64,000 bases of DNA from Crambe crambe. Lineage: Eukaryota > Porifera > Demospongiae > Poecilosclerida > Crambeidae. The stretch covers positions 4,398,480-4,462,479 of the forward strand of contig OZ004593.1 in NCBI GenBank assembly GCA_963924555.1, read 5' to 3'. Positions within the stretch are counted from its first letter, which is position 1. The number at the start of each line of letters is the position of its first letter. Under the pieces are notes generated by a model. That model had not been told where the DNA came from. It was given only the letters and a program-made list of their open reading frames with translations, and did no database searches. Positions 1-64,000 of the stretch are shown piece after piece. A program made the translations under genes and the position numbers.

Positions 1-452
1 GTTTCCCAGGAAATGTCTCCATGCAAGTGGAGCAAGTTACAGCCTGTAGTGAGTATATTTCCTGGAGAAATTTTATCATCTTTTCCTGCACACTGTGATG
101 CTCAATAAGGGGGAGCTGTGTTTCTTGGTGGGATATTCTGCTTTGCCTCATATGTTTCAGCCTCTTAGCTCTCTGCTCAATGGACTCTGTTGTCAGTCTT
201 TCCCTCTGAAGAGTCCTTACTTGCTCAAGTCTGGCAGTTCGCTGTTCAGCAGCTCTGTGTTCTGCTGACTCTGCTTTCCTCCTGGCTCTATCTCTCGCAT
301 TTCTTTTGGCTAGTCTTGCTTTTCTCTGTTCCTCTGACTCTGTTCTCCTTCTAGCTCTGTCCCTTTCATTTCTTCTTCGCTTCGCTTCTTTTCTGGTTCT
401 CTGGATTCCATAATACTCGCTATTAGACCATGTACCAACGTTGCTTAGTAGC
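1..452 (-). CDS. Helitron-type N-terminal region, partial, runs off left edge
   Basis: One minus-strand frame is open from just after a TAG near 452 to the window edge, with no early ATG, so this is an internal exon or a decayed start. It reads as an Arg/Glu/Gln-rich stretch (repeats of the type RARRRTESEEQ and RARRKAESAEH) followed by a Cys-x2-Cys motif (CSTCMETFPG). Basic repeat arrays followed by C-x2-C/ERF-type motifs are familiar from the N-terminal part of invertebrate Helitron-like Rep/helicase proteins, upstream of the Rep domain. The Rep and helicase parts would lie outside the window. The Helitron assignment is inference from pattern resemblance; a different basic coiled-coil protein remains possible. 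Confidence 0.45.
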
Positions 453-1610
453 TATTTCATGCGCATGTGTAAGCGCATGTGCATTTTACGTGTACATACA
501 TATAAATATCTCAATCTTCCATTTTCATGATTAGTGTGGGGCTTTGCTCGCTCGCCAATTAAATCACGCACACTCGCGGGAAATTGTCAGGAAAATGATC
601 TGGGGTAATGCCACAGGGCTTTGGTCAATTTTACACCGCGTGAAACAGCTGCTGTACCTGAGCAGTTTGCAAAAATACCACAATAAAACCATAGCAACAG
701 CAAGATTGGAGCTTGGAGAAGTGGCCTAACTGGGCATCTACTGTTGCAGCCAGTCAGCCCTGCCCTCAGAATGGGCTAGCTCATTACACTTACTGGTTTG
801 TAGCTGCATCAAAACTGAGTACTGTAATTTGAGGTTGAGTAGCTGGTTGACTAGGGCAATAAAGTCTGCCCGATGATGTATAACTGAGCAAAATAGACTA
901 TTCCTAAAATTAAGTGAAGCAGTATACTTGTGGAGGCTAAGACAGATCATACCAGTCAGTTTGCCAATGTACCGGAAGTCGTAGACCGCTGTATTATTTT
1001 ATTTGTATTGTCGAGTCAGCAGAATTAACTTACTTGATACAGCAGTGGACGTATACTAAGTAGTGAAGTCTGTGAACAGAATGTTAGTATTGAAGAGAGA
1101 GTGAATTTTCTGAGTCACTCAGAATACTAGGTACATTACATATCATCTGTCAGGATTTCATTCTTTGATTTAAGAAGCAAAATACTTATTCTACAAAATA
1201 TTAAAAACTTGTTCTAAGCCTCCGTTTAGATACCAAATCACATAAAACTTCCCAGGTAGCTACATAGACATCATGGATTGTTTATGCAGTGAAGATTTGC
1301 ATAATCCAGTCATGCATAACATGTTTTGAGTATTTCATGTCAAAAGTTTTACGGAGCCCTAGTGGCCTTCATGGGTGACACTCCTGCAGCTGGACTTGTT
1401 GGAGGGTTTAAATAAAGAGGGAGTTTGGAGAGCTTATAGATGTACAATTGAAAGTGAAGAACTATGTTCAAAGGTAATGTCTTTTGCCCTCACACAAAAT
1501 TATAATCACTACAGTATTTCTAAGGAACTTGTCACACATTGCAGGTTGCTATAGGTACTTCTCTACTCTTTATGGTGTCAACCGATTAAATTGAAATTAT
1601 TCATCATTGC
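453..1610. other. no supportable gene
   Basis: AT-rich sequence. A 61-codon open frame at 544-729 has no recognisable domain, no homologous copy in the window and no convincing splice context, so I do not call it. No repeat or foldback was seen. Confidence 0.5.
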
Positions 1611-1613
1611 ATC

Positions 1614-2105
1614 ATGGATAAAAAATATTTTACTCTTAACCATCTCAACAAGACCATTCAAGATTTCGAGTATGGAGAGCATGAAAAATCGAATGTTCCA
1701 AGAGCTATTGATAAGGAATGGCTTATTGCAAGCCAATCAGGTGTGTATATGAATTCACATAGCTACACTATGGTATTAAGAAGTTTCCACATACAAATGC
1801 ACACCCCACAATCATAATAGAGCTTTGAAGAAAGCAAAAGACTTGAAGAATCAGGCAAGGAAAGATTATAGAAGAGCCAAAAGAAGTGGAATAGGTCAAT
1901 CAGAAATACAGTCACTTGCTCGCAATTTCTTCAGATTAGTCGCTCCCTGAAAAAAAAAGATCCATCAGAGTTGACAAGTGGAATTGGGCTAAGCAAGCAA
2001 GGCAGAGATGTTATAAGAACTTTGGAAGTTTACCAGCAACCTCCTAGATGATAATTCAACCAGAAGAGCCATACCAACTTTCTATATGTGCTTAGTGCAC
2101 GTCAA
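1614..2105 (+). pseudogene. degraded non-LTR retrotransposon fragment (region before RT)
   Basis: A 67-codon frame beginning at 1614 is followed, in shifting frames, by a basic stretch (DYRRAKRSGIGQSEIQSLAR, then FRLV) and by the motif NLLDDNSTRRAIPTF near 2035-2080. This order (basic helix, later 'NFW..LLD..IPTF'-type motif) resembles the linker upstream of the reverse transcriptase in invertebrate LINE-like pol proteins. At least two frame changes and stops break it, and no RT core (YADD) follows. The family call is from memory of similar proteins and is tentative. Confidence 0.35.
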
Positions 2106-2520
2106 GATAAGCACAAGGCCATACGTACGCTGACAACAATTTTCATATATACACTGTAGCCACGAGATTGATCCAACTCCCTGCCATTTCTTGAATAAAG
2201 ATAAAGCACACTGCAGATAAGGTACGTGCGTAACCTCACTTCAATCTCTAGTATCCTAAGAATGCGATATCCTATATATTGATAATTAAACACCCATGGC
2301 CTACCAAAGGAATGATTATAAGGCAGACTGCAAATTTAAGGTACACAAATAACCCTCAACCCAATCCCAACCCCATTTGTATGCAAACTTATATCTATAC
2401 TTATTGTCATAGATAGATCTGATCTAACACCAAAAACTCAGCATGATCCGACACCCAAAACCCACAGAGATCGACATACAGGGGTTAACATGTATACTCA
2501 ATGTTCATTTCTTGCTAGAG

Positions 2521-2735
2521 ATCAATGATGAAGGTTAGTAGTTATTTTAATTACACACTTTCAGATAAGTAAATAATTTTATTGTTGTACATGTCATTTT
2601 CGCTACAGAACTGTGATCATTGCAAACTTGAAATTTTTTACAAGGAAAAACCAAAGAAGAAAAAAGTAGTATTCACCTTCTTCCATAATAGCTGCTTCAT
2701 AAAATTGAAATTCAGTACTTTGCAGATACTTGTCT
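2521..2735 (+). pseudogene. decayed copy of small basic-protein gene (paralogue of 56346-57654)
   Basis: Two blocks match the gene at 56-57.6 kb. First, GAGATCAATGATGAAG followed by GTTAG (2518-2538) parallels the start exon GAGATGGATGATCAAG plus GTTAG at 56343; here the ATG has become ATC. Second, 2618-2732 parallels the last exon: TGCAAACTT, a Lys-rich KKKK stretch, CTTCTTCCATAA and a shared trailing segment down to TTTGCAGAT. The middle exon is not recognisable and the frame around the former stop is shifted, leaving a read-through open frame 2582-2905. A pseudogene reading fits best. Confidence 0.5.
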
Positions 2736-3169
2736 ATACAAAATTTCAATGGAAAGGTGCTGTTGCCAATATGATAGCTGGAGAAGTCCTGTTAGCAGAG
2801 AAATGCAGAAATTACAAAATCATCTTGGTGTGGGAACACAAAACTGTCTCCATACATGGCTCCGCCAGGATAGCAGTGAACATCTGTGTATCTAAGGTCA
2901 AATGAACAGAGCTAAACTCATTCTAGAAGAACGACATTGCAACTCCATCACCATGAGTGGTTAAGGTGCGATCCTGCATAAGATGGCTGGAACGGAGGAG
3001 GCAGTGGACACCCACCAATAGTGGTAAGGGCACACTGTGAAGAGATTGATATTACTAGCAGAATTCTCTTACTAATCTTGTTCTTTACTTATAATTAGAT
3101 GCTCGGGCAAGGGGGTAGACCTGAATACAATTTCCAATCCATAATAGTGTTGGCTAACGTTGTATATTG

Positions 3170-4480
3170 GGTGACAATTTTATCAAAGTTTGCTGGGATA
3201 ACACTTTGACCAATGCACAATTCAAAAGGGAGATAGCAAGGCAGAGATTCAATTTGGTATTACATGCAAAATACTCAAAAGTTTTCAAGGTGGATACCTG
3301 TTTGATAGGTTTAGACATATTCCTACACTAACTAAAGATAAAATAAATAAATAAATAACAACAATAATAATATAAGAACTGAATTGAGATTAGCTACTAG
3401 GAAAGAATTGACTGACGTAATAGTTTAATAGCTAACTTCTTGCAGTCCACATAGTGGGTTATAGATCCAGTTAGGAAATGAATGTGAGAAGATTTAGCTC
3501 AACACATAAGATAGCAAACAGGATTGATCCACTAAAGAAACTTAAAATCAAAAAAATTGGAAAATATTCATGCCACAATATATAAAAATTTAAGAGAAAT
3601 ACAAATAATATATAAAATGATTAACAATAATACATCAATTATTTTTGAGAGCCTCTGGAGAGTCTTGTAATTGCCTAGTGCTACTGAAATGGTCCCCTTA
3701 GAGTGAAATATTTACAATGTTGTCCTCATTAAAATAAGAAAATTCTCTCTTGCTATATGTCATGAAACATGACCTATCCAAAGATGAGGGACATCAGGAA
3801 CCAGTGCTACTGAAGAGACATTCAATCTGGTATTAGCCATGAGTTTAAATATACACTGAATTGCAAGTGGATCTAGTCCTGAGAGAAGGTGAATAAAGCA
3901 TTGCTTTGAAAAGATTAAATTTTTTATTTACTATTTTGGATAATTGGGAGATGAAGGAGTAAAATAGGCATAAGCAGCTGCATAAATCGTCTGAAGTCCC
4001 ACTGTGTAGCACAGCAATAGCGAATAGTTTCTTATTCCAACCATTTCAACTTAGGAGCTGTCTATATTATGTGTACATTACTTTCTCCCAATGAGTCCAA
4101 TCCCCATGGTCAAATGGTAGAGAATGGGTGGTTAAAAAGATGAAGTTACAGAAATTAGAATTACAAAGCAGTTATGAAGTTCTTTTGGAACAAAAAACAA
4201 CAAAGAATAACAAAACAAAACAACAAAACAAAACTGTAGTGGATTCCTTTGTTGTGAACAAAAAAGTATGAAGCAGTTATGAAATGTATTCGGTAAGTGC
4301 ACTAGAACTCCTTGTATGAAAAAACTAACATGTCAAAAAATGTAATAAACAAACGAATAAAAAGAACATAAATTGACAAAAATGATAACTAAAAATCCAA
4401 TGTATGTAAGAATAGGTTAAAAATGTAGTATTATGCCTATGACTAACTCTCAAACAGGAAATCATGTGAAAATATTAAGT
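3170..4480 (+). repeat. interspersed repeat, copy A (partner 11955-13190)
   Basis: Ordered blocks recur in the same order and orientation at 11.96-13.19 kb, for example AATTCAAAAGGGAGA, CAAGGTGGATACCTGTTTGA, GGAAAGAATTGACTGAC, GAGGGACATCAGGAACCAGT and CTCAAACAGGAAATCATGTG. Between them the copies differ by many substitutions and by indels in A-rich tracts. No coding frame is conserved and I did not see terminal inverted repeats. It may be a non-autonomous element or an old segmental duplication. Confidence 0.75.
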
Positions 4481-4628
4481 ACTTAATATACCTCCTCTCA
4501 ATAGTCTTATATTACAATATTCTCAAATCAATCGTATATATATTTGCAATCAAGAGTGTGTGTCATTCCATTCAAAAAGCCATCAATAGCACCAAGCAAT
4601 GATTAAGAACAAATTCATTTGAAGAGAT

Positions 4629-4704
4629 AGATGACATGCTGGCGAATGGAGACCAGTCATCTGCATGTGGCTGGACCATTCAACTTAGTGAAGACAGTAT
4701 TTGA
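4629..4704 (+). repeat. short dispersed repeat (partner 7313-7388)
   Basis: About 76 bp reading GATGACATGCTGGCGAATGG...CAACTTAGTGAAGACAGTA recurs at 7313-7388 with few changes. Its nature is unknown. The second copy lies directly next to the right arm of the foldback at 7109-7313, so it may be part of a composite repeat. Confidence 0.7.
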
Positions 4705-6108
4705 AGAGAGAGAATTAGCATGTCATGTGACTGCTTTGCTGTAGCTTTATAATCAGTGAAAATATTCCAAAGCCCTTGGTTTTCATCACACTCATGAAAC
4801 ATCCCATGCTGAAGTATTCCGTCCAGCATAGCTTTGATGTTAGTGTCCTCTGTTTTCTCTTTTCATAACATACGAAGTCATTGCCCCTGCATGCTGTCCC
4901 CTCAGGTGAATGTTGAAAAATCAATGTTTGTGGATTTTGGCTTAGATTTCTGAAATATTTGTATTTCATGGAAGGCATTTCCACACAGAATACATGGTCC
5001 CTTTGAACTAGTCCCCACCTTCACCTCAGACTCACTTGAACTTGTCATCCTGTGAATATTATTGCAGTAGTAATATTAATTTTTTGTCGTGTTCTTTTTG
5101 ACAGGATTATGAAGTGTCTACTTGGAAAGTCTACACTATAGATTGATTGTACACACAGCTGCAATGTTACCATTCGATTAGCTGATCAATGCACATGCAC
5201 TAGTGATGTATTTTAAACAATTGTGTGCTTTCATTATAAAAGAAGTGGGTGGACACAATTTTTATGCTGTTCTATATGTTAATTATTGGTACAATCATTC
5301 ATATTTACCTTCAAATTTCCAGTGTACTGTGCAAAAAAAAAACGGCCCCACTGAAAAGAACCAGTAAATGCACTATAAAACAAACGGTTATTGTCTGCAG
5401 GGTTCAATTTATCGCAGAAATGAATGTCAATGCACTCTTAACCTGTAGTTGCTACGGCTGAGTCAACTCCGCCCATCTGTATCGAAATAATGAACTGGAA
5501 AGAGGAAGTATCCAAGCAACAATGTGGGGTCAAAGGTCGAATAGTGACGAATCCCGTGCAAGTAAAATTGTATTAGGTAATAGCACTTCCGGTACGCTGG
5601 CCTGCGGACTGAATAGTCCAGCACATGAAAGATATTGCTCCTCTCATGCTCCCTGCATCGCTATTCATCTCTTTCCACAGTACATACACAGTATACCTAG
5701 GTGGGAGTGGTATTGTTGCACTGGCAGTTGTATAAACACAGACACCTATAGTAAGCAATTCAATGTCAGTGCCCCATGCAGCTTTGTCCATTGCACGAGA
5801 CTGTATGTATTCCTGCACACTGGAGCAATTAGGGTTGACAGTGGAGGATGAAGTCAAGTGACAGGTCACATGACAAGTTGGGACTGGCTGGAAGTAGATA
5901 AGATGTGGTAATGCACTTAGTATACACAAATAACAAATACATAACAAATTTTTTATTCAAAGAGTACTTGAAAACAATGAGCACCCTTCAACTCTCACAT
6001 AAACCGCCACCCTTGTGTTCTGATGAATCACCTCGTGTTCGCCAAGAAGAGGACGAGGGATAGAAGATTCTTATCAGCATATATCACTCTAAAAGGATAA
6101 ACTTGGAT
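4705..6108. other. no supportable gene
   Basis: Several open frames of 70 to 124 codons occur (5249-5461 plus; 5522-5851 plus and 5573-5947 minus, which overlap antisense). None shows a recognisable motif or a second copy in the window, and two overlap on opposite strands, so none is called. Confidence 0.5.
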
Positions 6109-6561
6109 GTGGGGGGAAGAAGCACTTAAGCCAAAAATTAGAGGTTCTGGAATTATGGTGTCTGACTTTGTCAATGAACATGACGGCTATTTACGTCTCA
6201 CAAATGAGCAATATAAGGAAGCCAACCTCAAATCCCTCAGCAAGCCAGAATCATGTTCGAATATGGATTGAACTGTGATGGATACTAGATTGGGGATGAG
6301 TTCCTCAAGCAGATGAAGGATGCCTGTGACATTGCTCTATTCAAATACCCTTCGAATACTCGTACAGTTGTTTTCATCTTAGATCAAAGCAGCTGCCACC
6401 GCAAATTTGGTGAGAAAGCCTTAATCACCAAGAACATTTTGGTCAAAGATAGTGGACCTAGAAGGGTTTGGGACACCGTATTTGCTGGCAGGCCTCAAAG
6501 CATGGTTATGGCAGGTGGAGAAGCAAAAGGACTGCGTACAATTATGGTCTGCAGGATGTAG
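6109..6561 (+). pseudogene. DDE transposase relic, N-terminal/central part
   Basis: The frame starting at 6109 contains KPKIRGSGIMVSDFVNEHDG and LRLTNEQYKEA, then meets a TGA. A one-base shift continues through DGY*IGDEFLKQM into VVFILDQSSCHRKFGEKAL and ends around 6561. The G-x-x-IMVSDF and DQSSCHR signatures belong to a multi-copy eukaryotic DDE transposase family, whose C-terminal motif (PKFHCE...NPIER) is seen separately at 8.6 and 19.2 kb in this window. The Asp of DQSSCHR is a likely catalytic residue. The copy has at least one frameshift and two stops and lacks its C-terminal third. Confidence 0.6.
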
Positions 6562-6622
6562 ATGTTATACCCTATACTTAATGCAAACATGCATATAAAT
6601 TTAATGATTTCAACTCTCACAG

Positions 6623-6652
6623 GTGATAATATGGAGGAGCCAATGATATTAG
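6623..6652 (+). other. possible 30-nt micro-exon
   Basis: The sequence is preceded by a good acceptor (ACTCTCACAG) and followed by GTAAGT. In the phase used by the micro-exon genes at the right end (one base left over at the donor) it reads DNMEEPMIL then G. A related block without the donor recurs near 19,790-19,850, followed in both places by CACAAAAT-AATTTCAT. It may be an orphan exon of a duplicated gene. Confidence 0.25.
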
Positions 6653-6759
6653 GTAAGTCTGTTCACAAAATTAATTTCATGCCAATAACTGGTATCACCA
6701 AAAAAAAAAAAAAATCTTTATTACTGTAACTGTGTGAAAATGTGCAATTTGACCAAGTT

Positions 6760-7030
6760 AAATTATAGGCAGGAAGAGGTGGGCATAGATGTGGGGGGAG
6801 GGGGAAAAGGTGAAATTGAAAGAGGTGTGAGGGGAAGAGGGGGTTATTTAACTAAAACGCTCTCTGCATGACTATAAATGTATGAAAATGTACAACTTCA
6901 CATGTCAATTGCATGGTACCCAGGAGGTGGAGCAGAAGGAGGGATGGGAAAAGGATTGAATGAGGAGAAGAAGGAGGGATAGGACGAGGAGGAGAAGGAT
7001 GGATGAGAAGAGGAAGAGGTGGAGGGGTGG
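6760..7030 (+). repeat. purine-rich RG-type low-complexity sequence, copy 1
   Basis: A GA/GGA-rich tract whose degraded frame encodes Gly/Arg/Glu-rich peptide. Related tracts occur at 20,800-20,930 and 25,423-25,600, the last with an open RGG-like frame. Here stops interrupt the frame. Directly after it, 7039-7108 matches 25,875-25,940 almost exactly, so tract and flank were duplicated together. Confidence 0.55.
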
Positions 7031-7108
7031 CAGATGCATGTAGCTAGCTTAGATTCAGCGAGGGTTTATCTGCCTAACTTCAACACTAAAAAGCTACTGT
7101 TCAAAGAA

Positions 7109-7313
7109 AAAAAGATGTAGGGATGACCACTGCTCGGAAACTAAAAGGATGAAAATGTGATCAATCTTCTTTGTTCTGTATATCCAGCCAACAATTCCTA
7201 TATATATTATACACTATCCGAAACTACCCAATGGAATTGTTGATATACAGAACAAAGGAGACTGATCACATTTTCATCCTTGTTTCCTTACTTTTTTGAG
7301 CAGTGGTCATCCG
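7109..7313. mobile_element. foldback MITE-like element, diverged copy
   Basis: The left arm begins AAAAAGATGTAGGGATGACC and the right arm is its complement ending GCAGTGGTCATCC. The arms pair over roughly 90 bp (AAATGTGATCA, TGTTCTGTATATC and neighbouring blocks) with a short centre. It is a diverged sister of the much cleaner element at 25,939-26,200 and has no coding capacity. Both share the same left flank (GTAGCTAGCTTAGATTC...), so the duplication includes the flank. Confidence 0.7.
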
Positions 7314-7822
7314 ATGACTTGCTGGCGAATGGAGACCTGTCATATGCATGTGGCCAGGCTATTCAACTTAGTGAAGACAGTACTTGACATATTTATTGAT
7401 ACTCTATAGGTATCACAAGAGATTTATGAAAAATTCACAAATTGCTTCCTTTTGGAGAGGGCTGCAGCATCAACTTTACCATTTGGAATCGACGATCCCA
7501 ACAATAAACCAAACGAAGAAAGTAACTTAAAAATGAGATTCTGTACAACCAGGAAAAGACAGGCTCTCTGAGGAGAACCACTCTGGTTCCGAAGTCTGTA
7601 CCTATAGTGGCAACTAATTACAAGTGTCATCTTCTCTTCAAAAGACCATCCTCTTCCAGCAGGGTTCCACTTCAAGTGGTTTGGTTCATTAACTAGCGAA
7701 CATTCAAATGTTGATGTTACTAGCTTAATTATCTGAAGAAGATCCATGAGATCAAAACATTTTGAAATGAATCCTGGAAGATCTGGGTAACTCTGCCCAG
7801 ATTTTTCATTTTTTAAACGCTA
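7314..7822. other. no gene; contains degenerate ribozyme-like tail motif at 7733-7760
   Basis: The first 75 bp are the second copy of the short repeat at 4629. At 7733 CTGAAGA is followed by a short GATC/GATC hairpin and AAAAC. This has the layout of a hammerhead core (CUGANGA, stem II, GAAA) but with the first G of GAAA changed, so it would be inactive if it ever was one. A 107-codon minus-strand frame (7424-7747) has no recognisable feature. Confidence 0.35.
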
Positions 7823-8410
7823 ATGAGGTGCAAAAGTGAAGATGTTTGGTCGAATACTCAACCACAGAAGGAGAGACATACAGAAATGATGACCAAAACC
7901 CTCGATAACATCATGAGGGAGAAAGACAAACTCAACGAGAGAAAGAAAAGAAAACTCAAATCTGGAGGACCCCAACCCCCAACGACAGAAGAAAATGAGA
8001 GGAAAGGACCCACAAGCCTCCGCCTCCTCATCTGACACAACCACCAACCTAACCAAGAAGGGAAAGGTAACCCACAGGAAACGAGACAGCCGATCCAGAC
8101 CGAAAGAGTAGCCACGCCCACAAGCACCACCCAAGGACAGCAACATCCACCACCACTGATGGCCTCGCCCAGCCCATGGACCCTGGAAGAATCCTGATGG
8201 GTTTCCTCTCCTCCCTCATACAACAGGGATACGGACCGACTATCAACCCTTACCAGGTACCTCCACCTCAACCTATGCCACACTGCACCCCTGGTCACCC
8301 TTAGCCACCACCGCTGGCGGCCCAGGGGGTTCAGCAGGAGCAGCAACCCCCGCTGCCTCCTCTAAACATGCAGAATTTTTGGCAAACAGGCAGATAACCG
8401 GAAGTACAGC
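7823..8410 (+). pseudogene. degraded ORF, charged coiled region then Pro/Gln-rich
   Basis: From 7823 a 70-codon frame is rich in Lys/Glu (NIMREKDKLNERKKRKLK) and ends near a Pro-rich PQPPTTEENE. In other frames it is followed by MDPGRILMGFLSSLIQQGYG and a Pro/Gln-rich tail (QQEQQPPLPPLNMQ) with scattered stops. GC content rises over this segment compared with its surroundings. This could be the ORF1/gag-like protein of a retroelement, but no zinc knuckle is visible and I do not assign a family. Open frames on the opposite strand are low-complexity shadows. Confidence 0.3.
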
Positions 8411-8564
8411 CAGTAACGCAACAGAACATGTAGATAATTATAAAGATAATTATAAGTACACACCCCCACCCAAATCATAACGTTGTAAAATCAGAAGCAA
8501 TAAAGTATATTTAACCTATAAACCTAACAACCATAAGAGTAGATACAATAGATCACTTAGAAAG

Positions 8565-8915
8565 AAGGCAGATAGCTGCCTGAATCCAGAGTAAATTAAC
8601 ATTTCAAATGGTGGGAAGCAACTGTTCATGAGGGACACAGAGTGGAATGGGGAGGTTTAGAAGATGACAATTGAAGATGGATTATAGAAAGGAGTGAGAG
8701 CAGGAAAGAGGAGTGAATACAGCTAAGATGAAAGCAGATGAGATGCATGAGGAATTGAAGAAGTTTGATTATTTTAGTGGAGATGGAGTACCTATGTGGA
8801 AGTTGTTTTGGAGAGTGGGCACATGTTTGTTTATTCCCAGGTTTCACTGTGAGTAAAACCCCATAGAACGTTGCTGGTGCCATTCCAAACGATTCACTCA
8901 GGCATCAGAAGCAAA
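8565..8915 (+). pseudogene. DDE transposase relic, C-terminal part, copy 1
   Basis: Aligns base for base with the better copy at 18,970-19,290: CTGCCTGAATCCAGAG, GGGAAGCAACT-TTCATGAG, ATGCATGAGGAATTGAAG, and CCCAGGTTTCACTGTGAG...CATTCCAAACGATTCACTC. It is more decayed, with several small indels that destroy the frame. The peptide equivalent (FHCE, then a basic HSKRFT segment) is the C-terminal signature of the transposase family whose central part lies at 6109. Confidence 0.55.
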
Positions 8916-8949
8916 CCAAGCACATTGGACAAACCACAAGCCTGCTTAG

Positions 8950-9397
8950 TAACTCCATACGTTTAAAGGTTTAAGTGAGAAACTGGAAAAACGTTGTAAA
9001 CAACTTAACATGAGAACTGTTTTTAGCTCGAATAGAAGAACTTGTCAAAGTGAAGAACAAAAAGGAACCATCAAAATTGAAAGGAGTAGTGTATAAAATT
9101 GATTGTAGTTGTGGACATGCATACATAGGAGAGACTGGACGAATGCTAGATGTAAGAGTAAAAGAACATGAGAATGCAGTAAAGAAAGATGACATGAACA
9201 ATAGCATATCAGTGCATGCAAACTCCACTATGCATAACATAATCTGGGATAGTGCAAGGATATTAGAAATAGAGAACAATTATAAAATAAGAAAGCTTGA
9301 AGAATCACTACACATCTCAGCTTGTTCCAGAACAAACTCACTCATGAACCTAGACAGAGGCCTACAGGTGCATTCTTCATGGATAACATGCATCTAA
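8950..9397 (+). pseudogene. Penelope-like element fragment with GIY-YIG endonuclease domain
   Basis: The frame 9050-9397 (115 codons) contains GVVYKIDCSCGHAYIGETGR, a GIY-YIG nuclease core with the conserved Arg in GETGR, followed by VRVKEHENAV and a terminal NLDRGLQVHSSW-type motif. Just upstream, in a different frame, GLSEKLEKRCKQLNMRTVF matches the linker that joins the reverse transcriptase to the GIY-YIG domain in Penelope-like retroelements. In the family the nuclease nicks target DNA for insertion. The RT itself is missing and a frameshift lies near 9040, so this is a dead 5'-truncated copy. Confidence 0.75.
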
Positions 9398-9599
9398 CCT
9401 TAGGCAATTTTTCAACTTGGAATTATAAATCACTGAAGATCATTATTGATCAAAAATTTTGATTGGATTCTATTGATACTTAGCTACTACAGTATTGAAG
9501 CTCAATAATAATATTATATAATTAATTAACTGTAGTAATGAGCATATATGACATCATATCAATGGTGTTTGGCCTAGTTTCCTAGTATTTCAGCTATTT

Positions 9600-9913
9600 C
9601 GCAGGAAACTTGGAAGCGAAACAAATGGACAACAATCTACAAAAGATTCAAGCTGATGTAGCTTCACCCCTGACAGAGCTCATGGCAATGGTGGAAAATG
9701 AATCAGACCTCCTCCTGAGGCACCAAAGTGAGGCCAATATTTGAAAAAATAGTGTGCATGGGTGAAGACGAATTTGACTGCCCGCTACTAGAAAAAAAAG
9801 AGATAATAGCTATTGTCATTCCTACGATTGATATTGTGGAATCAGTATCCATTCTTCACGAATGCACCCCTACTTGTACACTCTACTTCCATTATAGAGA
9901 GGGAGAATATTGA
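9600..9913 (+). other. ORF fragment of unknown type
   Basis: A broken frame runs through an acidic stretch and ends in a 61-codon open segment (9728-9913) with CPLLEKKEIIAIVIPTIDIV and HECTPTCTLYF. The HEC-x3-C arrangement looks like a conserved motif, and I have an impression of similar sequences in transposon-linked invertebrate proteins, but I cannot name the family. Confidence 0.2.
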
Positions 9914-11600
9914 ATCATGATAATTATATAGAATCATGATATATAGAATTCATCACTTTAGCTAGTCACTCATTTGTTTTTGTGGCATCATTAATTTTAA
10001 AATAAAGGTGGCAACAAAAAGAAAAAAAAAAGGTTACCACTATCAAGTGGTTGTTATACAATAATTATTTCAGGCTGTCCTTAAGGATGTTTTTGATGCT
10101 GAGTATTATCTAAAAGAAGCACAGTATGGAGTGACTTAAACATGGAAGTGAAGAAGAGATTAAGATCAGTAACAAATTCATTGAATGCTTGCAACCTGAT
10201 TGGTTTAACCAATGATTGGTTTAACTTTTTTAAGTTTAGCATATTATTTTTAAAAATGAAAATATCAAAAAAATGAATTAAAGTTATAAATAAAATCTGT
10301 TAAATATAATGATAAAAGTTATCACTAGCTATCAATGAAAAATATCACGGCAATCCTTGCCATTACAATAATAATCATTGGTAAACAAAATAACTTGATA
10401 TCAAAGGACATAGATTATACAGAGCAGTTAAGACAACATAGTACGAATAGTTGAGAAAGAGCACAGAATGACGGTAGGTATATTCTATGGGAACACCTAC
10501 AAGGTTTCTATCACCAAGACAAAGGTACACGATTGACAATGGTACCGAAATTGAAGTATTTAGAGGAAGGAAATTCAGGGTTGGCACAGAATGAGTTAGC
10601 AGTATAGGAATGTGGCTTACAAAGCAAAATGAGTACCCTTCCCAACATTAATTCAATCAAGCATGGCTGGCTGGAAAGTCCAGCCTGTGAAAAGAAAAGA
10701 GGCCTAAATTCCTTGAGATTGGAATTAGTGAGAGTGTCAAGGCAGAAAGAGGCCATGTGGTTGAAATATGATAAGTCATAAACCAGCTGAAGAAAGGAGA
10801 GGAGTAGGTGAAACCCTCCTAAAACAGGAAAACATGGAAAATGCTCTCAAGAAAATGAGGGCGAAAATAATGAGGAAGCTGGCAGCTCCAGGGTCACCTT
10901 TATAGTGAACTTTAGCCCCAAGCTCTTACAAATAATACATCGTAAAATTGAAGGTTACCTTCAAAGTCACCAATATCAACGATGAGCTTGACAAATGTGG
11001 TAAACATAAGAATCAAGTACAGGTCGGAGAAGATATTAACTAGTTAAAATATATTCGTTCATTTCCAGTTACATATTATCAAAAGCAGCTAAGGTTTTAT
11101 CTATGCCACCTATTCTTTATCTCTGGAGGTGCTACATTCTGAAAGTGGTCTCTGACCATCCTTATAAATTAAACTGGGGTACCCTGTAATAATCTTCTGC
11201 ATAAGGCATGGGATAACAGGAACATCAAGCTCTTGTTTTGGTTAATCACCACTGACTTTCCATTTTTGGAAGCCATTCTAGCTGCAAAAGATTGCACTCT
11301 CAACAATTTTGATAACAGCCCTATGCAGCTGTTTCATGTAATTGCCCAAGGCCCAATCAGAACTCTCTTTGATTATTGCATTGTTTCTTGAGTTACAATA
11401 CAAGGCATTTCCATCAACCAGCTAAATTAATGAGAATTGACATGGTCCCTGTAAACTTAGTGGAATCTACATCACAATGCACCAATTTACAAAATGGAGA
11501 CTTAAGAAACTGGGGTATACAAACAAGTAGTCTAGCTGCAATAATTAATTCTAGGTAGAAGTACTTCCCAGACACCTTTTTGACTTTGCCTTGCTTCCAG
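9914..11600. other. no supportable gene
   Basis: AT-rich sequence with two overlapping minus-strand frames (10375-10587 and 10511-10756) and one plus frame (11376-11558). None has a recognisable domain or conserved copy. No inverted repeat was noticed. Confidence 0.5.
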
Positions 11601-11903
11601 ATTCACACTGGATGAATGTGATGGATGTCAAACTAGCTTTGGATCCTGCACAAGATGGCTAAGGTCGTGGCCAAACAGATTCAGTCGACTATCAAGAAGA
11701 TGCATTCCTTAAAGGTCTAGGTGGATGGACAGATGTAATGCTGGAGGTCCATGATGGTGATACAATATCTTCACTTGCCTGTGAGCTGGAGGCCAAGAGC
11801 TATGCCATCAACTCAGCATTTCCAAAGGTGACTGTCAAAGGCAAAGAGCTATTGTATGACAGCCTCTTCTCCAAAGTGAACCGAAAAAGCACCTACAAGT
11901 TTG
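11601..11903 (+). pseudogene. exon-like open segment with one in-frame stop
   Basis: The segment has a clear acceptor (TTGCTTCCAG) and donor (GTAAGC), giving a 303-nt exon, divisible by three, that enters and leaves in the same phase. It reads through DAFLKGLGGWTDVMLEVHDG, SLACELEAKSYAINSAFP and KGKELLYDSLFSKVNRKST with a single TAA near 11,660. The amino-acid mix is that of an ordinary folded protein, unlike the low-complexity frames around it. I do not recognise the family. It sits directly upstream of interspersed repeat copy B. Confidence 0.4.
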
Positions 11904-11954
11904 GTAAGCAATGTACTCGGTTAAGCTCTTTGAATTTAGTTCTTATTCCTTTCT

Positions 11955-13190
11955 AAAGGTGACAAAGTTTGCAGGGATAGCACTTTTACAAACACCCAAT
12001 TCAAAAGGGAGACAAAAATTTTGGTATTAAAGCAAATACTTAGTTTTCAAGGTGGATACCTGTTTGAGAGGTTTAGACAGATTTTAAAGATAAAATAAAC
12101 AAATAATAATATTGAGATTAACTACTGGGAAAGAATTGACTGACATAATAGTTTAATAGTTAGCTAATATCCAACTTCCTGCAGTCCACACAGTGGCAGT
12201 TAGGAAATGAACGTGAGAAGATTTTAGCTCAACACAAGATAGAAAGTACAAACAAATGGGATTGATCAACTAAAGAAACTTCTAATCAGAAAATGAATAA
12301 ATAGAATTAAATAAAATCCAGAGAGAATATTCATGCCACAAATAAATCATGATTAAAATAAAATTTAGGATGCCACACACAAATAAAATAAAATAAAATG
12401 ATTAACTATAATGACAGCAAAACTGCATTTCTTGTAATTGCTCAGTAGCGGTCCCTTGATAGTAATCTAAATCTCCTTTAAGCTGTATGTTATAAAACAT
12501 GACCTATCCAAAGATGAGGGACATCAGGAACCAGTGCTACTAAAGAGACATTCAAACTGGTATTAGTCATGAGTTTAAATATACACTGCATGGAAAGTGA
12601 TCTAGTCCTGAAGCACTGGCTGGACAAAAAAGATATCACTTTTATCCCATTTCACTTGTAAAAGGCTAGATATAGAAAATTGAAATTCAAACCTTGGGAT
12701 AATTACTAGGCGTAATCAGCTGCATTTATCGAGAGTCCCACCATGTAACACAGCAATATAATATCGAAAGAGATATCCAGTTTCTTATTCCAACAAGCAT
12801 TTCAACTTAAAGCTGCAAAATTTTTGTATTATATATACGACTATATTATGTGTACATTGTCTCCCGATGAGCCTGGTCAAAAAGAATAACAACAAAACAA
12901 CAACAACAAAAAAGAGACAACAAATGAAACAAAAGATCCCTTTGTCATGAACAAAAAAGTATGAAGCAGTCATGAAAAGAATTAGAGCTCTAAGTGCACC
13001 AGAACTCCTTGTATGAACAATGCAGAAATATCAAAATGTAACAAAAAACAAAACAAAAAAAAAAAAACAAACAAAAAAACAACAACAATAACAAAAAATA
13101 CAAAGAAACAATAAATTGAAAAATGATAAATCTTTAAAAAAAAGTATTATGGATTAACTCTCAAACAGGAAATCATGTGAAAACATAAGT
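11955..13190 (+). repeat. interspersed repeat, copy B (partner 3170-4480)
   Basis: Contains the same ordered blocks as copy A in the same orientation, including AAACATGACCTATCCAAAGA, GAGGGACATCAGGAACCAGT and TTCTTATTCCAACA. A-rich simple sequence in the last third (CAAAA/CAA runs, 13,035-13,100) differs in length between copies. No coding capacity is conserved. Confidence 0.75.
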
Positions 13191-13999
13191 ACTTACCATG
13201 AACACCAATTTAAGCATCAAATTGGCTGTGAAGGCTACAGTGAGTACAAGACTTAAAATCTTTAACCAGGAATCTGTTCAAAATTTTTAACCTTGTTACC
13301 AGTAATGATGCAATCTCTCTACTAATTAGAATATACTCCTCACAGTTTACAGCAGAAACAGAAGAAATCTGATTAGTACTACAAGTACTAAGAACTCAAG
13401 TGTTTGTATTTATATCTTCTTTATTGCCAATAAAGATCCCTTATTGTGACGGAGGCTCCCTGTGTAATGAATACAACAGGGAACACTAGCAAGATAATTA
13501 TCACCCACTCACAAGTAATAGTTGTATCAAACACAGCAGTAATCATGTTCAAAACCTCATTTCCTAATATAAACATTTCTTGTTCAACTGCCCTTGGTTC
13601 CTATTATGGTGATCCCTTGAGTCATTCAGAAAATGATCAGAAACTTTTGATCATCTAGTTCATAAATAATTTAACAGTTGACATGCTTCGATTGTTGAAG
13701 TTAATGAGCGTAGGCGACATGCTTACCTCACCACAGTAACTCATGATGTCAGAAAACAAAAACCCACGTAATCAAGTCAGGTTTCTGCCGCACTTTATCC
13801 TGGAGTGACTAGAGTCCTGTTGTCTGGCTCTGTTGGATTGTCGACATATATTGATATTCAACTTACTAGTTGCATTTTTCGAACTCCAGGGCAAGGCCTA
13901 AACCTAGGCCTAATACGCCCTGCCCTTGCAAGGCTTATGCTCTTTTAGTTTTCTACTATCTTAAACCAGCTATTTCATGTAGGAGTCTCCATTTCAAGC
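13191..13999. other. no supportable gene
   Basis: Ordinary AT-rich sequence. A 70-codon plus frame (13,446-13,658) has no motif or copy. The segment GAG..CTAGAGTCCTGTTGTC near 13,805 recurs near 14,362 and may mark the outer part of the foldback described next. Confidence 0.4.
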
Positions 14000-14372
14000 C
14001 AGTCCCATCCACCACCACTAGCCCCAAACCAAATTCTGATGGGACTAGGAAAGAAGTCCTATTGAATTGAATATGTCTATGTAACTGAGGTGAGTAGGGT
14101 TGGCACCGTTCACATGCAAAGTGAATCCAGGTCAAATCCAGGTTAGAACCCCCCCGTGTAAACAGGGATGGAGATTTATTACTCAAGCTGTCCAACTTGT
14201 GGTTGGCACCGTTCACATGCGAAGTGAATTCGGGTTGAAATCCCAATGTAAACGGGATGGAGATTTGTTACTCAAGTTATCCAACTCACCTCGGTCACAT
14301 AGACATTCAATTTAATAGTTCTGAGTCCCATCAGGACTTGGTTTGGTTCCACGGGTGGGGCTAGCTTGAGTC
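14000..14372. mobile_element. foldback element with two tandem units in its centre
   Basis: The outer arms pair: CTAGCCCCAAACC...CTGATGGGACT (14,018-14,046) is complementary to AGTCCCATCAGGACTTGG...GGGGCTAG (14,324-14,362), and CTATGTAACTGAGGTGAG (14,075-14,092) pairs with CTCACCTCGGTCACATAG (14,285-14,302). Between them lie two direct units of about 95 bp, each starting GGTTGGCACCGTTCACATGC and ending ATGGAGATTT-TTACTCAAG. No coding capacity. A MITE-like element with an internal duplication is the likeliest reading. Confidence 0.65.
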
Positions 14373-15405
14373 CTGTTGTCCACACTCTGTGGACATACAC
14401 AAGCAAACGTACCAGCAGGCGTCCAGCCCCAAACACTGGACACTATCACGGCTATATTTGGGTCTGGACTCCATCTTGTTGGGAAATCCTGTTTTCAGTG
14501 GTACATGCTCTACTGTTTGGTCAATGAACAAGTGTCACGTGGACCTGACCGTCTTGGCAACAGTGGCTGTCCTGAGGTAATCATTCGTCAAATTGGAACT
14601 GCCCCAATCACCATACTCATTCAGTTGGCACATTGTTGTCAAAAAGTCGAAAGTTGATTTTCAATTAAAAGATCCTTAGGTAGTTACATCTATTTATTAG
14701 CTATTGAATGTAGCAGAGTCTACTCACACTTCAACCACCAGATACCTCAACACACCTACAGGTCCATCCAGACGCTGTCACAAGACATCCAGCCCAATAG
14801 AAAAACAATCCCTCAACGACAAAAGAAACAACCATGACCCTACACAATCAAGATCAAGAAGACCACATCCACCAGGAGAGGTCCGTGCGATAGCCGACCA
14901 ATCAGACACACTAATAATATTATCCAGCTCTTATAATTTAAATGTCATATCACCATAGCAGCCCTCAGTTCTGGATCAAGTACGCTGTAGAGGTGTGTGT
15001 GTGCATTATACAGTACAGAAAGAGAATTCATGTACTTGCACATGATGGAGTTGAATTACGCATGCCCTAACCCTAGCCACATGGGTGTTAAGATTAATTG
15101 TGTCCACTATTCCTGTTCTTTAGTATAATGGCACAGAAACATACATGCAGTCCATGTGCTCTATGTTAACAGGAGAGTAAACGACTCCACTCTGCCAATC
15201 CAATTACAATCAAGTGTATAATAGTCTTCATGGTCCTGTCAATTGTGATTCTTGTAAATCAAAGCCTAAAAAAGTAGGTCAATACTACAGGCACTGTTCA
15301 GCACCAGAATTAATTAATACTTATCTTGCATTAATACACCTTTGACAAAGTCAGCCTTGAAGGCTGGTTGCCAAAAGGACACATACGTATCAAACACACA
15401 CATGC
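14373..15405. other. no supportable gene
   Basis: Overlapping plus frames of 93 and 63 codons (14,376-14,657) and one of 84 codons (14,704-14,958) lack recognisable motifs. The second half is AT-rich with no repeats seen. Confidence 0.4.
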
Positions 15406-15886
15406 ATGCAGTATTCTAGCGAGAGCTCTAGTGGGAGTGATGAGCCTATATTTAGCAGCAGTAGGATTATACATGATTGCGTAATCCTGTTATATATATA
15501 TTATGCATGCATGATTTTGGAGGTTAACAATTACGAGACCAATTTTTCTGATGAAAAAGATGGTGAGATTGAGAATGACATACACTTGGTAAGAAATAAG
15601 AATTCAATTACCAGTTGGTTCATGTATATCTCTTGATCTGATACCCATGTACGGTGTAAATGAGAAGGACTGCCCTGTTGCACTATTCAAGAAATACATA
15701 AGCCTCCGTCCATCTCATACGAAAAATCCTGAATCTCCCTTTTATCTGCTGGATCCTTCCCAGGTCTTTATCTTAGAAGAGATTCGGTCCTTAATGACCT
15801 TATCCAGTTATGGGACTCTGGTTGGAGCAAACTTGGGTACACCGTACCTTTCTCTCCACTTCTGGGGTTGCTCATGCACTGCGTGA
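15406..15886 (+). pseudogene. tyrosine-recombinase-like (Crypton/DUF3504 type) fragment
   Basis: The frame at 15,647-15,886 contains DCPVALFKKYISLRP and SPFYLLDPSQ. The pattern 'CPV..F.KY...R' followed by an aromatic-rich FYL motif is typical of the stretch before the catalytic core in Crypton-derived recombinases and related DUF3504 proteins. Upstream (15,406-15,636) a separate frame has a Ser-rich YSSESSSGSDEP start and an acidic FSDEKDGEIEND segment, possibly an exon of the same relic. The catalytic R-H-R-Y residues are not visible. Tentative. Confidence 0.35.
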
Positions 15887-16469
15887 AGGTATCCTGAAGG
15901 AATTTCTTGGTGTTCTCTGACACCGTTATACCCCAGCTTCTTGCTCATCCTCATTGTCCCACAGGAGGGGTGCCTCATAGTCCATCTTCTCGTTCAGGTT
16001 GGTTGTCAGGACGGTTTGGGGAATAGGTGGATACATTTCGTTCTATGGTTTACACAACTGTGAAAGTAGCAATTTCTTTGGTCTTTGCGCTTCATGATAA
16101 AAAATGTTTGAATTAAATTGGTTAAGCTCAAAATTAGTTTGAGGACATAGTTTGATCTCAAACAATGAAGAAGCAGTGGTTTCTGGAAGGGTATCAGCTT
16201 GTATTCATGAAGTTTCGTTACCTTAGGAATGTGACAGCCAACTCTCCTGATAAATTCTAGCCATTTCAAGTGGTCTGGAATTCTTGGTGAGGGTGTATTT
16301 AATCATTACAGGTGCACATGGATTATAACGGAGCCAAGCAGTTCAACCAATTATTAAAATGCTGCCAATGAGTGACTATGGTTGGTACCAAAAGGATGGG
16401 CAACTAAAAGTTAAATGGGACACATGAGAATATTGACAAAATTGAGCAGCACATAGCTTACTAAGGTGC
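15887..16469. other. no supportable gene
   Basis: An 87-codon minus frame (16,006-16,269) has no recognisable domain or second copy. Nothing else was seen. Confidence 0.4.
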
Positions 16470-16815
16470 AGGTGAACACAATCGATCAGAAGAAGAAAGT
16501 GAACTGCACAAAGAAACATTGGATGAAGGTAAAGATGATGAACATGATATGGAAAAGCATAATGAAAGCGTAGTTGATGGATGATGTTTTTGGCACTGAA
16601 ATTGCAATGTCAGATGAAAGTGGTTGGGAAGTCATTGGGGAGAGTGTAGAGATCAAGTGGGATGATGCAGAATCTACAGGCACAATACTGAAAATGAGAC
16701 TGACTCTGATCCAGAACCAGTGGAAGATGATGAGCCAGAAGAGGAGAGATACTCGGATCTTCTATGTCTTGCAAGATATCTATAATGCACAATTGCAACC
16801 TAATATCATTTTCTG
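16470..16815 (+). pseudogene. acidic ORF relic, unknown
   Basis: Alternating frames encode acidic stretches: EHNRSEEESELHKETLDEG, then after a shift ENETDSDPEPVEDDEPEEER. The switching between frames while the acidic character persists suggests a decayed coding sequence rather than chance. The product is unknown. Confidence 0.25.
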
Positions 16816-16924
16816 ACTATTAAAAGGTTCATGACGAGGAAACACTAGTAGCATTGCATTGATTATTGATTTCTTTTATGTATTACAATTGCAACCTAAC
16901 ACTAACTTTAATGCAAAATCGTTT

Positions 16925-17100
16925 GATGAGTGATTGTTTTGAAGGGAAACTGTGGATATAACGATGGTAAAAGCACATTGTGTGGTTATAACTGCACGAG
17001 TTGATATAAATTTCATTGTCGTATGTGAAGGGATCATGGAGTTACAGCCATCAAAGAAGATGAATCTGATGAACGAATCATAGATTTAGGCGGTGGCTGG
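16925..17100 (+). repeat. dispersed repeat (partner 34835-34960)
   Basis: Blocks TCGTTTGAT-GAGTGATT, AAGGGAAACTGTGGAT, TTGTCGTATGTGAA, AAGAAGATGAATCTGATGA and TTTAG-CGGCGGCT recur in order at 34.84-34.96 kb, with extra sequence in this copy. No family recognised. Confidence 0.65.
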
Positions 17101-17267
17101 TGCCGATCGTTGACGCTGTTCTGGAGGAGTTTGAGCTGTCATATCATCTTCTGCATTGTTTTCCAGATGTAAGAAGTTTAGTTGAGCCTGTACCAAGAAT
17201 AGAAGAGATACAGAGAGTCCAGTTTGTATTGTTCTAATGAGAGAAGCCACACCCATCTTGTACTAAC

Positions 17268-17300
17268 CCTACATAGAGAGTGCTACCACACTCTCTGATA
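17268..17300. repeat. short perfect hairpin motif (sister at 24285-24320, opposite orientation)
   Basis: AGAGAGTG-CTACCA-CACTCTCT forms an 8-bp stem. The reverse complement, with flanks (TATCAGAGAGTG...CACTCTCTATGTAGGG), occurs at 24,285-24,320. Conservation of the flanks as well as the stem suggests the end or core of a small dispersed element. Confidence 0.5.
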
Positions 17301-17610
17301 AAGCAAATATACATGTACCCTCTACAGGAATTGATACTTGGAAAGCAGGGAATACAGCAATCATTTAACACAGAGTGGAACCAAAAGTGGGTACCTGCTA
17401 TTATTGATTATAGTAAAGGTACCAAGAGAAAGAATATTAAAGGTATGGTGAAAGACATGGAAAAAAGTCAGTTTTGTATGTGTACACTTATAAAGCATAG
17501 CTAAATTTTGTGTTAAGTCCATGTTCATAGGCGTGGAACACAGAGGCACTTCCCCTAAAAGCAATCACTTGTGATGCCTCTGAATATGAATGATTTACCA
17601 CCTTATGTTA

Positions 17611-17822
17611 ATGGTCAGGGTTTCATCTAAGGAGGGGGGGGGGGGCGCAGGGGAAGCTTCCCCTCCAAGATATTCAATTTCTGGACAACAAATACTCCAA
17701 GTATTATTTTAGGATTTAAGCATTTTTGGCTTTGCTCGCACCTCCCCCTTACCATGGCTTTATGGCCACACGTTCCATAACCTTCCCCTCCAAGGTGAAA
17801 TTCCTAGATGAAACCCTGCCAT
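17611..17822. mobile_element. MITE-like element
   Basis: The terminal inverted repeats ATGGTCAGGGTTTCATCTAA and its complement TAGATGAAACCCTGCCAT bound about 212 bp without coding capacity. It contains a run of about 12 G and a short internal inverted AGGGGAAGCTTCCCCT. Target-site duplications are not obvious. Confidence 0.65.
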
Positions 17823-18909
17823 AGGTGTCCCTACTCCTGTGGACAGCCTTCCTTCAGTGGTAACAGCTCTTATTCCTACAGCCAGCCTTCTTCCAGGGGT
17901 AACTGCTCCTTCAGTGGTAAGGCCCCTACTTCTGCCGCTAGCCTTCCTTCACCTGTTTCCACACTTCTTCCGGTGATTCCCAACATTCCATTATCAGTCA
18001 TTAGCCAACTCTCCCCTATCTGATTTGAAGATCATTCTTAACTGCACTCCAAGCAGAAAGAAAGGTGATCACGAAAAGGATGGTGGTAGATATCCAGACA
18101 AGTAAGATGGGTTGTCACACAAGACTGAATCGCACATGATGGAGGACATGGGATGAGGTTGAACACACTGAACTGAGGTAACATGCCATCTTCGCTATGA
18201 ATATGATGCTACTACCATTGCAGTATATCAATGTTGTCCATATACTTCTGTTCAAGTGCTGTTCTGCAACCTATGTAGCTATTCTGTTGTGAGTGTCTAA
18301 AGAAATGGCAGCTCCAAGCCTGTTAAGAAATCTTAATCAATTCACTAGATCCACCTAAGCACACCATTGCATCTGTCGGCAAATACTGCATGGGCATGTA
18401 ACATCTGCAATTCAGGGTGTAAAATAATGAGTTGAACTCCCTCTGCTCCTCACAGGTGTAGTCAAAACTTCAAGACACTTCATCAAAAGAGGGTCAATGT
18501 CAAAAAGTCTGATAGTGAGTGTTACACAATATGAGAATTTTGCTAATAAGTGTTTTAGTGAGTTCCAAGTACATTTTGGCCACTGCGAAAGAACTGGCCC
18601 TTTCTTTATAGTGTGGAGCAATCAGATTGCTTGTATGTTTAACCAATAAAAGTTATACAAGCACTACTTTTCTAACTTTCTCCAAACTGGCTGATTCATA
18701 CAGCTTGAACTTTTAAAGGTCACGTGATTTGACCTCATGTAGCTAGCATCTGTAAAGATAAAAGATTATTTGTAAGAACTTCAATCCAAGCTGAAATGCA
18801 CTTGGAAAACAGGCTGTCAGATTTCGAAGTTAATGGCTATTTGAAGTGTGGCAATTAGGAAGCTCGGCTGTACCTGGAACACAAATCAGAAGGTTAGCTC
18901 ACTAATAAC
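17823..18909. other. no supportable gene
   Basis: A 71-codon Ser/Pro-rich frame overlaps the right end of the MITE (17,808-18,023). Another frame of the same segment is Pro/Val/Leu-rich. Neither is recognisable. The remainder shows nothing. Confidence 0.35.
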
Positions 18910-19300
18910 TTGTTTGTAAACCAAGTTTGCAACATCTTTGAGAGAAAGTATCCTGACAATGGACCATCACATTGCAAAAAACCCGTTAACTGCCTGAATC
19001 CAGAGAAAATGAACATTTCATATGGTGGGAAGCAACTATTCATGAGGGACACAGAGTGGAATGGAAGATGGATCGCAGAAAGGAATGAAAGCAGAGGAGT
19101 GAATACAGCAAAGATAAAAGCAGATGAGATGCATGAGGAATTGAAGAAGTTCGATTATTTTAGTGGTGATGGAATACCTATTGTGGAAGTTGTTTTGGAG
19201 AGGAGGTACATGTGTTTGTTTATTCCCAAGTTTCACTGCGAGTAAAACCCCATAGAGCGTTGCTGATGCCATTCCAAACGATTCACTCGGGCAGAGAGGG
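18910..19300 (+). pseudogene. DDE transposase relic, C-terminal part, copy 2
   Basis: A 111-codon open frame (18,910-19,245) contains NISYGGKQLFMRDTEWNGRW, ELKKFDYFSGDGIP and LFIPKFHCE. After a frame-breaking stop the motif NPIERCW-like HSKRFT follows. The PKFHCE/NPIER ending carries the last acidic catalytic residue of this transposase family and complements the central part seen at 6109. It is less decayed than the copy at 8565. A second frame (19,212-19,439) continues into an acidic/basic tail of unknown origin. Confidence 0.6.
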
Positions 19301-19877
19301 ACATACATGTAACACTGCAGATATACCAAAGTTAGGGAATATAAATCATATCGTAGAGTACATACTTCACAAAGATAAACTTAATGTAACATTAAAACAA
19401 ATCTTTGCAGAGTTAGAGGAAGGGAGGAAGGGGCTGTAAAATAGCAAGCTATAATAGACTATGAAACAATACACCAAAATGACAGACTATAGCATTTGTG
19501 TTTAGATGGAAGAGATAAAAGTAAAGTTGAATCAGAAGAAAAAGAGTTTCGTTCGTTGTTAGAATGTATAATTATTGGACTTAGCTACATTTCATTTCAA
19601 GAGCTCTGAGATAAAGAAGAAAGGGTCACTTGATTTGGGTGATATTAAAGTACACCGCCACAAGAACCTACGAGGACTAAGTATGTGGTCATAATGATAC
19701 ACTGGATAGTGATGAGGGTTCAATTGCTCATACAATGCTTCTCCTGTTAACTGGTCTGCCTGGAAAGAGAGGACGTGGCACACCATCTGACTGATAGAGG
19801 AGCTAATGTAAAAGCCTGTGCACAAAATGAATTTCATACCCATTAACCGAGTAATATGACTTAAATTATAGAACTTG

Positions 19878-19909
19878 ATGTGTGTGTGTGTGTGTGTGTG
19901 TGGGGGGGG
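19878..19909. repeat. TG microsatellite with G run
   Basis: About twelve TG dinucleotides followed by eight G. The antisense frame through it is a His-Thr low-complexity shadow. Confidence 0.95.
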
Positions 19910-20122
19910 CCTAAGGGTCAAGCGACATCAAGGCCTCCAGCTTAATTTGAGCCATACGTTTCAATCTGCCTTCGGCAGAGGAGCATCATCCCAAGGGGTG
20001 GCCCCCTTTCAAGGTCAAGGTGTGTGCGTGTGTTACCTATGATAGGCAGTTCCAGAGTGAGGGAAAGACCTGTCATGAACCACCACCTCTACAATGAGCT
20101 TGAAGGATAATGAGCTTGAAGG

Positions 20123-20466
20123 GAATTAGTCATATAAATAGCTATTTCTCTGACAATCTTATGTATCCACATTTCATATAATTATCTTTGAAATAGACAA
20201 CAACAGCAAAATATGTATAATATCTGAAAAAATATATAGAATGGTTAGCATCTTGGATTAGCGCTGCTGTAGTGTACCTGGGAAGGGGAAAAAATGCATG
20301 CACCAAATTTGCATTAAAAATAGCATGTTCATGTGATAGCGCAGATAATTTCTCATGATCCTTCACCATCATCTTGTGGATGAAGTTTGCGCAAATAGAC
20401 GTAAATGCGCATAGTTGTGCAAACGTTGCTAGCTTACGCGGTTGCTCACGTAATGTTTAACACGGG
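20123..20466 (+). repeat. dispersed repeat, copy 1 (partner 58464-58840)
   Basis: About 345 bp match 58,464-58,840 in the same orientation, from GAATTAGTCATA and TTTCTCTGACAATCTTATGT through AGCATCTTGGATTAG to TTTAACACGGG. The copy at 58 kb keeps more CpG (GCGCGGATGATTTTTCACG) where this one has TG or CA, consistent with methylation-linked decay here. Confidence 0.8.
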
Positions 20467-20660
20467 TGAGCATGATACATCAGTATTCCTGTGCCATAAT
20501 CATTATTCTTTGATGTATGCCAAGCTACATTCCAAGCAGACCTGTAGTTCATGTGGAGAGACAGGGAAGAGAGGGAAGTCTTTTATTGAAATTTCCTGCT
20601 TTAGTAATGATTATTTAAACCAGAATAATCCGAGATTGATCTTCTACTGTTGTTATCATA
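20467..20660 (+). pseudogene. zinc-binding-type exon fragment, transposon-associated
   Basis: Directly after the repeat, an open frame reads FLCHNHYSLMYAKL, then CSSCGETGKRGKSF and FYCCYHTVG, followed by a GTATAT donor-like site. The order CxxH, C-x2-C, C-C-Y looks like a cysteine/histidine zinc-binding module that I associate with multi-copy uncharacterised cnidarian and sponge proteins. Gene context is lost, so function is unknown. Confidence 0.3.
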
Positions 20661-20799
20661 CTGTAGGTATATCTGTGATGTCGAGTATCCACAACTTCCC
20701 CAAATCTTTGAAGTGGTGAATGTCATACCACTGGTCTGATGGCTCCAATCAGGCTTTGAAGCAAGAATCGTTTGTCATGGTGTCCAATTTCATCATTTG

Positions 20800-20930
20800 A
20801 ATGCAGGTTACCCGGGAGCAGGAAGAGGTGGAAGAAGAGGGATGGAAAGGGGAAGAGGTGGAGGGGTGGTAGGAGCTGAAATTGGTACAAAAGGAAGCAG
20901 AAAGGGGAAGAGGAGAGGTGACAAGTAGGT
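20800..20930 (+). repeat. RG-rich low-complexity segment, copy 2
   Basis: Plus frame GYPGAGRGGRRGMERGRGGG runs to a TAG near 20,927. The peptide block MERGRGGGV recurs in the copy at 25.4 kb. RGG-type repeats bind RNA in many proteins, but here only a short fragment is present. Confidence 0.5.
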
Positions 20931-20962
20931 TTATGATAATTGTACTTTTTATATTTGTAACA

Positions 20963-21041
20963 GAATGAAGATGTGAATGTGCCAGAGCCAATGAAAATGT
21001 GAATGTACCAGAGCCAATGAAGATGTGAATGTGCCAGAGCC
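20963..21041. repeat. tandem repeat, about 27 bp x 3
   Basis: Three near-identical units of AGATGTGAATGTGCCAGAGC plus CAATGA. Adjacent antisense frames derive from it and are not called. Confidence 0.9.
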
Positions 21042-22195
21042 ACTAGTACAAGTTTATGCAGCTGCTGGTCACTAGCTAATAGATTATTACAAGCCCTGGC
21101 AGCTGTCAATGGTGCTTTTTTTTTTTTTTTTGAGTGATGAAACCAATTGAAGGAGAGAACTGTCTATTGGACATAGTCGATACTAGTGGGGACCCACTTT
21201 ATTGCTCTATTGGAGAATATCAAATCAGGAAGGGTGATGGATTCCTTGCCTTCATTAGCTGAAATAAATTAAATGAAGAAACCTGAGACCAAGTGTGACA
21301 AAGAAAGGAAGGTCAAAACTGGTTATTTGCTCATCGTCATAAAATCCCATTGTTCAAGATAATGTTCCTCAGCGGCAGGTAAAGTTGCTCACCTAAGAGT
21401 ACAGTGGTAGCATGAAATTGTTCACTGAAAACCCAGAATATAATCACCAGACAGATGAACCATGACCCATTTGAAACTAATGTCAGGCTGCCATTTCAGA
21501 CTGCAATACTGCCTACATGTTCACAACCATAAATTTATTCAAAAAAGGTAAAATATCGTATCTAATGAAATGGCATTAAACACACATGCTACTGGTAAAC
21601 AGGAAATATGCACCCGAAGGCCCTCCATTATTTTCAACAAAATTTCAATTAATGAACCACTGCCAGCAGAAGCAATTGAGGCAGCTATAGAAGAGTGTAG
21701 AAGCTTTATATCAGTGCTACCAGGAAATGAGGATATGCTTAATAAATTACTTGTTAAGTATGCTAGAGGTAAAATTTGGCAAAGACTTTTGTCATAGTGG
21801 AGAATGAGCCAATTTTTCTAGATTTCATCGCTCGACATTCCAGCACTCTCAAATAACATCAAAGCAGCCTTCAGAGCAAGACCAGCAGATTCTACTTTTC
21901 TAAAAAATAAGTATGGCCAGCAGCAGCGGATCTTGGTGCCTCCTTTTCACTGACATCCTGTGCAAATTGGAATTGTCACCAATCCCTGCACAAAGGTAGA
22001 GTAAGGTAAGTTACAATGGCATTTGTAACCAACCATGAAATGAAGATTAACAAAGATTGTATGTCAGCTGTAGTATAACCCCAAAAACCTCTTTCCTGCC
22101 AATTGTGAATTCTGCCTAAGCTCACCTCACTTTTATATGCCATGTCACGAAGCTCTGTCAATGTTGAGATTTATGTACAGTGGGTCATCCACAAC
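21042..22195. other. no firm gene; one exon-like ORF at 21570-21797
   Basis: The 75-codon frame at 21,570 reads EPLPAEAIEAAIEECRSFIS and NEDMLNKLLVKYARG with a GTAAAA donor-like site after ARG. It looks protein-like and helical but is unrecognised. A run of about 15 T lies near 21,117-21,131. Confidence 0.3.
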
Positions 22196-22780
22196 AGAAT
22201 CTACATCTCCTTGAAGAAAATGACACACCAAGCAAGAACAAAGAAAGTTTCATATACTCGATAGAAGAGCAAGGAATTCAAGGCAGAAAGTTGGCAAAAC
22301 AACTTGGAACTGAATAATATATGTTCATCATCTGACTTACAGCATCTTTTTTGGAGTTTGGAAAGTGAGTGATCTTAACCAATTTGAAACTAATAGGTTT
22401 CTTCATCCAATAACTTCCTGTATTGGGTGAATCCGAATGAAAATTATTATCGAATGGAAGCTTGAAAGGTACCTCAAAGAAAGTGGCAATGCCAAGCAAG
22501 AACAGAGGAAAGATTCATGTACTCAATAGAAGAGCAAGGGATTCAAGGCTGGTACTGAACTGAACAATGAAGAGACTATTCCATCAGTCCTCTTGCCAAC
22601 GTTGAATTTATCAGTGAAAAAAGTTTTAGGAGGTAATGAAATGGTCGTGATTCTTAAATGAGGGCATAATGCAATGAAGGTGAGGTGAGGTCCTACAAAC
22701 TCCAAGCTTGGAAAGGAATCTTGTAATAAGCAAGGACAGAGGAAAGGTTCATGTACTTGATAGAAGAGCTAGCTAGCTAG
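22196..22780. repeat. degenerate direct repeats, three units
   Basis: A block of the form AAGCAAGAACA-AG-AAAG-TTCATATACTCGATAGAAGAGCAAGG occurs near 22,227, 22,495 and 22,728, spaced about 235-270 bp apart. Intervening segments share CTTGGAA and GAACTGAA. The units are old and imperfect, with no coding sense. Confidence 0.6.
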
Positions 22781-25051
22781 CTCTGGTGCTTTAATAAATC
22801 ACGAAACATTTCATAAAAGGAATGGTACTAAAGAAGAAAACCAGGTGGGTGTAGGCAGCTCCTATTCAAATATAATTTAAAAGGATGGGCTCTTTAAATG
22901 AAGTTAACAATTGCACTATTGGCCACTCCCTCGCGAGTTTAATGTGTATATGCGGGGTACATGATCATGCGTCAGTCACGCTGAAGGAGCAAGGCATCAA
23001 CTTACTTGACTGCTGCTGATTCCTGCTGATTTTCCAGACTTATTTCTCAGATTTACAAGCGTACTTCCCCCCTGATGCTGTGGAGGCAGAGCTACTTGTG
23101 TTGGTCGCGCAACCAGAGCGACACGCGGCCGTACATCAACTCGGGCCTCAGTGGACGATCAACCGGCGGCGGACAGCCAGCCTACCATTGCAGATGATAC
23201 CACACTTTCATCCCTGCAGTTCGCAAGGAGGGCGAGTTATCATCCCCCCTCCTTGCAGTTATCATTACATGGGGGGCGACCCCGCTGGGGCCCCACAGCT
23301 CTATGTGGGGGCGACCCTGCTGGGGCCCCCTAGCTCTATGTTCGATGTAGGGGTATGCCCTCGCTGGGCCCCCAAGATTATAAGTTGGGGGGAGTGGCCC
23401 CTGCAGCATTACCAAACCTTTATTCCACATACATATGGAAGCTTAACATAGGTAAATGGTAGCTAGTCCCAAGTGCAAATTGTTAAATGGTGTTACTACA
23501 AATACTTTTAGTTTTGAGAAGTTTAGTAATAAGCACTCTTAATAGTATGATTTCTACAATGATACAAAACATTCTGTAATAAAAACAACGATTAAGATCA
23601 TTATGATTAAGATCTATAAATCAAATGAAGCCATTCTAACTTAAAGTTAGCCATTATTTAACACAAAAGGAAGATCATGGATAGCCTCAGCAGTGTGTAG
23701 TGTATATAGTGGGTGGTAGTAAAGTGTATTGCAACTGAAAATGCGAGGGACCCACTCCTTAATAAAAATTGCAAAGTGGTATTAGGACTGCCATCTTCAA
23801 CCAAGTATACAGAGATGCCCTATTATGTCGGTCTCAATATCATCAAAAGATGGTGGTGGTAAATGACTTTGAAACCCTACATTCAGTGGGAAAAATCAAT
23901 TCTTATCTGAAGGGGAAAAATCTAGTGTAAAGCATGTTCATTCATGTCACCAAATATAGAAAAGAAAATGTCAGATGAATGTTTGGATAATATTGTTATG
24001 CTCCTGGATTTAAAAACAAACCAACAATTTCAACAGATTAACACAAGATCAACACATGAATTGTGTTGCTTTGATTAAGTAGTTATTGTTATCAATTGAT
24101 TCATATAACTAGTTGTCATTATTACTGATTATTTTCTGCTAACAATTAATCTTTTGCTGCTGCTAAAAATGTATCTTGGGAGATCAACCCATCATTTTAT
24201 GATAAAGATGTTAATTATTGCTATTTTAGTTGAATATGAGGATTTGTTTTTGGATAAGGGTAAAACAAAAATTCAATATATTATTATCAGAGAGTGCGGT
24301 AGCACTCTCTATGTAGGGATGACTCGGACGGCCACGCGCGCCGTCTATAGACTAATACAAAAGTGAAATTCTAGTTCCCCCACTTAGACCTAACAAAAGC
24401 TACTGTGAATGATTATCCAGCCTACTAGAGCCTACTACAATGTGCAGACCAAGTTTCAGAACCAGGAGGCTTACCGTTTCAGAAATACGGCAAGCAGGTA
24501 AATCGCTAGATTCTTCTTCTCTATTGTTATCGTTATTCTTCTTAGACAACCATATCTCTCGAATCACTCAAGCTACAGCTATGGTTTATGGATAAATCCA
24601 CTCCAAATTCTACCAGCTACGATCTTTTGTACTCGTCAATCCTTGAAAGAGTCGATGTAAAAGGAGACACTACGGGGGACAATATTATGCTAATAACTCG
24701 ATTATAAGAAGCCATTTTTATTCCAATAATGCGCATGCGCATGTAATTCATATCCAATTATTCGAAATTATAATATTTCCATCCTTTATTCGCTGCATAC
24801 ATGTACAATGTGCGTCCAGACTTTCTGGCTACATTGAGCTTTATGAACTTTATCCAGTTCTTTTAAGAACTATTAACTTGGCTACACTGAAGATATTTCG
24901 AATTCGGGGATTGCAGTTACTCAGATTCACTGTAGCTGTTCCATACCGGCCATCCAACTGATTCTTCTGCATCCTCCGTGTATCACCCTTTACCATATTT
25001 CCCTCCTTATATAAAGATAAGTTATTTAATAGTAATTATTAACTAATAGCT
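22781..25051. other. no supportable gene; GC-rich island at 23050-23430
   Basis: The island 23,050-23,430 is much more GC-rich than its surroundings and contains partly repeated GGGGCGACCC-GCTGGGGCCCC units. Open frames of 123, 60 and 82 codons on both strands are low-complexity consequences and are not called. The rest is AT-rich; the hairpin motif at 24,285-24,320 is listed with its sister at 17,268. Confidence 0.4.
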
Positions 25052-25420
25052 ATGCCTTCAAAAATACAAAAAAAAAAAAAAAGGACTATCAAACAGCATT
25101 ACATCAATAACAGAGACAAACAAACAGCAGCAGCACGTGCTTCTTATCAGGCTAACCCTGACCCCCCAAAAATTAGCTCTCATGCTTATTACTGTTCAAA
25201 CATGGAAAAAAAAAAAAAAAAAAAAGATCTAAGGCACATTATCAGGCTGATCTGCAAAAGGAAAAAGCACACAGTAAAGAACAGTAACAGGCTGATCCAG
25301 AAAAAGCTTACGTTATCAGGCTGATCCGCAAAAGGAAAAAAATTATAGGAAACAACGCTACTAGGCTAATCCAGAAAAGACAAAAGTTTCTTACCGTGCC
25401 TACTCTAAAGCACGCTACTG
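25052..25420 (+). pseudogene. Helitron-type 'MPSK' basic repeat ORF, decayed
   Basis: The frame starts MPSKIQKKKKRTIKQHY and carries AAARASYQANPDPP. After slips in two long A runs (25,068-25,082 and 25,205-25,223) the other frames continue with SKAHYQADLQKEKAHSKEQ, QADPEKAY and ANPEKTKVSYR. Repeats of the form YQA-DPEKK following an MPSK start are a hallmark of the N-terminal region of sponge Helitron-like proteins. A second MPSK start occurs at 53,025. The poly-A slips and a TAA show it is not functional. Confidence 0.5.
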
Positions 25421-25626
25421 TGATGGGAAGAGGAGAAAGAGGAGGGATGGAAAGAGGAGGAGGAGGAATTGAAAGGGGAAGAGGTGGAGGGGTGGAAGGA
25501 GGGGTAGGAAGAGGTAGGGGAAGAAGAGGAGAAAGAGGAAGAGGAAGAAGAGGTGGCACAGAAAGGGGAAGGAGGAAGAGAAAGGAGGGGCGGAAGGAGG
25601 AATCCTTTCTATACGTTCAAATGTAA
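25421..25626 (+). CDS. RG-rich (RGG-type) low-complexity ORF, copy 3
   Basis: The open frame 25,396-25,626 reads MGRGERGGMERGGGG, then repeats of ERGRGGGVEGG and GRGRRGERGRG, ending in a short non-repetitive tail. This is the longest uninterrupted of the three RG-rich segments. It could be a decayed exon of an RGG RNA-binding protein or just a purine-rich minisatellite; reading frame openness is expected from the composition, so the coding call is weak. The antisense Pro/Ser/Leu frame is a shadow. Confidence 0.25.
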
Positions 25627-25874
25627 GTTATGATGTATACACTGTACATTGAATATTTCATAACAGTTATTTTCATAATATGGAAGTAAAATAAACATTT
25701 ATAAATGTAAGTTGCAAGTCATGATTGAGTCATTATTATGATGTCCTGATAATACATCTTCATTGCAGAACAAAAAGACCTATATTCTTTATAGTAATTA
25801 TAAATAATTATAATAAATTTTAATAATTCAATTACAAAATGCATGCGCATAATTAATTAAAATCTTGCTCGTGT

Positions 25875-26200
25875 AGCTAGCTTAGATTCAACGAGGGTTT
25901 ATCTGCCTAACTTCAACACTAAAAAGCTACTGTTCAAAGAAAAAAAGATGTAGGGATGACCACTGCTCCAAAAAGTAAAGAAACAAGGGTAGGTATGAAG
26001 AATGGAAATGGGATCAATCTTTGTTCTGTATATCCAGCCAACAATCCCTACATATACGCCAGGTAGCTTCAGATAATAGTGTGTATGTGTAGGGATTGTT
26101 GGCTGGATATACAGAACAAAGATTGATCCCATTTCCATTCTTCATACCTACCCTTGTTTCTTTACTTTTTGGAGCAGTGGTCATCCCTACATCTTTTTTC
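25875..26200. mobile_element. foldback MITE with arms of about 113 bp, plus shared left flank
   Basis: 25,939-26,053 and 26,088-26,200 are almost perfect inverted repeats starting GAAAAAAAGATGTAGGGATG and including GGTAGGTATGAAGAATGG and TTCTGTATATCCAGCC, with a centre of about 35 bp. The left flank 25,875-25,940 also occurs before the sister element at 7109. Open frames on the minus strand here are parts of the hairpin. Near-identity of the arms suggests recent formation or gene conversion between arms. Confidence 0.9.
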
Positions 26201-26888
26201 ATTTCATAGAAATGTTTTTTCCCTTATTATTTATGCAGTGAGTTAAAGTCGTCAAGTTTTGCACAATGAGAGAGGATTTATGGTGCAGTGTATATATAGG
26301 AATGGGGGAATCTATCAATGAAAATGCTGGGAAAAAATGTCTATTTATTGAGGGCTGGTGGTAATGGATTCGTCTATGACCTTACGCTCAGTAAAAATCC
26401 TTCCCCACAGCTAATGAAGAAGAAATAGAGTTTATATGCGCTAACCAGAATAAATAACCAAAGTTTTTAAAAAATGCTTTTAATGAAACTATATTAAAAT
26501 TAATACTCACACTCGATAATATAACTTAGCTAGTACAATTAAAGACACACAAGAATTACCAAATTACTTCAGAATTTATACATGTATAGCTTTTGTACAA
26601 AAGCCCAAATAAATTTCTTTTGATCTATAAAATCAGAGCTAAACCGGTTCCGCTGGCCGGCATCTTCTTTCAAATGTGATATCACTTTCACAGGTGAAGG
26701 AACTCTCACAGATGTTGTCTGCAGGATAATTCTGATAAGTGCTGAATGTTATTATAAACCATATCATGAATTAGTGTTTTTCTTCTTCTTGGAAATTTGG
26801 CCAAAGATAGACGCATATATGAAGCTGGTGCACACACAAACACGCTATAAATAAGTGACAAAACTCCATTAGCCGCTGGGATATCTTA
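26201..26888. other. no supportable gene
   Basis: AT-rich sequence without a convincing frame, repeat or hairpin. Confidence 0.5.
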
Positions 26889-27100
26889 TGCTCCGGCTCC
26901 TCCAATTTGGATTCTGGCTCTTTTAGTCCTCATTTTGGCTCTGGTTTGAATTCTTGCTCTGGCTCCTTCAACGGCTCTCATCCTGGCTCCTCCAGTTATC
27001 GCTCCGGCTCTTCTAGTTCTTGCTCGGGTCATATGCTGGGTGCCATGCCCCACAATACAGCGACAAGTGTGGAGGCACCTGAAGGAATTCAATGTTGACA
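26889..27100 (+). repeat. degenerate Ser/Gly-coding minisatellite
   Basis: Imperfect units around CTCTGGCTCCTYC and TTCTGGCTCTT run for about 140 bp. The plus frame is Ser/Gly-rich (SGSSNLDSGSF-type), while the antisense frame is Arg/Ala-rich. Openness on both strands follows from the repeat, so no gene is called. Confidence 0.55.
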
Positions 27101-27126
27101 CTTGCTACTTCACATCTTAATCATAT

Positions 27127-27627
27127 TTGTTTGCTATACTTGTCACATGTAAAACATTCATCACACAGAACAGAAACGAGAGCTTTAATAATCTCTTGTG
27201 GGCTCATGCACCGAAGAAAGAGTACGTTACTAGGTCAACTGTTGAAATTGCCACAGCTCAGGCGGTGCTGGTTTTCAACAGTGGCAGTCAGGCTCTGATT
27301 CCCATCATGGAGCGTTTAGGGGCTCATCCAGGTCAACTCTGCAGTTTATGCAGGTCAGTGATGGAAAAATTTGGACATGCCTATGATATGTATTCCCGGA
27401 TTTCAAATTTTCCTTTTCGATTTTACGAGGTGAAACATTTCTTCAGTGCGAAAGGTCCTTATCCCAGGCAAACTTGGACCTATGTGACATCAGGGATGAG
27501 AGAGGCTTTTCTGCATCTGTGGATATCCATCGTCTGTTCAAGTTTAGACCAAATTTACTGGCAGAGGGGAGACCACCAGAGCTTTTGGACCCCATCAAAA
27601 AATTAATAACACACTTGAAACGCTGCT
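27127..27627 (+). pseudogene. Mutator-like transposase C-terminal region
   Basis: The frame contains TQNRNESFNNLLWAHAPKKE, then a T-A-rich helix (STVEIATAQAVLVFNSG) and MERLGAHPG. The order 'QN.NES.N.L.W...PK', 'AV..FN.G', 'LG..PG' is the C-terminal signature of Mutator-like transposase domain proteins found in many invertebrates. Past about 27,470 the frame shifts: DLCDIRDERGF and HRLFKFRPNLL continue to a TGA near 27,627. The DDE core is not upstream, where the Ser/Gly repeat lies, so this is a 5'-truncated relic. Confidence 0.5.
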
Positions 27628-28600
27628 GAACGATATGTCTTGTAGAGTATCTTTTACAGGCAAATAATGAAAAAAAGGTTGTAGCAAAATAGGAAAGCAT
27701 GTTTTCGAACCGTTATTCACTTCAGTAACCTTCGAAAAAGGTAATCAGAGTGTCTTGCTGGACTTTAATGGCGAAACTAAATATTTAGGAGTTGGTTCTG
27801 TAGCAACGTGGCACGGAACGACTGAAATTAGGATTCAAGGTCCTACCTGGCTGCCAAAGATGAACTGGGTAGCATCTTCTGCTAGGTCAAAATTAAATAT
27901 ACCGTTGGAAAGCTAAGCAACCATTTGACACCAAAATCAACCTTGTAGCTTGATTAACAAAAAAGTTATGGGCAGGGGGGAAAATGGATAACACGTCCCT
28001 TAATCAAAGCGATGAAGAAGATGCTGCTGATGGATTGGCCAATGACTTGTAGGACTGGATGGGGTATATGAAGAGGTAGAAGCTTAGTTATACACATAGA
28101 AGCTATTAAACATGGCAAGGGAATTCCACTCAAGTCTCCCAGCTTTCACTGCAGGCGAGCATGATTACATCAATGGGAACTGGAAGCTTCTCGGAATACC
28201 ACACGCCCTTCAAGAGAGAATTCTACTCATTATAGGACCCAGAAGAGTCATGATACAAGAATTTAACTATCTATGCGAGAAGATTGGGATACCAACTGGC
28301 CTTTCCAAAATTTGGCTTCCAGATGATGGAAGAACTTATGTTGAATACACAAGGCCTTGCTAAGGATACTAAGTGCATATACAGCAGAACAGATGCTGCT
28401 CCGACTTTGGAGTCTGTTTGGTCTGGTTTTTAACAGGATAACAATTCCAAAAGGCCTTGCATCAGATAATAGGTTGATACATATTACAGCTAGTGAAAGT
28501 TTGTTTTTATGCATTGTTTATGTGCACACAATTAGAATTGGGGAGTATAAGCTCCTGATAATGAGTGTATACCCACTATTAGTTTAGTAAACTAATTGAC
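27628..28600 (+). other. exon-like ORFs of unknown function
   Basis: A short frame near 27,987 (MDNTSLNQSDEEDAADGLAN) precedes an 83-codon frame at 28,112-28,363 reading FTAGEHDYINGNWKLLGIP, LQERILLIIGPRRVM and KIGIPTGLSKIW. The 'LLGI...ERILLIIGPR' stretch is faintly like a SAM-domain C-terminus, but key positions are not convincing. I leave it unnamed. Confidence 0.25.
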
Positions 28601-31484
28601 CTCAATAAACAAGCACAGGGTATAAATCCAAATCCACAGCTACAGTGCACACAAACATTAAATATTTACTAGAGAATTCTCTCTCTGGCATCAGTGCCTA
28701 AAATCTATTTGTATACTTGAAAGAAAATGGAGACAACCAGGTCCCTTAGGGAAATAATTGTGACAGAGTGGATAAATCATGAAATTGGGTTGAATCCCTA
28801 GGGTATGTAACGAATCCAGAAGGGTAGCCACCAGAATATTGAACCCTGACTGGTTTATTATTATAACTAAAGATCGACAGTTTGCACTAATATATTTTTG
28901 TTGTATAGTCCATTTTAATACATACAAAGCGAAAAATATATATACTGAATGCTAGCAAGCGTCACATAATCCACCACGTTGGCAAGGCCCAGTCCATGCA
29001 CCCTTCTAGAGCAGAGGCTGAGCTTTAGAGCCACACTTTACATGAAAATAATGGCATTACTCAAGGAAATGAAACTTGGGTATATGCTCTTGTGCCATTC
29101 ACACACTTCAAGATAAATATATTTGGGACACACATACCGTTTTTGTATGTAGACCATCCACACACCTTGATTACCTACCTTTTTTTTAAACAACATAACT
29201 TGATATACCTACCTTTTTTGATCATCCAGACAGGATCAGTAGCAACGTATATATTTACATTATAGACAATAGATAACTGGTGTACAGTTTCAGATGGTCC
29301 TAGCCATGGAACAATCAGTACAGAAGACTTTCCACGATACACTACCTTTCTTCAGGAAACATTAGGTCCATCGAATCATATACAGTTACACACCAAGATA
29401 CCCATCTACCCTTGCAGATCAGTCATCATACCATATGCACTTTCTTAATGGATGGACAGAGACTATTTTCATCCTTGGATCGCACACCAAGAGTGAAGAC
29501 ACACCTACCTTCTTTTGCAGACTGGTCCACTGTACCACATACACTTACCTTATTTAAGATACAGCAGCAAGTCACATCAGAAGGAAAGTATATGCAATGC
29601 TTACTGTTCAGGCTCGGGCCTATTAGACTGGCAAAGGCTATGTAGTAGAGCATAATTTTCTAAGCTACACTGCAAGGACTAGTAGGTTAACTGCACACTG
29701 CCATCCCAGATTAACTTATTTAGTAGTTCATTCCCCAAACCTTCCCTGATAGCTATAAAAATTAATGCAGTGTTCACAGCAGAACTTTAGACTGTTAAAT
29801 AAACTCTGTACTCAGCCTGAAGAACAATACATTGAACACACCCATTCTCATGTACTTATGTAAATTGAACCTACAGTTTCCATAACAACCAAATGAATAT
29901 TCAGAGCTTCAGTAGTGGTCCAGTCTGAATAACTGCAATACATCAAAGCTGCCTGTCATGAATGTGGAAACAATTCAGCAGTCACAACTAGGGCTAGATA
30001 CACACTCAACATATACCTTTACGCCTGCAGCTGCCTGTTGTCCAGCCACATGAGGGTAGGGGCCCTAAATGGACAATCACAGTGGGATGGTTGGTAATTA
30101 GAGGAGCAGGCCCAGGCTTGTATAAAACGTACATGAGCTGGTGCTTTGGGGGAGCCAGCAGATTCTGGTGAGATTACGAATTTGGTTCCAAGAACTATCT
30201 CAAAGACTTTGTGATACTGGATGATAAGCCTGACTCATCTTGTGTACAGGAAAGGCAGAAATTAAACATGTCGAAAAATGTTGAGAAGGTTTTTAAAAAA
30301 TAGTCAGAGAAATATTTACCTCATAGATACAGAACACGCTCTCCATATCCTCTCAGAAAAAAAAGCACGTGTACATGTAAGATCCACGCACATGCGCATA
30401 AACGAACAATACAGGTGTGCTTCTCTTAGAGCTGTCCCAGTCTCATTTTGTAAGTTAGTGTGTTTATTGCACCTCATTATACTTGTCTTCGTTGTGGTCC
30501 GGCGTATTTATTTACTCATGGTTTATGATTCATGATTTACTTAGTACCAATCAAGGAAAAGAAAAAAATTTCGATGTTACTTTTTGATCCAGCTATTGCC
30601 ATGATGTTCACAGAGTGACTGTGGTATTGACAATCTTTTTTTTTCCTTTGCACTTCCTAGTACAAGAACTACTCTTAAGTACAAGAACGCAGTACAATGA
30701 TAACCTCCAGCTTGCAATTGCAGAAGTGACATTGTGTCCCCTCCCTAACATGGATCAGAACCCTTATCAAGAAGAACCCTTGTCAAGAGTTTGTGGTTGA
30801 TATTTTTGTGCAGCCAGTAAATAGGTACAGTAAATAGGTAAGTAGTGCTTTTGAATGAATGACATCAGGTGACATACTAGTCTCGCACACCCACCCCTCC
30901 AAAATAAAATTGGAGGGATGTGTATATCAAACTCGTTCTCTCCTGGATGACATACTTTGAGCTGTATAGCTTATGTAGTGGGTGTGGTTTCATATGCAGG
31001 CTACCATGCCAAGGTTGCTGATTATATATTTAAACTAAAACTTGAAAAGGAATAAGTCTTCAAAAGTTTGTTGCTGGTAACTCCCTACTGGCTATGGAAA
31101 TTCTCTTTTGCTACATCCTATTTTTATAATTAATTTCCCCGTAATACAATAGTCTAAAACATTTTTTATAAACAAATATTTCGATCACTTCACAATGATT
31201 ATTTAAAATGATTCAAAAATCATAAAGTAATAAATTATGCGTTCAGGTTATAATCAGCTTTACCATTAAATACCCATGAGCTATGTTAACTAAAGGTCAT
31301 GAGGCTATTGTAAACATTTGGTAGTACTCCAACGTCTATTCATTTTCTCTTTCTGTTTCCTAATGTACCAAGACTCTAAATAGCATCTTTGATATAGTTT
31401 CTGACTATTGTCCACTACCTCAGCATTATTCCAGTCAATGAGGTGGTTGTGCACAATTGCAACAGCTGAACTTGTGCTCCTTTG
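28601..31484. other. no supportable gene; degenerate repeats at 29130-29560
   Basis: Between 29,130 and 29,560 a loose motif (CCTACCTT-TTTGCAGACC-TCCA-ACACA) recurs about five times in diverged form. Frames of 75-85 codons (29,412-29,645 and 30,278-30,535) are unrecognised and partly made of these repeats. Nothing else was seen. Confidence 0.4.
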
Positions 31485-32110
31485 TCAGTGATGTATGTAG
31501 AAGATAGTCCCATTCCTGTTACTGTGGCAAAGGGTATTAATGGAGACACAACTAAAACAATTGATTGAATAAAGAATGGGGATTATCAGATAATTTTTGT
31601 CAGTCCAGAAGCTTTTTTTGTTTACAGAGTAGCGAAATATCCTTCCTTCTGATACCTACATATTAAAGTAGCATTAGTCATAGACGAAGCTCACTGTGTC
31701 AAAAAATGGTAAGTCGATGAGGCCCCTCCAACTTCTTATACTCAATAGTAAAAATTAAAGATAAGACTTTTTATTTATGGGAGAGATTTTCTCACCTTGA
31801 TGAAGTACGCAGTATCATACCCAATACAGTTAGGGTTATGGCATTGACTGCCACGGCAACCAAAACTACAAGAAATTTTATAATAAAAGTTTATGCATGC
31901 AAGCACCTGAAATTACATATATTCCTCCAGCTAGGGAGAACTTGTTATATACCTGTCCTGGATAAACCCAAAGGTGGAATTTCTGAAGCTTTTAAATCTA
32001 TTGTAGACAGACTGAAATCTGAAAGGAGTAAAATGGGACGTATAATCATATTTTGCAAAATATACAACAATGTAATATCTATGAAAGGAAAAAAAATTAT
32101 GCTAAAATAA
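31485..32110 (+). pseudogene. RecQ-like DNA helicase relic
   Basis: Walker B / motif II appears as VALVIDEAHCVKKW (31,670-31,710), followed by GTAAGT. Motif III appears as VMALTATATKTTRNF (31,832-31,875), preceded by HLDEVRSIIPNTVR. Upstream pieces include EDSPIPVTVAKGIN and IIFVSPEAFF; downstream are KGGISEAFKSIVDRLKSE and RIIIFCK. The DEAHC and TATAT signatures together are characteristic of the RecQ helicase family, 3'-5' enzymes in DNA repair. Motif I (Walker A) and the second RecA domain are missing, and stops interrupt the frame, so it is a pseudogene or transposon-carried copy. Confidence 0.65.
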
Positions 32111-32299
32111 AGAGGCCATGTAGGGTTAGTCTGTACTTTACCGTAGTCACTATAATTCAAGCGCCAGAAAATAATAATTCCATGTAGGCGTGGCGCTTAG
32201 CTTATGGCTTAAAAAATGCACTTCCTCTGGGCGTGGCGCTTAAATTACAGTGGCGCTTAATTAATTGTAGCTTATCTGGATTGCAAAAACGTGGAGATG

Positions 32300-32640
32300 G
32301 CTGCTAGCAGCTTTCAGCTGTCATTCAGCAGTGTTGCGAGGGGATTTCACGTGTATCAGGCAGTTTGGACCCCAGTGCTCAATGCTGAATATACGTAACA
32401 CAGCAAGAACATGGCAATAGTGAAGACCAGTATGCTGTGGCTGTGATCAGGTTATCGGGCATGTACCTAGAGAGCTTTCCCAAACATTTTGGTATTTCAT
32501 TGAAAGAGAAGGTGAAATTTTCTGCAAAGTCACTGGGAGAAGGCAAAGGTCTGGACTCCTGCAAGGTGGGATGGAAATATCCTGCATTTATACTCTGAAG
32601 GGGAAGAAAAAACTTGTGAATAAACTTAGGTTAGTACTAA
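32300..32640 (+). pseudogene. HIRAN-like domain fragment inside pogo-like element
   Basis: Three frames in succession give RGFHVYQAVWTPVLNAE, QQEHGNSEDQYAVAVIR and IGHVPRELSQTFWYF, then IFCKVTGRR and LLQGGMEISCIY. The order 'W.P..G..L..RE..N..D..AVAV...G..VGH.PR....F' is that of HIRAN domains, which bind DNA ends and ssDNA in proteins such as HLTF. Two frameshifts separate the pieces. It lies between the element's left end and the 3' end of its transposase, in opposite orientation. Confidence 0.5.
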
Positions 32641-32699
32641 ACAATGAATATTAAAGAACTAAACAGTACCACATGATCGAGCTATCTACATGTTTTCAT

Positions 32700-34330
32700 C
32701 AATATCAGACAAAGGTTCATAGGGGGTAATAGAGTCTATCGGTCATATCAGCATCACTGTTGGTCATATATTCTGCTTCTTCCTCAGAACTGCAATCAGA
32801 TTCAGCATCATCAGAACTACAATCAGATTCAGCATCATCAGAACCACTATCAAAGGGGTCATGATCAGTCTGTTCCGGCTCATAGAAACCCATATCAGCC
32901 TCCCCAAAAACTTCCACGATTATTTCATCTATTTCCTTTCTAACATGGTCATCTGATCTATCAGCCTCCCCAAAAACTTCCACGATTATTCCTTTCTAAC
33001 ACAGTCATCTGATCTTCCTCTTTTCTAAGAGCATTTGAAAGCTCAGTAACTGGAAATGATTTCTTAACAATACATAAATTTGAATCAAGTTTTTCATTAG
33101 CCTCCTCCATCCAGCTTACTACAAGTTGCTTGGGTGGTTTTTTATTACCTTATCATCAGTGTTCAAGCATGCATTGAACCCATGAATTTCTCATATAAGC
33201 TTTTATTGGTTTGTTGATACTGACATCAAGAGGCTGAAGGATTGATGTACAACCACCAGGGATCACCAGGACAGTAGTATTAGAATTCTGAAATGCATCC
33301 TTTACCTTGTCAGTTAAGTGAGCACTAAATGTATCAAGGAAAAGTAAGGATGGCCACCTCTTGACCCAAATGTCCGAAATCCATTTTAACATTAATTTTC
33401 ATCTATCCTTTCTTTTGATAGCTAACTAGAGTGCCTTCTGATCCTTGTACCCCTGTTATGGGAGGAAGCATATTTGCATGAAAGAACAGCTGTTAGCCGA
33501 TTTACTTCAGATTTGGTTGTCCTGACTTTGATAGTCTTTTCCCCCCTGACATCTACAGTTTTTGAAGGCGCCATTATCCATATAAACTGGGGTTTCATCC
33601 ATATTACAAATTAAATAATCACCATTCTCCCTTATACGCCCCCCTCAATCAATCAAGCCTAGTTATGCCACTGTGCACCATAAATGATTTAAGCCACCCA
33701 TCAGAAGCTTTAATGCTTTTAACTTAATAGCTTGGGTAGAAACAAGCATGTTCCCTTCTCTTCTTGTTGCTCCAAAACCCACTGCAACAACTTCATGTCT
33801 ATTTCAGGGGGATAAGATAGCTTTCTCCCTTGACCCTTTTTATTGCATCGCTTACCACGATGTGGGTGCTTGATGGTGTCTAGCTCATCTTTGAGCCATC
33901 TTTGGACATTTTTGTGGTGAATCTTAAAATGTCGACAGCCCTACCCCCATGATGCCAGGCATACAGTGCCACATTCCTTTTCTGGGCAATTGAATACCTG
34001 GCTCTCAGAGTTGGGGTTTTTTCTGTCCAGCAGAATCAGCAGGAAGATCAGCTGACGGAGGAGTGTCAGTAGAGAGATTGGCAGGTGGAGAAGAATCAGT
34101 AGAAGGATTAGAAAATGCAAGAGGATCAGCAGGAAGACTGGAAGGAGACAACAGTGGATCAGGACAAGGAATGGTAGGAGGGTTTTTCCTACCCTACGCT
34201 TCTTGGATTTGGAAGCTGATGCAGTTGGTTGAAATGCCCACTGTGAATCTAAAGGCTCAGTTGTTGGGACAAAAAAGCTCTTCATGGAAGTCTGCTTGGA
34301 CGACATCACCTCTCAAAAAAGCTGCTTCAA
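32700..34330 (-). pseudogene. pogo/Tigger-like DDE transposase relic
   Basis: Reading leftward: a start MMSSKQTSMKSFFVP near 34,309 with a Ser/Pro-rich repeat (LPADPLAFSNPSTDSSPP) in another frame; AGGCAT-type Cys/His region around 33,950; then MAPSKTVDVRGEKTIKVRT near 33,560; then the clear DDE_1 block SLLFLDTFSAHLTDKVKDAF and VIPGGCTSILQPLDVSINKP (33,180-33,350); and an acidic tail rich in DDAESDCSS (32,720-32,880). The Asp of FLDTFSAH is catalytic in the family. Many stops and shifts make it nonfunctional. Confidence 0.75.
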
Positions 34331-34486
34331 TAATGACCACGTGGGTTGCATTTATTTAAGCGCCGCCAAAAAATAATACAGGAAGAGGTGTGGTGCTTTT
34401 CTAACAACTAATAAAATGTGATTAGTTGCTAGCTGGTGCTTAAATTATAGTGGCACTTGAATTACAGTGACTATGGACTTTAACAA

Positions 34487-34656
34487 TTTCTGTCAATAAA
34501 AAATCAAAATTATGCCTTCAATAATGATCCCTACATTACTGCCTCCCACCAAGCTGCTTTAATTGTTCATGTCAGTATAAAAGTGTTCTGCTTGGTTTAG
34601 GCAGTGATGTAGGGATTATTTTTGAAGGCATAATTTTGATTTTTTGTTGACGGAAA
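34487..34656. mobile_element. foldback MITE-like element
   Basis: The left arm TTTCTGTCAA-AAAAATCAAAATTATGCCTTCAATAATGATCCCTACAT... pairs with the right arm ending TTTTGATTTTTTGTTGACGGAAA over about 70 bp, with a centre of about 30 bp. The internal TGTAGGGAT motif is shared with the elements at 7109, 25,939 and 58,187. Confidence 0.8.
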
Positions 34657-34834
34657 CTGGCCTTTTTATTTAGCATAATTTTTTTCCCTTTCACTTGTTT
34701 ACTTTTTGTACGACCTAAAGATTGAATATTGTTTTCAAGTAAAAATAGCTGGTTGGCACGTGTGTACGTACACGTGATAGTGACAGACGTGCGCACATGA
34801 TAAATGATGTAATGGCTGACATAGTTATAATGAA

Positions 34835-34960
34835 AAGTCGTTTGATATGAGTGATTATTTTAAAGGGAAACTGTGGATGTAATGATGATAAATTTGATTG
34901 TCGTATGTGAAAGGCAAGAAGATGAATCTGATGATGATGATGAAAATTTAGACGGCGGCT
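34835..34960 (+). repeat. dispersed repeat (partner 16925-17100)
   Basis: Contains the ordered blocks described for 16,925-17,100, here with an expanded GATGATGATGATG run. Its right end overlaps the 3' end of the minus-strand relic that follows. Confidence 0.65.
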
Positions 34961-35540
34961 AAGAGATCCCTTTCAAAACACACACGAACAAACTCCTTTT
35001 GAACTGCACTTTCTGGTTGCTACTTCGCTTTCTATTCTTCTTCAGGAGTTTGCTGGCTATATATCCTGCCATATATCGAATGCCATTAGATTTGGTCATA
35101 GTAAGAGGTCTTGAAACGGATTCAGGAGGTGTAGAATGTACTCTTTTATCTTCTGCTATCTTCTGTATCATTGCTTTCAGCATTCTGTCAGCAAGGAGCT
35201 GAAAACACCGGGAAGATTCTTCCTCTTGCACTCTTGGAATATAGGATAAAACAAGTGTGCTCCAAGAACAATAAAATTAATAGTCCGACTAGCTCGCAAG
35301 TGATGAAAAGAAGACCATAAGGAAGCTTGGGCAGCAGATAGTAATTTGTACACTGGTTCACAAGGTCCATCAAAATCAACGATACCTTTGCAATGCCATA
35401 TCTTCAAATCTCTTCAAAACACCAGCAACTTTCCTCCCCAACTTTCCTCCCCCTAGGTGAGCATTTAATCAAGTCTTTCTGTGCCAAAGAAACAACTGAT
35501 AGAAAGAAATCTGATTGCACCACAAGCAAACCTTGGATAT
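34940..35540 (-). pseudogene. transposon-associated ORF relic of unknown family
   Basis: Two minus frames join across a shift: GIVDFDGPCEPVYKLLSAAQ and ASLWSSFHHLRASRTINF (35,177-35,407), then SSRCFQLLADRMLKAMIQK and SNGIRYMAGYIASKLLKK (34,959-35,231). The '.(A/R)Y.AGY...KL.KK' motif is common near the end of multi-copy transposon-linked proteins in invertebrates. I cannot place the family. It abuts the truncated RT of the gypsy element upstream. Confidence 0.35.
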
Positions 35541-36527
35541 CTATAGAAATAATACCAGAATCATCTCTCTTTCTCCATCTTCCACCACTTCCTCTCCACA
35601 TAAATTACAATCCAAATCACTATCTTCTAAATCACTTTCTTCACTCCCAGTCCCAAACTGACACTTAGCTACCTTCAACGTTAACCCAGCCTCATTCAAC
35701 CTACCAAAAACTTCCTTAAGGTGATCCACATGCTCCTCCCATGACAACCACATCATCCAAATATGCTCCAGCAAACTCTCACAACCACGTAGCACCTGAT
35801 TCATGGTTCTCTGAAAAGTAGCTGGTGCACTATGTAAACCGAATGGCATCACCAGAAATTCATACAATCCGAACAGGGTTGTAAAAGCAGATTTCTCCCT
35901 GGCATCCTCCGACAATGGGATTTGCCAATATCCCTTGGGTAGGTCAAGGGTTGAGATGATCATTGCCGACCCTATGCTCTCCAAAACCTCCTCGATCCGG
36001 GGCATCGGGTATGCATCAAACTTCGTCCGTTGGTTCAGTTTTCTGTAGTCTACGCAGAACCTTACAGACCCGTCCATCTTCTCAACCAACACTATGGGCG
36101 AGGCCCGCGGACTTGTAGATGGTTGAATGACCTTTGCCTCCAGCATCTTTTCCAGCTCTTGCTTAACCATCACCCTCTTCGAGTAAGGTACTCGATATGG
36201 CTTCTGCCTCACTGGTACTGTGTCCTCAACATGAATTTGGTGGTGTGTTAAAGATGTCCTCCCTGGCGTGGAGCTAAAAATCGCAGGGAACTCCTCCATG
36301 ACCTCCAATAACTGCTGGCGTTCCTCAGATCCCAAGCCAGGTGTCTCAATCTCATCCATTGCCATCTGGACCTCACTCCCCCATAGGTACAGTCCACCAG
36401 CCTCTGGACCCTCAGCTCCCCTGGACTCCATCACCGCAAGCATTGCCTTCTCCGGGGCCGAGTTCCACTTCTTTAGCAGGTTGATATGATACACCTTTTT
36501 CTCTCGACGTCTTCCTGGGATTTCCAC
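35541..36527 (-). pseudogene. Ty3/gypsy reverse transcriptase, 3'-truncated and chimeric
   Basis: The 328-codon frame begins with YHINLLKKWN (a pol spacer motif), then PVRQKPYRVPYSKRVMVKQE, DGSVRFCVDYRKLNQ, ISTLDLPKGYWQIPLSEDA and LYEFLVMPFGLHSAPATFQR, all RT palm/finger motifs. The active-site YLDD is not in this frame: AYLDDVV is present one frame over, flanked by two compensating shifts, and the main frame resumes at WEEHVDHLKEVF. After KVAKCQFG (about 35,660) homology stops, and an acidic Cys-containing sequence from another element completes the frame. RNase H and integrase are lost. Confidence 0.8.
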
Positions 36528-37249
36528 CTCGTAGTCAACTTCTTTGCCTCAGATGGATCCTGTTCCAACTCCTCCCTCCTTAGCTCCAGGTTCCCCCCCC
36601 CCCCCCCCCCCCCCCCATGCACTTCCTTTTCTACCATATCACCCTGCCAATTCACCTCTGACCCTTCATTGAACAATTCTGCTATACCTTCACAATCATC
36701 TAATGCATCCCTAACCTCAACATTCTCATCTACAACCACTTGTTTACCCTCAGTTGGCTTTGAGTGGGTTGACCCCTCACCCACAAACTCATCCCCATCT
36801 ATCACTTTGTCATCATTAACCAGACCATCTATCCCCTTAGATACAGCTTGAACCACATTCCCAGCAGCTGTTTCCTCCTCAGCCACCCTTCTCTTTTTGG
36901 CTGCTCTGGTTTCAACTAATAACCCAAGTTCAACATCTTTCCATCCCTCCTGAACATCATATACATCAGTCCCCAAGACTACAGGTACTGGTAAGCTAGG
37001 TGCCACTACTGCCCTAACCTTTCTCTTGGTCCCCTCAAGCAGGAGGTCCACCTCTGTAGTGGGGTAATCCTCACTATCCCCATGAACACACATTATGGGG
37101 ACAGTATCTGTCTGATTCACCTTCAAGGGGCACACCCGATCTGCCCTAACCATAGTACAACTACTCCCTGTATCAATAAGTACCTGCACTGGCCTCCCGT
37201 CCAGTTGTCCACGCCTGAGGTACTTCTCACTCTCCTGATTCCATGCCAC
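36473..37249 (-). CDS. Ty3/gypsy aspartic protease and spacer
   Basis: The 258-codon frame starts just after gag. VQVLIDTGSSCTMVRAD holds the DTG active-site triad of a retropepsin, and VPVVLGTDVYDV is the second conserved segment. A long acidic linker follows, then a Gly run encoded by 24 consecutive C on the plus strand (36,593-36,616), then a short overlap with the RT frame. In the element it would cut the gag-pol polyprotein. The homopolymer is a likely slippage site and may explain the gag/pro/RT frame changes. Confidence 0.75.
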   Translation of the reverse strand: MAWNQESEKYLRRGQLDGRPVQVLIDTGSSCTMVRADRVCPLKVNQTDTVPIMCVHGDSEDYPTTEVDLLLEGTKRKVRAVVAPSLPVPVVLGTDVYDVQEGWKDVELGLLVETRAAKKRRVAEEETAAGNVVQAVSKGIDGLVNDDKVIDGDEFVGEGSTHSKPTEGKQVVVDENVEVRDALDDCEGIAELFNEGSEVNWQGDMVEKEVHGGGGGGGGNLELRREELEQDPSEAKKLTTRWKSQEDVERKRCIISTC

Positions 37250-37255
37250 TTCCGG

Positions 37256-38098
37256 TCAAGAGCCTCCAAATAGTGCGGTCTTGCCTGCTCCTTTCTGCTT
37301 TGAATCCTTTCGATTCGGACAGTTATACATGAGATGCCCCCACTGTTGACAGTGAAAACACTGCTTCTCTCCAAGTGCATTCACCTTCACCCGGTTGCCA
37401 CCACCAGAGAATCGGCTGGATCCATCCTTCTTCTCCCACGAGACTTTCTCCTTCTCCAGCTTCCCTGGCCGCTCCACTGGCGTCACTCCTCTCCCAGACT
37501 CCGCTCTACCCTCTGCGTTCCGAGCCTGAGCATAATTCTCTGCTATTATGATCAGCTCCCGCAGATCCAGCCCGGCTTCTTTTGTCCACTTGTCAAAGTG
37601 GTCGGTGATACGACAAATCCATTCCCGGTAAGATTCCTCCTTCTTCTTTGGGTCTTTACGGAACCTCACACGATGAGTCTCTTCATTAACATCGTATCTG
37701 TGCAGGATGGTCTTCTTTAACGTCTCATATTTTCCTGCTTCCTCGGGAAATAATGCAGTATAGGCAGCCATAGCCTTTCCAGTGAGCAACCCCGCAAGTT
37801 GAGTTGCCCAGACTTCCTTCGGCCACTTCTGTTGTTTTGCAATACGCTCGAACGTTGCAAGAAAGTTCTCTATGTCTTCCTTCGGATCGAGCTTCTGTAA
37901 AGTTGGCTTCGGAAGCTTAATCCTGGCGCCTTCTGCCTCGTCTCTCCTGCCTCTAAGACCCTCGATCTCCCGCCGATAATTCTCCATCTCCGTCCTCTGC
38001 CGTTCAAGCATTTCCTCCATCAGTCGCTGCTGTGCCTGTTGCTGAGCCCACTGTCGTTCCTGCTGCTGAACCATCAATCTCTGCTGTTCCTGAAGCAC
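37256..38098 (-). CDS. Ty3/gypsy Gag with zinc knuckle
   Basis: The 280-codon frame has a Gln-rich coiled-coil N-terminus (residues 1-45), a capsid-like segment with NFLATFERIAKQQKWPKEVW, LLTGKAMAAYTAL and YREWICRITDHFDKW (a retroviral-type/SCAN-like gag domain), and a single CCHC knuckle (CFHCQQWGHLMYNC, C-x2-C-x4-H-x4-C) near residue 257. It ends 6 bases before the protease frame. An open frame upstream (38,104-38,403, minus) lies between the PBS and gag and may be an N-terminal extension or leader. Confidence 0.8.
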   Translation of the reverse strand: MLQEQQRLMVQQQERQWAQQQAQQRLMEEMLERQRTEMENYRREIEGLRGRRDEAEGARIKLPKPTLQKLDPKEDIENFLATFERIAKQQKWPKEVWATQLAGLLTGKAMAAYTALFPEEAGKYETLKKTILHRYDVNEETHRVRFRKDPKKKEESYREWICRITDHFDKWTKEAGLDLRELIIIAENYAQARNAEGRAESGRGVTPVERPGKLEKEKVSWEKKDGSSRFSGGGNRVKVNALGEKQCFHCQQWGHLMYNCPNRKDSKQKGAGKTALFGGS

Positions 38099-38311
38099 AG
38101 CGATCAGCGACCCTGCATTAACTCCGCCTCCAAGCTCCCTGCCATCGGTGCCACCATCACCACCTTCCCCCAGCTGCAGCAGACTCCATATGAAGCTGCT
38201 CTGGCGAAGTCCTCTGACCCTCGGTAAACTCCTCTCTCTCCGATCTGTACATCCTCCCAGATCTGGTTAACGACATACACGCAGGTCTTGTCTGAAGTAA
38301 CTTGACAATAG

Positions 38312-38330
38312 AATCCCACCGCTGCCACCA
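38312..38330 (-). other. putative primer-binding site of gypsy element 1
   Basis: On the minus strand TGGTGGCAGCGGTGGGAT follows the LTR end (...CGTTACA) after two bases. Starting with TGG (complement of tRNA CCA) and lying next to the LTR is the standard PBS position. The matching tRNA was not identified. Confidence 0.5.
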
Positions 38331-38332
38331 AA

Positions 38333-38425
38333 TGTAACGTAGCGAGTAATAACTGTAATAGTTTATTTAACTGAGACAAAATCAAGAGACTAACATGAGT
38401 CAAAAGACAGAGATTAAGAGACTAA
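38333..38425 (-). mobile_element. 5' LTR of gypsy element 1, inner part (interrupted)
   Basis: The LTR ends ...TTACTCGCTACGTTACA on the minus strand next to the PBS. It is cut at 38,425 by the DNA transposon described below and resumes at 41,102-41,105 (TAATATGAAATGAGACTC). The outer LTR boundary is uncertain, possibly near 41,595 where GTTTACA occurs. No 3' LTR is in the window. Confidence 0.55.
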
Positions 38426-41101
38426 GGCCACTCCAAATAAATTTCCTGTTTCCCGTCCACTATTCCACACCTCCAGCATGAGGGAGGGAGGCCCATTTCC
38501 ATTATCCATTATTTCAGAGAGTATAAAAAGCCAAATATTCAATTCATGAAAGCACAAAAAATTGCATCAACAAGCACATTTATTTTTGGTATTTGGAATT
38601 TTGTCTTTCTGTTTGCAGTTATCACACTGTGGATAATACTTTGAAGAACTGGACCACGGCGTCTCCATGTCTCCTGCACAGTATATACAGATGTCTGTGT
38701 AGTTTGCAGAGTAATGAAGTCTTTCTATTGGTTCATTGCAATGCATTTTCTTGACATATACAAGACCTTTAAACTGAGCTGGTATATCAGCTTCCTGTAA
38801 ATCTGCACCACAGGAAAATGAGACATCATCAAACGATTGCTTTAGCCTACGAATCTCTCCTGGCTTCAACTTTCTTGTTGAGTAGACAAGTCGCCACATA
38901 CCACATTCATCGCACATAAGCATGGTGTTGCAGTTCAAAACATGCTGTATGCTAGGGTAAAAGGGGAGTCGCTTAGATGTGATCTTGTTCAGTGAAGGTC
39001 TGTGCTCTTCAGAGGTTTCTTTGCCAAAAACTTCACCAAAAGGCTTGTTAGGAAGAGAATGGAGCTTCTTGAAAATTTCAGGTGGAAGCCTAGGGGGTTT
39101 ACAAAGCTTGCAGTTCACATCCCCACATTTCCTGATTTCAAAACTGTAGTGCCGTTCATAGCAACAGTGCTTTAAGAAAGCTTGAATTCCCGGGGGAAGG
39201 TTCACACGTTTGATCTTATCAGTAGGGCCAAGATCAAAGGCAGGATCAATTTCCTTCAGGTGTGACCAAACATCACTGATTTCATGTTCTGAGGCAGGTG
39301 TATTGACTATAAATTTCTTCTTCTTTACTTCTAACCGTACAGTTACGTCAGATAAAGTTATTTTAACAGGGGCTACCGAGTCCAAGTGAGACTCCTTCAG
39401 TGACGGTTTTTTCTTTGCATGCTCCCTCAACTGGGCCATGCTGTTACATTTCAAAAGTTCTGCTTCCTCTTCATCATCCCGCCTACCTCAGGCAAGACCA
39501 ACTGATTGGAGGCCGAGATTAAGGACAGCCATGACCCTCTCAACAGGATTACGATATGAATTATGGGGGGCTGTCCTTGTAGCACACATATAGTCTAAAT
39601 CAAGCATTCTATGGTACTGTGGCATTTCAGAACGTAAAGATTCGATGACAGGTTGGCATGACTGGAGTGCAGACGATATATCAGTTGCATCAGAGAGCCA
39701 GAGCCAATGCAGACTACCAATATTACTCCCAGTTGAATATGTAGCTAGTACAGCTGAAGAATTCAGGCCATCTTTCAATACTTGGATCAAGTTGTAACGC
39801 CTCCTACGATCTCCAGGAAGAAGAGGGTCAAGATCAACTGGAACATTGGTGCCTGCTTCAAGAATAGCTTCAGTAAATTTCTCCAACACAGAAGGCACGG
39901 TGTGACGAGACTTGATAAAATCAACAGTGAGACCATTAGCTACCATTTGTGCTGGAGTATCTGAGTGATGAAGGGCAGTAATTCTAGCCCTCTTAGAGGT
40001 CAATAAATCAGCATATCTCGCCAATGCCTGAGCCAGTAGTTCAACTTCCCGCTTAACGGTACTCCAGCAAGATCGAGACCAGAAAGGTGATTGAAGGTTT
40101 CCAAACAAGCGTTGAGAATGGGATTTCAGAAGATCACAAGAGAGGGAACTACTTGAACGTTTCTTGTGTCTAGAAAGTTCGGGACGATTGAACCCTACAA
40201 ATTCAGAAAACACTGAGGGAACATGACAGCAACGTTCAGTTAATGTTCTGTGGTGGCCATCAATAAACCACAAGACATCTTGAAGAGTGTGAATAGCAGT
40301 TGAAGCAGTTCCATGCTCAACTTCACCTGATTTCCAAAAAAGACCTTCTTTCTCAATCCAATCCAGAATAACATTGTATAAGCTATCCTTTTTGTTCCTT
40401 ATTGGTGAAGTCTTGCTTGGACGAATACTGCGAGCCTGGGAACTAGCCATCAACACAGTAAAAGCATTTCTCGGAACGGACGACTGTTCAACTGCTGTGG
40501 CCTGCCCAACTGCTGCTTGTTTGGTCTCATAAAATTTCACATACTTCCCAAAAGCAGATACATCTACCACTTTCATTCCTATCAATGAAAAAAGCATGCA
40601 TTTATTAATAGTGGGTAATAATTACAAGCAGATCAGAGGTAGAGCTAGGTGCAGATCATTTTTTGTTTTGGTGGGCAATAATTAGAAGCAGCAAGTTCAC
40701 TCTGTTTTTATGCCTTTATATATCTACAGCATAAGACTAATAATATGCATGCTTCAGTACCTGGATTGCTGACAGGATCCAGAGAATCTTTGGATGAACC
40801 TACACGGACTTCTTGAATCTCATGGTTCATGGCCCTCTCAGGTCTCATCTTGTGGTAGAGCTGCTTTAGGGAGACTCGCTCATCCTCTAGTTGGTGTATT
40901 GTCCAAGGAACAACGGTACAATGGCAGCAGGTATCATAAACACAAAAGTTAATCAGAGCCATTTTGCAGCTGCTAGCCAGCCAATTAATGCCTATTGCGC
41001 ATGCGCGGAAGTGTTGAAGAGACCAATAATGGAAGTGGGTGCGGTGACAAGAACAGGATGCGGGCGGTGGACGGGAAACAGGACATTTATTTGGAGTGGC
41101 C
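38426..41101 (-). mobile_element. 2,676-bp DNA transposon with 35-bp TIRs and TAA duplication
   Basis: The left TIR GGCCACTCCAAATAAATTTC (38,426-38,460) and the right TIR at 41,067-41,101 match at 34 of 35 positions as inverted repeats. TAA flanks both sides (38,423-38,425 and 41,102-41,104). The interior holds one two-exon minus-strand gene. It sits inside the LTR of gypsy element 1. A TAA duplication and GG-start TIRs recall PIF/Harbinger, but the protein does not look like a Harbinger transposase. Confidence 0.85.
38567..40962 (-). CDS. transposase-like protein, two exons, one in-frame TGA
   Basis: Exon 1 (40,962-40,761) starts MALINFCVYDTCCHC and ends at a GTACTG donor in phase 1. Exon 2 (40,578-38,567) follows an ATTGATAG acceptor in matching phase, giving 738 codons including stop. 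Only one internal TGA (39,490-39,488) interrupts it; the codon context (GCC TGA GGT) fits a CGA to TGA change. Visible motifs: HTLQDVLWFIDGHHRTL, DYMCATRTAPHNSYRNPVER followed by VMAVLNLGLQSVGL (a D...N-P-V-E-R block that could carry catalytic acidic residues), CKLCKPPRLPPEIFKKL, and several C-x2-C pairs (CDECGMW, CIYCAGD, CDNCKQ) suggesting zinc binding. I recall similar uncharacterised cnidarian proteins but cannot name a superfamily. The open frame and TIRs indicate recent activity. Confidence 0.7.
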
Positions 41102-41104
41102 TAA

Positions 41105-41611
41105 TATGAAATGAGACTCTATTGACCGGGAGTAAATGCACAAATAAATACGTTTAAGAAAAACCACAAGCGGATGATTTAACCACACACAGAAATTAAC
41201 CAGACAGTACAGAACTAACTACACAATACATGATTGTCAATACATAGATAGTTAACAGTATTTCACATTAGATGAATTGTATCTCAATTCTTCTTCAGAG
41301 CCTTGATCTGCTGCACACATTTGGATGGCTAGGCAGCAAACATGAGTAGATAGTTAACTCAGCAGACCAGCTTTTGCAGTAGACCTAGCTAGATAGCTAG
41401 CTAAATTCACTTGCTGATGAAGAACATTCACTCATGATCTCAATACACTACTAGATGATGAACCACTGCACAGCTGTACTGTACCAAGTCAGCAGTATAG
41501 TAATCTCACTCACCGTCAGTAAACCTCCGTGTCTTGCTAATTGAGCATGCGCTGCAGTGATTGTTTTTCAATTTTTAACCGTATGTTGTGTGTTTACATG
41601 TACAATCATAA
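41105..41611. other. probable continuation of gypsy 1 LTR; no gene
   Basis: Contiguous with the LTR after removal of the inserted transposon. A GTTTACA near 41,590 could mark the outer LTR end, since the LTR would finish in ...TTACA/TGTAA inverted repeats, but this is not demonstrable with one LTR. Confidence 0.35.
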
Positions 41612-42075
41612 TTAATTTGTAGACAGCCACTTACACATACATAAGGACATAAGTAGGTAACTGTACAAGTCAACAATAACAGCAATAATAAATACTAAGT
41701 GTTTGCTGAAGTTCTCCTCTTTCGATAACTTTCTTATTAATTTTGCAAAAGACTCATGAGCTTGTGATGTGTCAAATATATTGGCATTCAACAATTGCAC
41801 CTTCAAATTGATTTTGGGAGTGCCTACCATTAATCGATGGTACACCAGCTTGATGATGAAAGTTAACCGGGCTTTTGCTGTAAGAACTTTTTCCTGCAGT
41901 CTTTTTGGCTCCCAGTCCATTGATTGACATTTTAACTATCCAATTCAATTGTTCCATATGAAGATCACAGCTGATGTTGTGTCCAGGCAAGTTTCCGTAA
42001 GTATGGACAAAGTGGCATACTGTGTTAGGATTTTTAGTGCCTCCAAAGCATAGTTAGTGTGACCTGTAGCTTTTA
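41612..42075 (-). pseudogene. DUF6589-like C-terminal fragment
   Basis: Leftward from about 42,070: YALEALKILTQYATL, then after a shift PGHNISCDLHMEQLNWIVKM and SINGLGAKKT, then after another shift a helical tail. The order 'LEAL..L', 'GHNI..DL.MEHLN', 'I..LG.N.T' is the C-terminal pattern of the DUF6589 family, transposon-associated proteins widespread in cnidarians, sponges and fungi. Function is unknown. The copy has at least two frameshifts. Confidence 0.5.
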
Positions 42076-43344
42076 AAATGAGCAAAAAATATTTCCAAAT
42101 AATTATGATGATCTCCTTACCTCACTGCGTCCAAGTCGAGATAGAGTATTCCAAGACTCAAGACTTCACAACTATAGTCACATACTGTACCGGTGGATGG
42201 CTGATTAAACTGTCTTCAGGTCTACACATAAGTCTATAATGGAGGATGATAAGTCAGTAAAAATACAGATTCTTCCTGCATCCACGAGTCTGAAGGTACA
42301 TGAGAGGCATGGGGTATATCATTAAGAGAGGACATACCAAGGAATTTCATGGCCATATCTGGTCACCACAATTTCTCATTTGTGTTAACATTACTCTTCA
42401 CCTCAATGGTTATGATTCTTCAGTTTCTCAGCTATCCCCTTCTCCATTACTGACTTTGAATAATAGAGGCGTTTCCACATTACCTATTGATAGTGGGCCA
42501 TATTATAATTAATTCTTAATTGATTCTCAACATGCCATGTACTCTGAACTAATTGAGAGTCTAACACATCATGGTCAAATTAATTTGAGAACGTGTGCCA
42601 CAATATCTATGCAGGTTCAAACATGCATTTCCTCACGTATCAGGTTCATTTTTTAATTAATCAGGATCTTTACCTCCATGAAACAAACTTGGCATGCAGG
42701 GGAAGGGGATGGAGTGGAGCTAAAAACTCACCCTGCCAACCCCCCCAGTGTGTCCTTTTAAGTTCAGATGTAGACCTAATTAACTGGGCCCCCCTAGCCC
42801 GGGCCACGGATAAATAGTCTCCACCAACTAATGTGGTTAGGAAGCACTTGTCTGGTATTCTCAGAAATAAACTTCTCACAGCTCACGGAGGGAACATGGG
42901 TATGGTAGTTTTCAAGGATTCCTCATAGTTAATTTCACTCTTGAGCAATATTCCAAGAGGGACCTGTACGAGTAATTTGTAAATATATATAAAAAAGCTG
43001 TACTACTCTTATAACACTTACTATTTCTGACTCCTTAGACATTTCTTTAGAGAACTTGTGAGGAATGTGGATAGAGGGGCCTATGTGACCTATTCAAGTA
43101 TGAGAAATCTACTATGAAAGTGACCCTAATTTGACTCCAGGAACACTGGATATCGTCAGTGAACTCTCAATAACAGGAGAGCAACTCACTATGGTTAGCA
43201 TGAACCTGCATGCCTATGGCTTCCTGTTCCTTTTTCCTTTGTTTTTCATTCGTGAACTCAATACACTCGGCACTAGTCAATACTATAGCTGTGCCAGTCT
43301 TAGTAGTCTTCTCTTGAGCTGCAATAGGTAAATGATGTTTGCTT
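42076..43344. other. no supportable gene
   Basis: Plus frames at 42,300-42,512 and 42,593-42,817, and one minus frame within the second, have no recognisable motif. A GC-richer patch (42,690-42,810) has short C and G runs. Confidence 0.4.
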
Positions 43345-43868
43345 TAAATTAGCCTGAAGACTTCGGTGTACTGTGAGGAAGATGGTTAGTTATAGAAGCC
43401 AAGGTGAGCGCTTTAACAGAGAGGAGTATTACTAGAACTGTTAGTTGGAATTGATAATGCTGGAGAAGAAATGAAGTTTCAGGTGCTAGAATTGATGAAT
43501 TGTGGGAGGAAGAAACACTGGTGAGAGAAGAAGAACTGCTAGCAGACAAGGATGCATACTGGACAAGTCAACTCTCTCAGCTGTCACTTTTGACTTGGTG
43601 CCCTGTCTTCCCATACCCCACCTTGTTGGCTTGAGTGAGGTATTCCTCAAGCTCTTGCTGAGATAAGGCACGGGCCTGGATTGACAACTGACAATTCTTG
43701 GGGTCTTGCAGCTGCGTCGATTGAGTCAGCTGATCCATTCATTACAGTCTTAATGGCATCATCCATTCATGCTCTAGTCCATTTTTTTCGCTTTGCATAT
43801 GGTCGCTTCCTTTCTTGTTTAGGTCTTAATGGAGGATTCCTGTTCGACTTGGAGTAGCTGTGTGCCAT
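43345..43868 (-). pseudogene. pogo-like transposase N-terminus (psq-type HTH), truncated
   Basis: Starting at 43,868 the minus strand reads MAHSYSKSNRNPPLRPKQER, KRPYAKRKKWTR, a stop, then MDDAIKTVMNGSADSIDAAA. After a shift ALSQQELEEYLTQANKVGYG and KTGHQVK follow, then a Ser-rich stretch. Basic start, 'W....M..AI..V..G...I..AA' and 'L...EE.EL..Y......GYGKT..QV' are the pipsqueak-type helix-turn-helix and CENPB-like part of pogo transposases. The DDE part is absent. This is separate from the pogo-like element at 32-34 kb. Confidence 0.55.
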
Positions 43869-46799
43869 CACCTACAAATAAGGTTTAAAATTTAAACAAA
43901 AAAAGAAGACTTCTATACAGTTAGCTAATCCATTCCTTACTGTGATAAATAACGATTGAGGGGTTATGCTGATCTTTCATGTTATGACATATCATTTTCA
44001 TGGTATGGTAATTGATATCAATTTAATTTAGATGTATATTTCATGGCTATTGTTTCAGCAGTTATTTGTAATTATTCCATGATAAGGCATACATGGATTC
44101 ATGAAAATGATTTCATGGTGTATTTCATATCATAAGTTTCATAAAAAATACTTGTAGTGAAATTGAATTCATTTCACACTTGGTAGCTACTAGTTATGCT
44201 TGTAACAGTCTAACTTGCACAAACAGTGCAACAGCACTATAGAAGTATAGGCTAGCCCAATGACTACCGTTTTTCCTTTAACTATAATTATGGTCACCCC
44301 ACATGTAACTTATATTAGGCAGGAGGCAGGCCAGCAGTTTACCGACTCTGGACATTGCACAATATCCGTAGCAGTCACACACATTCGGATCGCATACGTC
44401 ACCATGCTATAGACATTTTGAATCCAACAATTTGATTTGCAGAATGTGAAAAGATGATCATTTAGAAGATCTGGTACCAGAAATGTAGGGCTCTATTTAG
44501 AATAACTACTCATATGTGACTAGTCTCTCACAATATACATACCTATTAAACACTGTGTCATGATAAGATGTTAGATTACTTGTATTCAAAGAGAACTTAT
44601 TGCGTCAGCATTATGTCAAACTCCCAGTAGCTCTCAAATTGACAATGTGATATGAAATGATGAATGAATTGATAACAATGACTAATGATTCGTCCATAAT
44701 AGATCCACAGGATTGAATATTATATGTAACTTCACTTCTCGGTTTACACAGTGAGATCACAGCATGCCATGGCTAAGATTCCTTTTCTTTTCTTTGTGGG
44801 TAGTTTCTAGATCTCCTTATACTATCACACAAAATTTAATGTCATTAGGAGATCTAATGTATCTAAGAATTTCAAAATGATGCCACATGTTTTCTCTTGA
44901 TGGTTTGGCTCTTTTGGTTTCAGGTATAATAACTGAATTGCCTCCAGTATACGTAATGCAGGGTGGCCACCCTATTCGCTTCAATGAAAGTGAACTGGTT
45001 GATTGAATGTTTGAAAGTACACCTTAATGAGAGTTATTGGTAGCTATTTACTGTAAGTACTTTATGTTTTCACGTGATGTTCTGTTTGAGAGGTAGCAAG
45101 TCGCAAGCATATCATAGTATCTCAAATTTCGAAGCATATAATCTTTGTTGTTATTATTTTTGTCCATGGCATGTTTAAAAGCTGAATTGGAACACTGATC
45201 TTGAGCGACTGTTAATAGCTACATCTTTCAAGTCAATATAGGTATAGATTCAAGCCTGTTTTCATTTTACCACTGCATTTAATGTGTGTGCTATTTTTTT
45301 CTGGATTTGAAATCTCCCATAAAGCACTGGCAATTCTTTCATGCTTTGATCTTTATTATTCATTTATCATTCATTCAATCCATTCTTTATTTACTGCATC
45401 TGGGACCGTTGCCAGGTGTATGGCACAAAAGAACAGTTTAATGAGCACAGTACATCCATAACCCTCTTCCTGCACTAAACGATTGGTCAGGTAGAGCACT
45501 TCTTCCTAGCTGGTAATTTCAGCAGCTATTTTTTTTTATATGCTACTTCATTTGATTTTTGTAAGTGTACTTGACTAGCTACCTGTACATTTGATTTTTG
45601 TAAGTGTACTTAACTAGCTACCTGTACTTTTTTATTTATTTATTTATCTATTGTTTATTTATATATATATATTTATTATTTTTGTTCTCCACATTTGCTT
45701 CATAAAGTTTGAATGTTTTGCTTTGCTGCAGTTACAGTCACTGAATCTGTAAAACCCATCCAGCAAGTGATCTAGAAGTTGCTCTTTCATGTCATCCTGC
45801 AAAGCCATGAAACTAAGGGATATGTGTACATGAGAACTTAATCGGCAATAGCTGTCAGTTTAAATTGAGTGGAGTTGTACTTATTGTTTTATGATGTAAT
45901 TTATTTGTTGTTGTTTTTTGGGGGGGGGTTGGTTTTGTTTGTTAGTTTGTGTGTGTGTGTTTGTGTGTTAAATCTTGATTGCAAAAATCTGCTAACACGA
46001 AAACTTGATTAGCAATAGCTGTCACTACCATCTCCAGCCATCTTATATACAAGATCAAGTAGAGTTGCACCAGTGGTTTAATCAGTACAGGACAATGGCA
46101 TCTACATCTCCTTCACCCAATTGATGTGCTATGGTTGCCAAAGGCCCAGCTCTGTACAGCAAAAAACTCTGCCACATACCAAGTACTAACTAGCAGACAA
46201 GACAGCCCTAGCACTTACATTGGTGGCACAGCCCTGCGCTTTGTGCTCGGGGCTGTGCTGCCACTCCCAGACTACTTCCAATCTGGAGAGCAAACGGGTA
46301 GATACCTGAAAACCAACTGAACCCATCCTCTTTAGGAGATTCAGAACCAGTCCACTAGAAGCGCCATGTGTCAATTGTGGTTTCAACAAATTGAACTTGA
46401 AAAAAATTGTGGAAGAAGAGTTTGGAAGAATGAATCCTGAGACAATACTCAAGTGCTGTTGACAAGGCTCATCAGAGCAAATACAACTTGGAGTGGCAAC
46501 AGAAGGTAATGAACATATAAGTGCTATAGTATTATATATAAACTAGTCATCCAAGTACTAAGGCATATGTCTTCAGGACACGAATAGCTAGGTGATGTGT
46601 CTTCATCGAAGTTAAAGTTGTTTTTTTTGTTTTGTTTTGTTTTGTTTTTTTTTGTTCATGACTAAACCTCTCAGACAGACATTTGCGTTGTAAACTAAGA
46701 GTATTTACTGTAATACTTACCAGGTTGATAGATTTCGATGAGTAGATTATCACTGGTGGCAAGATCATCCCAGCCCTGTTCTTCAAGAACAACTTTTAG
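43869..46799. other. no supportable gene; tandem duplication at 45549-45627
   Basis: AT-rich sequence. TTTGATTTTTGTAAGTGTAC plus CTAGCTACCTGTAC is tandemly duplicated at 45,549-45,627. AGCAATAGCTGTCA recurs near 45,846 and 46,010. Frames at 46,126-46,320 (plus) and 46,186-46,452 (minus) overlap antisense and are unrecognised. T/TG/G simple runs occur at 45,620-45,680 and 45,905-45,970. Confidence 0.4.
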
Positions 46800-47490
46800 C
46801 TTGATCTTTTACTTCAATTAGACATTTTACCATCAAAAATGTGCTCCGTGAAATTCTTCAGAAGTTTCTTCCCACATAAAGCAATCAACATCTTAGTGGC
46901 TTTAGTTGAAGAATTCATTTTGTGCACAAGTGAATGAATGTGCAAGTCATTGAACTCCACCATCTCATTGAATTGATAAAAACAGATTGAGTGAACTGAA
47001 TTCTGTCATGATCATCTTCATTATCCAGAAAATCTTGCACATCATCAATGTAGGCTCAGTCACAACTTCACTAGAATCATCTTCCTCCTTGCAAAATTCT
47101 TCTTTAAATGTTGCTTCCATTATCAGTTAAAACTACCATTATCTTGCTTGAATCAATGTCCCAATCATGAAGTACCTCATCAACACACTGTCGGATAGTG
47201 CCTGCAGTATGGAAAGAAGTGAGGTGCCAAACAGCCAAAGTTACTGTGTGCTGACGATGATCGCCTCTAGAAAAGAAATGGGCTGTAACACCAATTAGTT
47301 CCTTCTTTGACCAGATATCACAACAGAGACTAATCTTGTTTGCACTTTGTAAAGTTGCCGAAATTTTGGCCTTTAACTCAATGAAAACTTGTCTAATTCT
47401 TTGTTGATGTAGGATCCAATGCACGAAGAAAATCTTTAAACTCTAAATTTTCTACCACTGTGGAGCAGAATTAGTGTCAAAATGAATAAT
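46800..47490 (-). pseudogene. hAT transposase relic (ZBED-like)
   Basis: Leftward: VENLEFKDFLRALDP (47,450), then the open block 47,104-47,424 with ISLCCDIWSKKELIGVTAHF, TAGTIRQCVDEVLHDWDID and VVLTDNGSNI, which are hAT core motifs. The first catalytic Asp is the one in CCDIW and the second is in the LTDNGSN segment. Further left an acidic insert and, after shifts, a STFLMVKCLIEVKD-like motif correspond to the region between the second and last catalytic residues. The C-terminal hAT dimerisation domain is missing, and several stops occur. Confidence 0.7.
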
Positions 47491-47744
47491 TGTCTTTGTT
47501 GTGGGCTTTATAACTTTGTATGGCGAACCCGTTTTGGGGGCATTTAGTGAATCCTTAACACGAACCTGTTGCATTCATAAGTAGTTCTTTGATCTTTCAT
47601 TTTATCCATTGATCTTTATAGTCCCATGTCTGTATTTGTACCTGTTGAATAAATTTTTCATGCCAGTAATAGGCTTTCATGGCACTAGTAGTGCCTGCAC
47701 TCAACAAATTCTTCTTCAACAAAACAGTTATCTTTATTTGTTTT

Positions 47745-47875
47745 TGTCGTGACTTAAGAACTTTATTATAGCTTTAACTTACAAAAAAGACAACTGAATG
47801 ACAAGTCATAAAACGTAACACATAGTGAGCATGCTAAAACATAAAACAATAAAAGAGGAAGTAAAGAATACCACA
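47745..47875 (-). repeat. 3' LTR of gypsy element 2
   Basis: 131 bp, direct repeat of 50,432-50,562; flanked by the GTTTT target duplication on its outer side. Confidence 0.9.
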
Positions 47876-47915
47876 TTTCCTCCTTCCATAAGATATTATA
47901 CTGTACAGTACATAG

Positions 47916-48212
47916 TTACCATTTAGGTTCAAATCGTTCTACCGGTTTGCGATCACGTTTTGGATAAGTTTTTACTCGAGTTTCAGGTACAGGTTCAGGT
48001 GGAGGTTCTGGATCAACCACAGCTGGTGATGGTGAACTATCAACCACCGAATCATTAGCCGGTGAAGGAGTAGCCACTGAGGGATTAACTGGCAAAGAAG
48101 AGGGAATAACAGAGGGAATAACAATTTCGGGCTGATCTAGATGGCAGCGGTGTTCTCGACCATCCGACAGTCTCACTAACAATGAAACTGGACCAGTTTT
48201 CTTCTGGATCAC
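47916..48212 (-). CDS. gypsy element 2 integrase C-terminal tail
   Basis: The 98-codon frame starts VIQKKTGPVSLLVRLSDG (an SH3-like integrase C-terminal segment that follows the catalytic core), then a Pro/Val/Ser-rich linker and a basic end (YPKRDRKPVERFEP). It overlaps the core frame by a few bases, so a shift separates two parts of one original protein. It ends about 40 bp before the 3' LTR. Confidence 0.7.
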   Translation of the reverse strand: MIQKKTGPVSLLVRLSDGREHRCHLDQPEIVIPSVIPSSLPVNPSVATPSPANDSVVDSSPSPAVVDPEPPPEPVPETRVKTYPKRDRKPVERFEPKW

Positions 48213-48799
48213 TCCTGGTATCCACCGGTCGCCTCCATGATAGTTTCGAACAAATACATCATCTCCAATGTCTCCTTTGCCTTACGATCATGTTGTTTCT
48301 TCTGTTTTAGCTGGTTACTTTCGACTCGGCTTGCTAGATTTGGTTTTAACAGATCCAGCCGTGACCTCGGTTGTTTCCCTAGCAACAGTTCTGCTGGAGA
48401 AACTCCAGTTGTTGATTGTGGAGTTAGTCGATACGACATCAAGATCTGAGCCAATCTCTCATTCACACTTCCCTTTCGAATCTTCTTCAAGCCTTTCTTT
48501 ACAATTTGCACGGCGCGTTCTGCCAGTCCATTAGACGCTGGATGGTAAGGTGCAGATTTGTGATGTTTGATGCCGTTCCTCTGCAAAAATGATTCAAATT
48601 CGGTGCTGGTGAAGCAGGTACCATTATCAGTTATGATGCTTTCAGGAATTCCGAATCTTGCAAATTCAGTTCTCAACTCATCAATCACTGCACTGGACGT
48701 AGCATTTGTGGTATTGAAAGCTTCAATCCACTTGGAATGTGCATCAATGAGTATCAGGTACATCTTTCCCTGAACTGGACCAGCATAATCCAAATGCAA
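48209..48799 (-). pseudogene. gypsy element 2 integrase catalytic core
   Basis: HLDYAGPV and LILIDAHSKWIEAF hold the first Asp of the D-D-E triad region, IITDNGTCFTS the second Asp, and PASNGLAERAVQIVKKGL the Glu. SYRLTPQSTTGVSPAELLLG is the conserved post-core motif. The role is strand transfer of the cDNA into the genome. The core reads open over 196 codons but is shifted relative to the zinc-binding part and the C-terminal tail, so this copy is not functional. Confidence 0.8.
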
Positions 48800-49463
48800 T
48801 CTGGCCCAGGGGCGACCATGGTTGCAACGGAGCAGCTGGGGGTGTTGCTTGATTCACTTGACATTCGGTGCACCCACGTACTGTTTCCTCAATATCGGCT
48901 GAAATTCCTGGCCACCACACATACATTTGGGAGAGACTTTTCATCTTCGCTATCCCTGGGTGACCCTCGTGTAACTCAGTCAATACTGCTGCTCTACCAG
49001 GTTTCGGAATGACCACTCTGGTTCCCCACAGTATGCATCCATCATACAGAGACAGTTCTGTTCTCTTGGACAGGTAAGGAGTTAGCTCCGTAGAATCTTC
49101 TGTTGAATCTGGCCAGCCATAGCGGAGAAACTGTGCAATAGAAGCCAACTCAGTGTCTTTCTCAGTCCAGGCACGAATTTGAGCAGCTGTAACAGGCAAT
49201 TCGTCCAGATGTTCCATTAACAAGACCAACTCTGGGGGAGTCTGGTTGGTGACTGGTGCTACCTGAAGTGGCAGACGACTGAGGGCATCTGCATTCCCAT
49301 GAGCTTGTGTATTACGAACTTTCAAGGTGTATTCAAACATAGATAAATACAGGGCCCAACGGCGAATCCTGGCCGAAGCTTGCGGGGAAGTTGGCTTGTG
49401 CTCTCCTAACAAACTCAGGAGTGGTTTGTGGTCAGTAATCAATTCGAAAGGGTGACCAAACAA
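48744..49463 (-). pseudogene. gypsy element 2 RNase H end and integrase zinc-binding domain
   Basis: FGHPFELITDHKPLLSLLGE and RIRRWALYLSMFEYTLKVRN with HGNADALSRLP are the RNase H C-terminal part. HEGHPGIAKMKSL...YVWWPGISADI...CTECQ is the H-H-C-C zinc finger at the integrase start. The frame is shifted at both ends relative to its neighbours (49,463/49,485 and 48,744/48,799). Confidence 0.75.
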
Positions 49464-49484
49464 ATATGCATAAAACTTCTTTAT

Positions 49485-49890
49485 TCAAAAAACACATGAT
49501 AACCCTTCTTTCTCTAATTGTGAGTAGTTTCGTTCTGCTGGATTGAGCGTACGTGAGGCATAGCCAATGGGTTTCTCTGCTCCGTCCGGAAACTGATGTG
49601 CAAGTACAGCTCCGATGCCATATGCTGAAGCGTCACAAGCTAACACAAGAGGTAACTTGGAGTCAAAATGGACAAGTAGTGGTGATGACGTAAGCAGTCG
49701 TTTGGATTCTTGAAAACCCTTGTCCTGTTCAGCTTTCCACCTCCAAGTGGACTCTCTCTGAATCAACATTGGGGTGCAAGATGCCCTGTGTTGCCACAGC
49801 GATGACAGGTCATACCAGGATTACGGGGTTCGGAGTCCTTCCTGGAGACCTTGCTTACCGATTCCATCTTCACACTTGGAGCTGTCATTT
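49485..49890 (-). pseudogene. gypsy element 2 gag zinc knuckle fused to RNase H by deletion
   Basis: NPGMTCHRCGNTGHLAPQC (C-x2-C-x4-H-x4-C, about 49,770-49,830) is followed immediately by RESTWRWKAEQDKGFQESKR and LPLVLACDASAYGIGAVLAH, the start of the RNase H domain with its DAS motif. The protease, RT and connection domain that belong between them are gone. The junction near 49,768 has no extra bases that I can identify. Confidence 0.75.
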
Positions 49891-49893
49891 CCT

Positions 49894-50415
49894 TCAGATT
49901 CTTTGCAGCTGTCTCACTCCCAAGGCCATGGTTAAGGCAGTTTCATAAGTCAGAGTTGCCTCTGAGAGGAGCTTCCGCTGGATGTGCTCATTATTAATGC
50001 CGCACACCAGTCGATCTCTGATCATTTCTTCCAAAGCAGTTCCGAAATTACAAAACTCTGCAAGACGGCGTAAATCAGCGACATAGTTGGCAATCGTTTC
50101 TCCTTCTTTCCTTGAGCGAGTATTAAAACGAAATCTTTGCATCACTACTGAGGGTGTAGGGCTATAATGCTTGGTGAGGGCTTCCTTTAACTGGTCGTAG
50201 GTTTTGTCCTTGGGCTTCACTGGTGCAACTAGATTCCTGAGCACTGCATAGGTCCTTTTTCCCATGTTCAAAATGAATGCTGAACGCCTTTTTTCTTCGT
50301 TCGCCTCTCCAGTGATCCCGTTTGCAGTAAAAAATTCCTCGAGCCTCTCAATATAGTTAGGCCACTCTTCTTCTTGAGGGTCGAATTCACCAATTTTTCC
50401 CAGCAAAGTCACCAT
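49894..50415 (-). CDS. gypsy element 2 Gag capsid region
   Basis: The 173-codon frame starts at an ATG in the GGCGACGAGGATGGTGAC context right after the PBS. Motifs: FDPQEEEWPNYIERLEEFF (capsid N-terminus), KDKTYDQLKEALTKHYSP, VMQRFRFNTRSRKEGETIA and RDRLVCGINNEHIQRKLLSE. Element 3 encodes the same architecture, so both are one lineage. The frame closes before the zinc knuckle, which continues after a shift. Confidence 0.8.
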   Translation of the reverse strand: MVTLLGKIGEFDPQEEEWPNYIERLEEFFTANGITGEANEEKRRSAFILNMGKRTYAVLRNLVAPVKPKDKTYDQLKEALTKHYSPTPSVVMQRFRFNTRSRKEGETIANYVADLRRLAEFCNFGTALEEMIRDRLVCGINNEHIQRKLLSEATLTYETALTMALGVRQLQRI

Positions 50416-50431
50416 CCTCGTCGCCAGAATA

Positions 50432-50562
50432 TGTCATGACTTAAGAACTTTATTATAGCTTTAACTTACAAAAAAGACAACTGAATGACAAGTTATAAAA
50501 CGTAACACATAGTGAACATGCTCAAACATAAAACAATAAAAGAGGAAGTAAAGAATACCACA
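50432..50562 (-). repeat. 5' LTR of gypsy element 2
   Basis: 131 bp, about 97% identical to the 3' LTR. On the inner side TATTCTGGCGACGAGG follows, including the PBS-like TGGCGACGAGG. Confidence 0.9.
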
Positions 50563-50567
50563 GTTTT

Positions 50568-51878
50568 ATTTTCATGGCACATACATCGTGTAATTAGTGC
50601 AGAATGCACCCTGGCATATCAGGTGCTACATTGGCTGATGTGACCCATTATATATTATAGAGGAGAGAGATTACAGCTATATATACAATACACAATAAAG
50701 TTTATAGCTACTTATTCCATTATGATACCTATTACGTTTCTATTTTAGACATTAATGCATGACCAGCTGTCAAGCTATAGCTACAACTTTGTTTAATCTA
50801 GACTCCAACTGGTAAGATTTGACTGAAATTGTGTTCCTGCAAGTTAAACTTGCAGGAAGAAATAATCATTTGAAGATGGTAAATTATTAGTATAATATCC
50901 TGGGAGGCCATGTTGAGCTTGCATTTCACCATATACATAATTAACAAGGAGAGAGGGTGCATGTCACCTTAAAGTACATAAGTATGGCAGTTAAAGGGCA
51001 TGAGGCCAAGTGGTGCTTCAATCTCTTGCAAATATGGCATCCACGACATAGCATAGCTATACTTTTGCCGGACATAACCATAATGCAAAGGCTACAACCC
51101 CAGAACTCAGCAAACTAGTTCAGTGATAATTGTAGCGAATATGACCCACAGATCCTGATTGTCCTGCACTTACTGTCTTAGTTTGGGTCCAAATTGTAGC
51201 ACGAGGAGTAGGAACAAGACCAAGATTTGCTCACTTTTCTTCACTGTCACAGCACTCCTTTTACCAGTTCCTCGAAGCAGTAGCCATAAATATACTGAAT
51301 ACCCTCCTTAGAAACAGTATTCCCTGTTAAAGGGAAGCAAAATGTCTTGAGATTGCAGAAAGAATGCTTTTCCAGCTGGTACCTATGTTGAGCCATTTTT
51401 GTAACCACGCCCACTTCAATTTTATTATTTTTATAATCATCATAAAACCCTGAAGAAGGCTAGAGACATAGCTGAAACATTGGTTAAAAAGAATTTTTTA
51501 AGTTGAATATAAAAGAGAAAAATACAAGAAGTTTATAATGTCAGCTGATAATGGAACAAAAGTATGTTTTGAATAATAACATCCTTTGTAGTCATCTAGT
51601 TAAACACATAATAGCAACTGAACATCAAAAAAAGAGCTTGCACAAATGATCTGATCACACCAACAAAGGAAGTAGTTCAAGATCTTTAACTTAATGATTT
51701 CAGCATTCAATGACAGTCGAAGAAACTTTTGTTGAGCTCCCTAAATGCACTGCCCCTCGGATTGCAGCTTTTGGCTCACAGTACTTTATTATAGTTGAAC
51801 AGTTTGTTGTATGTGAAGTATCATTGTGAAAACAGCCCACCAACATGTAGCTAATTTATTTTCCAAAAGTCAACACTC
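50568..51878. other. no gene; hammerhead-like tail motif at 51450-51478
   Basis: At 51,450 CTGAAGA is followed by a 5-bp stem (AG[G]CTA/TAGCT, one bulged G) with a GAGACA loop and then GAAAC. This matches the hammerhead catalytic core CUGANGA-stem II-GAAA, in the arrangement reported for Penelope-like elements. Helices I and III and the cleavage strand are not evident. Otherwise AT-rich without a gene. Confidence 0.35.
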
Positions 51879-52224
51879 CAATCCCAGAATGGCTAAGGCT
51901 GCTTGCAGCTGAGTGCTATTCTGGATTGTATGAGGAGGGTGGAGGCGAGATCAACCTGTCCTTCGCATTGTCCTAACAATAGCTCCTTTCCAGCTGTTGG
52001 TAATAATCGTCAAACTCACAAACTCAGTCATACAGGGCCCTGGCTCCACCCACTAATCAGTCCTTGAAATGGTTAACATTATTGAAAGAAAAAATCATAA
52101 ATATAGAGTCATGAACAATGTAGGGAGGGTTTGGGTGGGCAGGACAGGTTGATCTCGCCTCCACCCTCCTCATACAATCCAGAATAGCACTCAGCTGCAA
52201 GCAGCCTTAGCCATTCTGGGATTG
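51879..52224. repeat. perfect 84-bp inverted repeat (foldback)
   Basis: 51,879-51,962 and 52,141-52,224 are identical over 84 bases as inverted repeats (CAATCCCAGAATGGCTAAGG ... GAGATCAACCTGTCCT), separated by 178 bp. The right arm overlaps the 3' end of the tyrosine-recombinase frame. The sequence just outside the right arm (GATCAACCTGTCCTTCACATG at 52,246) resembles the inner end of the left arm, so the arms were built from recombinase 3'-end sequence. This may be the terminal structure of a DIRS-like element. Confidence 0.9.
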
Positions 52225-52749
52225 CACTTCGGAGGGCTCCGGCTCGATCAACCTGTCCTTCACATGTTCATAGCCCAAAACTCCTTCTCCAAAATTCCTG
52301 GCATTTTTCTCTGCCTCTTTAGGTCGGTAATAGAACCTGGAAAAAGTGTCCTCCTTGGACCAACCAGCTCCGTTCAAGATCTCCTGAATTGAGACTCCCA
52401 ACATTGCTGCAGCTGTAGCTGCTGCTCCCCTTGAAGAGTGAGCATTATACTATCCCAATCCTGCTCCTCTCAAGGTGTCCTTGATCCACCTCGCTATTGA
52501 TGAGGATGTTACAGGTCTATATGGAGAGACTGTCGCCAGGAACAGCCTCTCTGACTTCCTGTGGCCACTTGTAACTTGCTTGTATACAACAAGGTACGTT
52601 ATGTCTTTTACTAGCTCTCTTTGACTTCTTTTTCTGACCAGCTGCTTGCTACTTTCAGTTTTGGGACTTTTGAAACTCCTCGGCTCCCATTCTTCAAGCA
52701 CACGTTTAGTGCTCTTGACTTTGCAGCTTCTTATCTGTGTGTCTATCAA
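52207..52749 (-). pseudogene. DIRS-like tyrosine recombinase, C-terminal half
   Basis: RKSERLFLATVSPYRPVTSS and IARWIKDTLRGAGLG are followed by an in-frame TAG, then NAHSSRGAAATAAAMLGVSI and ILNGAGWSKEDTFSRFYYRP. HSSR supplies the H-x-x-R pair, GW the third position, and the Tyr of FYYRP is the nucleophile of a tyrosine recombinase. This spacing is that of DIRS/Ngaro-type retrotransposon integrases. The N-terminal half, RT and RNase H are not present. It ends inside the foldback arm. Confidence 0.7.
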
Positions 52750-53024
52750 TATTTGGAGCTGACTCTGGTCAGATACAAGGTCTGCTCTCCAGCTGCTTGT
52801 TCAATTCTTCAGGCAAATGTTAGTGCTCTGCAGCTGTTTATACAATAAAATAAGGTATGTTCAGGTCATAACCATGTTCACTTGTTCACTATTTCATCAG
52901 TGTTTCTTTCTCTGACTTTACAGTTCTTCAGCTGTTCATCACTCAATTTGGAACTAGCTACACCTTCACTGATTTTCTCTCTCTCTCTCTCTCATTCAAA
53001 GTTTGTGAGTTTCTGTAAATAAGT

Positions 53025-53225
53025 ATGCCCTCAAAACAGCAAAAGAGGAAGGCTAATAGAAGAGAAGCTAATAAAAGGTATTACCAAAAAAAAAAACAGG
53101 AATTAAAAACTATATTTACAAAATACAATATAGCTCACAGACAAGAATTGATAGGTAAATCACAAGAATACAATAGAGCTCATAGACAAGAATTGCAAGT
53201 GCGATCACAAGAATACAATAGAGCT
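53025..53225 (+). pseudogene. Helitron-type 'MPSK' basic repeat ORF, interrupted by LTR
   Basis: MPSKQQKRKANRREANKRYY begins a Lys/Arg/Gln-rich frame with a 45-bp tandem unit coding SQEYNRAHRQEL (two and a half copies). The repeat stops at 53,225 exactly where the TGTGGTAT of the next LTR begins; the last codons of the open frame (CGICGYL) are LTR sequence. This shows that gypsy element 3 inserted into the repeat array. A related start lies at 25,052. Confidence 0.5.
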
Positions 53226-53400
53226 TGTGGTATTTGTGGTTATTTGTAATTTTTGTGTAAGTTACATTCTGTGTGCACGTGCTTAAAGGGACCTTTTAAT
53301 TTGATGTATCATTGGTTTTTCAGTCAGTCAGTAGTTGTCACCATTTGCTAAAAGTGTCTTGAACTATTACTAATTCTGGCGCTGGTGCTGCGATACCACA
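53226..53400 (+). repeat. 5' LTR of gypsy element 3
   Basis: 175 bp bounded by TGTGGTAT and ATACCACA, an 8-bp terminal inverted repeat typical of LTRs. It is followed after five bases by TGGCGACGAGG (53,406-53,416), the same PBS-like sequence as in element 2. No 3' LTR was found. Confidence 0.75.
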
Positions 53401-53493
53401 TTAACTGGCGACGAGGTACGGGATCAGCTATATAGATGGCTACTTGGATCAATCGGACCGTATGATGCAGACAAGGAGGAATGGCCGCAATAT

Positions 53494-54726
53494 GTGGAGC
53501 GGTTAAGTTTTTTCTTCGAGGCCAATGGGATCACTGGGGCAGACAAAAAGAAAGTATCGTTTTTGACGTTGATCGGACGGCCCACTTTCAAGTTACTCCG
53601 GAGTCTTCTGCATCCGAACAAACCGGCAGATAAGACCTTCGATGAACTGACTCAGATACTTACCGATCACTACAAACCGGCACCATCGGAGATAGTGCAG
53701 CGTTTCAAATTCCACAGCAGATTTAGGAAACAAGGCGAGTCCGTAGCTACCTATGTATCGGAACTCAGGGCCTTAGCCGAGTATTGTAATTTCGGGGAAA
53801 CCCTCCAAGATATGCTTCGGGATAGACTAGTTTGTGGCATAAACGATGATAGAATACAAGGAAGGCTGCTATCTGAACCCAAGTTGAAGTATGATAAAGC
53901 TGTAGAGCTAGCTACTACCCTGGAGACAGCTGCACACAATCTCAAAGAACTGACCGCTGGTCGCTTGGGCAACAGACAAGACAGGGAGGGGCTTGAAAAA
54001 CCCGAAAGTGTACACAGGATTCAGGACAAGGGCAGATCAAAGGAAATAGTAGCTGCATGTTACAGGTGTGGAAATCCTGACCACAAAGCAGACAAATGCA
54101 AGTTTAGAGATGCCACTTGTCACTTGTGTGGAAAGAAGGGGCATCTGAAGAAAGTGTACCGAAGTAAGAAGAGTATGCCCAAGAAGAAAAAGCCAGCTCC
54201 TCCACAACCAGTACGCCGAGTACAAGAGGACGAAGAGACTGAAGATGAATACCCATTATACCACTTACACTCTGCAAGTCCAGATCAACCCATTGAAATT
54301 TCACTCAATGTGGGTGGATGTACCCTCTCCATGGAGTTGGATACCGGAGCGGCACTCTCATTGGTCTCCGAAATGTTGTTCAAGGAGATGTGGCCAGACC
54401 GGACAGTTTCAGAATCCACAGTAACACTCTCCTCCTACTCCGGGGAAGACATACCTGTGCTGGAAAGTGTTGAGATGGAGGTGAGATATAAAGATCAAAG
54501 GGCTAAGTTACCCCTACTGATAGTAAAAGGGGCTGGACCTAGTTTATTGGGAAGGAACTGGTTGGGAAGCCTTAAACTACACTGGAATGAGATTCACTGT
54601 ATGCATAGTGGTGGGTTACAGCAAATATTGCTGAAGTATGACTCTGTTCTCCAAGATGGGTTAGGTACCCTCCAGGGACCCAAGGCCACTATATCCGTTG
54701 ATGCTGGAGCTTGCCCACGCTTCTAG
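53494..54726 (+). CDS. gypsy element 3 Gag-protease
   Basis: Open frame of 410 codons; the same frame is open back to about 53,400 and includes IGPYDADKEEWPQYVERL, so the true start is upstream, perhaps the ATG at 53,434 in a shifted frame. Domains: capsid (FKFHSRFRKQGESVATYVSE, RDRLVCGINDDRIQGRLLSE), two zinc knuckles (CYRCGNPDHKADKC intact; CHLCGKKGHLKKVY with the final Cys changed to Tyr), then a retropepsin with SMELDTGAALSLVS and PSLLGRNWLGSL. It overlaps the RT frame by 16 bases. Confidence 0.8.
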   Translation: MERLSFFFEANGITGADKKKVSFLTLIGRPTFKLLRSLLHPNKPADKTFDELTQILTDHYKPAPSEIVQRFKFHSRFRKQGESVATYVSELRALAEYCNFGETLQDMLRDRLVCGINDDRIQGRLLSEPKLKYDKAVELATTLETAAHNLKELTAGRLGNRQDREGLEKPESVHRIQDKGRSKEIVAACYRCGNPDHKADKCKFRDATCHLCGKKGHLKKVYRSKKSMPKKKKPAPPQPVRRVQEDEETEDEYPLYHLHSASPDQPIEISLNVGGCTLSMELDTGAALSLVSEMLFKEMWPDRTVSESTVTLSSYSGEDIPVLESVEMEVRYKDQRAKLPLLIVKGAGPSLLGRNWLGSLKLHWNEIHCMHSGGLQQILLKYDSVLQDGLGTLQGPKATISVDAGACPRF

Positions 54727-55931
54727 AACCCGTACAGTTAGCCAATTGGGCCTCACCAATTGTTGCCGTGTTGAAAAGTGATCAAAAGTCAGTGAGAATC
54801 TGTGGAGATTTCAAACAGACAGTTAATCCGGTATCCAAGCTGGACTGCTATCCTATACCAAAAGTGGAGGATCTTTTTGCTAGACTGGCAGGGGGAAAGT
54901 CCTTCACCAAGCTTGATCTTAGTCAAGCCTACCAGCAGCTACCCCTGGATGATCAGTTGAAGCAATACGCTGTGATCAACACACCAAAAGGATTATTCCG
55001 TTACACCCGGCTCCCCTATGGAATATCATCTGCACCAGGGATCTTCCAACGAGTAATGGACACAATTCTAAATGGAATCCCAGGAGTTGTGGTTTACTTG
55101 GACGACATTCTAGTCACTGGAGCCACAGCCCAGGACCACTTGAAGTCATTGGAAGAGGTCCTTAAGAGGCTGGAAAAAGCAGGCCTCCGGGCCAAGAAAA
55201 AAAAATGCCAGTTTATGGCTCCATCAGTGACATATCTTGGTCATCTGATTGACTCGGAAGGCCTACATCCGTTACCGGAGAAAGTGAAAGCAGTGGAAGC
55301 AGCACCACAGCCACAAAATGTACATCAGTTGAAGTCCTATCTAGGCTTGCTTACTTATTACAGTAAATTCCTCCCGAATATGTCAACCGTTTTAGCTCCA
55401 CTTTATCGCCTGCTAAGGAGTGATGTAACCTGGGAGTGGAATGCCAAGGAGGAATCGGCCTTCAAAGCTTCAAAGGACCTCCTCACATCTGTGGGCTATG
55501 CCTCCCGTTCGCTTTCCAAGGCTGAAAGAAATTATTCACAGCTGGAACGGGAGGGTCTTGCCTGTGTTTTTGGGATCAAACGATTCCGCCAGTACTTATT
55601 TGGACACCCTTTTGATCTCATCACGGATCACAAACCACTTCTCGCACTACTCAATCAGCACAAGCCAACGTCATCCCAAGCATCCGGAAGGATTCGCCGT
55701 TGGTCACTATTCTTATCTTCCTATGAATATACCATCCAATTCCGGAAGACAGGGGCACATGCTAATGCAGACGCATTGAGCCGGCTGCCGTTGCCTGAAG
55801 CACCTGCGGAAGTCCCTGAGCCACCTGAAGTAGTCCTCCTCATGGATCACCTAAGCGAGTCCCCAGTAACAGCATGTATGTATGTATCTAAATGCGATTC
55901 TACTACTATAACAGTGAATAGTATTTCTTAA
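54711..55931 (+). CDS. gypsy element 3 RT and partial RNase H
   Basis: 406 codons. RT motifs in order: NWASPIVAVLKSDQKSVRIC, FTKLDLSQAYQQLPLDD, LFRYTRLPYGISSAPGIFQR, VVYLDDILVTG (intact YLDD) and TYLGHLIDSEGLHP, then the connection YLGLLTYYSKFLPN. RNase H lacks its first catalytic block: FKASKDLLTS jumps straight to VGYASRSLSKAERNYSQLE, then FDLITDHKPLLALLNQHKP and ANADALSRLP. The deletion keeps the frame. The last 18 codons lie beyond the element's homology. Confidence 0.8.
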   Translation: MPTLLEPVQLANWASPIVAVLKSDQKSVRICGDFKQTVNPVSKLDCYPIPKVEDLFARLAGGKSFTKLDLSQAYQQLPLDDQLKQYAVINTPKGLFRYTRLPYGISSAPGIFQRVMDTILNGIPGVVVYLDDILVTGATAQDHLKSLEEVLKRLEKAGLRAKKKKCQFMAPSVTYLGHLIDSEGLHPLPEKVKAVEAAPQPQNVHQLKSYLGLLTYYSKFLPNMSTVLAPLYRLLRSDVTWEWNAKEESAFKASKDLLTSVGYASRSLSKAERNYSQLEREGLACVFGIKRFRQYLFGHPFDLITDHKPLLALLNQHKPTSSQASGRIRRWSLFLSSYEYTIQFRKTGAHANADALSRLPLPEAPAEVPEPPEVVLLMDHLSESPVTACMYVSKCDSTTITVNSIS

Positions 55932-56345
55932 TGCCCACCTAGCTAATTGCTAGGACCTTATAACTAATGGCTAGGACCTTAAATTGAAAGGGACGGTTAG
56001 TCTAACAGGATTGATCAGAAACCTCACTTGTAAAACTTATCCTGTTGTTAGTATCCATGGTTTGAAAAAAAAAAGAATTGTTGCATTACTATGGTTACTG
56101 TTAAATTTTGGGTGTGCATCATTTGGAGTACTGGACAGTGTGTCTCAAACCATTACAATTATTCATGTATACTAGTACTTGTACTACAGGTATATTGTTC
56201 TTATTTACTGCTGGCCTGCTAGACTTGGTGACTCCATGGTAAAAAATTAACCCTCTTATAGCTAGCTTCATACAGAGTTAACATGTATTCTATTTAAGCT
56301 AGCATGTTGTGCTCAATGTATCATTTCTTTTAGAGCTAGCTAGAG

Positions 56346-57654
56346 ATGGATGATCAAGGTTAGAATTTATTGGATCTAATTACATTTTAAATTGTTGCTT
56401 TCTTTATCAGAGATCGAGATACAGCTGAGTGATGATGACATGCTTTTAGGTAAATTCATCATGTTATTGTAGCTAGTCAAAAGTTATCAATTACAGCGTT
56501 ATAACACATGTCCCATTCAGTGATTAGTAATAGTTAGAACACGGTAGTCTGGTGATTATGGCCAATAAACAACCGAATCCGAGGGCGCAGCCCGAGGATA
56601 AGGTTGTTTATTTGGCTATAATCACCAGGACTACCGTGTTCTAACTGTTATATATCCCCAGGGCGCACGATTTCATTGGTCGGTCTGTAGCTAGAGCGTA
56701 GCTACCCCTTAGTTACGAAACAAAACGAAAACTCCTGCCATGGCTTGTCCCTGTCCTGTGATGTGCCGTTGTTCAGACGCCAACTCTAGCCTCGTGCTCT
56801 CAAGCAAGACTACGAACTACGAGGCTCCTCCCATGCTCACCACACCCAGCTATTAACGAGTTCCTCCACCCACGTTTTGTGTTTGCTAGCAACAGCGAAG
56901 CTAGCGGAAGGTATGACGCCAAATACCAATGGGCCTTAGAAATAATTTCTTCTTGTGGAAAATTGCAAAAAAAAAAAAGAAGTTTCCTTGTGACCCAGCA
57001 CCAGATGACTTCTTCATTTTCCAACAATCAGCTATAAACTACCCAGAGACAGAAATAGATTCTTTAGTAATAGTTAATGACAATGTTATATACTGATCGT
57101 TAACTTCATAATCATCTTCTTCCAACAGTCAGCTATAAACTACCAACATAATACAGAGACAGAAATAAACTCTTTAGTAATAGCTAGGTAATGACAATGT
57201 TATCTGATCATTATCTCATAGATTATCTTCATTATCATCTTCTTCCAACAGTCAGCTTCAGAAAACCTAAAACTGTTGTTATTCATAGCCTGGGGAACAG
57301 TGCGTTATGAGTCATAACGCACTTTACCCTAAGGGAGGGAATTTATGACAGTAAGAGCACTTTTCTCTATGGGAGTAAATGTATTAGGTGGGATATATTT
57401 ATGCTTATAACTTAATGATTATAGAACTGATCATCATTGTTCTTACAGGAGGTACAAAAAAAATAAACGAGAGAGAAAAAAAAAGAAGAGGAAAAGAAAG
57501 AGGAGGAAGAATCAACTACAAAAAAAAAATAAAAGTATGTAGCTATAATAAGTCCATTAATTGCAAACTTAAAACTTTTAACAAAGCTGGTGATGACGAT
57601 GAGCTGAATTCACAAAAAAAGAAAAAAGTTAGTGATATTTTCCTTCTTCCATAA
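56346..57654 (+). CDS. possible three-exon gene for an 85-residue basic protein
   Basis: Exon 1 codes MDDQ plus one base (56,346-56,358, donor GTTAGA). Exon 2 (56,411-56,449, after TTTATCAG, donor GTAAAT) gives EIEIQLSDDDMLL. Exon 3 (57,449-57,654, after GTTCTTACAG) gives GGTKKINEREKKRRGKER and ends KKKKVSDIFLLP. All phases agree and the total is 258 nt. The protein has an acidic start and a Lys/Arg-rich body, compatible with a nuclear or nucleic-acid role, but no domain is recognised. The second intron (999 bp) holds a MITE. A decayed paralogue at 2,521-2,735 preserves exon 1 and exon 3 traces, which supports this being a real transcription unit. Confidence 0.45.
56527..56652. mobile_element. 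MITE with arms of about 45 bp, inside an intron
   Basis: AGTTAGAACACGGTAGTCTG ... CAATAAACAACC and its inverse GGTTGTTTATTTGGCTATAA ... CCGTGTTCTAACT pair with few mismatches around a GC-rich centre (GAGGGCGCAGCCCGAGG). About 126 bp, no coding capacity. Confidence 0.85.
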
Positions 57655-58463
57655 TACGTAGCTAGCTGCTTCACAAAATTGGAATTCAGTAGTTTGCAGA
57701 TTTTGGTTGAGGGGGAATTGCAAATTTGGCGATAAATGCCTATACAAACGTACGTTTTAAGCTACATGTCTCCATAATAAATGACTTTCTTATTTTCTTT
57801 ACGCTGCAGATTCTGCAAGACTGAGCAGGCAAAGATATAGAGCCCTCCCTAAAGAATATTACATATTTAAGAAGATAGATAAACTTGTCATTGAAAAGAA
57901 ATAAAATAATAATTATATTAACCTTCAAAATACTGCAGCGCCTATAGCAAAAAGCAATTGCACATTGTTGTCATGCATGTTGTGCATGTGCACAAGAAAT
58001 TAATTTAAGAGCATGTACGTGCAATGAAATAGCATGCATGCAAGAGGTGCATGCCACGCCTACTTAGATAAGCATGCATGCCACGCCTACTTAGATGAAG
58101 CGGTCACACCTACTGACAGCACAGTGAGCTCAAAGAAAAAGGATGGAAACAAGTAAGCACAAAAAATTTCTTCTAAATAAAAAGTTATGTAGGGATGGCT
58201 CTAAAATCTATGAATCGCAGCCTCCTATCGAAACAATCCCTACATTTATATCTTCTGCCTCTTGTGCCACTAAACGTAATTGGGAGGTGGTATCCATAGG
58301 GCTCCAATCCTCGATCCTCCAACAAAGACACCATACTAGTTGTATGACTATTTTGGATATAGAAACAAGGATACTGAATATCAACTGATACAAGAAATAG
58401 ATACTAGAATCACTATTTCAAGTGTAGGTTTATTGTACCAGCTACTCCTGTCAAGGTGTCTTC
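57655..58463. other. no gene; tandem duplication and short TGTAGGGAT foldback
   Basis: GCATGCCACGCCTACTTAGAT is duplicated at 58,049-58,069 and 58,076-58,096. TATGTAGGGAT (58,186) and ATCCCTACATTTATA (58,236) are inverted and mark a small relative of the other TGTAGGGAT elements. Frames at 58,143-58,388 (plus) and 58,208-58,393 (minus) overlap antisense and are not called. Confidence 0.5.
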
Positions 58464-58840
58464 AGAATTAGTCATACAAAATGTTTCTCTGACAATCTTA
58501 TGTATCCAAATTTCATATAATTATCACTGAAAATAAACAACAACAGCAATAATTATGATGTATAATACTATAGAATGGCTAGCATCTTGGATTAGTACTG
58601 CTGTAGTATGCCTGGGAAGGGGGAAAATTACCAAGTTATATATAAATATATAAATGCGCGCACCATGAAATAGCCAAATTCGCATGAAAAAAAAAGCACG
58701 TTCGCGTGATAGCGCGGATGATTTTTCACGATCCTTCGCCATCCGCTCGCGGATGAAGTTCGCGTGAATTGACGTAAATATGCGTAGTTGTGCAAACATC
58801 GCTAGATTACGCGATTGCTCGCGCAAAGTTTAACACGGGC
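58464..58840 (+). repeat. dispersed repeat, copy 2 (partner 20123-20466)
   Basis: Same orientation as the copy at 20 kb and richer in CpG (TTCGCGTGATAGCGCGGATG). The antisense 100-codon frame (58,524-58,826) is a by-product of the repeat. Confidence 0.8.
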
Positions 58841-59229
58841 AGCTGCTAGCTAAAAGTCAAAACATCAAGTGGGCATGGTTTGATATAGCCTTGAACCCAG
58901 CCTCTCTTTTCCTTTTCTTGGGGGCGGGGGAAAAAGAGAGCCTGGTATCCACTGTTTGCGCATGCGCCAGTTTTTCCCAGAAATCTGGGAAACAGGATAT
59001 GACTCGGATATTTCCGCTACACGATCGTCATAATTAATGGGCGCAGTCACACAACTAGTACAATGCTGCATAGTTTTACTCTTGCTCCTGCTGCTCTTCG
59101 TTTCTCCTTGGAGAAACTTGGCATTCCTGAAGAAGGAACAACACACACTGCTGTCAAGGCAGTCTACGATGGCTTCAATGCATTGCATATGGTCGCAGTG
59201 AAGATCAAAGGGCCAAGTTCATAGCAGAT

Positions 59230-59748
59230 ATGTCCATATTCGATCCACACATGTTTTTGTGGGTAGACGAGTCAGGGTTCAGGCAGAGGAATTCTATGGG
59301 TATAGTTTGAGAGGCATGCGTGCTGAGGACCACCAATTGAAGTTAGGGAGGACGTCCATTAATGCTATAGCAATCATGTCACATGAAGGAGTTAATGACC
59401 TCGTGAATGGTGACACTTTTGAAAAATTTGTAACCACATGTCTCCTCCCACAACTGATGCCCTTCAATGGTGTCAACAACCACTCTATTGTTGTTATGGA
59501 TAACTGCTCTGTTCACCATCTAGAGCGAGTTACACAAATGATCCATAGCACATAAGTTTCTACCCACATACAGTCCAGACCTAAATCCTATTGAACTTGT
59601 CTTTTCAAAAGTTAAAGCATTCATTAAAGCCAACTATGTCATTGCCCAATCTACCTCATTCCCTTGTCTGATAGTGTCCTTGGCATTTAACACTATTAGT
59701 CAGGAGGATTGTATACACTACATACAACATTCAGGATACACATTGTGA
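59230..59748 (+). pseudogene. Tc1/IS630-like (DDE_3) transposase relic
   Basis: MSIFDPHMFLWVDESGFRQR carries the first catalytic Asp. After a shift the frame from 59,259 gives FYGYSLRGMRAEDHQL, then INAIAIMSHEGVNDLVNGDT, LLPQLMPFNGVNNHSIVVMD and NCSVHHLERV (second Asp). After another shift, KFLPTYSPDLNPIELVFSKV supplies the final Glu in the NPIE motif, and the frame ends at a TGA at 59,746-59,748. The D-D-E spacing matches DDE_3 transposases. The N-terminal HTH is missing and two frameshifts are present. Upstream, 59,080-59,210 may contain decayed N-terminal sequence. Confidence 0.75.
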
Positions 59749-59793
59749 AATAATCAGAACTAATCTTACTTTGTTTTATTTTTTTGATATTAA

Positions 59794-59977
59794 TTACAAT
59801 GGTAGTTTCCTTATTTGGTTGGCAATAATTGAGTGATGCTCTTCGTATTCATCCTCTGTGAGTGCTCCTAGATCACGCAGGTTCACCATCTCCTTCAACT
59901 GCTGAAGGTACTTTCCTCTCAACTCAACAGATTTGCTAGGAGAATTTATACCTCTGTTTGCTGAATGCGCAGTGTGC
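59794..59977 (-). CDS. terminal exon with SHOCT-like motif
   Basis: The minus frame reads SVELRGKYLQQLKEMVNLRD and LGALTEDEYEEHHSIIANQI, then RKLPL and TAA. AG acceptors lie upstream and a TAG closes the frame at its upstream end, so it is best read as a 3'-terminal exon. 'L..L..LG.LT.EE(F/Y)E..K..I' is the short oligomerising SHOCT-type helix motif; here it is a common C-terminal ending of uncharacterised proteins. The rest of the gene was not found. It is convergent with the transposase relic. Confidence 0.35.
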
Positions 59978-60021
59978 TACTATTAAGACATACGTACCAC
60001 GCATAGTCGATCCCAGCACTG

Positions 60022-60047
60022 TGCCTCGGCACTTCGGTGCCGAGGCA
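60022..60047. repeat. 11-bp perfect hairpin with TTCG loop
   Basis: TGCCTCGGCAC-TTCG-GTGCCGAGGCA followed by a run of seven A. C(TTCG)G is the exceptionally stable tetraloop closing pair in RNA. It stands alone in AT-rich DNA; the role is unknown. Confidence 0.6.
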
Positions 60048-60840
60048 AAAAAATCCTAGATAGAACCCTGTAAAGCCACAATTAAGTCCTTCGAAAGGAG
60101 GGCTATGTAAATATCTGTTGCAAGATTACTGCAATCCACTGTAATCAGGTCACAGGTACAGAGGATTGGATTCTGTATTCTAATCTATAGCTTATATGTA
60201 CAGTATTATGATATTATCTCTCTCTAATAGATCGAGTGTTTCAGGAACACAGATCGTTATTTCGAAATCCACTGGTAGCAAGGGCAAGAATCACCAGGAG
60301 GCAGCCATATCGCAACAGACCTCAACCTCAAGTAGCTCATGCTCAGTGGACTCAGAAGTTTTTTTGCTTGGCAAATATGGGAGTGCGAACTGTCCCTGTA
60401 TCAAAGCATGCAAAGGAAGCCCTTGCATCCATGGGACTAGGGGAAAAGATTAGCTTACCCAGTGCTGCAAATTCTGCTCAGCTGCACCAAGTTATAATGG
60501 AGACGTTCCCCCCTTGACATTTTGTGGGGGGTATACACTTATGAAATGTATGGGCAAGAGCAAGACACTGGAAGTGTTGGACCCACCTCCTGGTGGTCAT
60601 ACCCCCCTATCAGTATCTGAAGTAGTTGGGCAGTCCAGAGTGTATGTTCGACCCCTACAGCAGAGTGTCAGTTTGCCACAACCTAAGGAGTCTGAAGTAA
60701 GTTAATGCATGCTCCGAGGGGGGGGGGGGAACCCTGGAATCCCCCTTTTCCCAATGAAATCCTCCTCAAGCAATTTTACTGCAATGTAGAGCTCATTAAT
60801 GTGAAGCCTCAAAGTATTGAGGCTGCTATGTAGCAGTGAT

Positions 60841-60985
60841 TACTTGAAGACGCCCCAGCACTAGCACCAATGGAGACATTCCCACTGCTTGTAGATGGCC
60901 CAGCACTAGCACAATGGAGACATTTCCACTCGGCCTAACACCAGCACCAATGGAGACATGTTGACTGCTTGTGGACGGCCCAGCA
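60841..60985 (+). repeat. PMETFPLL-coding minisatellite, left array
   Basis: Three diverged units of GCACCAATGGAGACATTCCC plus CTGCTTGTAGATGGCCCAGC. On the plus strand they read (L)APMETFPLLVDGPA. The array lies in what would be an intron of the HECT-like gene. Its inverted counterpart is at 61,200-61,282. Confidence 0.7.
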
Positions 60986-61199
60986 TCAGTGGGAGGAGGA
61001 CGTCTAAACCTTGGGGTTGGCTGAAAATCGCCATCATCATCACATGATGTGATGTGGTGGCTCAAAACATCCAGCCGAAACCACCGATTGCATCTTAGGC
61101 ACTTTTCTTGTGGTACCTAAATAATCACAACAGAGCATGCAGTAGTAGTATAATGTATCAGGAGAGGGAAAATTACATGGTAAACCACACCCAATTTTG

Positions 61200-61282
61200 A
61201 TTAGTGGGAATGTCTCCATTGGTGCTGGGCTGTCTACAAGTGGTGGAAATGTCTCCATTGGTGCTGGAGCTGGGACATCCAT
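61200..61282 (-). repeat. PMETFPLL-coding minisatellite, right array (inverted)
   Basis: On the minus strand two units read VPAPAPMETFPPLVDSPAPM then ETFPLI. These are the same units as in the left array, in opposite orientation, so the two arrays can pair as an imperfect foldback of about 430 bp. Confidence 0.7.
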
Positions 61283-61918
61283 ATATATTGAGAGTCTGAG
61301 TGAGGTTAGAAATAATATTATTACTAAATGCTATTTAAGTTGATCACCTACTACTCTAGAATTCTTCTGAATCGTCTCACATTAGTGATTCAGAGAGTGA
61401 AGAACAAGGAAATAGAGGTTAGTATTATGACACGACATCATTTTGTATTGTGGTCTTATAATATTGAAATAAGTGTGGTTTTAATGTGGGCTACCAAGGG
61501 GGTCAAAGGTCAAGTATATGCCACAGTCACTACCCGTACGTTTATTGTAGGATTTGATGGAAATGTTTCCTTCAGTCGGAAGACCACGTATAGCTGCTAT
61601 TGTTGCACAGGGGGTTACGGTGGAGGGAGCTGTTGATATCCTCCTTAAACCAAGTAACACCATTACATTGTTGAAGGAGCAGCGAGAGATGATCATGACA
61701 GATTCGTACATTGAACTGGAAATGTCACGAGCGTGTATTGCGAACAAAGCGAAGGCTTTTTATAAGTCTTGCCTCCATAGCCCATCGCAACTGAGGAAGT
61801 CATTACACATCCAGTTCAGGGGGGAACCAGGGATAGATGCTGGGGCACTGAAGAACGATTTTTTCATTGGCTATTTTAGGTGTGTAAAAGATGAACTTTT
61901 TGAAGGTGCCCCCAATCG

Positions 61919-62436
61919 GCTAACTCAAGTCTGTGCGAGAAACACCAAGCCCAAAAGAGCCAAGGGAACATAGACTGTAATTTCTCTTTAACACCATTAT
62001 GACAACCAATGTTGACAGAGGCCCCATCCGTACCCCCACCTACTCTGAAGATAATATCCACATCATTATCTTCATCTTGGTGAATATCAATACAAAGCCT
62101 GCTCAATGCTTCTTGCAAACAATCTACTAAACCCTCAGCTGTGCTATGCTGAGGACTAACAACTGCTAAATAGCGTGTAGCAGATCTAATTTGGTGAGCA
62201 ACCTCATCTTTTTCACAGTAAACTACGAAAATTACCTCCTGTTCAAGGTTGTCAGCATCAGTGGATCCATCCATGAGAAAGCTAACAAACTTGACGCGGG
62301 CAAGACCATGCAAGAAAAGCTTTCTTTGAGCCTCAGCAATGAAGTGAGTAAAAACTTTGGCAGAATCAGTTGTCTTGTAGGAGTGTCCTAGATGCACTCC
62401 ATGGTGCTCTGACAAGGCATGAAAAGTTGGATACAC
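61919..62436 (-). pseudogene. DUF4371/hAT-like transposase fragment
   Basis: The minus frame from 62,436 reads HLGHSYKTTDSAKVFTHFIA, ARVKFVSFLMDGSTDADNLE (catalytic Asp in the DGSTD motif), a long linker, VGGGTDGASVNIGCHNGVKE and MFPWLFWAWCFSHRLELA. These are the DUF4371 and hAT-like core motifs of ZNF862/ZMYM-related transposases. After HRLELA (about 61,919) the frame enters reversed HECT exon sequence, giving a sharp junction. The C-terminal half is absent. One long open frame indicates a fairly young copy. Confidence 0.7.
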
Positions 62437-62872
62437 TCAATATTTTAAGACTGCCTGCCAGTCTGCATGCAGGCAAGTTTGGGGTAGAAGCTGCAAGTGT
62501 TTCGGGAAGAAACCTATCCCTGGTCAGGGGGATCCCCCTCCACCTTATGCATTCAATATAATATTGAGGTGGGAGAAGGGTAAGACTAATTCGAACTTTA
62601 AAAAAAATTTTTTTTTTCCCAAGACTAATTCAAACTTTCATTTATTCCCATAGGATTAGATGTGATTGGTGGGATGTCGTATGCAGAATATGGAGTGCTT
62701 GGATAAGGTAATGTACTGAACCTGTATGCTATTCACTGATCATTCACTATAATTGTTATAGCTAGTGCTCAATTCTCATCAAGCACCAGCTAGAAATTGA
62801 AATTTTAGTTTAAGAATCTCAGTTAAGAATTTTGGTTAAGAATGGTTAATATGTGGCAGACATAAATGAACG
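62437..62872. other. no supportable gene
   Basis: Contains a short exon-like segment at about 62,653-62,702 after TTCCCATAG (frame LDVIGGMSYAEYGVLG), Gly-spaced like the micro-exons further right but without a proper GT donor in phase. Otherwise AT-rich. Confidence 0.3.
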
Positions 62873-62917
62873 TGCTATTGTCGATTATAGCACTGTCGAT
62901 TATAGCACTGTCAATTT
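62873..62917. repeat. tandem repeat, 16 bp x about 3
   Basis: Units of GCACTGTCGATTATA with small changes. Confidence 0.8.
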
Positions 62918-62939
62918 TAGTACAGTTGTGTGGTATTAG

Positions 62940-63122
62940 CATTTGAATGAACCATTTCTGAATAAGTTGCTTGATGATGACGATGATGTACAAATGTCTA
63001 CTTTGGAAGTTTCTGTAAAAAATTATATGGCTTTGACTTCTGCTCTTCATACTTTGAGCCCTAGCACCTTCAAGTTAGGAGTTGCTGACTGTAGGAGGGA
63101 AGTAGCTACTCTGGAGTTATGA
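62940..63122 (+). other. exon-like ORF, unknown
   Basis: After TATTAG the frame reads HLNEPFLNKLLDDDDDVQMS, VKNYMALTSALHTLSPSTFK and DCRREVATLEL, then TGA; the same frame stays open for 33 more codons. The composition is protein-like (acidic then helical). The family is unknown. It may be an upstream exon of the gene that follows or a separate relic. Confidence 0.25.
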
Positions 63123-63428
63123 AAGAAAATACCAAGTATTAGTCCAATGGGTGCCATCCCTACTTACTCTCTGATACCAAAGGCCATTCAATTTAACCTT
63201 ACCACTCTTTTCATATGAGTAGAATTACTACAAATTCCATACACATTACCAAGTAAACTATGCATGTGTTCCACAAGCATGTTATTATTTAGCAGTGTTC
63301 TGCCTATAAGGAATGGAAGAGTGGTGCTTCCAACCCCCACTCTACCCTTTCCCAGAGCTAGAAATAAGGTCACTAGCTAAAGATTTTGTCGGACATAAAG
63401 TATCTTGTGATTGTATACCTATTTTTAG

Positions 63429-63999
63429 GCAAACACATAGGCAATGGGATAGAAACGCAGGTAAGTGTAACTAGAAAGACATTCAATCTGATTGGTCATT
63501 ATAAAGATTTTGTTGTATACCCATTTTTAGGCAAACACATGGGAGAAAACATTAAAGATGCTGGTAAGTGTACAACTTGACGATTCAACCTTTTTGAAAC
63601 TGCTCTTTTCTTATAGGTGATGGGATTGGTAAGTGTAGGCAAAGAGACAAACTCAAGCCCAGAGCTAGAAATGACATTTAAAGCAGGATTTGGTCAGACT
63701 GTAATATACTTCAGCTCCTAGAAATAAAGTAGTTTTGGCCAAAGGTGTCCATTCCAGAAGATTAGTAGTAGCTATTTCAGTCTCATACCCAAGCTGACAA
63801 ATTTCCATCTTTTTTTTTTTAATATAGGCAAACGGATAGAAAAAGGAATGATGGAGGCGGGTAAGTGCGATTTGTCAAGGCAAATGTTTTTAAACTGATT
63901 GTATACCCTTTTTTAGGGAAAAATGTAGGGTTAGGGATGACTATTGGAATGACTGTTTTAAGTTTGGCTTATTTTTTTAAAAAAATGAATTATACATAA
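63429..63999 (+). CDS. micro-exon gene 3' end: 11-residue repeats and hydrophobic tail
   Basis: Exons bounded by TTTTAG/ATATAG acceptors and GTAAGT donors: 63,429-63,460 (32 nt), 63,531-63,563 (33 nt), 63,617-63,628 (12 nt), 63,828-63,860 (33 nt) and terminal 63,917-63,999. From the second exon on all share one phase and give G-KHMGENIKDA, G-DGI, G-KRIEKGMMEA, then GKNVGLGMTIGMTVLSLAYF and a basic end (KKMNYT) before TAA. Each 33-nt exon equals one 11-residue repeat, G-K-x-[IMV]-x-x-G-[IM]-x-x-[AT], an amphipathic/glycine-zipper-like hendecad. The last exon adds a hydrophobic segment with a short Lys tail, as in tail-anchored proteins. The first exon is one base short and would shift the frame unless skipped. 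Introns (about 53-200 bp) also resemble each other. No known family recognised. Confidence 0.5.
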
Positions 64000-64000
64000 A

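Follow-up and report, generated by a model that had tools for sequence, protein, structure and literature searches.

The window, a 64-kb stretch of Crambe crambe DNA, contains a 2676-bp transposon (38426-41101) that is inserted inside the LTR of a Gypsy-like retrotransposon and carries a two-exon transposase gene on the minus strand. The name Gypsy for the host element is presumptive and was chosen from the appearance of its open reading frames. The features of the locus are as follows.

35541-38266, minus strand: gag-pol frames of the Gypsy-like retrotransposon (open reading frames)
38333..38425, minus strand: inner end of the Gypsy-like LTR that hosts the transposon; the LTR resumes at 41102
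38423..38425, no strand: left target site duplication, TAA (sequence; empty sites with a single TAA in loci L072, L073 and L074)
38426..38460, plus strand: left TIR, 35 bp, starting with GGCCACTCCAAATAAAT (sequence)
38567..40579, minus strand: exon 2, encoding the N-terminal part, the Glu block and the cysteine-rich C-terminus (open reading frame and translation)
38570..39484, minus strand: C-terminal region with conserved C-x2-C pairs and a weak resemblance to CW-type zinc fingers (alignment; Pfam below cut-off)
39039..39050, minus strand: approximate position of a second small in-frame gap, 8-11 aa relative to six relatives (alignments)
39488..39490, minus strand: in-frame TGA stop, residue 431 (translation)
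39605..39613, minus strand: approximate junction of an in-frame internal deletion of ~327 aa that removes DDKH and TDGG (pairwise alignment to full-length relatives; core HMM; core search)
40580..40760, minus strand: intron, GT-AG (absent from the C20 relative)
40761..40962, minus strand: exon 1 of the transposase gene (N-terminus aligns with intronless relatives on C3 and C20)
41067..41101, minus strand: right TIR, 34/35 identical to the left TIR (sequence)
41102..41104, no strand: right target site duplication, TAA (sequence; empty sites with a single TAA)

Insertion site and gene of the window copy

An earlier reading of the same DNA, made from the sequence only, had described 35-bp TIRs with 34 of 35 positions identical and a TAA on both sides. 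The TIRs are present at 38426-38460 and 41067-41101, and comparison with empty sites in three LTR loci confirms the TAA at 38423-38425 and 41102-41104 as a target site duplication. Specifically, a genome search with the right flank yields 28 matches, counting the window and its duplicate, and four other loci (L071-L074) were used for the comparison. Three of the four, L072, L073 and L074, match both flanks with a single TAA at the junction, while L071 matches only the more distal part of the flank. Because the loci that read through the site carry a single TAA, the insertion duplicated TAA exactly; insertion of the transposon with TAA duplication is thus proven. Since the transposon sits in an LTR for which empty sites exist elsewhere, it is younger than the host LTR copy.

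Contig C14 accounts for 8 of the 28 matches to the LTR flank. The window also holds further stretches with gag-pol in several frames, which we take to be Gypsy-like, at 48209-49820 (minus strand) and 53374-55931 (plus strand). Open reading frames at 59202-59555 (plus strand), 61876-62436 (minus strand) and 47104-47442 (minus strand) look like a Tc1/mariner-type piece (VVMDNCSVHH) and hAT-type or similar pieces, names that we likewise assign presumptively.

The two-exon gene with one TGA that had been proposed is found on the minus strand and encodes a protein of 737 residues, the in-frame TGA counted in. The predicted splice is supported by a 1070-codon relative on C20 that has no intron and aligns straight across the junction. 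The conserved block singled out by the sequence-only reading, RTAPHNSYRNPVER, is present in the window protein and corresponds to the remaining third catalytic block, which carries the Glu of the catalytic core. Several of the C-terminal C-x2-C pairs noted in that reading are conserved among relatives. The C-terminal region resembles a CW-type zinc finger (zf-CW), with an E-value of up to 1 in 8 of 18 members and of 0.39 in the window copy, and the best match reaches 27.1 bits against a cut-off of 27.5; as the matches stay below cut-off, the name CW-type zinc finger serves as a lead only. A single-sequence AlphaFold2 prediction for the window protein was useless (mean pLDDT 34), and no fold search was based on it.

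An internal deletion in the catalytic core

A search of the sponge's own genome with both halves of the window protein finds many relatives, several of them single open frames of ~1000-1110 codons. The relatives match up to residue 326 of the first half, after which ~1 kb follows before the match resumes, and pairwise alignment puts the in-frame loss in the window protein at ~327 aa relative to the C10 relative and 328 aa relative to the C3 relative. Consistent with these alignments, a catalytic-core HMM of 366 positions is matched in the window copy and its duplicate only at positions 328-366, and in a search with a 368-aa core both match only residues 333-368, i.e. 36 of the 368. By comparison, among the places listed, 27 cover at least 340 of the 368 core residues, and 24 of these 27 are stop-free.

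Two conserved acidic blocks out of three, DDKH and TDGG, are among the sequences absent from the window copy, which lacks the complete DDE catalytic core that marks an autonomous transposon. The element had been called nearly intact; this description does not hold, as the protein has lost ~327 aa, which include most of the catalytic core, in addition to the gap of 8-11 aa and the TGA. Judged from its reading frame, the window copy is a non-autonomous internal-deletion derivative, and its predicted product cannot catalyse transposition. Its nearest relatives share ~47-57% protein identity with it (matches longer than 90 aa), and no full-length partner from the same subfamily turned up in the own-genome protein searches. 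At the DNA level the nearest intact relatives have diverged too far for microhomology at the deletion to be defined.

Internally deleted P-element products are known to act as regulators, and the shortened protein could in principle have been kept in a similar role, binding DNA without cutting it. The deletion is in frame and the N- and C-terminal parts are retained, which would fit such a role, but the in-frame TGA ends the protein at residue 431 and there is a single full-length locus besides its duplicate; we regard a retained regulator as extremely improbable.

Ends, copies and mobility of the family

Overlapping fetched loci were merged into 41 regions, which were scanned for TIRs beside any identical 3-bp flanks. 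TIR pairs that start with GGCC are found in 23 of the 41 regions, the window copy and its duplicate included, and every one of the 23 pairs is bordered by a TAA or TTA duplication (together, TWA); eight TIR-like pairs among the rows listed that do not start with GGCC were set aside. Full-length family elements span 3.5-4.1 kb and encode a transposase of ~1000-1110 aa. When 3 mismatches or fewer are allowed, a degenerate TIR pattern matches 126 forward and 135 reverse places in the genome, so that other elements with similar TIRs, which the sequence-only reading had asked for, are present; the reversed control pattern matches 0 places. Among the matches listed, TAA or TTA precedes 90 of 100 TIR ends, and 25 TIR pairs can be formed within 6 kb, with identical flanks (all TAA or TTA) in 20 and unequal flanks in 5.

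Over 3.5 kb, the copies on contigs C5, C6 and C8 share 99.0-99.5% identity; each has TTA on both sides, and their flanks differ. In addition, a 1.48-kb derivative of the C20 type, ~2.2 kb shorter, occupies two sites, each with its own TAA duplication, and its two copies are 98% identical, indicating that the deleted form was itself mobilised. A derivative on C5 of the C11 type represents another internal deletion. Internal deletions thus recur in the family.

The only full-length match of the window copy is its duplicate (C16:4311749-4317479, locus L002), which lies 123,630 bases upstream and differs by 2 mismatches in 5731 bases, flanks included. Because the near-identity extends through the flanks, the pair reflects a segmental or assembly duplication rather than two insertions. 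The earlier proposal of recent activity thus applies to the family, with its 99% identical copies at three sites, but not to the window copy, which represents one insertion plus a duplicate and no burst. A second pair of family copies, at C16:4351432 and C16:4489873, is separated by ~138.4 kb; a large block may have been duplicated with an internal length change, or the assembly may contain two haplotypes.

Two further observations concern the wider genome. A family of MITEs of ~300-380 bp is present (e.g. C1:3753840-3754208 and C10:5685531-5685884); their ends read GGCCAAACCAATTAAATTTCCTGTTT, their duplications are mostly TWA, and they are perhaps mobilised by this transposase family. On contig C3 there are many pieces of the family core that are short or carry stops, perhaps as part of a repeat-rich stretch.

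Relationship to ISAzo13 and other named systems

Domain and database searches return no named relative of the family. In particular, no Pfam model passes cut-off for the window protein, for 6 family cores, for the N-terminal parts of five relatives or for the C-terminal parts. The ISAzo13 model PF07592 has no match among the 6 family cores, and its one weak match in the own genome (E 0.042) lies away from the family. Sequence searches of the PDB give chance-level matches or none, the NCBIfam search stays at chance level, two scans each of IMG/VR and GTDB contigs find no family relatives, and tblastn of one core against plasmids gives chance-level matches (E 0.6 or worse among the matches listed).

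The order of the core motifs, which we took to be that of ISAzo13 transposases, provided the lead for a profile comparison. The ISAzo13 transposases were taken from plasmids. A broken ISAzo13 copy (L084) was left out before the comparison with 8 sequences, and L104, whose longest ORF is an RHS protein, was removed after the comparison with 16 sequences, leaving 15 ISAzo13 proteins (two identical, 14 distinct). For the family, 21 cores were found and 19 used, the near-identical C6 and C8 cores being left out of the 16- and 15-sequence comparisons.

With 8 cores against 8 ISAzo13 sequences, hhalign gives Prob 91.3 and P 9.3e-7 over 169 columns, and the alignment places DDKH on DTKK, GDHDF on VHDF, TDGGPDH on TADAGGSNG and NPVER on NKIEH; controls of 8 column shuffles and a reversed profile reach at most 0.5. 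Subsets of 5 and 3 ISAzo13 sequences give Prob of only 10.9 and 6.0. With 16 ISAzo13 sequences, one of them the wrong ORF, Prob is 79.1 for 19 cores and 71.1 for 8 cores (30 shuffles, all at or below 0.6). With the cleaned set of 15 proteins, Prob is 93.6 (P 2.2e-7) for 19 cores and 90.3 for 8 cores, the best of 50 shuffles reaching 3.3 and the aligned length being 165-187 columns. The D, D, E triad is in register between family cores and ISAzo13 in the 8- and 16-sequence alignments. Across the 19 cores, the first Asp is conserved in 19 of 19, the second in 17 of the 18 that reach the position, and the Glu in 17 of 17. The second Asp and the Glu lie 42 residues apart in all 15 ISAzo13 proteins and 43 residues apart in 8 aligned family cores. 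By contrast, hhalign against three IS630-type, five IS5-type and two integrase-type sequences gives Prob 0.1-0.2, a silence that counts for less than the ISAzo13 signal because these sets are small.

The element ends in bacteria agree with the profile match. A first scan of 15 bacterial ISAzo13 loci, allowing any identical 3-bp flank, yields 5 candidates of 1312-1331 bp, all with TAA or TTA flanks and G-starting TIRs. A second scan covered 14 of the earlier places and one new copy, with longer flanks for seven places. It yields candidates in 7 of its 15 loci, all with TAA or TTA followed by G (T[A/T]A|G), and no such ends in the other 8. Among 300 shuffled loci, 11 have any candidate and 0 have one of the TAA/TTA-plus-G kind. 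A looser scan with no flank rule finds TAA beside one end of L106 and TTA beside the other; in L081 and L113, shifting the ends inwards would permit equal flanks of 5 or 7 bp. The TWA duplication and G-starting TIRs are thus common to bacterial ISAzo13 and the sponge family.

The likeness thus extends over the D-x-K...VG, HDF, D-x-G-G/P and HS/TS-x-x-N-x-[IV]-E blocks in the same order, the D-E spacing (42 versus 43), the TAA or TTA duplication and the G-starting TIRs. The bacterial elements differ in being 1.3-1.8 kb long where ends were found, against 3.5-4.1 kb in the family, and their complete annotated enzymes measure ~400-700 aa, against ~1000-1110 aa; the family also has introns in some copies and a cysteine-rich C-terminus. 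Judged by these profiles, the family is a divergent eukaryotic relative of ISAzo13. The superfamily had been called unassigned, which is accurate insofar as no Pfam model passes cut-off, but the profile match, together with the TWA duplication that both groups leave, links the family with ISAzo13.

A different view is that the family forms a superfamily in its own right, not especially close to ISAzo13, and that general DDE features alone account for the match. The absence of Pfam matches over cut-off, of notable NCBIfam or PDB matches and of relatives in the IMG/VR and GTDB contigs would fit such a view. However, of four DDE sets only ISAzo13 gives a signal (165-187 columns), the element ends agree with ISAzo13, and ISAzo13 against IS630, two groups that the literature places near each other through Zator, scores lower as a yardstick (Prob 69) than the family against ISAzo13. 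We therefore consider a separate superfamily unlikely.

The IS630-Tc1-mariner group, including Fot/pogo, was also weighed. The NP-[IV]-E block of Tc1 resembles the Glu block of the family, and ISAzo13 itself is distantly linked to IS630. TAA duplications occur in most Fot elements (PMC7386202). The family differs in giving no profile signal with three IS630-type transposases and no Pfam match in 6 cores; membership in this group was rejected, as the profiles and Pfam found no DDE_3-type core. The Tc1/IS630 model PF13358 also matches part of the cyanobacterial ISAzo13-like transposases L081, L082 and L083, and passes its cut-off in two of the three, in line with the ISAzo13-IS630 link.

PIF/Harbinger (PHIS) elements have TWA duplications and TIRs that usually start with A or G (PMC4482050), and the TWA duplication and G-starting TIRs of the family could accordingly point to a divergent PHIS element. 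This end type does not single out PHIS, because bacterial ISAzo13 leaves the same TWA duplication. Moreover, PHIS has a separate transposase family: the 46 genome matches of PF13359 (DDE_Tnp_4) fall on none of the 27 listed core places (compared by eye), and the set of five IS5-type transposases gives Prob 0.2, no signal for PHIS. PHIS elements also usually have two ORFs, the second with a Myb/SANT domain, whereas the window element encodes one long protein; inspection of its ORFs by eye showed no second large gene. A PHIS origin is thus very unlikely, and the earlier judgement that the protein is not a Harbinger transposase is borne out by the PF13359 and IS5-type profile tests.

Among eukaryotic transposons, Zator is the literature counterpart of ISAzo13. 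Kojima and Bao describe Zator as resembling ISAzo13, both with 3-bp duplications (PMC10045372), and Zator is paired with ISAzo13 as its eukaryotic partner in PMC5718144. The family likewise makes the 3-bp target site duplication that characterises ISAzo13 and Zator; its putative likeness to Zator, in 3-bp duplications and ISAzo13 kinship, follows the literature description of Zator. Taken together, the window element is very probably an internally deleted, non-autonomous member of a eukaryotic family of DDE cut-and-paste transposons that is related to bacterial ISAzo13. Because Zator is the counterpart of ISAzo13, the family most likely belongs to the Zator lineage or is its sister. It is possible, though doubtful, that the family is instead a distinct eukaryotic ISAzo13-derived lineage that ranks as a superfamily separate from Zator; its enlarged transposase of ~1000-1110 aa would then combine N-terminal domains that Pfam does not recognise with a multi-zinc C-terminus whose CW-like finger might be a chromatin reader that steers integration.

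The intact enzyme would adopt an RNase H fold with a DD43E triad made up of two Asp residues, one in DDKH and one in TDGG, and the Glu in NPVER, would cut at both TIRs, and would insert at TWA with a 3-bp stagger. The window copy would move only with the enzyme of a relative, if its TIRs are still recognised.

The family is not described in the titles and abstract openings of the literature searched, a scope that excludes subscription papers and Repbase, nor in the available parts of PMC12730594, PMC10045372, PMC7386202, PMC8533490, PMC5718144 and PMC4482050; this absence of a description does not show that the family is unpublished. Elements with a TWA duplication and GGCC ends are readily labelled Harbinger from their ends alone, and the enzyme here disagrees with such a label. 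The family is well conserved and recently mobile, with no Pfam model that recognises it, and its genes are therefore likely to be annotated as unknown proteins.
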